Below are positions 1 to 34,090 of a stretch of 34,090 nt of DNA, piece by piece. Every line of letters begins with the position of its first letter. The first letter of the stretch is position 1. The stretch lies in assembly GCA_035645145.1 (NCBI GenBank), contig DASQNC010000006.1:1-34090 (forward strand), given 5' to 3'. The position numbers and the translations under genes were made by a program. The notes beneath the pieces were generated by a model that worked only from the letters and a program-made list of their open reading frames with translations, was not told where the DNA came from and ran no database searches. The stretch is from Azospirillaceae bacterium (lineage in GTDB: Bacteria; Pseudomonadota; Alphaproteobacteria; Azospirillales; Azospirillaceae).

Positions 1-368
1 ACGCGCAGCCAATAGGGCTCGAACCGCCACTGTCGGCGCGACCGGCTGGGCCAGACCCGCACCACCGTCAGATCGGTGTCGGTCAACCGCACCTCTTCGT
101 AGAGGCGGCCACTGCGGTAGTTGATCCGGAACGCCAGATAGACCAACAGGACGTCCGCGCCCATGAAGCCGGTGATGGGCCAGGCCCCTGCGACCAGGAA
201 GAGCACGCCCAGGGAGCCGTTGAAGGCCAGCAACACCCCCATCAGGACCAGAAAACCGGTCCGGTTCAGGCTGCGGTTGGGGTGCAGCACCGCATGGAAG
301 TAGGTGCGGTGGGGGTCGGCCACCACCTCATCCGCCATTTCGGGCGCATTGCCGTTGGGTGCAGGCAT
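1..368 (-). CDS. DUF2244 domain-containing membrane protein (C-terminus beyond window)
   Basis: Reading the minus strand from the ATG at 368 gives about 122 codons that stay open to the left edge, so the C-terminus is missing. The N-terminal 35 residues hold a PHRTYFHAVLHPNRSLNRTGF stretch, followed by two hydrophobic segments (about residues 35-80) and then an AFRINYRSGRLYEEVRL block and a W-x-F-E-P-Y-W-L-R block. This pattern matches the DUF2244 family: small inner-membrane proteins with two transmembrane helices and a conserved C-terminal domain. The function is unknown. It diverges from nth across about 156 bp, and this pairing is common in alphaproteobacteria. That intergenic stretch carries two copies of CGCTCACCGGGG and no clear promoter. 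Confidence 0.85.
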   Translation of the reverse strand, partial: MPAPNGNAPEMADEVVADPHRTYFHAVLHPNRSLNRTGFLVLMGVLLAFNGSLGVLFLVAGAWPITGFMGADVLLVYLAFRINYRSGRLYEEVRLTDTDLTVVRVWPSRSRRQWRFEPYWLR

Positions 369-524
369 GTCCGGCCGACTATGATGGAAGCGCACCCGAC
401 CGGGATGTCTTCGACGCTCACCGGGGGGAGCTCACCAAGGGGCGCTCACCGGGGCCGGCATCCCGGGTTGAAGGGAGGTCGGGACCCGTTGCGTAATAAT
501 GGCCCATCCATATTGCTGTGAAAC

Positions 525-1181
525 ATGACGCCGCTCCAGATCGACGAGTTGTTCGCCCGCTTGTCCGCCGCCAATCCCACCCCCCGGTCCGAATTGGAGT
601 ACGGGAACGCCTACCAGCTCCTGGTGGCGGTGGTGCTTTCGGCGCAGGCGACCGATGTGGGAGTCAACAGGGCCACCCGCGACCTGTTCCTCGCCGTCCG
701 GACCCCGGCCGAGATGCTGGCGCTGGGCGAGGACGGGTTGAAGGCGCACATCAAGACCATCGGCCTGTTCAACACCAAGGCCCGCAACGTCATCGCCCTG
801 TCCGAAATCCTGGTGCGCGAACACGGGGGCGTGGTGCCGCGCGACCGCGAGGCGCTTGAAAAATTGCCCGGCGTCGGGCGGAAGACCGCCAACGTGGTTC
901 TGAACGTCGCCTTCGACGAACCCACGATCGCGGTCGACACCCACATCTTCCGGGTCTCCAACCGGACCGGCCTGGCCCGCGGCAAAACCCCGGAGGCGGT
1001 GGAGCAACGTCTGCTCCAGGTCGTCCCTGACCGCTGGCGTCAGCACGCCCACCACTGGCTGATCCTGCACGGCCGCTACATCTGCAAGGCCCGCAAGCCC
1101 GCCTGTCCCGTCTGCCCCATCCGCGACCTCTGCGGGTTCGAGGACAAGACGACGACGGCAACGCTGACCGCCGAGGGTTAA
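525..1181 (+). CDS. nth: Endonuclease III (DNA glycosylase/AP lyase)
   Basis: This base-excision-repair enzyme removes oxidised pyrimidines and cleaves the abasic site by beta-elimination. The 218-residue product is the normal length. The helix-hairpin-helix LPGVGRK ends at Lys120, the expected catalytic lysine, and the VDTH motif provides Asp138; both numbers coincide with the E. coli enzyme. The [4Fe-4S] ligands are Cys187, Cys194, Cys197 and Cys203 (C-x6-C-x2-C-x5-C). I see no Shine-Dalgarno sequence before the ATG, so the transcript may be leaderless or have a very short leader. The stop codon shares the TTAA at 1178-1181 with the convergent methyltransferase gene. The family call is very secure. 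Confidence 0.97.
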   Translation: MTPLQIDELFARLSAANPTPRSELEYGNAYQLLVAVVLSAQATDVGVNRATRDLFLAVRTPAEMLALGEDGLKAHIKTIGLFNTKARNVIALSEILVREHGGVVPRDREALEKLPGVGRKTANVVLNVAFDEPTIAVDTHIFRVSNRTGLARGKTPEAVEQRLLQVVPDRWRQHAHHWLILHGRYICKARKPACPVCPIRDLCGFEDKTTTATLTAEG

Positions 1182-2008
1182 CCGGCCACCCGCGCGACGA
1201 ACTCGACCGGGGCGATGCCCCCGCCCTCCAGCGTGCGCATCATGTTCCCGAGCCGCTGCGTTGCCGCCGGCCCGATCAGGACGTGAAGGCCGAGCGGCGG
1301 GGGGCCGTGCTTGGCCGCGTCCTCCCGCATCCGGCGGCCCAGTTCGATGGCGAGGCCGCGCCGGTCGTGCTCCGCCTCGATCCCGAACCCGGCATGGTTG
1401 AGCAGCCGCCGGTAGGTGTCCGGGGTCTCGACGAAGCTCGTGTCCGCGGTCTCGGCCCAGGGCATGGGATAGGGAATGCCCCCGTCCCCGACACGCATGA
1501 CATCGTAGACGCCGAAGCGTGCGCCCGGTTTCAACACACGCCGCACTTCCCCGAAGACCGCCGCCTTGTCGGGAATGTTCATCCCGACATGGATCATCGT
1601 GGCGGCATCGAAGGCGCCATCCGCGAACGGAAGCGACAGCGCACTGCCCTGCCGGAATTCGACGCGGTCGGCGAGACCGCACCGGCGCGTGATGGCATTG
1701 GCGACCTCCACGAACTCCGGCGTGAGGTCGATGCCGGTCACGCGGCAACCATGGGCCTCGGCGAAATAGCGCGCCGGCCCGCCGATGCCGGACCCGACAT
1801 CGAGGACATGCATGCCGGGCGCAAGACCCAGATCCTTGGCGAGTTCGACGGTGGCCGCCCGCCAACCGAGGTGGAATTCGTCGGCGCCCGACAGGTCGGA
1901 CGGGGCCAACTTGTCGATGTCCTTTCCATCCGCGACCAAGGCGTCGAGGATCTTCTGTTCAAGCCCGCCGCGCGTGTAGTGCCTTGCGACGTCCTGCTCG
2001 GTGCCCAT
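1178..2008 (-). CDS. Class I SAM-dependent methyltransferase (sarcosine/dimethylglycine methyltransferase-like)
   Basis: The 276-residue protein has a Rossmann-type methyltransferase core. Motif I is VLDVGSGIGGPAR at residues 68-80, the acidic strand-2 end is GIDLT at 92-96, and the later motif VLKPGARFGVYDV lies near 158-170. The segment GGPARYFA and the layout around it resemble the glycine/sarcosine/dimethylglycine N-methyltransferase and ubiE-like groups. The substrate cannot be read from the sequence. The ATG at 2008 is chosen because GGGGAGG lies just upstream; the frame continues further upstream but lacks comparable support and would overlap the next gene. It converges on nth, sharing the TTAA. 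It is probably transcribed after the gene at 2115-2930, with a 106-bp gap. Confidence 0.85.
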   Translation of the reverse strand: MGTEQDVARHYTRGGLEQKILDALVADGKDIDKLAPSDLSGADEFHLGWRAATVELAKDLGLAPGMHVLDVGSGIGGPARYFAEAHGCRVTGIDLTPEFVEVANAITRRCGLADRVEFRQGSALSLPFADGAFDAATMIHVGMNIPDKAAVFGEVRRVLKPGARFGVYDVMRVGDGGIPYPMPWAETADTSFVETPDTYRRLLNHAGFGIEAEHDRRGLAIELGRRMREDAAKHGPPPLGLHVLIGPAATQRLGNMMRTLEGGGIAPVEFVARVAG

Positions 2009-2114
2009 GACCGCCTCCCCTGCTGGCCGCCTCCCTGCGTCACCCGCACGGGATCCTGCACGCCTGTTCCCGGAATTGGGAGGGCGCGCCCGAATTATGG
2101 CCGTCCGATAGGCA

Positions 2115-2930
2115 TCAGCTTGCCGGGCGTGAGGCCAACAGCTCCTCGTAGCAGCGGATCTGCGAGGTCTGGCGGTTGCCGGGCCGGTCGCCGCCCGGGC
2201 GGTTGCGCGCCTCGACATAGGCGACGGTCGGGAAATCGCCGATATCGTAGAAATAGACGTCCAGGATGCAGGTGGCGGCACGATACTGCCAATACTCGGC
2301 CAGACCTTCGCGCCGCCGCAGTCCGGGCTGCCCCAGCATCGCCAGCACCCCGCCCTGGGTCTGGCCGCCCAGCACGGCCGGGGCCGGCACATTGGCCAGC
2401 AGCGGATCGCGGTCGGGCAATTCGGCGGCGGAGAGGAAGGCGCTCAATGCGCGGCGGTCGGCGTCCCGTTCCACCAGGATGCTGGGGACCGCGTTGGCCG
2501 CGGCCAGGGCGACCAGGACCGCTTCGGGCCCGTTGGCCATGTCCGGCCGCAGCAGGGGCGTTGCGACCATGAACACGGGCGGAAGCGGGAGCGTGCGCGC
2601 GCCCACGGCCACCGCCGGCACCGGTTCGGCCACCGGCCGGTCCGCGACGTCGGCGGGCCGGACGTCGGACGGGTCGGCGAACGCGACATCGACGGGCGGC
2701 CCCGCAGGGGCCATCAGGCGCCCGCGGGCGACATCGGCGGCGGTCTCATAGTCGGGGAGCACGGCCGGCAGGAACGCGCGGGCCGCATCGCCCTCGCGGT
2801 GGCGTTCGGTCCGTTGCCGGCGGCCATGGGCGTCGAGGCCCGACCGGACCTCCTGCCAGACCGAAACGGATGCGGCCGCGAGCAGAGCACCCGCGACCGC
2901 ACCGATGGCGAGCGACGCGACGGATCGCAT
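2115..2930 (-). CDS. Exported or membrane-anchored protein of unknown function
   Basis: This is a 271-residue protein with an N-terminal hydrophobic segment (about residues 7-25, SLAIGAVAGALLAAASVSV) that may be an uncleaved anchor or a signal sequence; no lipobox cysteine is visible. The middle is rich in Pro, Ala and Val and of low complexity. The C-terminal 80 residues look like the conserved domain: LAMLGQPGLRRREG, then AEYWQYR, then CILDVYFYD. The LGxP...WxYR...LDxFxY pattern recalls BamE/SmpA-like small outer-membrane modules and occurs in uncharacterised alphaproteobacterial proteins, but I would not assign that fold without a profile search. It lies 71 bp downstream of the bactofilin gene on the same strand, so co-transcription is possible. 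Confidence 0.7.
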   Translation of the reverse strand: MRSVASLAIGAVAGALLAAASVSVWQEVRSGLDAHGRRQRTERHREGDAARAFLPAVLPDYETAADVARGRLMAPAGPPVDVAFADPSDVRPADVADRPVAEPVPAVAVGARTLPLPPVFMVATPLLRPDMANGPEAVLVALAAANAVPSILVERDADRRALSAFLSAAELPDRDPLLANVPAPAVLGGQTQGGVLAMLGQPGLRRREGLAEYWQYRAATCILDVYFYDIGDFPTVAYVEARNRPGGDRPGNRQTSQIRCYEELLASRPAS

Positions 2931-2952
2931 GATCGCCTTATCGCGACATCAC

Positions 2953-2997
2953 GTGGCGGGGCGGCCCGATGGGACTGGACCGGACCACCCCGCCCAC
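2953..2997 (-). terminator. GC-rich hairpin after the bactofilin gene
   Basis: The arms at 2953-2964 and 2985-2997 pair as GTGGCGGGG with CCCCGCCCAC, with one bulge. It sits between the bactofilin stop and the next minus-strand start. No T run follows, so termination would be weak or Rho-dependent; the hairpin may only be an mRNA end or processing structure. Confidence 0.3.
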
Positions 2998-3001
2998 GGG
3001 A

Positions 3002-3742
3002 TCAGGACGCCTTCTCGGCCTCGCGGGCGACCGGAGCCTCGGCCTTGCGCACGGCCGGGGCGCCGATCACCTGGATGTCGCCCATCAGCTGGCCGCCGGC
3101 TTCGACTTCCAGCTCGCCGTAACGGATCGAGCCCTGGATGCGGCCACCGGCACGCACCCGCAGGCGGCCGCGGACGGTGATCTCGCCCTCGAAGCGGCCG
3201 GCGATGTCGGCCTCGTCGATCTCGACCGAGCCTTTGAACAGGCCGGACTCGGCGATCTCGATGTTGCGGCCGTCGCGCAGGCGGGCCTCGACGGTGCCTT
3301 CGACCACCAGCACGTCGCAGGCGGTGATCTCACCCGACAGGCTGATGTCGCGGCCGACGATCAGCTTGCGCATCTCGACCTGGCCACCCATCTCGGCCGG
3401 CCGGCGGGCCGCCGGCGCACCGGCCGGGGCGCCCGCACCCGGGATGTCCACGACGCGGCGCGGAATGTCCGGCTTGAAGGCCGTTCCGGCGGCACCGGGA
3501 ACGGAGCCGGCACCGGGGGTCGGGGACATCGGCGAGGTCGGGATCTTCGGCGTGTTCATTTCCATTCCTTTGTCGGCGGGCGGCGTGCTGCGCGGCGGCT
3601 CTGCGGGGGCCGCGGCGCGGGGTGCGGGTTGCTGCGGCGGCATCGGTGGGGCCGGAGGAACCGGCTGTGCAACCGGCGCGGCGGCGCTCGGCGGCGCCGG
3701 TTCGGGTTTCGGCGGATCGCCGGGGTTCCTACGTCTGAACAT
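3002..3742 (-). CDS. Bactofilin (polymer-forming cytoskeletal protein, DUF583)
   Basis: Bactofilins self-assemble into filaments at the inner membrane and scaffold cell-shape or stalk and envelope enzymes. The product is 246 residues. The first 110 residues are very Pro/Ala-rich (PPAPPMPPQQPAPR and similar), and the bactofilin domain spans about 120-225. That domain has the expected short repeated hydrophobic-glycine turns of a right-handed beta helix (ISLSGEITACDVLVVEGTVEA, SGLFKGSVEIDEADIAGRFEG, ITVRGRLRVRAGGRIQGSI). The ATG at 3742 is preferred over a TTG three codons upstream, because GGAGAGG and AAGGGG lie before it. The unusually long proline-rich N-terminus is the main difference from short bactofilins. 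The organism may have other paralogues outside the window. Confidence 0.9.
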   Translation of the reverse strand: MFRRRNPGDPPKPEPAPPSAAAPVAQPVPPAPPMPPQQPAPRAAAPAEPPRSTPPADKGMEMNTPKIPTSPMSPTPGAGSVPGAAGTAFKPDIPRRVVDIPGAGAPAGAPAARRPAEMGGQVEMRKLIVGRDISLSGEITACDVLVVEGTVEARLRDGRNIEIAESGLFKGSVEIDEADIAGRFEGEITVRGRLRVRAGGRIQGSIRYGELEVEAGGQLMGDIQVIGAPAVRKAEAPVAREAEKAS

Positions 3743-3805
3743 CCTCTCCAAGCCCCTTCGTCATGCCTGTCGGCGTCGCAGTCAGATCCGAGCTTACCGT
3801 TCGGA

Positions 3806-4480
3806 TTAACCGTATCCGATCGGACGTAGCCCATGGAAGACGTGCACCATGAAGGCGGTCGCGATCACCGGTGCGAACAGGTTCACCACCGGGACCGTCA
3901 AAAGGAAGGCGATCATCGCACCGGCCAAAAAAAGTTTCAGCCGGTTGGCGTACCTCAACTCGCTTACCACCCCAGCCGGAAGCCGGCGCAGCGCCACGAC
4001 TTCAAGATACTCGCGCCCCAGGAGGTAGCCGTTCAAAAAGTAGAAGACCAAAAGGTTGAGGCCCGGCATCAGAAGGTAGATGGGTAGCGCCAACAGGTTC
4101 AGAAGCCCGGCGAGGAGGACCAGGCGCACGGCTCCGGCCACCGACTCGCGCAGGGACGAGCCGGCCGGCGGCGGCAGGGCCGGATAGCGCCGCCGCTCGA
4201 CGGAATCCGCCACTTCTTCCAGGAACAGGCCCGAAATGCCCATCAGGGCCACGGGGAACAGGAACCAAGTCAGGGCCAGGGTGGCGACTCCACCCGCCAC
4301 ATCCGCCACCGTTTCCAGCCAACCATTGGAAAACAACGCCGTGCTGGTCAGGAGCCAGCCTGCCCCGTAGAGCAGGGCGACGAACGCCAGCACCGCCAGG
4401 GCGAAACTGCGCCCCACCACACGGCGGGCGGCGGGATCGGCAAGATCGCCGAGGGCACGGAACAGGGCCGTCGCAAGCAT
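3806..4480 (-). CDS. EI24/CysZ-type integral membrane protein
   Basis: The 224-residue protein is strongly hydrophobic, with membrane segments near residues 25-50, 60-90, 115-150 and 180-210. It has the family signature of short conserved blocks around helix ends (ALMGISGLFLEEVADSVERRRYP, FLNGYLLGREYLEVVALRR, ANRLKLFLAGAMIAFLLTVPVVNLFAPVIATAFMVH). The EI24 family (PF07264) includes CysZ, a sulfate-uptake protein, but most alphaproteobacterial members are annotated only by domain, and no sulfate-assimilation gene is adjacent here. The start is the ATG at 4480; its ribosome-binding site is weak. It is divergent from the adenosine kinase gene and 63 bp upstream of the bactofilin gene on the same strand. 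Confidence 0.8.
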   Translation of the reverse strand: MLATALFRALGDLADPAARRVVGRSFALAVLAFVALLYGAGWLLTSTALFSNGWLETVADVAGGVATLALTWFLFPVALMGISGLFLEEVADSVERRRYPALPPPAGSSLRESVAGAVRLVLLAGLLNLLALPIYLLMPGLNLLVFYFLNGYLLGREYLEVVALRRLPAGVVSELRYANRLKLFLAGAMIAFLLTVPVVNLFAPVIATAFMVHVFHGLRPIGYG

Positions 4481-4593
4481 CTGGCGGTTCGGTCCTCGAC
4501 GGGTCCAATGCGCGTTTCCCGTGGTTTAGCCGCCGGGGTTCCGTCCCGCAACGCCGACCGGGCGAGCCATCGGAGGAACCCTCCGGCGAACCT

Positions 4594-4621
4594 TGTGGCG
4601 GGCGGGACCGCCGCTATACTC
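4594..4621 (+). promoter_or_regulatory. Putative sigma70-type promoter of the adenosine kinase gene
   Basis: TTGTGG (4594-4599) and TATACT (4616-4621) are separated by 16 bp. The -10 element matches TATAAT at five of six positions. Transcription would start near 4628, giving a leader of about 80 nt before the ATG at 4709. A CGGAGG-AAC-CCTCCG inverted repeat lies just upstream (4572-4586). Confidence 0.55.
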
Positions 4622-4708
4622 CGCGCCCGTCGGCATCCAGCATCCGCCCGAACCCGGCACGTTTCCGCACGGCCCCCCGGGGCGCCCCCAGCACAGGACA
4701 CAACGGAC

Positions 4709-5701
4709 ATGACCAACGCCGCCTTCGACGTGGTTGGCATCGGCAACGCGATCGTCGACGTGATCAGCCGCACCGACGAGGGCTTCATCACGGCGAACAA
4801 CCTGGTGAAGGGCGCCATGACGCTCATCGACGCCGCCCGCGCCGAGGAGCTTTACGCACGCATGCCGGCCGGCATCGAGATGTCGGGCGGATCGGCCGGC
4901 AACACCATGGCCGGCTTCGCCCAGCTCGGCGGCCGCGGGGCCTACATCGGAAAGGTCCACGACGACCAATTGGGCACCGTGTTCCGCCACGACATGCGCG
5001 CCATGGGCGTGGCATTCGACACCGCCCCCCTGACCGACGGGCCGTCCACCGCCCGCTGCCTGATCGTGGTGACGCCGGACGCCCAGCGGACCATGAACAC
5101 CTATCTCGGCGCGTGCGTGCAGCTCGGGCCCGACGACATCGACGCCGGCCTGATCGGCTCGGCCAAGGTGACCTACATGGAAGGCTACCTGTTCGACCCG
5201 CCGCAGGCGAAGGCCGCCTTCCGGAAGGCGGCCGAGATCGCGCACGCGAACGGGCGCGAGGTGTCCCTGACCCTGTCCGACAGCTTCTGCGTCCACCGCC
5301 ACCGCGCGGACTTCATGGACCTGATCGACACGCAGGTGGACATCCTGTTCGCCAACCGCGACGAGATCACGGCCATGTTCGAGACGGACGACCTGGACAC
5401 CGCCCTGGCGGCCCTGCGCGGCCGGTGCAAGATGGCGGCCGTGACCCTGAGCGAGCAGGGCTCGGTGGTTCTGGCGGGCGGCGAGATCATCCGCGTCCCG
5501 GCGGAACCGGTCACCAAGCTGGTGGACACCACGGGTGCCGGCGACCTCTACGCCGCCGGTTTCCTGCGCGGCTACACCCAGGGCCGCAGCCCGGCCGACT
5601 GCGCGCGGCTGGGCTCGATCTGCGCGGCCGAAATCATCAGCCACGTCGGCGCCCGGCCCGAGGCCAACCTGCAGGACCTGGCCGCCGCCAAGGGGCTGTA
5701 A
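4709..5701 (+). CDS. Adenosine kinase-like PfkB-family sugar/nucleoside kinase
   Basis: The product is a ribokinase-fold kinase that phosphorylates a nucleoside (most likely adenosine to AMP) or a related sugar substrate. The 330-residue protein begins with FDVVGIGNAIVDVI, carries the substrate-side motif GGSAGNTMAGFAQLGG near residues 55-70, and ends with the anion-hole/catalytic motif DTTGAGDLYAAGFL, whose GAGD aspartate is the general base. NRDE in LFANRDEI is the usual Mg/phosphate motif. Alphaproteobacterial proteins of this type are usually annotated adenosine kinase; the exact substrate is inferred. The ATG at 4709 is chosen over an extension starting at 4508, because homology starts here and the extension would cover the promoter. 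It converges on dapB with a hairpin between. Confidence 0.88.
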   Translation: MTNAAFDVVGIGNAIVDVISRTDEGFITANNLVKGAMTLIDAARAEELYARMPAGIEMSGGSAGNTMAGFAQLGGRGAYIGKVHDDQLGTVFRHDMRAMGVAFDTAPLTDGPSTARCLIVVTPDAQRTMNTYLGACVQLGPDDIDAGLIGSAKVTYMEGYLFDPPQAKAAFRKAAEIAHANGREVSLTLSDSFCVHRHRADFMDLIDTQVDILFANRDEITAMFETDDLDTALAALRGRCKMAAVTLSEQGSVVLAGGEIIRVPAEPVTKLVDTTGAGDLYAAGFLRGYTQGRSPADCARLGSICAAEIISHVGARPEANLQDLAAAKGL

Positions 5702-5711
5702 GGGAACGGAT

Positions 5712-5737
5712 GGGACCGGGGGTCCGCCCCCGGTCCC
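5712..5737. terminator. Bidirectional hairpin between the nucleoside kinase gene and dapB
   Basis: A perfect 11-bp stem, GGGACCGGGGG (5712-5722) with CCCCCGGTCCC (5727-5737), closes a TCCG tetraloop midway between two converging stop codons. There is no T tract on either side, so it probably acts as a convergent transcript end in this GC-rich genome rather than a classical intrinsic terminator. Confidence 0.6.
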
Positions 5738-5743
5738 GCCGCG

Positions 5744-6547
5744 TCAGGCCACGCCCAACACGTCGCGCATGGAATAGAGGCCCGGCGCCTGCCGCCGGAC
5801 CCAGCGCGCCGCCCGCAACGCGCCACGGGCGAAAACCATCCGGTCGCCGGCCTTGTGCGTCAGCTCGATCCGTTCGCCGTCGCCGGCGAAGACGACCGTG
5901 TGCTCGCCGACCACATCCCCGCCGCGCAGCACCGCGTAGCCGATGTCCCCTTCGCGCCGCGGGCCGGTCAGGCCGTCGCGGGCACGGACCGCGGCCTGGC
6001 CCGGATCAACGCCGCGTCCGGCCGCGGCCGCCGCTCCCAGGGCCAGCGCCGTGCCCGAGGGCGCATCCACCTTTCGCCGGTGGTGCATCTCGACGATTTC
6101 GATGTCGAAGCCGGGGTCCAGCGTGCGCGCCGCCTGTTCCACCAGCGCGGCCAGCAGGGTCACACCCAGGCTGGTGTTGGCGGCCAGCACGATCGGGACG
6201 TGGCGGGACGCCTGCTCGACCAGCGCCCGCTGGCCGGCATCCAGGCCGGTGGTGCCGACCACCATGGGCACCTGCGCCTGTGCCGCCAGCCGCACATGCG
6301 CCAAGGTGGCGTCGGGCGACGTGAAGTCGATGGCCACATCCGCCTTGGCGAACAGGGCTGTGGCATCGTCGGTGGCGGCAAGGCCCAGCGGCGGCAATCC
6401 GGCAATGGCACCGATGTCCTGCCCGGCGCCAGCCCCCCCCGACCGCACCGTGCCGCCGGCCAGCACCAACCCGTCGGGTGCTTCCGAAATGGCCCGGACG
6501 AGCATCCGCCCCATCCGTCCCGCACAGCCCAGGACCGCAACGCGCAT
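5744..6547 (-). CDS. dapB: 4-hydroxy-tetrahydrodipicolinate reductase
   Basis: This enzyme reduces 4-hydroxy-tetrahydrodipicolinate with NAD(P)H in the diaminopimelate/lysine pathway. The 267-residue protein is of standard length. The N-terminal nucleotide motif reads VAVLGCAGRMGRM (residues 3-15). VGTTGLD follows in the middle, and the catalytic/substrate signature EMHHRRKVDAPSGTAL has the expected His-His and Lys. The C-terminal GDRMVFARGALRAARW is typical. AGAGG lies a suitable distance before the ATG at 6547. It lies downstream of dnaJ and the CigR-like gene on the same strand, but probably has its own promoter, and it converges on the nucleoside kinase gene. Confidence 0.97.
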   Translation of the reverse strand: MRVAVLGCAGRMGRMLVRAISEAPDGLVLAGGTVRSGGAGAGQDIGAIAGLPPLGLAATDDATALFAKADVAIDFTSPDATLAHVRLAAQAQVPMVVGTTGLDAGQRALVEQASRHVPIVLAANTSLGVTLLAALVEQAARTLDPGFDIEIVEMHHRRKVDAPSGTALALGAAAAAGRGVDPGQAAVRARDGLTGPRREGDIGYAVLRGGDVVGEHTVVFAGDGERIELTHKAGDRMVFARGALRAARWVRRQAPGLYSMRDVLGVA

Positions 6548-6579
6548 GCCGACCTCTCCCGCCCTTCGCTCAGGGCGGC

Positions 6580-6608
6580 AGGGTTTAGCACGCCGCCGCC
6601 CTCGCGTC
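6580..6608 (-). promoter_or_regulatory. Possible dapB promoter
   Basis: On the minus strand CTGACG (6603-6608) and TAAACC (6580-6585) are spaced 17 bp apart, giving a leader of about 25 nt. Both elements are imperfect. The layout resembles the purH candidate in this window, where the -10 reads TAAACG. Confidence 0.35.
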
Positions 6609-6662
6609 AGCCGGGGCCGGCGGTCCCCACGGTACGCGAAGGGAGGACCCGACCGGAGGGGG

Positions 6663-7136
6663 TCACCCCAGCACGTTGCGCAGGATGTCCACGATCAGGC
6701 CGGTGCCGACCTCGATCATCAGCACGTCGCGGCCGACCACCACGCGGGCGTAGCGGTCGTCGATCGGCGGCAGCCGGACCAGCAGGGCGTGGGGAATCTG
6801 CTTCTTCGCGATTCCCGGCGGAAGCCGCTTGCCGCGGGCCAGGTTTTTGGCGATGCCGGGCGGCAGGCTGTCGGCGCGGATCGCGCCCTCGCGGTAGTAG
6901 GAGGCGATCAGGTCCCGTTCGCCCATGCCGAAGGTCACGGACACACTGGGCGCACCACCGCCGATGCGCACCTGCGCCGAGGCGTCGGTGTCGTCCACGG
7001 CCTCCTCGTGGCCGCCCTTGCCATGGCCTTTGCCGTGGCCCGGCCCATGCCCGCCGTGCCCCTTCTTGGGATCGGCAAGGGCCGGTCCGCCGGCGACCAA
7101 CGCCAAGGCCAAGGCGAGAACAAGGGTACGGCGCAT
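6663..7136 (-). CDS. CigR/RcnB-like periplasmic protein with a His/Gly-rich segment
   Basis: The 157-residue protein starts with a clear signal peptide (MRRTLVLALALALVAGGPALA, cleavage expected near residues 21-23). A low-complexity His-Gly-Lys region follows (KKGHGGHGPGHGKGHGKGGH, about 25-45), which could bind metal. The C-terminal part holds the repeated PPGIAK motif: SLPPGIAKNLARGKRLPPGIAKKQIP. It ends with the RYARVVVGRDVLMIEVGTGLIVDIL block seen in CigR and RcnB-family proteins. CigR of Salmonella is linked to anti-virulence regulation and RcnB to periplasmic nickel/cobalt homeostasis; neither role can be transferred here. GGAG lies eight bases before the ATG at 7136, which decides against a start 11 codons upstream. 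It is downstream of dnaJ, with a 132-bp gap. Confidence 0.75.
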   Translation of the reverse strand: MRRTLVLALALALVAGGPALADPKKGHGGHGPGHGKGHGKGGHEEAVDDTDASAQVRIGGGAPSVSVTFGMGERDLIASYYREGAIRADSLPPGIAKNLARGKRLPPGIAKKQIPHALLVRLPPIDDRYARVVVGRDVLMIEVGTGLIVDILRNVLG

Positions 7137-7268
7137 GGATCGGGCTCCGAATGTTGCAACCGGACGCAACCTACCACCACCGATTTGGCGAAGTTGTGAC
7201 CAACGCCAAGGGCGCGCATGCCATTCGAGGCAAGCCCTTTTCGGCCGGTCGCGGGGACTTCCGGGCGT

Positions 7269-8396
7269 TCAGTCCCGCAGATCCTCCCACAGCTCCTTCA
7301 CCTTGGCGAAGAAGCCCGTGGACTGCGGGCTGGTCACGCTGTCGCCGCCGGCCTTTTCGAACTCGCGCAGCAGATCCTGCTGCTTCTTGTTCAGGTTCAC
7401 CGGCGTTTCGACCAGGATCTCCACGTACATGTCGCCACGGGCGGGGCTGCGCAGGACGCTCATGCCCTTGCCCTTCAGGCGGAACTGGGCGCCCGACTGC
7501 GTGCCTTCGGGCACCTGCAGGCGCGCGCGGGTGCCGTCGATGGTCGGCACCTCGATGGTCCCGCCGAGGGCGGCGGTCGTCATCGGGATCGGCACACGGC
7601 AGTGCAGATTGGCACCGTCGCGTTGGAACATCCGGTGCGGTGCCACCGAGATGAAGATGTAGAGGTCGCCGGGCGAAGCGCCGCGCATGCCGGCCTCGCC
7701 CTCGCCCGCGAGGCGGATGCGGGTCCCATCCTCCACGCCGGCCGGGATGTTGACCTGCAGGGTCTTGTCCCGTCGCACGCGGCCGGCGCCGCTGCAGACC
7801 TTGCAGGGATCCTTGATGACCCGGCCCTGGCCGTGGCAGGTCGGACAGGTGCGCTGGATGGTGAAGAAGCCCTGGGTGGCGCGCACATTGCCCGAGCCGT
7901 TGCAGGTCGGGCATGCCGCCGGCTGGCTGGCGCCCTCGGCCCCCGTGCCCTTGCACGCGTCGCAGGGACCCAGTGTCGGCACCCGGATCGTCGCCTGGGA
8001 GCCCTTGAAGGCGTCCTCCAGGCTGATTTCCATGTCGTACTTGAGATCGGAGCCGCGGCCGGACGCTTGGCGACGGCCGCCCATGAAGTCGCCGAACATC
8101 TCGTCGAAGATGTCGGCGAAACCCGAACCGAAGTCGAAGCCGCCGAAGCCGCCGCCCCCGCCGCGCCCCTGCTCGAACGCCGCATGGCCGAATCGGTCGT
8201 AGGCCGCGCGCTTCTGCTCGTCCTTCAGGACATCATAGGCCTCGTTGATGTCCTTGAACTTCTGCTCGGCCTCCTTGTCACCCGGATTGCGGTCCGGGTG
8301 GTACTGCATCGCCAGCTTCCGGTAGGCCTTTTTCAGCTCGTCGGCGCTGGCGCCTTTCGGAACCCCCAGGAGCGCGTAGTAGTCCTGCTTCGCCAT
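7269..8396 (-). CDS. dnaJ: Molecular chaperone DnaJ (Hsp40)
   Basis: The co-chaperone stimulates DnaK ATP hydrolysis and delivers unfolded clients. The 375-residue protein is a full type I DnaJ. The J domain spans residues 1-70 with HPD at 33-35. A Gly/Phe-rich linker ([11 protein letters not shown]) follows. The zinc-finger domain has four CxxCxGxG repeats ([32 protein letters not shown]). The C-terminal substrate-binding domains end near residue 340. It lies 149 bp after dnaK on the same strand, with a 12-bp-stem hairpin in the gap that may tune dnaJ relative to dnaK expression. Confidence 0.98.
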
Positions 8397-8478
8397 GGTG
8401 TCCCGGGCACCTTTGTCGTTTCACGCATGAAAATGACGCCTTGCACACGGCTTCGACGCCGTTGCGATGCCGCGGAGC

Positions 8479-8514
8479 GCCGCCGGCACCCCAGATGGGT
8501 AAGGTGCCGGCGGC
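8479..8514 (-). other. Perfect 12-bp-stem hairpin in the dnaK-dnaJ intergenic region
   Basis: GCCGCCGGCACC (8479-8490) and GGTGCCGGCGGC (8503-8514) are perfect complements around a 12-nt loop. The structure lies 31 bp past the dnaK stop codon. No T run follows in the direction of transcription, so it is more likely a processing, stabilising or partial-termination element than a full terminator. Confidence 0.55.
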
Positions 8515-8545
8515 CTCGTTGGCAACGCGAAATGCGGTACGGCGG

Positions 8546-10468
<1,923 letters not shown>

Positions 10469-10869
10469 TCTCCAGCCTCTCCGTCTCGGCGGACTCGGGC
10501 GGCCCTCGAGCCGTGGCACCGCCGCGGTCCCCATGTGGTGATAGATGCGGTGGTGAAAATAGGCATCACCTTGTGGGGGAGATATAGGAGAGGGGGCCTG
10601 GGCCTGCAACCAGCCTACCCGAACCGAACCGGGCCAAAACCGAACGCGCCGGACCGGGTTGCCGCGGAAATGGCGCCGCGGCCGATGACCGGCGCCCTTC
10701 CGCCCGACCACACTTGTCACCGCGCGGCACGCAACCCAGACCCGCAGGGTAAGACAATGGTAACCGGACACCCCTACCGTGAACGCATGATGACGCAGGC
10801 GGCAAGCTTACGAATGTTCGGCAAAAGCCCGTCTGCGTGGCGTCCGGCTGCCCAAGCCGGTTAGGGCCA
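10469..10869. other. 401-bp intergenic region between dnaK and the small plus-strand gene
   Basis: The left 120 bp holds the dnaK leader and promoter. The remainder (about 10610-10869) has no reading frame with the codon bias of the neighbours and no recognisable RNA gene. It must contain any promoter of the divergent 69-residue gene, but I could not identify convincing -35/-10 elements there. Confidence 0.5.
10581..10609 (-). promoter_or_regulatory. Putative dnaK promoter (sigma32- or sigma70-like)
   Basis: On the minus strand TTGCAG (10604-10609) and TATATC (10581-10586) are 17 bp apart. The wider context, GGTTGCAG and CTCCTATATC, resembles alphaproteobacterial RpoH promoters as well as sigma70 ones, and I cannot separate the two by eye. 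Transcription would start near 10574, giving a GC-rich leader of about 105 nt. No CIRCE element is visible near it. Confidence 0.5.
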
Positions 10870-11079
10870 ATGACCATGACCCAGCAGCGCCGCAACCTTG
10901 CGCTCGTGATCAAGTCCTGTCTGGAGAGCCTGGAGCGCGAGGCGTCAGCGGGCGCGCTCTCCGACCTGGCCCATTTCATCAGTTTGGCGGTCATGGCCGC
11001 GGACGATGCGGCGGCCTCGAACGACGCCAACGCGCCGATCCTCAAGGCGATCACCAGCACCACCGCCGGCCACTGCTGA
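10870..11079 (+). CDS. Small protein of unknown function (69 residues)
   Basis: The short frame MTMTQQRRNLALVIKSCLE... has strong GC bias at third codon positions, consistent with real coding. The sequence looks largely helical (LVIKSCLESLEREASAGALSDLAHFISLAVMAADDAA), has no membrane segment or signal, and ends in HC. A second in-frame ATG at 10876 is equally possible; no strong ribosome-binding site precedes either. The gene sits between dnaK and the DUF1848 gene, in the same orientation as the latter, 83 bp upstream of it. I do not recognise a family. Confidence 0.55.
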   Translation: MTMTQQRRNLALVIKSCLESLEREASAGALSDLAHFISLAVMAADDAAASNDANAPILKAITSTTAGHC

Positions 11080-11162
11080 CCGCGCCGCAGAGCGCGGCCG
11101 GTCGAGAGAGGAAATCGGCGCGGACTGGCGGTCAACGTCCCGGCGGCCCATCTCGGGCCGTC

Positions 11163-12044
11163 ATGATCGTCTCGGCCAGCTACCGCACCGACATCCCCGC
11201 GTTCTACGCCGACTGGTTCCTGGCCCGGCTTCGGGCCGGCCATTGCCGGGTGGCGAATCCCTACGGCGGTCCACCCGGCCGGGTGGACCTGACCCCGGGC
11301 GCGGTCGACGGGTTCGTGTTCTGGACGCGCAACCTGGCCCCCTTCGCGGCGGCACTCGATGCGGTGGACGCGCTGGCGTTGCCCTTCGTGGTGCAGATGA
11401 CCGTCACCGGCTATCCGCGGGCGCTCGACCGGTCCACCATCGACGCCGCAACGGCCGTGGACCAGATGCGCACCGTGCGCGACCGTTGGGGACCGCGGGC
11501 GGCCGTGTGGCGCTACGATCCCATCGTCCTGTCGGATGCGACCGGGGCGGATTGGCACCTAGCCAACTTCGCGGCGCTTGCGGCCTCGCTCGCGGGCACG
11601 GTGGACGAGGTGGTGGTCTCCTTCCTGGAGCCCTACCGCAAAACCACCCGCAATATGGATGCCGCCGCGCGCCGGCACGGATTCGTGTGGCACCGGCCCG
11701 ATGTGGCGGCCCAGCGCGGCCTGACCGTGCGCCTGGCCGCGGTGGCCGCCGAGCATGGCATGGCGCTGGCGGTGTGCACCCAGCGGCAGTTGGCCGACCT
11801 GCCGGGGGTGGCCGCCGCCCGGTGCGTGGACGCGGGGCGCCTGTCGGATGTCGCGGGCCGGCCGCTGGCTGCCCGGACCAAGGGAAACCGGCCCGGATGC
11901 CTGTGCGCGGAAAGCCGCGACATCGGGGCGTACGACACCTGCATCCACGGCTGCGCCTATTGCTACGCCGTGGCAAGCCGGGAGGCGGCGCAGCGCCGCC
12001 ACGGCGCCCACGATCCGTCCGGCGAAGCGTTGCTCCCGGCCTGA
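11163..12044 (+). CDS. DUF1848 family protein with C-terminal radical-SAM-like cysteine motif
   Basis: The 293-residue protein begins MIVSASYRTDIPAFYADWFLARL and continues with VANPYGG, GFVFWTRNLAPF, the VVQMTVTGYPRALD block and WRYDPIVLSD. This order is diagnostic of DUF1848 (PF08902). Near the C-terminus are Cys246 and Cys248 (GCLCAESRDIGAYDTC), then Cys260, Cys264 and Cys267 arranged C-x3-C-x2-C (CIHGCAYCYA). That spacing is the one used by radical SAM enzymes to hold a [4Fe-4S] cluster, but those enzymes carry it near the N-terminus. The family is, to my knowledge, biochemically uncharacterised. The gene is inserted, in opposite orientation, between grpE and dnaK. It may form a unit with the small gene upstream. 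Confidence 0.85.
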   Translation: MIVSASYRTDIPAFYADWFLARLRAGHCRVANPYGGPPGRVDLTPGAVDGFVFWTRNLAPFAAALDAVDALALPFVVQMTVTGYPRALDRSTIDAATAVDQMRTVRDRWGPRAAVWRYDPIVLSDATGADWHLANFAALAASLAGTVDEVVVSFLEPYRKTTRNMDAAARRHGFVWHRPDVAAQRGLTVRLAAVAAEHGMALAVCTQRQLADLPGVAAARCVDAGRLSDVAGRPLAARTKGNRPGCLCAESRDIGAYDTCIHGCAYCYAVASREAAQRRHGAHDPSGEALLPA

Positions 12045-12050
12045 ACGGGG

Positions 12051-12084
12051 ACGCGCCCCCTCCCGGCCGGCGGGAGGGGGGCGT
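12051..12084. terminator. Hairpin between the convergent DUF1848 and grpE genes
   Basis: The arms 12051-12065 (ACGCGCCCCCTCCCG) and 12071-12084 (CGGGAGGGGGGCGT) pair over 14 bp with a single bulged G. It lies seven bases past the DUF1848 stop codon and ten bases past the grpE stop on the other strand. No T tract follows, so it is taken as a shared convergent transcript end. Confidence 0.6.
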
Positions 12085-12094
12085 CACGCAGGCC

Positions 12095-12736
12095 TCAGGC
12101 GTTGGTCTTGACCTGAGCGTCGCCGCCGCCGTCGCGCTTGGCAACGGCCACCAGGGCCGCACGCAGCAGACGGTCGTGGATCAGGTAGCCGTCCTGCAGC
12201 ACCTGCACCACCGTCAGCGGCGCGGCCCCGCCGCCGTCCACCTCCATCATGATCTGGTGGAAGTTGGGGTCGGCCGGCTGGCCCACCGGGTCCATCCGCT
12301 TGATGCCGACCTTCTCGAAGGCGGCGACGAGCTGGCGTTCGGTCGCTTCCACCCCGGCCAGGAAGTTCTTCATGGCCGGATCGGGATCGGCCGGGGCGGC
12401 CCCCAGGGCAAGGCGCAGGCTGTCCGCGACCGGCAGCAGCTCCTTGGCCATGTTCGCCACGGCGTACTTGCGGGTGTCCTCGATCTCGCGCTGGGTGCGC
12501 TTGCGGACGTTGTCGGTTTCGGCCATCGCGCGCAGCACCTGGTCGCGCAGGTCCGCGACCTGCGCCTCAAGCTCGGCAATGCGCGGGTCCGGGCCGGCCG
12601 CCGCCCGGGTCTGGGCGCCGGCCGCGGCGTCGTCCATCGGTTGGGCGGACCCATTGGCCGCCGCAGGGGCGCCCTCTCCGTTGCCGGCGTCGGCGCGGAC
12701 GTCTTGGGCCTGGGGGGTGCGGTCGCTATCGGTCAT
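12095..12736 (-). CDS. grpE: Nucleotide exchange factor GrpE
   Basis: GrpE releases ADP from DnaK. The 213-residue protein has a disordered Ala/Asp-rich N-terminus (residues 1-45) and a long helical coiled coil (IAELEAQVADLRDQVLRAMAETDNVRKRTQREIED). The beta domain has the family signature FEKVGIKRMDPVGQPADPNFHQIMMEV and VVQVLQDGYLIHDRLLRAALVAV. It lies 63 bp downstream of hrcA on the same strand, the usual alphaproteobacterial pair, and the two are probably co-transcribed. Confidence 0.97.
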   Translation of the reverse strand: MTDSDRTPQAQDVRADAGNGEGAPAAANGSAQPMDDAAAGAQTRAAAGPDPRIAELEAQVADLRDQVLRAMAETDNVRKRTQREIEDTRKYAVANMAKELLPVADSLRLALGAAPADPDPAMKNFLAGVEATERQLVAAFEKVGIKRMDPVGQPADPNFHQIMMEVDGGGAAPLTVVQVLQDGYLIHDRLLRAALVAVAKRDGGGDAQVKTNA

Positions 12737-12799
12737 CGTGTCGCCTGGGAATAACGTGGGAATAAAGGGTTACGGGGGTTCGAATCGGGGCGGTGTGTA

Positions 12800-13837
12800 T
12801 CAGCCGAGGAGCCGGCCGACCACCTTCGCCGTGTAGTCGACCATCGGAATGATGCGCGCGTAGTTCATGCGCGTTGGTCCGATCACCCCGATGGCTCCGA
12901 CGATCTGTTCGCGGGAATTCTGGAAGGGCGCCACGATCATCGAACAGCCGGCATGCCGGAACAGCGCGTTCTCGGCGCCGATGTAGATCTGCACGCCGTC
13001 GGCGCTCTTGGTCGCCTCCAGCAGGCGCAGCATCGCCTCCTTGGTCTCCAGCACCTCGAACAGGTTGCGGATGCGTTCGAGGTCGGTCAGCGCCGTCACG
13101 TCCTCCAGCAGGTTGCGCTGGCCCTTGACGATCAACAGGCCCGGGTTGCCCTGGCCGCCCGCGGGAACCGCCAGCCCGGCTTCCACCACCTTGGCGGCCA
13201 GCGCGTCCAATTGGCTCCTCTGCTCCTCGATCTCGCGCAGGACGTCGTTGCGGGCCTCGTCGATGGTGCGCCCGACCAGCCGCGCGTTGAGGTAGTTCGA
13301 CGCCTGGGCCAACTGGGCCGGCATGATGCCCGGCGGGATCTCGACGACGCGGTTCTCAACCAGCCCGCTTTCGGTGACCAGCACGACGAGCGCACGGCCG
13401 GGGCCGAGGTGCACGAATTCGATGTGCTTGAGCGGCCGGTCCAGCTTCGGCGCCACCACCAGGCCGGCGCAACTGGACAGGCCGGCCAGAAGGGTGGAGG
13501 CCTGTTCCAGCACCTCCTGCACGCTCTGGCCGGTGGCGGCGCAGCGGGCGTTGATCGCGTCGCGCTCGTCCTCCGACACGGCCCCCGTTTCGAGAAGGCC
13601 GTGCACCACCAGGCGCAGACCGGCGTCGGTCGGCAGGCGGCCGGCGGAGGTGTGCGGCGCCATCAGCAGCCCGTGCTCCTCCAGGTCGGCCATCACGTTG
13701 CGGATGGTGGCCGGGGACAGGGTCATGCCGAGGCGACGGGAGATGGTGCGGGAACCGACAGGTTCCCCCGTCTCCACATAGGCCTCGACGATGTGGCGGA
13801 GGATTTCGCGGGATCGGCGGTTCAGCTCGGCAATCAT
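12800..13837 (-). CDS. hrcA: Heat-inducible transcription repressor HrcA
   Basis: HrcA represses chaperonin genes by binding CIRCE elements and is itself activated by GroEL. The 345-residue protein starts [37 protein letters not shown]. This is the winged-helix DNA-binding region, followed by [19 protein letters not shown] and [14 protein letters not shown]. The dimerisation/GAF-like domain follows, ending in [28 protein letters not shown]. An alternative GTG start seven codons upstream (13858) would add VGGRPSS. Neither start has a strong Shine-Dalgarno; the ATG is preferred because it matches the common N-terminus. I see no CIRCE inverted repeat in this window, so its targets (typically groESL) lie elsewhere. 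Confidence 0.97.
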
Positions 13838-13893
13838 GCTTGACGGACGACCACCCACGGGCCGGGTACGCAGGACCCGGCATGACCGATTGG

Positions 13894-13922
13894 AATTTAG
13901 GCAAGGCCGCCCGGGGTTTCAA
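13894..13922 (-). promoter_or_regulatory. Putative hrcA-grpE promoter
   Basis: On the minus strand TTGAAA (13917-13922) and TAAATT (13894-13899) are separated by exactly 17 bp. The extended -35 GTTGAAA also resembles the RpoH -35 CTTGAAA. The start point near 13887 gives a leader of about 50 nt to the ATG at 13837, or about 30 nt to the alternative GTG. No CIRCE overlaps it. Confidence 0.6.
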
Positions 13923-14039
13923 CGCCACCGGGCGGACGCCCCGCTATTGCCACATGGCCGGCCAGGGTGGACGGCCCGCCCGCGCACCGCTAGTTTGCCG
14001 CCCTTTCGAGCCCCAGCCCGCCGAACGGAGAACCCCGCA

Positions 14040-14762
<723 letters not shown>

Positions 14763-14780
14763 AAGGGCACAGGCCCCGCG

Positions 14781-14812
14781 TTGAACGGCGGCACGCGGTA
14801 GATTATCTACAA
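14781..14812 (+). promoter_or_regulatory. bioR promoter with overlapping BioR box (autoregulation)
   Basis: The 10-mer TTATCTACAA at 14803-14812 matches the BioR consensus TTATCTATAA at nine of ten positions and lies inside the palindrome GTAGATTATCTAC (14798-14810). A TTGAAC hexamer at 14781-14786 lies 17 bp before TATCTA (14804-14809). The -10 would therefore be within the box, and transcription would start at or next to the bioR ATG at 14816, suggesting a leaderless, self-repressed transcript. The box identification follows the published BioR signal; the promoter is inferred. Confidence 0.7.
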
Positions 14813-14815
14813 GAC

Positions 14816-15496
14816 ATGAAACCAACCGGCCCGAACAGACCGGACGACACGATTGCGGGGCGCATCAGCCGCGCGCTGGCCGAGCGCATCGTCTCGGGTG
14901 CGCTGGAGCCCGGCGCGCGGCTGCGCCAGGACCACATCGCGGGGGAGTTCGGCGCGAGCCACGTCCCCGTGCGCGAGGCCTTCCGCCGGCTGGAGGCGCA
15001 GGGGCTGGTGGTCAGCGAGCCGCGCCGCGGTGTGCGGGTCGCCCAGTTCGATCTGGCCGAGGTGCGGGAAGTGGCCGAGATGCGGGCGGCGTTGGAAGTG
15101 CTCGCCCTGCGTCATGCCGCCCCGCACCTGACGCCCGCCATCCTCGACCAGGCGGAGGCCGCGAACCGAGCGGGCGAAGGCTCCCGCGACGTGCGGGCGT
15201 GGGAGGAGGCGAACCGGACCTTCCATCGGCTGATCCTCACGCCTTGCGGGATGCCCCGCCTGCTGGCCGCCATCGACGACCTGCACGCCGCCAGCGCCCG
15301 GTTCCTGTTCGCCACCTGGCGCACGGCATGGGAGGCGCGCACCGACCACGACCATCGTGCCATCCTGGCCGCACTGCGGCAGGGGCAGATCGACGCCGCG
15401 GCCGCCACCCTGGCGCGCCACGTGCAATGGATCGGGCAGCGCCCGGTCAAGACGGCCTCGGGACAGGTCCGCGAAGCCTTCGCCATCGTCGGCTGA
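14816..15496 (+). CDS. bioR: GntR-family biotin regulator BioR
   Basis: The product is a 226-residue GntR/FadR-type regulator. The N-terminal winged helix-turn-helix spans about residues 12-75 (ISRALAERIVSGALEPGARLRQDHIAGEFGASHVPVREAFRRLEAQGLV). A helical FCD-type C-terminal domain follows (VAEMRAALEVLALRHAAP, FHRLILTPCGMPRLLAAIDDLHAAS, DHDHRAILAALRQGQIDAAAATLARH). GntR proteins of this length are common and not specific by themselves. The BioR assignment rests on direct adjacency to bioY-bioB and on BioR boxes both in front of this gene and in front of bioY. BioR represses biotin synthesis and uptake genes in alphaproteobacteria lacking a DNA-binding BirA. No good Shine-Dalgarno precedes the ATG. 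Confidence 0.88.
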   Translation: MKPTGPNRPDDTIAGRISRALAERIVSGALEPGARLRQDHIAGEFGASHVPVREAFRRLEAQGLVVSEPRRGVRVAQFDLAEVREVAEMRAALEVLALRHAAPHLTPAILDQAEAANRAGEGSRDVRAWEEANRTFHRLILTPCGMPRLLAAIDDLHAASARFLFATWRTAWEARTDHDHRAILAALRQGQIDAAAATLARHVQWIGQRPVKTASGQVREAFAIVG

Positions 15497-15619
15497 CACC
15501 GGCCACCACCACAACGGTTCCGGCATTCACGCCCGCCCCGCGGAACGACCGCGGTGCACGCGGCCATGCCCGGCTGCGCGCCCTTGCGCACGCGGGACGT
15601 GCACAGCGGGGTTGCGCCG

Positions 15620-15629
15620 CGATAGATAA
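15620..15629. promoter_or_regulatory. BioR box 1 upstream of bioY
   Basis: CGATAGATAA matches TTATAGATAA at eight of ten positions. The next base completes GATAAT, a good -10 hexamer at 15625-15630. A TGCACA at 15600-15605 lies 17 bp before TAGATA (15623-15628). Binding here would block the likely bioYB promoter. Confidence 0.6.
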
Positions 15630-15660
15630 TGTGGATTCCTCGATAGATCGATCTGGCGTT

Positions 15661-15670
15661 TTATCTATAA
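15661..15670. promoter_or_regulatory. BioR box 2 upstream of bioY (perfect consensus)
   Basis: TTATCTATAA is an exact match to the BioR recognition sequence and lies 35 bp before the bioY start codon. Box 1 is centred 41 bp upstream (about four helical turns). A further perfect palindrome AGATCGATCT lies between them at 15645-15654 but matches the box poorly. Confidence 0.8.
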
Positions 15671-15704
15671 AACCGGCGCCGGATCTTCGAACAAGGAGGA
15701 ACCC

Positions 15705-16334
15705 GTGACTGAACTCAATCCGGCCGTCCGGCACCCGCTCGCCAACCGCGTGCCGGCCGCAGCCGCATTCGTGCTGCTCGTCCTGGCCGGCACGGCCCTG
15801 ATGACGCTGAGCGCCAAGATCCAGATCCCGTTCTGGCCCGTGCCGATGACACTGCACACCTTTGCCGTGATGGCGTTTGCGGTGGTGTTCGGCCCCCGGG
15901 TGGCGGTGTCGATCGTCCTGGCCTACCTGGCGGCGGGTGCCGCCGGCCTGCCGGTCTTCTCCGGCACGCCGGCACGCGGCATCGGGATCGCCTACATGGT
16001 GGGGCCGACGGGCGGCTATCTGGCGGGCTTCCTGCTGGCCTCGGGACTGGTGGGGTGGCTGGCGTCGGGCCGGGGGACCGTGGGGCGGCTGGGCGCGATG
16101 CTGGCCGGATTGGCCCTCGTCTATGCGCTCGGGGTGGCGTGGCTGGCCCTCTTCGTTCCGGCCGGCAGGCTCATCGCCCTTGGCGTCACGCCGTTCCTGC
16201 TCGGCGATCTGGTGAAGGTCGGCCTCGTCGCGGTCGGTGCGGCCCTTCTCCCCGAACATCTCGCCGCCAGGGCCCGTGCGCTGGGCGCACGGGCCGGGAC
16301 CCGGGTGCGGCCCGGCCGCGGGGGGTGGCAGTGA
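15705..16334 (+). CDS. bioY: Biotin transporter substrate-binding (S) component BioY
   Basis: BioY is the integral membrane biotin-binding protein of ECF transporters, able to work alone or with BioMN. The 209-residue protein has about six hydrophobic helices. Family motifs include [24 protein letters not shown] near residues 27-50, [20 protein letters not shown], and [17 protein letters not shown]. The GTG start at 15705 is supported by AGGAGG nine bases upstream. No bioM/bioN is adjacent in the window, so the energising subunits are elsewhere or shared. The stop codon overlaps the bioB start by four bases, indicating translational coupling. Confidence 0.95.
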
Positions 16335-17323
16335 CCGGCGCGCCCGACCGGAACGCCGATGGCGACATCCGCCATGATTGGACCGTGGCGGAGATCGAGG
16401 CGCTGCACGAACTGCCGCTCCTCGAACTCGTCGGCCGTGCCAATGCCGTGCACCGGCGGCACCACGACCCCAACCGTGTCCAGAGGGCGAGCCTGCTCAG
16501 CATCAAGACCGGCGGCTGCCCGGAGGACTGCGCCTATTGCCCGCAATCGGCGCACCACCGGAACGTGGACATCACCCGGAGCGGATTGATGGATCCGGCG
16601 CAGGTCCTCGACATGGCGGCGAGGGCGAAGGCGGCCGGCGCCGAGCGGTTCTGCATGGGGGCGGCGTGGCGGCAGGTCCGCGACGGCAAGGACTTCGATG
16701 CGGTCCTGGACATGGTGCGGGGCGTGCGCGGGCTCGGCCTGGAGGCGTGCGTGACGCTCGGCATGCTGGAGCCCCATCAGGCGCAACGGCTGGCGGACGC
16801 CGGCCTGACCGCCTACAACCACAACCTCGACACCGGCCCGGAATACTACGGCCGCATCATCGGCACCCGGACGTACGAGGACCGCCTGCGGACCCTTGCG
16901 GCCGTGCGGGCGGCCGGGATCGGGCTGTGCTGCGGCGGGATCGTCGGCATGGGCGAAACCGTGCGCGACCGGGCCTCGATGCTGCATGTGCTGGCCGGGT
17001 TCCGCCCGCACCCGGAAAGCGTGCCGATCAACGCGCTGGTCCCGGTGCCCGGCACACCCTTGGGCGACCGCCCCCGCATCGATCCCCTTGATCTGGTGCG
17101 GATGGTGGCGGTGGCGCGCTTGGTGATGCCATCGTCGACGGTGCGGCTGTCCGCGGGCCGCAGGCACCTGAACCGCGAGGCGCAGATCCTGTGCCTGCTT
17201 GCCGGTGCCAACTCCATCTTCTACGGCGAAACACTGCTGACCACGCCGAACGCGGGGATCGACGAGGACGCGGCCTTGCTGGCCGCCATCGGCCGCTCGG
17301 CGGATCAGGAGGCGCCCTTGTAA
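16331..17323 (+). CDS. bioB: Biotin synthase
   Basis: This radical SAM enzyme inserts sulfur into dethiobiotin, the last step of biotin synthesis. The 330-residue protein has the radical SAM motif [13 protein letters not shown] with Cys63, Cys67 and Cys70. It also carries [12 protein letters not shown], the [10 protein letters not shown] block, and the late ligand region RLSAGR and [11 protein letters not shown]. These are all characteristic of BioB. The GTG at 16331 overlaps the bioY stop codon (GTGA); a second GTG two codons upstream is also possible. bioF, bioD and bioA are absent from the window, so either the rest of the pathway is elsewhere or only dethiobiotin is salvaged. Co-regulation by BioR is inferred. 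Confidence 0.97.
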
Positions 17324-17418
17324 CCGGGGCGGGGCATGGCGGAGTCGGGCGCTCCTGAACATCGCGGGATGCGCGGTGTTTCCCGTCCGATCCCCCTGCC
17401 CCATCCCCTTGGTACCCC

Positions 17419-17847
17419 GTGCCGGACGACATCCCAGCCACCGCCCCGCTCCCCGTCACGACCAAGGCGTCCGAGCAGCTCAAGGACAGCGCGGACCGGC
17501 GGACCGAGCTGGCCGCCGACCGCACCATCTTCGCGGCCGAGCGCACCTATGCGGCGTGGGTTCGCACCGGGCTGGCGGCGCTGGCCAGCGGCGTCGGCGC
17601 CAAAAAGGTGCTGGAAGGCGTGGTGCCGGAATGGATGATCTGGGGTGCCGGAACGGTCCTGGTTGCCTTCAGCGCCTTCTGCTTCGGGGCCGCGGTCTGG
17701 CGCCACCTGTTTGCCGGCGCGCCGCCGCCGTCGCCCGACACGCCGCGGATCCCGCCCTGGCTGCTGGGCCTGGTCAATGCCTTCCTGGTCCTGGTCGCCC
17801 TCAGTGCGCTGCTGGGAGTCTGGTTCGGCGAAACCGGGGGTGATTAG
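17419..17847 (+). CDS. DUF202 (YidH-family) membrane protein
   Basis: The 142-residue protein has the DUF202 signature at residues 30-55, ELAADRTIFAAERTYAAWVRTGLA, followed by three hydrophobic segments (about 50-65, 75-95, 115-135). The family is a small inner-membrane protein group of unknown role, named after E. coli YidH/YidG. The GTG start at 17419 is the first in-frame start. It lies 95 bp after bioB on the same strand and converges on the cupin gene, with a hairpin between the two. No functional link with biotin is evident. Confidence 0.85.
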   Translation: MPDDIPATAPLPVTTKASEQLKDSADRRTELAADRTIFAAERTYAAWVRTGLAALASGVGAKKVLEGVVPEWMIWGAGTVLVAFSAFCFGAAVWRHLFAGAPPPSPDTPRIPPWLLGLVNAFLVLVALSALLGVWFGETGGD

Positions 17848-17860
17848 CCCGGCGGTTCGG

Positions 17861-17897
17861 CACCGTCTCCCCGTGGCCACGACCCGGGGAAACGGTG
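17861..17897. terminator. Hairpin between the convergent DUF202 and cupin genes
   Basis: CACCGTCTCCCCG (17861-17873) pairs with CGGGGAAACGGTG (17885-17897) with one mismatch and an 11-nt loop. It starts 14 bases after one stop codon and ends 15 bases before the other. No T tract is present; it probably marks the end of both transcripts. Confidence 0.55.
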
Positions 17898-17912
17898 CTG
17901 CAGCGGTTTCCG

Positions 17913-18374
17913 TCACCCGGGGAGCAGGAATTCCATTCCGTGCCGCCGGCCGATCTCCAGGATGCGCGGGATGTCGGGCGCGCCGGAGGGGGGCGGGAGC
18001 TCCCGCGTGCCCGGCGGCATGGGCTCGCCGGCTTCGGCGAAGAAGCCGTCATGCACCCTGCCCGGCGTGTTGATGATCAAAAGCCGGCCGGGCGCCGGCC
18101 CCGCATTCCGGAAGGCATGGACGGCGCCGTTCGGCACCTGGACGAAGCTGCCGCTGCCGGCGACGACGGTCCGGCCGTCGACGGTGAACTCGAACGTGCC
18201 GTCAAGGACGTAGAACGCCTCGTCATCCCCCGGGTGGCGGTTCGGCGGCGCACCGGCGCCGGGCGCGGTCAGGGACTCCACAAGACAATAGGCGCCACCC
18301 GTGTCGGGACTGCGGGCGAGGAAGCGCAGCAGGTTTCCGAACAGATGGTACGTGTCGGTCTGGGCCGTCGGCAT
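17913..18374 (-). CDS. Cupin-domain protein
   Basis: The 153-residue protein has a single cupin barrel. Motif 1 reads NRHPGDDEAFYVLDGTFEF, where His and Glu are present but the usual second His of HxH is replaced (H-P-G-D-D-E). Motif 2 reads VQVPNGAVHAFRNAG with the expected PxG, His and Asn. Metal binding is therefore plausible with a changed ligand set. Cupins of this type include quercetinase-like and small-molecule-binding proteins; the activity cannot be assigned. AGAGGA precedes the ATG at 18374. It is divergent from a TetR regulator, with a palindrome in the 96-bp gap, so it is the probable target of that regulator. Confidence 0.85.
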   Translation of the reverse strand: MPTAQTDTYHLFGNLLRFLARSPDTGGAYCLVESLTAPGAGAPPNRHPGDDEAFYVLDGTFEFTVDGRTVVAGSGSFVQVPNGAVHAFRNAGPAPGRLLIINTPGRVHDGFFAEAGEPMPPGTRELPPPSGAPDIPRILEIGRRHGMEFLLPG

Positions 18375-18408
18375 GTCTCGTCCTCTCGCGTGGAGCGCAG
18401 AGCGGCTC

Positions 18409-18455
18409 TTGCTCATGCAACGAGACGAGCGTATCATCATGAGACAACCGTCTCA
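18409..18455 (+). promoter_or_regulatory. TetR-gene promoter and TetR operator
   Basis: TTGCTC (18409-18414) and TATCAT (18432-18437) are spaced 17 bp apart. The perfect 6-4-6 palindrome TGAGAC-AACC-GTCTCA (18440-18455) starts two bases after the -10, over the expected transcription start. Bound repressor would block both this promoter and the divergent cupin promoter. An extra GAGAC half-site lies at 18422-18426. Confidence 0.65.
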
Positions 18456-18470
18456 ATAAGGTTTTCACCC

Positions 18471-19091
18471 TTGCAGCTTGAAGCAGGTCGGACCAGGCAG
18501 AAGAACCGGACGCGGCAGGCGCTGCTGGCCGCGGCCCGAACCCTGATGGAACGCGGCGAGCCCGTGACGGTGCCCGCCGCCGCGGAAGAGGCCGGGATCT
18601 CGAAGGCGACGGCCTACCGCTACTTTTCCGATGCGGACACGCTGACGCTGGAGGCGGCGCTGGACGGCAAGGTCGCCACGCCCGAGGAAATCGTCGGCGA
18701 GACGGAGGACGTCCGCGAGCGGGTGCTCAGGGTGCAACGGTATCTCTTCACCCTGACCCGCGAGTCCGAAACCAAGTTCCGGCTTTTCCTCGCCCGTGCC
18801 CTGGACTCCTGGGTTGCCAGCAGGGAACAGGTGCCCCTGGAAACACGGGCGGGCCGCCGCCTGGCCATGTACGAGCACGCCCTGGCCCCGGTGCGGACCC
18901 GCATGGCGCCGGAGGACTTCCACTTCCTCGTGCTGTCGCTCTCGGCCGTCTCAGGCCTGGAGAACTATCTCGCGCTCAAGGACGTGTGCCGCGTGGACGA
19001 CGCGACGGCGGACCGGGTCGCCGCATCCAACATCGAGGCGATCCTCGACAAGCTCCTGCCGCGGGAAGGCGCTGGCGGCGGGCGGGCCTGA
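18471..19091 (+). CDS. TetR/AcrR-family regulator
   Basis: The 206-residue protein has an N-terminal TetR helix-turn-helix (residues 5-55: RTRQKNRTRQALLAAARTLMERG, then VPAAAEEAGISKATAYRYFSDADTL). A helical ligand-binding domain follows. No ATG is available upstream of the HTH; the TTG at 18471 is chosen because TAAGG lies nine bases before it and the helix-turn-helix begins directly after. The gene is divergent from the cupin gene, and the palindrome between them suggests self-repression and control of the cupin by an unknown small molecule. The TTG start may keep repressor levels low. Confidence 0.85.
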   Translation: MQLEAGRTRQKNRTRQALLAAARTLMERGEPVTVPAAAEEAGISKATAYRYFSDADTLTLEAALDGKVATPEEIVGETEDVRERVLRVQRYLFTLTRESETKFRLFLARALDSWVASREQVPLETRAGRRLAMYEHALAPVRTRMAPEDFHFLVLSLSAVSGLENYLALKDVCRVDDATADRVAASNIEAILDKLLPREGAGGGRA

Positions 19092-19134
19092 GAGCCCGCC
19101 CCGCGGCCGGCGCACCGCGCACAGCCGGATGCGC

Positions 19135-20706
19135 TCAATGACGGAAGTGGCGCATCCCGGTGAGCACCATCGCCAGACCGCGCTCGTCGGCGGCGGCGAT
19201 GACCTCGTTGTCGCGGATCGACCCGCCGGGTTGAATCACCGCGGTCACGCCAGCCTCGGCGGCGGCGACCAGGCCGTCGGCGAAGGGGAAGAAGGCGTCC
19301 GACGCCACCACCGACCCCTTGGTCAGCGGCTCGGGCAGGCCGGCGGCCTTGGCGGCCTCGGCCCCCTTGATGGCGGCGATACGGGCGGAGTCCACCCGGC
19401 TCATCTGCCCGGCGCCGATGCCCGCGGTGGCACCGTCCTTGGCATAGACGATGGCGTTCGATTTCACATGCTTGGCGACGCGGAAGGCGAACAGCAGGTC
19501 CGCCATCTCCTGGGCGGTGGGCGCGCGCTTGGTCACCACCTTCAGATCCTGCGTGCGGACCCGGCCGTCGTCGCGGGTCTGGAGCAACAGGCCGCCCGCC
19601 ACCGACTTCACCAGCATGCCCGGCTGGGACGGGTCCGGCATGGCCCCGGTCAGAAGGACGCGCAGGTTCTTCTTGGCAGCCAGGACCGCCTTGGCGTCGG
19701 CGTCCGCATCGGGGGCGATGACGACCTCCGCGAACAGCTTGCCGATCTTCTCGGCGGTGGCGCCGTCGAGCGTGCGGTTGACGGCGATGATGCCCCCGAA
19801 GGCGCTGACGGGGTCGCAGCGCAGCGCCAGGTCGTAGGCGTCCGTCAGGCTGCCGGCCTCCGCCACGCCGCAGGGGTTGGCGTGCTTGATGATGGCAACC
19901 GCCGGCCGTTCGAACTCGGCGACCAGCTCGAAGGCGGCGTCGGTGTCGTTCAGGTTGTTGTAGGACAGCTCCTTGCCCTGAATCTGGGTGGCGGTGGCGA
20001 TCCCGGGACGGCGTTCGGCGCCGACGTAGAACGCCGCCTTCTGGTGCGGGTTCTCGCCGTAGCGCAGCACCTCCTTCAGCCGGCCGGCGACGGAGACTTC
20101 GGACGGGAAGGTTTCGCCGATCCGGCCGGCCATCCAGGTGGAAACGGCGGCGTCGTAGGCGGCCGTGTGCGCGTAGGCGGCCTGGGCGCAGCGGCGGCGG
20201 AAGGCCAGCGTCGTGGCGCCGTCGTTGGCGTCCAGCTCCGCCAGAAGGTCCGCGTACTGGCCGGCGCTGGTCAGGACCACGACGAAGTCATGGTTCTTGG
20301 CCGCCGCTCGGACCATCGCCGGGCCACCGATGTCGATGTTCTCGACGCACTCGTCGAAGTCCGCCCCCTTCGCCACCGTCGCCTCGAACGGGTAGAGGTT
20401 GCAGGCGAGCAGGTCGATCGGCGGGATGTCGTGGGCCGCCATGTCCGCGGCATGGGTGTCGCGGCGGGCGAGCAGCCCGCCATGGATCCGCGGATGCAGG
20501 GTCTTCACCCGGCCGTCCATGATCTCGGGGAAGCCGGTGTGCGCGGACACCTCCTTCACCGGCACGCCGGCCGCCTGCAGCGTCGCCGCGGACCCGCCGG
20601 TGGACAGGATCTCCACCCCGCGTGCGGCGAGCGCCCGGCCAAGGTCGACGAGGCCCGCCTTGTCGGAGACGGACAGCAACGCACGGGTGATCTTGACGGC
20701 GGTCAT
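19135..20706 (-). CDS. purH: Bifunctional AICAR formyltransferase/IMP cyclohydrolase
   Basis: PurH performs the last two steps of de novo purine synthesis, formylating AICAR and cyclising FAICAR to IMP. The 523-residue protein has the N-terminal cyclohydrolase (MGS-like) domain ([51 protein letters not shown]). The formyltransferase domain carries [54 protein letters not shown] and DAFFPFADG. All expected motifs are present. It is the last gene of the minus-strand series rpe, heparinase, terC, purH, but a terminator-like hairpin after terC and a candidate promoter suggest it is transcribed separately. Confidence 0.98.
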
Positions 20707-20749
20707 GGCGGGCCCTCGGACGAAGCGGCTGGGGAATGAGGCCGCCGTG

Positions 20750-20778
20750 CGTTTAGGCCCTCGGACGCGATTTGTCGA
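20750..20778 (-). promoter_or_regulatory. Possible purH promoter
   Basis: On the minus strand TCGACA (20773-20778), matching TTGACA at five of six positions, lies 17 bp before TAAACG (20750-20755). Transcription from it would give a leader of about 37 nt. No purine-responsive element could be recognised. Confidence 0.4.
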
Positions 20779-20800
20779 TACAAGCCGCGTACCCCATCCG

Positions 20801-20826
20801 AAAATCGGGATCCCGGCATCGGGATC
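20801..20826 (-). terminator. Terminator-like hairpin after terC
   Basis: GATCCCG and CGGGATC (20809-20815 and 20820-20826) form a 7-bp stem with a 4-nt loop immediately after the terC stop codon. On the minus strand it is followed by CCGATTTT, with the T run at 20801-20804. The tract is short and starts a few bases late, so efficiency is uncertain. Confidence 0.5.
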
Positions 20827-21588
20827 TCAGTGGATCGAAGTCCCCCGCGGTGCACCCGCCCGCCGCCGGGCGCGCTTGACCCACAGGTTGAGCCCTTCCA
20901 CCCCGGCCGAGAAGGCCATGGCGGTGTAGATGTAGCCCTTGGGCACGTGCACGCCGAAACCCTCGGCGATCAGGGTGGTGCCGATCAGCAGCAGGAAACC
21001 CAGCGCCAGCATCACGACGGTCGGGTTGGCATGGATGAAGTTCGCCAGCGGGGTGGCGGCGAACAGCATCACGGCCACGGTCACCAGCACGGCGATGACC
21101 ATGATGGGCACATGCTCGGTCATGCCGACCGCCGTGATGATGCTGTCGATGGAAAAGACCAGGTCCAGCATCAGGATCTGCCCGATGGCCGCGCCGAAGC
21201 CCATGGTGACCGCCCGGTTGTCGAACATGTCGGGCGTGGGCTCGGGGTCGACGTTGTGGTGGATTTCCTTCGTCGCCTTCCAGACCAGGAACAGGCCGCC
21301 GGCGATCAGGATCAGGTCGCGCCAGGAGAAGCCATGGCCGAAGACGGTGAGGACCGGCTCGGTGAGCTGCACGATGATGGCCACCGTGCCCAGCAGCGCT
21401 AGGCGCAGCACCAGGGCGGCACCGATGCCGGCACGGCGGGCCTTGGCCCGCTGGTGCTCGGGCAGCTTGTTGGTCAGGATCGAGATGAAGATCAGGTTGT
21501 CGATGCCGAGCACCACTTCCATGGCGATCAGCGTGGCCAGGGCGGCCCATGCGGCGGGATCGGCGGCAAGTACGAGCAGGGAGTCCAT
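20827..21588 (-). CDS. TerC-family integral membrane protein
   Basis: TerC proteins are inner-membrane proteins implicated in metal (notably manganese) export and tellurite resistance. The 253-residue product is of normal family length, with seven or so hydrophobic helices. The conserved acidic motifs are [14 protein letters not shown] near residues 24-37 and [18 protein letters not shown] near 140-158; their Asp and Asn residues are thought to form the ion path. The interhelix region EIHH is also typical. The ATG at 21588 is the only sensible start. It lies 87 bp downstream of the heparinase-like gene. No other tellurite-resistance gene is near, so a tellurite role should not be assumed. Confidence 0.92.
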
Positions 21589-21675
21589 CGGCGGCGTGCG
21601 TCCTTCGGTTCCGTCCGGCCGGATGCGGGGCTCCGGCGTGCATATCTAAGTGCGGCGTCGCGTGGGGACTGCAAG

Positions 21676-23328
21676 CTACCCCGGTCGTTTCTCGCGCTGG
21701 AACGCCCACTTCACCACCGTCCCACCCGGTTCGGTGGTGCCCGCGAGGACAAGCTGCTGCGTCCGGCGCGGGTTCCCGCCCGAACCGACGTACAGGCTCT
21801 CTTGCACCTCGAGTGCGGCACCACCCGCGCGCAGACGCCATCCCTGGCCGCCGGGCAGGCGCAGGAGGGCCGCGTTGCCGTCCGGCTCGACCGAGACCTG
21901 GACCGACGGGTGCAGGTGGAAGCGCACGGCGAAGGGATGGCCGCCCGGACCGTCCAGCGTGTCCTCGCCACGGATGTCGTCGCCGGTGTCGGCGACGAAG
22001 ATGCGCCGGCGGTGGACCGTCCCGAACCCGGGCACGTAGCCGTCATGGGCGGCCGACACCAGGGTGGCCCCGTCGCCGTCCGTGCGCTCGCACGCCACCC
22101 CGGCCCGGCGCCGGCCCAGGCCGCCGGCCTCCAGCACCTCGGACGAGTTGCGGTCCCCGAGCACGACCGTGGAATGGGCCGCGGTGCCGGCGAGCGTGCG
22201 CCGCCACGGCCCGACCGCCCCGGGGACGGTGCCGCAGTTCACGACCACCCGGTCGCGGCCGCACGACAATTCGAAGGCCAGCGTGCCGGCGTGGGCATGG
22301 GCGTCCAGACCGGGCGGCGGTGGAGCGCCGGTGTCCATGATCAGGAGCGTCCGCCCGGCCAAAATGCGCTCGAACCCGGTCTGGGGCGCCGACTTCAGCG
22401 GTCGCCCGCGGGCATCGGCCTGGGCCAGCACCGTGTCGATCAGGACCGGCGCGTCCTCGTCGGTGCCGTTGAACATCGCCAGCCCGCCGTCGCCGTGGCG
22501 GAAGAAGCGGAGCGCCGGCGTCATGCGTTCGACGGCCTGTTGCAGGGCGTCGGGCACCGGCCGGCGGGCCTGGCGCAGGACGGCGCGGATATCAATGAGG
22601 TCGCGCAGGACGCACAGGTGCACGGAGGGGCTGCGCGAGGCGTGCCCGCCGTCCGCCAGGACCTGGCGCGGCAATTCGCGCTCCAGCAGGCGCAGGGCGA
22701 CGTCGTGCGCCCTCTCCCGGCCGGGCAGGCAAAGCCCGGCGTAGACCAGCCCCTTGAGTGCGGCGATGCCGCCCTGGCCCGATCCACCGCCATGCGCAAT
22801 GCGCATCAGGTGCCGGGCTTGGCGCGCCAAGCTGTCGAACACGCGGGCACGGAACGCATCGTCGGCGCTGGCGCAGAAGAAATCGTGCTGGCCGATCCAC
22901 GCGGCGATGCGGCCCCCGGTGACGCGGGCATCCCAGGCCGGCAGGGACCAGACCGAATTGCCATCGAGCCAGCCGGACACCAGTGCGCGGGCATGGCGAC
23001 GGGCCTGGTCGCCGCCCAGCGCCCGAAGGTCGCGGAGCCAGTCGAAGCCATGAAGGGCGCCGAGCCAGGGCGCCGACGCCTCGGCCGGCAGCCCCGCGAA
23101 CGCGTCGAGCCGGAGCGTCTGGCCGGCGAATCGGAAGCGGCCTTGCAGGATCTCGGCACCGGCATCCGCATCGCCGGGCCACGGGTCGTGCGGAACCACG
23201 GCGAGGTGGGTCGGTGCCGGTCCCCGCAGGGTCAGGGCGTAGAGTGGGCTGGCGAAGATCGCCGTGCGCACATGCTCCGCCAACCGGACAAGCTGATGCC
23301 GGCGGCCGGTGTCGCGGGTGCCGCCCAT
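21676..23328 (-). CDS. Heparinase II/III family protein
   Basis: The 550-residue protein has an N-terminal alpha/alpha-toroid region (WLGALHGFDWLRDLRALG, HLMRIAHGGGSGQGGIAALKGLVYAGLCLPG, QVLADGGHASRSPSVHLCVLRDL). A C-terminal beta-sandwich follows with AHAGTLAFELSCGRDRVVVNCG, AAHSTVVLGDRNSSEV and VHRRRIFV. These are family features of polysaccharide lyases; the true substrate is unknown. Proteins of this branch sit next to purH in many alphaproteobacteria. The ATG at 23328 follows GGACGG and starts 20 bp after the rpe stop, indicating one operon. No signal peptide is seen at this start, so it appears cytoplasmic, which is odd for a lyase. Confidence 0.88.
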   Translation of the reverse strand: MGGTRDTGRRHQLVRLAEHVRTAIFASPLYALTLRGPAPTHLAVVPHDPWPGDADAGAEILQGRFRFAGQTLRLDAFAGLPAEASAPWLGALHGFDWLRDLRALGGDQARRHARALVSGWLDGNSVWSLPAWDARVTGGRIAAWIGQHDFFCASADDAFRARVFDSLARQARHLMRIAHGGGSGQGGIAALKGLVYAGLCLPGRERAHDVALRLLERELPRQVLADGGHASRSPSVHLCVLRDLIDIRAVLRQARRPVPDALQQAVERMTPALRFFRHGDGGLAMFNGTDEDAPVLIDTVLAQADARGRPLKSAPQTGFERILAGRTLLIMDTGAPPPPGLDAHAHAGTLAFELSCGRDRVVVNCGTVPGAVGPWRRTLAGTAAHSTVVLGDRNSSEVLEAGGLGRRRAGVACERTDGDGATLVSAAHDGYVPGFGTVHRRRIFVADTGDDIRGEDTLDGPGGHPFAVRFHLHPSVQVSVEPDGNAALLRLPGGQGWRLRAGGAALEVQESLYVGSGGNPRRTQQLVLAGTTEPGGTVVKWAFQREKRPG

Positions 23329-23347
23329 GACCGTCCGGCCTGCCGAC

Positions 23348-24013
23348 TCAAGCCTCGCCGCGCAGGCGGCGGATGTTGGCGGCGTAGGCCTGGGGCCCGC
23401 CCACGAACGTCGCGGTTCCGGCGACCAGCACATCCGCACCGGCGTCCGCCGCCAGCCGTGCGGTTTCGGCATTGATGCCGCCGTCCACCTGAAGGTCGAC
23501 GGCCCGTCCGGACGCATCGATGCGGCGGCGCAGTTCCCGCAGCTTGGGCAATTGGGAGTGGATGAAGCCTTGCCCGCCGAACCCCGGGTTCACGGTCATG
23601 ACCAGAACCAGATCCACATCGTCCAGCACATGCTCGATTGCCGCCACGGGCGTCGCCGGATTGAGCGACACCCCCGGCCGCTTGCCCAGCGACCGGATCA
23701 GCTGGAGGGTGCGGTGCAGGTGCGGGCCCGCCTCGGGGTGCACGGTGATGGTGTCGGCACCCGCCTCGGCGAAGGCGGCGATGTAGGGATCCACCGGCGC
23801 GATCATCAGGTGCACGTCGAAGTGCTTGGCCGTATGGGGGCGCAACGCCTTCACCACGCCCGGCCCGATGGTGATGTTGGGCACGAAGTGGCCATCCATC
23901 ACGTCGATGTGGATCCAGTCGGCGCCGGCGGCGTCGATTGCGCGCACCTCCTCGCCCAGCTTGGCGAAGTCGGCGGACAGGATGGACGGTGCGATGCGGA
24001 CGGGCTGCTGCAT
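23348..24013 (-). CDS. rpe: Ribulose-phosphate 3-epimerase
   Basis: This enzyme interconverts ribulose 5-phosphate and xylulose 5-phosphate in the pentose phosphate and Calvin cycles. The 221-residue TIM barrel has all family motifs: [35 protein letters not shown] (metal ligand His and catalytic Asp), [20 protein letters not shown] and DLQVDGGIN, and ends with the phosphate site VAGTATF. The ATG at 24013 is the normal start; its ribosome-binding site is weak. It heads the series rpe, heparinase-like, terC. The 16S rRNA methyltransferase gene rsmB, often found immediately upstream of this block, is not present; a transporter remnant is there instead. Confidence 0.97.
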
Positions 24014-24068
24014 GGCGGGGTGGTAGCAATTCGCCCGCCGCGCGGCAAGGCGGGAGCGGCCGGCGGTG

Positions 24069-24377
24069 TCAGCGTGCGCTTTCGCGCCGCCCCCGCAACT
24101 CGTCGCCGGCATCGTGGGGCAGCAGCAGCGCCGCCAAGGCCGTCGTCAAGCCGAGGGCACCCAGGACGAAGAAGGCGGGCGCCACTTCGGCCGAGCCAAG
24201 CCGGTCCGCGCCGTTCACCGCCTTGAGCAGCGCCACAAGGCCGGAACCGACGCCGATGCCCAGGGTCAGTTGCCCGGCCGACACCCGCGCCGGGCCTGGA
24301 CCGGCGGCGGGCCGTTGGGGCATGGTACGCCGCCGCGCGGGACCGGCCCATGCCGTGTCCGCGCGGCGGGCATGCAC
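24069..24377 (-). pseudogene. Remnant of a DHA2-type MFS transporter (C-terminal end only)
   Basis: A 102-codon minus-strand frame encodes about 85 residues that look like the last two membrane helices and tail of an EmrB/HsrA/MdtD-like drug transporter: QLTLGIGVGSGLVALL, then [34 protein letters not shown]. The LPxDAG(x)ExxGRR tail is characteristic. The other 12 or so helices are missing. The frame has no convincing ribosome-binding site, and its upstream end abuts the rpmB promoter region. It is best read as a decayed gene fragment. It lies 55 bp upstream of rpe on the same strand. A small functional two-helix protein cannot be excluded without comparison to relatives. Confidence 0.6.
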
Positions 24378-24394
24378 CGGCCTCGCGGTCGCGC

Positions 24395-24424
24395 TTGACT
24401 CTCGTACGGCGGCTGCCCTAGATA
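24395..24424 (+). promoter_or_regulatory. rpmB promoter
   Basis: TTGACT (24395-24400) and TAGATA (24419-24424) are 18 bp apart. The -35 matches TTGACA at five of six positions, the best -35 hexamer in the window, fitting a highly expressed ribosomal-protein gene. The transcript would start near 24431, with a leader of about 63 nt. Confidence 0.65.
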
Positions 24425-24445
24425 CGCGGCTTCCACCGGGGTCCC

Positions 24446-24468
24446 ACAGGGCCGCCGGCCCTGTTTTT
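24446..24468 (+). promoter_or_regulatory. Terminator-like hairpin in the rpmB leader (possible attenuator)
   Basis: ACAGGGCC (24446-24453) and GGCCCTGT (24457-24464) form a perfect 8-bp stem with a GCC loop, directly followed by TTTTT ending at 24468. This has the form of an intrinsic terminator on the plus strand. It begins about 15 nt after the expected transcription start and ends 25 nt before the rpmB ATG. No plus-strand gene ends upstream, so it belongs to the rpmB leader and may attenuate its transcription. Confidence 0.55.
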
Positions 24469-24493
24469 GTGTACTCTCGAAGGATTCGGTTCC

Positions 24494-24796
24494 ATGGCGC
24501 GCAAGTGTTCCATCACCGGCAAGGGCGTGCAGTCCGGCAACAATGTCAGCCACGCCAACAACAAGACCCGTCGTCGTTTCCTGCCGAACATGCAGGAAGT
24601 GTCGCTGGTGTCCGATGTGCTGGGCCAGCCCGTGCGCCTGCGCGTGTCGGTGAACGGCCTGCGCACCATCGAGCACAATGGCGGCCTGGACGCCTTCCTG
24701 ATGGGCACGCCGAACCGCAAGCTGGGCGAGGATGCCCGCCGGTTGAAGCGCACCATCGAGAAGGCCGCCTCCCGCAAGGCCGAGCAGGCCGCCTGA
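24494..24796 (+). CDS. rpmB: 50S ribosomal protein L28
   Basis: L28 is a structural protein of the large subunit. The 100-residue product is the longer alphaproteobacterial form. It opens with [32 protein letters not shown], the family signature, and continues with [23 protein letters not shown]. The C-terminal basic tail is [22 protein letters not shown]. No zinc-binding cysteine pairs are present beyond Cys5. AAGGA lies nine bases before the ATG at 24494. It is a single-gene unit with its own promoter, a leader hairpin and strong downstream hairpins. Confidence 0.98.
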
Positions 24797-24803
24797 TACG
24801 GCC

Positions 24804-24861
24804 CGCCGGGGCATACCCCGGCGGCACGCTTCGCGGCAGGGCCGTGGCCCTGCCGCGTTTT
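24804..24861 (+). terminator. Tandem rpmB terminator hairpins
   Basis: The first hairpin is CGCCGGGG-CATA-CCCCGGCG (24804-24823). The second has a perfect 12-bp stem, CGCGGCAGGGCC (24832-24843) with GGCCCTGCCGCG (24846-24857), followed by TTTT (24858-24861). The second is a good Rho-independent terminator; the first may help or may protect the mRNA 3' end. Confidence 0.8.
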
Positions 24862-24991
24862 CGCGGGACCAAACCCGCGATAGGGCACCGTGGGCCGTGC
24901 CCTTGCGAGCAGCCCTGTGCGGGCTTGGCTCCCCGGCGAACGAAACACCCCCTTTATCAGAACCTCCGCGGTCCCGACCAGGGGCGGGCTG

Positions 24992-25324
24992 TCAGCCCAG
25001 GGCCGGCCGGTAGCCGGTGTCGGTCTGGCCAGCCCGTTGGAAGGCCCGCTTCGCCTCCTCGGGCGGGATCAGCGGGGTTGTCTTGAAGGCACCGACCCCG
25101 CCCTTGGATGCCACCATCATGAGGAAGGCGGTGCAGGTTTCCTGGTCGGGAAACTCGCAAAGCGCCATTCCGTCGTAGTCGCCGAAAGCGAAGAAGTACT
25201 GGTGGAGCCGCCCGCCGAACGACTCCACCCCCAGCCGCACGGCGTCCACGCGACTATCCGGATTGCCAACCAGACTTTTGATATTCTCGGCCGCAAATCG
25301 CCATTGGAGCATATAGTACGCCAT
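24992..25324 (-). CDS. GYD-domain protein
   Basis: The 110-residue protein is a dimeric alpha/beta-barrel-like GYD domain (PF08734). It starts MAYYMLQWRFAAENIKSLVGNPDSR and carries VDAVRLGVESFGGRLHQYFFAFGDYDGMALCEFPDQETCTAFLM, where FGDYDGMALCEFPD is the family-defining strand-turn. The C-terminus contains LIPPEEAKRAFQRAG. The function of the family is unknown. GGGAGG lies seven bases before the ATG at 25324. It is divergent from the DMT transporter across 115 bp and separated from rpmB by tandem hairpins. Confidence 0.88.
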   Translation of the reverse strand: MAYYMLQWRFAAENIKSLVGNPDSRVDAVRLGVESFGGRLHQYFFAFGDYDGMALCEFPDQETCTAFLMMVASKGGVGAFKTTPLIPPEEAKRAFQRAGQTDTGYRPALG

Positions 25325-25439
25325 GCTCGCCTCCCTTTCTGGGGATTGAGACCGGAAAGGATACCCTTCGGACCACATTCGCCGGAGCGCAATAAAGTCT
25401 GGACGATGTCTTTGCCGGATCCCCGAAACATACCAAGGA

Positions 25440-26468
25440 ATGGTTAGAGGGGCCGGGCCGTATGGCAGCCATGCGCCCGCGCAACCGTCCCGTGCTTTGC
25501 AGGTGGCTCCGGCCACGGCACCATCCGCGGCCAACCGCACCGACCCGGGCACTTCCTTGGACTGGCTCTGGATTCCCATCACCATCGCCGCGGCGCTGTT
25601 CCAAAGCCTGCGGACGGCGTTGCAGAAGTTCCTGAAGGGGCGGCTCAGCACCAACGGCTCGACCTTCACCCGCTTCGTCTTCGGCCTGCCGGTGGCGGCG
25701 GCCTATGTCGGCGTGCTGGCGGCCGCCGGCGTGTCCCTGCCCGTCCCCGGCGCGGATTTCTTCACCTGGGTGCTGCTGGGCGGCGTGGCGCAGATCCTGG
25801 CGACGGCGCTGCTGATCCACGTTCTGGGATTCCGCAACTTCCCGGTCGGAGTCGCCTATTCCAAGACCGAGGTTGTGCAGGCCGCCCTGTTCGGCTTCGT
25901 CTTCCTGGGCGACCAGGTGACAGCCCTGGGAGCCGCGGCGGTGGCCGCCGGCACGGCGGGCGTCATGCTGTTCTCCGTCACCCGGAGCGACCGCCCCATC
26001 CACACCCTCCTGTTCGGGCTGGCCGAACGGCCGGCCCTGCTCGGCATCGCGTCGGGGGCGTTCTTCGGCGTGGCCGCCGTGGGTTTCCGCGGGGCGTCGC
26101 TGTCCCTCGACCATCCCAGTGTCCCGATGTCCGCGGCCTATGCCTTGGCGTGGGCAACCGGGTTACAGACGCTGCTGCTGGGCACCTATCTCGCTTGGCG
26201 CGAGCGGGACCAGTTCGCCCGCATCCTGGCCGCATGGCGCCCGTCGCTCCTTGCGGGGCTGGCGAGCGTCGCGGGGTCGGCGTGCTGGTTCACCGCCATG
26301 ACCCTTCAACCGGTGGCCCACGTCCGCACCCTGGGCCTGATCGAACTGGTGTTCACCTTCCTGCTGTCCGCCGTCTGGTTCCGGGAACGTCCGTCCGGGC
26401 GGGAGGTCGCCGGAATTGCGCTTCTGGCCGTGGCCATCGTCCTGATCCTGAACGCGCCCGGCCCCTGA
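25440..26468 (+). CDS. DMT-superfamily (EamA) transporter
   Basis: The protein is 342 residues from the first ATG and has about ten hydrophobic helices in two EamA halves. It begins its membrane part at WLWIPITIAAALFQSLRTALQKFLKG. Typical DMT features are YSKTEVVQAALFGFVFLGDQVTALGAAAVAAGTAGVM at the end of half one and IELVFTFLLSAVWFRERPSGREVAGIALLAVAIVLIL at the end of half two. The substrate (metabolite or drug efflux) is unknown. The true start is unclear: the first 38 residues are non-membrane and the ATG at 25440 has AAGGA only one base upstream; GTG 25503 or TTG 25557 are alternatives. It is followed by the GGDEF-like gene after 100 bp. Confidence 0.85.
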   Translation: MVRGAGPYGSHAPAQPSRALQVAPATAPSAANRTDPGTSLDWLWIPITIAAALFQSLRTALQKFLKGRLSTNGSTFTRFVFGLPVAAAYVGVLAAAGVSLPVPGADFFTWVLLGGVAQILATALLIHVLGFRNFPVGVAYSKTEVVQAALFGFVFLGDQVTALGAAAVAAGTAGVMLFSVTRSDRPIHTLLFGLAERPALLGIASGAFFGVAAVGFRGASLSLDHPSVPMSAAYALAWATGLQTLLLGTYLAWRERDQFARILAAWRPSLLAGLASVAGSACWFTAMTLQPVAHVRTLGLIELVFTFLLSAVWFRERPSGREVAGIALLAVAIVLILNAPGP

Positions 26469-26568
26469 CCCCCACCCGTCCCACGACGCAAACCAGGGCC
26501 AGCACATGCCGTGACGGTTGCGGCGGTTCGGGTTAAGGTGCGTGCCCGCACCCCGGCCCGCCCCCGCC

Positions 26569-27453
26569 ATGACCGACCCGACCAGCCTCCGTGAAAGCCT
26601 GGACCGCCTCTCGGCGGCCATCGACGGGCACTACGCGTGGTTTGCGCGCTGGTCACGGGCGGTCCTCTTCCCGGCCACGGCGCACAAGGCCGATCCGCCA
26701 TCGGGCCTGCTGGAATGGGCACGCGGGCCCGACCGGCACCCGTTGACCGCCCAGCCTGCGGTCGACTCGGTGGTGGCGCTCCACGACGACCTGCACGCCC
26801 GAGCCCTGGCCCTCGTCCTGCGTGCCGCGACCGGGCGCCCGCCGTCCGAGGCCGAATACGCCGAGGTGGCGGAACGGAGTGCCGAGTTGATCGCCCAACT
26901 GCGGCGCCTGGAGCGCGCGCTCGCCCTGGGCGCCTATGGCGTGGATGCCCTGACCGGGCTGCGGGCGGACGGCGGGTTGAGGGACGACCTGCATGCGGCC
27001 GCCCGCGGGTTCCGGATGTCGGGAACATCCTTCTGCCTGGCCATGGCCGCCGTGGACCGGCGCGACAAGATCGACGAGCGCGGCGGGACGGGCATGTTCG
27101 ACCGCATCCTGTCAACCGTGGCCCGGGTGACCGAGCGGGTGTTGGACGGCAGCGGAGGGGCCTACCGCATGGACGGCGGCAATCTGGCCGTCCTGCTGCG
27201 TGGCACCCGGATGGACGAGGCCGCCCGCATGCTGGAACGGATCCGGCGCGAAGTGGTGGCCACCCCCATCGTCCTGCCCAACGGCAATGTGCTGCGCGTC
27301 ACCATGGCCTTCGGCTTGATCGCCGCGAGCCCCGACCTGACCCCCGACGAGATGACGGAGGGTGCCGAGACCGCATTGGCCCAGGCCCAGACGGCGGGCG
27401 GCAACCGGGTGGTGAAGGTCCGGCTCGCGGAGGGGGAGGAACCGGCAGGTTAG
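26569..27453 (+). CDS. Degenerate GGDEF protein with CZB-like N-terminal domain
   Basis: The 294-residue protein has two parts. The C-terminal half (about residues 120-285) follows a GGDEF fold: VDALTGLRADGGLRDDL corresponds to the DxLTGLxNR block, GAYRMDGGNLAVLLRGT to the active loop, and VTMAFGLIAASPDLTPDEMTEGAETALAQAQTAGGNRVV to the C-terminal part. The GGDEF pentapeptide reads DGGNL at 202-206, so cyclase activity is not expected. The N-terminal 120 residues recall the zinc-binding CZB domain of DgcZ: His21, His72 and His76 match ligand spacing, while the usual Cys of CxxGxW is Ser45. The role may be c-di-GMP or zinc signalling without catalysis; this is inference. The glycosyltransferase downstream may be functionally related. 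Confidence 0.7.
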   Translation: MTDPTSLRESLDRLSAAIDGHYAWFARWSRAVLFPATAHKADPPSGLLEWARGPDRHPLTAQPAVDSVVALHDDLHARALALVLRAATGRPPSEAEYAEVAERSAELIAQLRRLERALALGAYGVDALTGLRADGGLRDDLHAAARGFRMSGTSFCLAMAAVDRRDKIDERGGTGMFDRILSTVARVTERVLDGSGGAYRMDGGNLAVLLRGTRMDEAARMLERIRREVVATPIVLPNGNVLRVTMAFGLIAASPDLTPDEMTEGAETALAQAQTAGGNRVVKVRLAEGEEPAG

Positions 27454-27472
27454 GGCGTACGCGCCGAGCCGG

Positions 27473-27504
27473 GTTGAAACCTTCGCGCGGGTGCGGGTGT
27501 TGGC
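27473..27504 (+). repeat. 32-bp direct repeat, copy 1
   Basis: An exact 32-bp sequence beginning GTTGAAACCTTCGCGCGGGT occurs here, 19 bp after the GGDEF stop codon. It recurs identically at 27540-27571. The start-to-start distance is 67 bp, so the intervening 35 bp is unique. Confidence 0.9.
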
Positions 27505-27539
27505 GCGCGGTCGGCCTTGGACGCTTTCGCGCTGTAGAA

Positions 27540-27571
27540 GTTGAAACCTTCGCGCGGGTGCGGGTGTTGGC
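27540..27571 (+). repeat. 32-bp direct repeat, copy 2
   Basis: This is the second exact copy of the repeat at 27473-27504, ending 28 bp before the likely glycosyltransferase start. With only two copies and no further spacer, this is not a CRISPR. A local duplication with diverged intervening DNA, or a binding-site pair, are the simplest readings. Confidence 0.9.
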
Positions 27572-27599
27572 TGTCGAGTCACGTTGCCGCCGGATTGCC

Positions 27600-28676
27600 G
27601 TGCAAACCCCTCTCGTCTCCGTCCTGATCCCCGCCTACAACGCGGCCCGCTTCATTGCCGCAGCTGTCCAATCCGCCCAGGCGCAGACCCTGCGCGACAT
27701 CGAGATCGTTGTGGTGGACGATGGATCGCAGGACGCGACCGCCGCCATTGTGGCCGAGCTTGCGGACAAGGACCCGCGCATCCGCCTGCTGAGGCAGCGC
27801 AACATGGGCGTATCCGCCGCGCGCAACAAGGGCCTGAAGGCGGCGCGCGCGCCCTACGTTGCGCCGCTGGACGCCGACGACCTGTGGCGGCACGACAAGC
27901 TGGAGCGCCAACTGGCGGCGGCCAACGCACCCGAGGTCGGTCTGGTCTACACCTGGTCCACCCACGTGGACGAGGACAGCCGCGTGATACCCGGCCGCGC
28001 CACCGGGTCTACCCACGAAGGCTGGGTGTACCCCCACCTTCTGATGGGGAATTTCGTCGGCTCCGGCAGTGTACCACTCATGCGCCGGGAGGCGCTCCTC
28101 GCCGCCGGCGGCTGGGACGAGGACATGCGCGGCAACGAGGATCAGCTCCTGTACCTGCGCATCGCGGAGAAGTGGCGGTTCGCGGTGGTCCGGGATGTGC
28201 TGGTCGGCTACCGGCAACGTGCCGGCAGCCTGTCACGCAACCGTGCGATGATGCTGCGCTGCCACGAGGCGATGCTGGAGGATGCTCGGTCCCGGCATCC
28301 GGAGTTGCCGGAGTGGATCTTCCGTTGGGCCCGGGCGAACTATGCCTGGTACCTGGCCTTCCAGGCCGGACGGGCGGGTGTGCGGACGGAAGCCCTGTCC
28401 CACGTCGCGCGGATGCTGACCAACGATCCCTTGTTCGTGCTGCGCCCCGCCGTGCGCGACGGGGTCAAGGCGGGGGTCCGCACCCTTGTGCGACGGGCAC
28501 TCGCGCGGCCGAAGGCCCGGGAAGCACCGGCGCGTGTGGATTTCCATTCCCTTGCCCCGCACCTCGCCGAACAGGTCGGGAGCACCCGCGGGCCGGTGGA
28601 GGTCTGGCGCGACCGGCAGGTCGGGCGGCTGCGGATCGGTCTCCGCTCGCCCCAGGGCCGGCGCTTGCAGGCGTGA
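27600..28676 (+). CDS. Family 2 glycosyltransferase
   Basis: This GT-A fold enzyme probably transfers a sugar from a nucleotide donor during surface polysaccharide or glycoconjugate synthesis. The 358-residue protein starts with VSVLIPAYNAARFI and has VVVDDGSQDAT near residue 40, then NMGVSAARNKGLKAARAPYVAPLDADDLW with the metal-binding DADD motif. The acceptor-side NEDQLLYLRIAEKWRFAVV follows (ED corresponds to the ED/Q catalytic base region). The C-terminal 100 residues are variable and basic. The start is the GTG at 27600; the open frame extends further upstream through the direct repeats but is not coding in character there. No other polysaccharide genes are adjacent except the GGDEF-like gene. 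Confidence 0.9.
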   Translation: MQTPLVSVLIPAYNAARFIAAAVQSAQAQTLRDIEIVVVDDGSQDATAAIVAELADKDPRIRLLRQRNMGVSAARNKGLKAARAPYVAPLDADDLWRHDKLERQLAAANAPEVGLVYTWSTHVDEDSRVIPGRATGSTHEGWVYPHLLMGNFVGSGSVPLMRREALLAAGGWDEDMRGNEDQLLYLRIAEKWRFAVVRDVLVGYRQRAGSLSRNRAMMLRCHEAMLEDARSRHPELPEWIFRWARANYAWYLAFQAGRAGVRTEALSHVARMLTNDPLFVLRPAVRDGVKAGVRTLVRRALARPKAREAPARVDFHSLAPHLAEQVGSTRGPVEVWRDRQVGRLRIGLRSPQGRRLQA

Positions 28677-28718
28677 CCGGCCGGCGCCAGGGCACGGGCC
28701 CGATCCGCTTGTCCGATG

Positions 28719-28762
28719 GAGCAACTTCCACTCAGGCGGTTCCGCCTGACCGGAATTTGCTC
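28719..28762. repeat. 44-bp near-perfect inverted repeat upstream of coaBC
   Basis: The 21-nt arms at 28719-28739 and 28742-28762 are complementary at 18 of 21 positions around a TT loop. The inner part is the perfect 8-bp stem TCAGGCGG/CCGCCTGA, and the outer part pairs GAGCAA with TTGCTC. It ends 83 bp before the coaBC start codon. It has the look of a dispersed palindromic repeat or of a large mRNA hairpin; there is no T tract after it. No second copy was noticed in the window. Confidence 0.75.
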
Positions 28763-28845
28763 TAGCCTCCGCCCGTTTCGCCAACAGGTGTGGCCGCCCG
28801 ATCCGCAGATCGCGCCCCGGTGGCCGCACGCCGGGAGGCCAGCCC

Positions 28846-30081
28846 GTGACCGACCACTCCGTGCTGCGGGGCAAGCGCGCCCTTCTGATCATCTCCGGCG
28901 GGATCGCCGCCTACAAGTCGCTGGAGCTGATCCGCCGGGGGCGCGAGCAGGGCCTGTCCTTCAGTTGCATCCTGACGGAGGGTGGCGCCCAGTTCGTCAC
29001 GCCGCTTTCGGTGGCGGCCTTGGCCGAAGAGCCGGTGCACACGGCATTGTGGTCGCTGAACGACGAGGCGGAGATGCGCCACATCCGCCTGACCCGCGAG
29101 GCGGACCTGGTCGTGGTCGCCCCGGCCTCGGCCGACATCATCGCCAAAATGGCGAACGGCCTCGCCGACGATCTGGCCTCCACGGCACTGCTCGCCGGCA
29201 ACAAGCCCGTTCTGGTCGCCCCGGCCATGAACCACATGATGTGGGCCCACCCGGCGACCCGGCGGAACATGCAGGCCCTGCTGGACGCGGGGGTTCGCCA
29301 GGTCGGCCCCGGCGAAGGCGCCATGGCATGCGGTGAGTTCGGCCCGGGCCGCATGGCCGAACCCATGGAGATCCTGGCCGCCATGGCCGGCATGCTGGCC
29401 CCCGCCGCCACACCGCTGGCCGGGTTACGGGCGCTGGTGACGTCGGGCCCGACGCACGAGCCCATCGACCCCGTGCGCTACATCGCCAACCGTTCATCCG
29501 GCAAGCAGGGGCACGCCATCGCGGCGGCACTCGCCCGGCTGGGGGCGCATGTGACGCTGGTCAGCGGCCCCACGTCGGAACCGGACCCCAGGGGCGTGTC
29601 GGTGGTGCGGGTCGAGACGGCGTGCCAAATGCTGGACGCCTGCCTGTCCGCGCTGCCGGTGGACATGGCGGTGTGCGCGGCCGCGGTCGCGGATTGGCGG
29701 GTCAAAACGCCGGCCGAGCGCAAGGTCAAGAAGGACACGGGCAAGGGCGGGGGCGCACCGCCGTCGATCGAGTTGGTGGAGAACCCCGACATTCTGGCGA
29801 CCCTGTCCAGGCCGGGGCCCGCCCGCCCGGCGCTGGTGGTGGGGTTCGCCGCGGAAACCGGAAACGTGACGGCCTATGCCGAGGCCAAGCTGGCGCGCAA
29901 GGGGTGCGACTGGATCGTCGCCAACGACGTGTCGCCCGGCACCGGAACCTTCGGCGGCGACACCAACACCGTCCATCTGATCCGGGCCGGCGCAGCCCCG
30001 GAAGCCTGGCCCGCCATGGCGAAGTCCGCCGTGGGCGGCCGTCTGGCCGACGCCATCGCCGCCCACTTCGCCAAGCACTGA
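28846..30081 (+). CDS. coaBC: Bifunctional phosphopantothenoylcysteine decarboxylase/phosphopantothenate-cysteine ligase
   Basis: CoaBC makes 4'-phosphopantetheine for coenzyme A from phosphopantothenate and cysteine. The 411-residue protein has a flavoprotein CoaC domain (residues 1-185: LLIISGGIAAYKSLELIR, PASADIIAKMANGLADDL, PAMNHMMW and the active-site flap MACGEFGPGRMAEP with catalytic Cys). The CoaB domain (about 190-411) contains TSGPTHEPIDPVRYIANRSSGKQGHAIA, CAAAVADWRV and GFAAETGN. The GTG at 28846 is the start. In many alphaproteobacteria coaBC is directly followed by dut; here a two-gene regulator/ABM unit lies between. A large inverted repeat precedes it. Confidence 0.97.
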   Translation: MTDHSVLRGKRALLIISGGIAAYKSLELIRRGREQGLSFSCILTEGGAQFVTPLSVAALAEEPVHTALWSLNDEAEMRHIRLTREADLVVVAPASADIIAKMANGLADDLASTALLAGNKPVLVAPAMNHMMWAHPATRRNMQALLDAGVRQVGPGEGAMACGEFGPGRMAEPMEILAAMAGMLAPAATPLAGLRALVTSGPTHEPIDPVRYIANRSSGKQGHAIAAALARLGAHVTLVSGPTSEPDPRGVSVVRVETACQMLDACLSALPVDMAVCAAAVADWRVKTPAERKVKKDTGKGGGAPPSIELVENPDILATLSRPGPARPALVVGFAAETGNVTAYAEAKLARKGCDWIVANDVSPGTGTFGGDTNTVHLIRAGAAPEAWPAMAKSAVGGRLADAIAAHFAKH

Positions 30082-30110
30082 CGCACGGACCCGGCGGCGG
30101 GGCGGGGCTG

Positions 30111-30128
30111 CTGACACAACGGTGTCAG
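30111..30128. promoter_or_regulatory. 7-4-7 palindromic operator upstream of the ABM-WYL pair
   Basis: CTGACAC-AACG-GTGTCAG is a perfect 14-base-paired palindrome, 50 bp before the first gene of the pair. TGACA..TGTCA-type sites are plausible for YafY-type WYL regulators, which often control their own operon. I could not assign convincing promoter hexamers around it. Confidence 0.65.
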
Positions 30129-30178
30129 TTGGGCGCACGTAGGTTGCGGGCATCGCCAACCCGCACACGGAGCATGAC

Positions 30179-30481
30179 ATGCCCCACCGCGTTCTTGAAG
30201 TCGTCACCTTTTCCCTGTTGCCCGGCACCGACGTGGCCGCCTTCCTGCGCGAGGCCGAAAACGCGAGCGCCGTCCAGCGCGCCATGCCCGGTTTCCTGTC
30301 GCGACGCATGGCCAAGTCCCAGGACGGCGGCTGGATCGACGTGACGGAGTGGACGGATGCCGCCAGCGCCGCCCGTGCGGCTGAAACCTTCCACACGATC
30401 CCGGCCGCCCAGCCCTTCTGTGGGATGATCGACATGGAAACGGCCCGCATGACCCACCATGGCATCGCCGTAACCGGCTAA
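30179..30481 (+). CDS. Small dimeric alpha/beta-barrel protein (ABM-like)
   Basis: The 100-residue protein opens MPHRVLEVVTFSLLPGTDVAAFLREAENASAVQRAMPGFLSRRMAKSQDGGWIDVTEWTDAASAARAAE. This gives a ferredoxin-like beta-alpha-beta pattern typical of antibiotic-biosynthesis-monooxygenase (ABM)-like and related small barrel proteins: a strand, a helix with PGFLSRR at its end, and a W-x-D-x-x-E-W strand. No catalytic residues can be assigned. It is followed after four bases by the WYL regulator, and the two clearly form an operon behind the palindrome at 30111-30128. It is probably the regulated target. Confidence 0.7.
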   Translation: MPHRVLEVVTFSLLPGTDVAAFLREAENASAVQRAMPGFLSRRMAKSQDGGWIDVTEWTDAASAARAAETFHTIPAAQPFCGMIDMETARMTHHGIAVTG

Positions 30482-30485
30482 CGGG

Positions 30486-31187
30486 ATGCGGCGGGCGGAC
30501 CGGCTCTTCGACATCGTGCAACTGCTGCGCGGCGGGCGTCTGCGCACCGCGCAGGAGATCGCCGCACGGCTGGAGGTGTCGGTCCGCACCATCTACCGCG
30601 ACATCGACGCATTGGCCGCGTCCGGTGTCCCGATCGAGGGCGAGCGCGGCGTCGGCTACGTGCTGCGCGGCCCGATGCTGCTCCCGCCGCTGTCCTTCAC
30701 CGAAACGGAGTTGCAGGCGTTGGCGCTCGGCGCCCGGCTGGTGCGGGCCTGGGCCGATCCGGAGCTGGCGCAGGCCGCCGAGGAAGTGCTGGCCAAGGTC
30801 GATGCCGTGACGTCCCCCGACCGCCGGGATGCGCTGTGGCGGAGGGATCTGCGGGCATTCGGCCTCCGGATGGGGCCGGATCTGCGCACGCGGCTGGCGC
30901 GGCTGCGGCGCGCCGTGCGAGGGCGGCACAAGGTCCGCCTGCGCTATGCGGACGCCAACGGGGCCGTCACCACGCGGGTCGTCCGGCCCCTCGGCCTGGA
31001 GGCCTGGGGCCATGCCTGGACGCTGACGGCGTGGTGCGAATTGCGCGCCGACTTCCGCGCGTTCCGCCTGGACCGGATGGCGGCGGCGGAAGCCCTCTCC
31101 GACACGTTCCGGTCCGAGCCCGGCCGCACGTTGCAGGATTATCTCGCCCGCCTGCGCACGGAGGGCTGGACGGTCGAGGACGGATAG
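30486..31187 (+). CDS. YafY-family HTH/WYL transcriptional regulator
   Basis: The 233-residue protein has an N-terminal DeoR-like HTH (residues 1-55: RADRLFDIVQLLRGGRLRTAQEIAARLEVSVRTIYRDIDALAASGVPIEGERGVGYVL). A WYL domain follows at about 135-215, including HKVRLRYADANGAVTTRVVRPLGLEAWGHAWTLTAWCELRADFRAFRLDRM. WYL domains sense small ligands or nucleic acids. The start ATG lies four bases after the ABM-like gene's stop, so the two are translationally linked. The regulator most likely acts on the palindrome upstream of its own operon. Confidence 0.9.
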   Translation: MRRADRLFDIVQLLRGGRLRTAQEIAARLEVSVRTIYRDIDALAASGVPIEGERGVGYVLRGPMLLPPLSFTETELQALALGARLVRAWADPELAQAAEEVLAKVDAVTSPDRRDALWRRDLRAFGLRMGPDLRTRLARLRRAVRGRHKVRLRYADANGAVTTRVVRPLGLEAWGHAWTLTAWCELRADFRAFRLDRMAAAEALSDTFRSEPGRTLQDYLARLRTEGWTVEDG

Positions 31188-31258
31188 GGTTCTTCGAAAA
31201 GGGTTGCACCCGCGGGCGCGGTGCGGCACCCAGCCCCGGCCGCCGCCGAAGGTTACCG

Positions 31259-31780
31259 ATGACCGAACACTCTCCCCCCGCGATCGACTGGGCCCCTGGA
31301 ATCGAGGTGCGGGTCACCGATCCTCGCCTGCACGACTGGGGGCTACCGCGCTACCAATCCGACTTGGCGGCCGGGCTCGACCTGTGCGCCTGTCTGGACG
31401 AGCCCCTTGATCTCGCCCCGCAGGCGTCGGCCGTGCTGATTCCGTCGGGGATCGCGGTGCTGATGGGCCACCCGCATCTGGCCGCCGTGGTGCTTCCGCG
31501 GTCGGGCCTGGGCCACCGCAAGGGGCTGGTGCTGGGCAATGGCACCGGCCTGATCGACGCCGACTACACGGCCACCATCATGGTCAGCGCCTGGAACCGG
31601 AACCCGCCGGGATCCGAACCGATCCGGATCCAGCCGGGCGAACGCATTGCCCAACTGGTGTTCCTGCCCATCGTACGGCCGGTTTTGCGACTGGTGGAGG
31701 ACTTCTCGGCCACGACCCAAAGGGGCGGGGGCGGCTTCGGATCCACCGGAACCTTGTCCGGCGGCAGCCACCGCGGTTGA
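31259..31780 (+). CDS. dut: Deoxyuridine 5'-triphosphate nucleotidohydrolase (dUTPase)
   Basis: dUTPase hydrolyses dUTP to dUMP, preventing uracil incorporation and feeding dTMP synthesis. The 173-residue trimeric-type enzyme has all five motifs: AAGLDLCAC, PRSGLG, GLIDADYTA, RIAQLVF and the C-terminal RGGGGFGSTG. The N-terminus carries about 20 extra residues before the core. The ATG at 31259 follows AAGGTTACCG. It lies 71 bp after the WYL regulator. Its usual neighbour coaBC is 1.2 kb upstream, separated by the ABM/WYL pair. Confidence 0.97.
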   Translation: MTEHSPPAIDWAPGIEVRVTDPRLHDWGLPRYQSDLAAGLDLCACLDEPLDLAPQASAVLIPSGIAVLMGHPHLAAVVLPRSGLGHRKGLVLGNGTGLIDADYTATIMVSAWNRNPPGSEPIRIQPGERIAQLVFLPIVRPVLRLVEDFSATTQRGGGGFGSTGTLSGGSHRG

Positions 31781-31860
31781 CGCGCGGGTCCGGGGCATAC
31801 ATTTTCCAGACCGGCCCAGTGGAATGCATCCAAGACCACAGGCCGCACAAACCGGATGTC

Positions 31861-32325
31861 ATGACCACCATGCTGCGCGCTTCCAGAAAACTCGTCTTCG
31901 CCATCGAGGCCCTGTTGGACATCGCCTACAACGCCGGCGGTGATCCTGTGCGCAGCAGTGGAATCACGGAGCGCCACGGCATTCCCCGCCGGTATCTGGA
32001 ACCGGTCCTCCAGCAGCTCGTCCGGGACGGCGTCCTAGAAAGCCTGCGCGGCCCCCGCGGCGGTTACCGGTTGGCGCGCGAGCGGTCGCGGATATCGCTC
32101 GGCGACATCGTCCGGGCCGTGCGGACGCTGGAATCGGCCGAAGACGTGATCGAAGACCCGTCCGGTTCGGATCTGGGGGTGAGGGTGGTGCGCCCGCTGT
32201 TTGCCGAATTGCAGGACGAGCTGATGGCGCGGCTCGACGGCATCACGCTGGACGACCTGTGCACCCGCGCCCGCCTCGCCGGGATCAGCAGCGAAGCGAA
32301 AGAACGAATTGATTTTGTGATTTGA
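31861..32325 (+). CDS. Rrf2-family transcriptional regulator (CymR-like)
   Basis: The 154-residue protein has an Rrf2 winged helix at residues 1-75 (SRKLVFAIEALLDIAYN, ITERHGIPRRYLEPVLQQLVRDGVLESLRGPRGGYRLARE) and a dimerisation helix after it. IscR-type cluster cysteines are absent; the only Cys is in DDLCTRAR. It therefore resembles CymR, which senses cysteine status through CysK, rather than an iron-sulfur sensor. The start may be the ATG at 31861 or the ATG at 31870. It lies 71 bp upstream of cysK on the same strand, and the putative operator overlaps its stop codon. Confidence 0.88.
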   Translation: MTTMLRASRKLVFAIEALLDIAYNAGGDPVRSSGITERHGIPRRYLEPVLQQLVRDGVLESLRGPRGGYRLARERSRISLGDIVRAVRTLESAEDVIEDPSGSDLGVRVVRPLFAELQDELMARLDGITLDDLCTRARLAGISSEAKERIDFVI

Positions 32326-32349
32326 ATAACATCACGGCCGCCGTATGTT
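32317..32349 (+). promoter_or_regulatory. cysK promoter with overlapping Rrf2 operator
   Basis: The inverted repeat GTGAT-N9-ATCAC (32317-32321 and 32331-32335) overlaps the regulator's TGA stop codon and the -35 of a promoter TTGAAT (32322-32327) N16 TATGTT (32344-32349). A second, looser inverted repeat ATCCA-N9-TGGAT lies at 32352-32370, past the -10. The layout suggests Rrf2 repression of cysK. Confidence 0.55.
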
Positions 32350-32396
32350 CAATCCATGTGGAATGTGGATGAACCACACCGGAACGGAGTGAAACA

Positions 32397-33380
32397 ATGG
32401 TGACGAAGCCGAATGCCGCCAATGGCGGATCGCCCGGGTTCCGCGGCCGGATCTACGACAACGTCGTGGACACGATCGGGGCGACGCCGCTGATCCGGCT
32501 GAGCCGGCTTGCCAAGGCGCACGGCGTCGTCGCCGATCTCGTCGGCAAGGCCGAGTTCTTCAATCCGCTGGCCAGCGTGAAGGACCGCATCGGCGCGGCC
32601 ATGATCGAAGCGGCCGAGCGCGAGGGCCGGATCGGCCCCGGCACCGTCCTGGTGGAGCCGACCTCGGGCAACACCGGCATCGCGCTGGCCTTCGTGGCGG
32701 CCGCCAAGGGCTACCGGCTGATCCTCACCATGCCGGAAAGCATGTCCATCGAGCGGCGCAAGATGCTGCGCTTCCTGGGTGCGGAACTCGTGCTGACGCC
32801 GGCTCCGCTGGGCATGAAGGGCGCCATCGCGAAGGCGGAGGAACTGGTGGCGTCCACGCCGGGCGCGTACATGCTCCAGCAGTTCAAGAACCCGGCGAAC
32901 CCGCAGATCCACCGCAACACCACGGCCGAGGAGATCTGGAACGACACCGACGGCCGGGTGGACGTACTGGTCAGCGGCGTCGGCACCGGTGGCACCGTGA
33001 CCGGCGTGGCCGAGGTGATCAAGGCGCGCAAGCCCGGCTTCCATGTGGTCGCCGTCGAACCCGAAGACAGCCCCGTGCTGTCCGGCGGCACACCCGGCCC
33101 GCACAAGATCCAGGGCATCGGCGCGGGCTTCGTGCCGGACATCCTGAACACCAGCCTGATCGACGAGATCGTCAAGGTCGGCAACAACACCGCGTTCGAG
33201 CAGGCGCGCGAAGCGGCGCGGCTGGAAGGCCTTCCGGTCGGCATCTCGGGTGGGGCGGCGCTGGCCGCAGCCATCCAGGTTGGCAAGCGGCCGGAAATGA
33301 CGGGCAAGCTGATCGTCGTCGTCCTGCCCAGCTTCGCCGAACGATACCTTTCCACCGCCCTGTTCGAGGGGCTGGAGTAG
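32397..33380 (+). CDS. cysK: Cysteine synthase A (O-acetylserine sulfhydrylase)
   Basis: CysK makes cysteine from O-acetylserine and sulfide using pyridoxal phosphate. The 327-residue protein has the PLP lysine Lys62 in NPLASVKDR, the substrate loop [20 protein letters not shown] at 87-106, and the [20 protein letters not shown] glycine loop that holds the PLP phosphate. SGGAALAA is near the C-terminus. An N-terminal extension of about 18 residues precedes [20 protein letters not shown] lies nine bases before the ATG. It follows the Rrf2 regulator and ends at a strong terminator. Confidence 0.97.
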
Positions 33381-33477
33381 TACCAGTGCCCGGCTGACGG
33401 TTTGGCGGCGGAGGCGTATCGTCATCCAGACCAATCGGATGCCTAAGTTGATCGGGGTCTCCCCGGACCCCGGCAGG

Positions 33478-33509
33478 AAGCGGAAGGAGGCCCCCTCCTT
33501 CCGCTTTTT
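33478..33509 (+). terminator. Rho-independent terminator after cysK
   Basis: AAGCGGAAGGAGG (33478-33490) pairs perfectly with CCTCCTTCCGCTT (33494-33506), a 13-bp stem with a CCC loop, followed by TTTTT (33505-33509). A second, shorter hairpin GGGGTC/GACCCC lies just upstream (about 33454-33471). Confidence 0.85.
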
Positions 33510-33557
33510 GCATTGGCGCGGCTTCCCGCCCGCGCGGCGGCATGCTGATATCCGCCC

Positions 33558-34090
33558 ATGGAGTTCCGCGAAGACCAGATCCAACGCTACGCGCGCCACA
33601 TCATCCTGCCCGAGGTGGGCGGCGAGGGGCAGGCGCGGCTTCTGGGATCGAAGGTGCTGGTGGTGGGGGCCGGCGGGCTGGGCGCACCGCTTCTGCTGTA
33701 TCTGGCGGCGGCGGGCGTGGGCACCCTCGGGATCGTCGATGCCGACACGGTGGACCTGACCAACCTTCAGCGCCAGGTCATCCACGATGGTGCATCGGTC
33801 GGCCGGCCCAAGGTGGACAGTGCGGCGGACCGCATTGCCGCCATCAATCCCGATGTGCAAGTGGTCCGCCATGCCCAGCGGCTGGGACCGGACAATGCCG
33901 CGGGGATCGTCGCCGGCTACGACCTGGTGGCGGACGGCAGCGACAATTTCGACACCCGCTACCTGCTGAACGACACCTGCTTCGCCCTCGGCCGCCCCCT
34001 GGTTTCGGCCGCGATGCTGCGGTTCGACGGGCAGATCGCCACCTTCAAGGCGCACCTGGGCGACCCGCACCCCTGTTACCGCTGCGTCTT
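33558..34090 (+). CDS. HesA/MoeB/ThiF-family adenylyltransferase (C-terminus beyond window)
   Basis: This E1-like enzyme adenylates the C-terminal glycine of a sulfur-carrier protein (MoaD, ThiS or similar). About 177 residues are visible. It opens MEFREDQIQRYARHIILPEVGGEGQARLLGSKVLVVGAGGLGAPLLLYLAAAGVGTLGIVDADTVDLTNLQRQVIH. This is the ATP-binding Rossmann start, and the TNLQRQ and DGSDNFDTRYLLND blocks that follow hold the nucleotide. The last residues read PCYRC, the first CxxC of the zinc site. Whether it is MoeB, ThiF or a MoeBR-type protein with a rhodanese tail cannot be told because the C-terminus is missing. Confidence 0.93.
   Translation, partial: MEFREDQIQRYARHIILPEVGGEGQARLLGSKVLVVGAGGLGAPLLLYLAAAGVGTLGIVDADTVDLTNLQRQVIHDGASVGRPKVDSAADRIAAINPDVQVVRHAQRLGPDNAAGIVAGYDLVADGSDNFDTRYLLNDTCFALGRPLVSAAMLRFDGQIATFKAHLGDPHPCYRCV

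Follow-up and report, generated by a model that had tools for sequence, protein, structure and literature searches.

Membership of the radical SAM superfamily is mostly judged by a CX3CX2C motif close to the N-terminus, and a permuted branch can escape definitions of this kind. In PFL-activating enzyme (PFL-AE), Elp3, biotin synthase (BioB), SuiB and RlmN, the motif lies in the first loop of the core, and the order of the chain is the normal one. Pfam's note on DUF1848 (PF08902) remarks that the C-terminal cysteines of this family resemble the radical SAM cluster motif. To our knowledge, neither a permutation of DUF1848 nor biochemical evidence on the family has been reported. A literature search that covered main texts, with supplements, preprints and most subscription papers lying outside it, returned no paper that names DUF1848 or PF08902. 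No circularly permuted radical SAM protein is described in the literature searched, as far as the excerpts available to us extend; the permuted proteins treated in the accessible parts of PMC1282579, PMC10853773 and PMC3662625 are methyltransferases.

According to the available part of PMC5368176, the spore photoproduct lyase (SPL) family, PF20903 in Pfam, repairs DNA. ThiC, a non-canonical radical SAM enzyme, resembles DUF1848 in that its cluster motif lies close to the C-terminal end of a barrel enzyme. This motif is CX2CX4C, and it sits on a separate tethered domain that acts in the other subunit; permutation is not a subject of the ThiC paper (PMC4389238), where the string 'permut' has 0 occurrences.

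The window protein and its seven invariant cysteines

The DUF1848 protein that a first-pass annotation had placed in the window (the whole stretch of 34,090 nucleotides analysed here) matches PF08902 from end to end, with an E-value of 8e-82 and 275.4 bits against a cut-off of 30.5 (profile positions 1–262 of 262), which bears out the assignment. The annotation had also pointed to Cys260, Cys264 and Cys267, which have radical SAM spacing and lie near the C-terminus, and to Cys246 and Cys248; these positions are exact and all five residues are invariant. It overlooked two further invariant residues, Cys205 and Cys221, which bring the total to seven (Table 1).

Searches of Pfam and NCBIfam yielded no trace of a function for the window protein beyond a weak match of residues 251–272 to positions 58–79 of the PA0069 radical SAM family (NCBIfam, E = 0.04). 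Neither PF04055, which holds the accepted radical SAM members, nor PF20903 was matched at E-values up to 1, PHROGs gave no match up to 0.1, and phmmer against the PDB returned only one 64-residue chain (E = 0.7).

Homologues were decoded from 97 loci, and the dropping of one fragment (L141) left 96. The pattern CxC...CX3CX2C is present in 97/97 decoded homologues. Alignment A1 comprises 38 alphaproteobacterial sequences; alignment A2 comprises 69, namely the window protein and 68 of the 96 loci, hand-picked for diversity from many phyla and viral contigs and reaching down to ~28% identity. Cys246, Cys248, Cys260, Cys264 and Cys267 are invariant in 38/38 sequences of A1. The full set of seven is invariant in 69/69 sequences of A2, and it is unchanging across both alignments. 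A chance occurrence of the motif was ruled out by its invariance in all decoded and all aligned homologues.

Conservation extends to other positions. Ser6, Arg117, Asp119, Ser153 and Tyr158 are invariant in both alignments, and Tyr266 and Tyr268 are so in all 69 sequences of A2. Thr9 and Asp10, which come after the strand formed by residues 2–5, are invariant in A2 and retained in 35/38 and 37/38 sequences of A1, respectively.

Table 1. Features of the DUF1848 locus in the window, followed by the gene order at three loci elsewhere that carry type I restriction genes
Feature	Position	Strand	Remark
DUF1848 (PF08902) CDS, 293 aa	11163..12044	+	Read as a circularly permuted radical SAM protein
First model strand, residues 2–5 'IVSA'	11166..11177	+	Read as β2 of the radical SAM core
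Cys205	11775..11777	+	Invariant; aligns with Cys of archaeal 'CREG' near the C-terminus
Cys221	11823..11825	+	Invariant; aligns with Cys of archaeal '[SA]CDG' near the C-terminus
Putative joint of ancestral C- and N-termini	11826..11897	+	Rotation optimum at residues 224–232; archaeal scan 222–234
Cys246-x-Cys248	11898..11906	+	Half of the four-cysteine site; aligns with archaeal CxC upstream of the motif
Strand, residues 251–253	11913..11921	+	From DSSP of the model and the alignment; read as β1 of the radical SAM core
CX3CX2C motif, Cys260/264/267	11940..11963	+	Predicted ligands of the SAM-binding [4Fe-4S] cluster
dnaK	8546..10471	-	Neighbour of DUF1848
69-aa ORF	10870..11079	+	ATG at 10870, stop ending at 11079; conserved, narrow distribution
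grpE	12095..12736	-	Neighbour; DUF1848 sits between dnaK and grpE in the window
Locus L116			hsdM, hsdS-like gene just under cut-off, methyltransferase-fold gene, DUF1848, hsdR
Locus L127			hsdR, methyltransferase-fold gene, DUF1848
Locus L098			methyltransferase-fold gene, DUF1848, hsdM

Predicted fold and order of the segments

An AlphaFold2 model computed from the 69-sequence alignment is a barrel (pLDDT 96.4, pTM 0.93), with strands at residues 2–5, 50–55, 75–80, 114–121, 149–154, 201–204 and 251–253 in addition to shorter ones. The strand 251–253 directly precedes the CX3CX2C motif. A plain Foldseek search returned unrelated TIM barrels first, namely allantoinases and dihydropyrimidinases, and Elp3 only at rank 33. 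VIA-align was then run on Foldseek's 1000 best chains, and its top ten rows were radical SAM enzymes (Elp3, BioB, SuiB and PFL-AE, with Z-scores from 10.3 to 8.5). From rank 11 (Z = 8.3) onwards, radical SAM enzymes are mixed with other barrels, and the radical SAM rows (Z = 8.1–10.3) stand only modestly above the best of these others (Z = 8.3). The partial or full TIM-barrel core that characterises the radical SAM superfamily was thus found with AlphaFold2 and VIA-align. The first-pass annotation had proposed structure prediction against the radical SAM barrel as a check on its reading; an unrelated fold was looked for and not found.

Residue 1 of the model aligns with residue 71 of PFL-AE (160 residues, 2.9 Å), with residue 153 of SuiB and with residue 171 of RlmN (ranks 14–15). 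Since the motifs of these three enzymes presumably lie before the residues so aligned, the DUF1848 chain is read as starting at strand 2, and residues 251–253 would occupy the position of strand 1 in space. Among the structures of BFVD, the best row was A0A7M1RU68_5 (E = 1.5e-11), from a 1278-aa protein of the uncultured phage cr272_1, where a DUF1848 domain may be contained in a larger phage protein.

Proteins that carry parts of the DUF1848 profile in the opposite order were found among weak matches to PF08902. In 385 genomes of the window's class, 53 exceeded the cut-off and five fell below it. Four of these five match over profile positions 68–182 and were decoded; the fifth (G292) matches over positions 1–19. 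All four decoded proteins are SPL-like and have a canonical N-terminal CX3CX2C motif, with the matched stretch behind it. Likewise, 16 of 199 genomes exceeded the cut-off in the phylum of locus L121, with three weak matches besides, and the two of these that were decoded are also SPL-like, the matched stretch again following the N-terminal motif. Weak as they are, the PF08902 matches in SPL-like proteins also show homology.

The phylum of a Methanosaeta MAG (L065) provided a richer set, with 15 of 148 genomes above the cut-off and 16 below. In four of these 16, a single ORF is matched twice, profile positions 232–262 coming before 60–225, which is the reverse of the DUF1848 order; both segments reach E < 1e-3 in one of the four. 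The remaining 12 match in the motif segment only. Decoding of 15 of the 16 archaeal proteins (L247–L261) placed the motif ahead of the barrel region, within the N-terminal half of the reading frame, in 15/15. All eight of the proteins that were scanned exceed both the PF04055 and the PF08902 cut-offs, the latter with 30.9–44.2 bits against 30.5. For the four proteins compared with NCBIfam, the nearest families are PA0069, Rv2578c and radical SAM mobile pair B, none of them reaching its cut-off. The C-terminal CX3CX2C of the window protein aligns with the canonical N-terminal motif of these archaeal radical SAM proteins. Judged from sequence, DUF1848 is homologous to accepted members of the superfamily (PF04055).

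The change of order was followed by profile–profile alignment, with the 69 DUF1848 sequences on one side, the 15 archaeal ones on the other, and 74 cut points scanned. In native order, two segments align separately, DUF1848 positions 234–268 with archaeal 3–37 (score 64.1) and 61–220 with 111–271 (score 60.1). When the DUF1848 profile is rotated, the two merge into one collinear alignment with a score of 111.3 (E = 1.1e-15). The best such alignment spans 230 columns and archaeal positions 1–271 of 280, and all seven cysteines align in it. By comparison, 40 column shuffles gave a maximum of 22.5 (mean 15.6), and the reversed profile gave 19.6. Cuts at 224–232 are optimal, and with 120 DUF1848 sequences the optimum lies at cuts 222–234 (score 114.3). 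Scores stay above 100 for cuts from 124 to 256 and return to 60 at cut 264; given high values over so broad a range, the putative joint is placed only roughly.

With the SPL family (24 sequences), the two segments score 48.0 and 47.8 apart and ~78 after rotation over 196 columns, in a broad plateau too flat to place the joint. The first small SPL set (six rows) gave no gain upon rotation (31.2 to 31.3). The PA0069 profile gave no real gain either (62.4 to 63.4; 60.6 to 61.0), the motif segment alone contributing to the score. A HMMER rotation scan against SPL-like and PA0069 sequences, and single rotated sequences against a narrow archaeal HMM (30/69 higher than native), likewise showed no gain. 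As these other scans are flat, the swapped-order result rests on the broad profile–profile scores and on the two-segment Pfam matches. L031 and L143, which form two entries in the SPL-like sets, represent the same protein.

The cysteines outside the motif follow the same rotation. The archaeal CxC stands exactly 11 residues ahead of the motif in 15/15 proteins, among them L249, whose row lacks the first residues after trimming and whose full frame carries the pair. In DUF1848 the distance is 11 residues in 41 of 45 sequences and 12 in the other four. Cys205 and Cys221 fall on their archaeal counterparts in 15/15 proteins each. A CxC before the motif is absent from PA0069 (0/12) and from the SPL-like rows (0/4, three of them distinct). 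The alignment of the cysteines with the archaeal chain ends suggests that the ancestral ends bore two cysteines each, which the permutation would have fused, and the meeting of four invariant cysteines at the joint suggests a second metal site.

From the computed homology, the swapped order, the barrel fold, and the conservation and alignment of the seven cysteines, we consider that DUF1848 is very probably a radical SAM family whose chain has been circularly permuted by one β/α unit. The first-pass annotation had raised the idea of a circularly permuted radical SAM-like enzyme, and both the homology in swapped order and the confidently predicted barrel support it. The motif does not lie in the first loop of the chain's core, where the canonical strand order has it; with this rotated order, DUF1848 is classed here as a permuted variant of the superfamily rather than a canonical member.

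A maximum-likelihood tree was built from 76 sequences, either rotated or canonical (computed without L232–L236, L238 and L189). In it, 45/45 DUF1848 sequences lie on the same side of one branch, whose support is 100/100, although the bootstrap is not fully settled. This would fit a single permutation event; it is not proof of one, because the sequences had been rotated beforehand and a long branch separates the two sides. Within the DUF1848 side lies a compact clade (L194–L197) whose chains end 5 to 18 residues past the motif and seem to be missing the region that separates strand 2 from strand 3, perhaps a minimal form of the permuted core; L192, L193 and L200 were outside the set decoded alongside it.

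Proposed enzyme, gene neighbourhood and alternative readings

The chain of an ordinary radical SAM enzyme opens with strand 1 and the CX3CX2C loop. In DUF1848 it would instead begin with strand 2 and continue through the rest of the barrel, so that strand 1 and this loop come last. The ancestral N-terminus with its CxC would have been fused to the C-terminus with its C...C, and the chain would have acquired new ends in the segment that connects the motif helix to strand 2. Cys260, Cys264 and Cys267 would hold a predicted SAM-binding [4Fe-4S] cluster, at which reductive cleavage of SAM would produce a 5'-deoxyadenosyl radical. At the junction of the former termini, Cys205, Cys221, Cys246 and Cys248 would form a predicted second metal site, for which an auxiliary [4Fe-4S] cluster is the likeliest candidate.

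DUF1848 occurs in bacteria, archaea and phages, in a sample that barely covers Bacillota and Bacteroidota. The gene dnaK is present in 50/96 DUF1848 loci, every time on the strand opposite to DUF1848, and wherever a locus shows both dnaK and grpE (29/29), these two genes flank DUF1848. On one contig labelled Anaerolineae (L073), the chaperone genes next to DUF1848 are those also seen in Rhodospirillales, perhaps through a binning error or a recent transfer. On a Roseburia plasmid (L178, NZ_CP135163.1), DUF1848 stands directly behind genes for a protein-ADP-ribose hydrolase and a Sir2-family protein, a pairing known from reversible ADP-ribosylation clusters; this is one example. On a Planktothrix plasmid (L177, NZ_LR882935.1), an AlkB-type dioxygenase gene lies ~1 kb from DUF1848 among phage-like genes. 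On the viral contig L126 (5001–6642), a 267-aa gene immediately behind DUF1848 matches the SAM synthetase N-terminal domain (PF00438) only, which suggests a local SAM supply or a SAM sensor.

The first-pass annotation had named the adjacent 69-residue gene as a possible partner of DUF1848, and the neighbourhood survey did not uphold this. Homologues were detected by tblastn in only 9 of the searched loci, from 8 organisms (L037 and L052 being one contig), with Azospirillum and Arenibaculum as named carriers. They lie 233 to 1178 bp upstream of DUF1848, compared with 83 bp in the window. On these few homologues and variable spacings, the gene was rejected as a partner.

A better candidate for a partner is a gene for a methyltransferase-fold protein that immediately precedes DUF1848 on the same strand in 11/96 loci from several phyla (L076, L081, L098, L103, L116, L120, L121, L123, L124, L125 and L127). 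When 18 genomes were searched, it was found in eight, at one place each, beside DUF1848 by coordinates. AlphaFold2 predicts a class I methyltransferase fold for its product (pLDDT 88), the Foldseek rows are mostly SAM-dependent methyltransferases, and Pfam Methyltransf_34 is matched just below its cut-off. Among eight of these loci whose neighbours were scanned, three contain type I restriction genes (Table 1). In the other five, one gene was scanned each, giving a recombinase, a helicase, a GmrSD-type endonuclease domain, MnmG and a gene with no match.

The two proteins may form a two-enzyme module for nucleic-acid modification or repair, a reading compatible with the permutation that we regard as possible and put forward tentatively. 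It is favoured by the adjacency, the predicted fold and the restriction genes. Against it, the methyltransferase-fold gene is not in the window and was not seen in 85/96 loci, some of them cut short, and is therefore not required for the core function; moreover, the five scanned loci just listed have neighbours of other kinds, and the copy in L123 is broken, being split into two frames. Nucleic acid is also our leading guess, a rather doubtful one, for the substrate of DUF1848 itself, which draws on the repair of DNA by the SPL relative and on the restriction and methyltransferase contexts. Kinship to SPL, the methyltransferase-fold neighbour, the type I restriction genes and the occurrence in phages are loose hints in this direction.

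It is unlikely that DUF1848 has kept a permuted radical SAM fold without SAM chemistry, its seven cysteines serving zinc or a structural or electron-transfer cluster. The family has no known activity, and a CxC pair with two further cysteines would also suit zinc. However, the motif cysteines, Tyr266, Tyr268, Thr9-Asp10, Arg117 and Asp119 are invariant in 69/69 sequences down to ~28% identity, which suggests catalytic constraint, and at one viral locus DUF1848 is immediately followed by a SAM synthetase-like gene.

A ThiC-like arrangement, in which an ordinary TIM barrel has gained an independent C-terminal cluster loop and the likeness to radical SAM enzymes is convergent, without permutation, would explain why other TIM barrels head the plain Foldseek list. 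It is nevertheless very unlikely, as the barrel and motif parts are separately homologous to the same canonical proteins in swapped order, and the motif 'YDTCpHGC.YCYA' is close to 'YTGC.HGC.YCYA', the canonical CX3CX2C form, and not to the ThiC spacing. Least probable of all is a role of DUF1848 within a defence-associated reverse transcriptase system, which the name of the PADLOC model RTasDUF1848 suggests (PDLC03815, matching the window protein with E = 3.5e-36; RVT_1 matches in 8/17 viral records carrying DUF1848). The closest reverse transcriptase (L131) is encoded ~3 kb from DUF1848 on the same strand and the other seven 13–30 kb away, and DUF1848 sits between housekeeping chaperone genes in all 29 loci that show both dnaK and grpE. 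On these distances in the 17 viral records, reverse transcriptases were rejected as the main context of DUF1848.

With the permuted radical SAM reading retained, a fuller history can be sketched, which we hold to be speculative. DUF1848 might be the first naturally occurring circular permutant of the radical SAM fold, produced by one fusion of the two ends of a seven-cysteine ancestor at its auxiliary cluster site. This SAM-dependent enzyme would then have spread among bacteria, archaea and phages, and some lineages would pair it with a dedicated methyltransferase-fold protein for nucleic-acid modification or repair.

Comparison with known systems

If the permutation is real, an uncharacterised family joins the radical SAM superfamily. 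DUF1848 would then be a natural test of the tolerance of the fold for new chain ends, and together with its seven-cysteine canonical relatives it would form a matched pair for comparing cluster chemistry and folding.

These relatives, the archaeal PF04055 proteins, share with DUF1848 the 230 columns that are homologous after rotation, all seven cysteines and the CxC spacing. They differ in having the CxC and the motif at the N-terminus and two cysteines at the C-terminus, whereas DUF1848 begins with strand 2 and ends with the motif. We know of no function for them. In the SPL family, the same two segments are homologous to DUF1848 in swapped order, and by eye the local motifs 'TK[SN]' and 'R[FY]DP' are common to both. 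Unlike DUF1848, SPL has the canonical order and, in 4/4 rows (three distinct), no CxC before the motif. PFL-AE, Elp3, BioB, SuiB and RlmN are related to the DUF1848 model through the structural aligner, with Z-scores of 8–10. The window protein, with its CX3CX2C spacing, does not contain the CX2CX4C motif of ThiC; ThiC is the nearest precedent for a cluster motif at the C-terminus, but one that is built differently.
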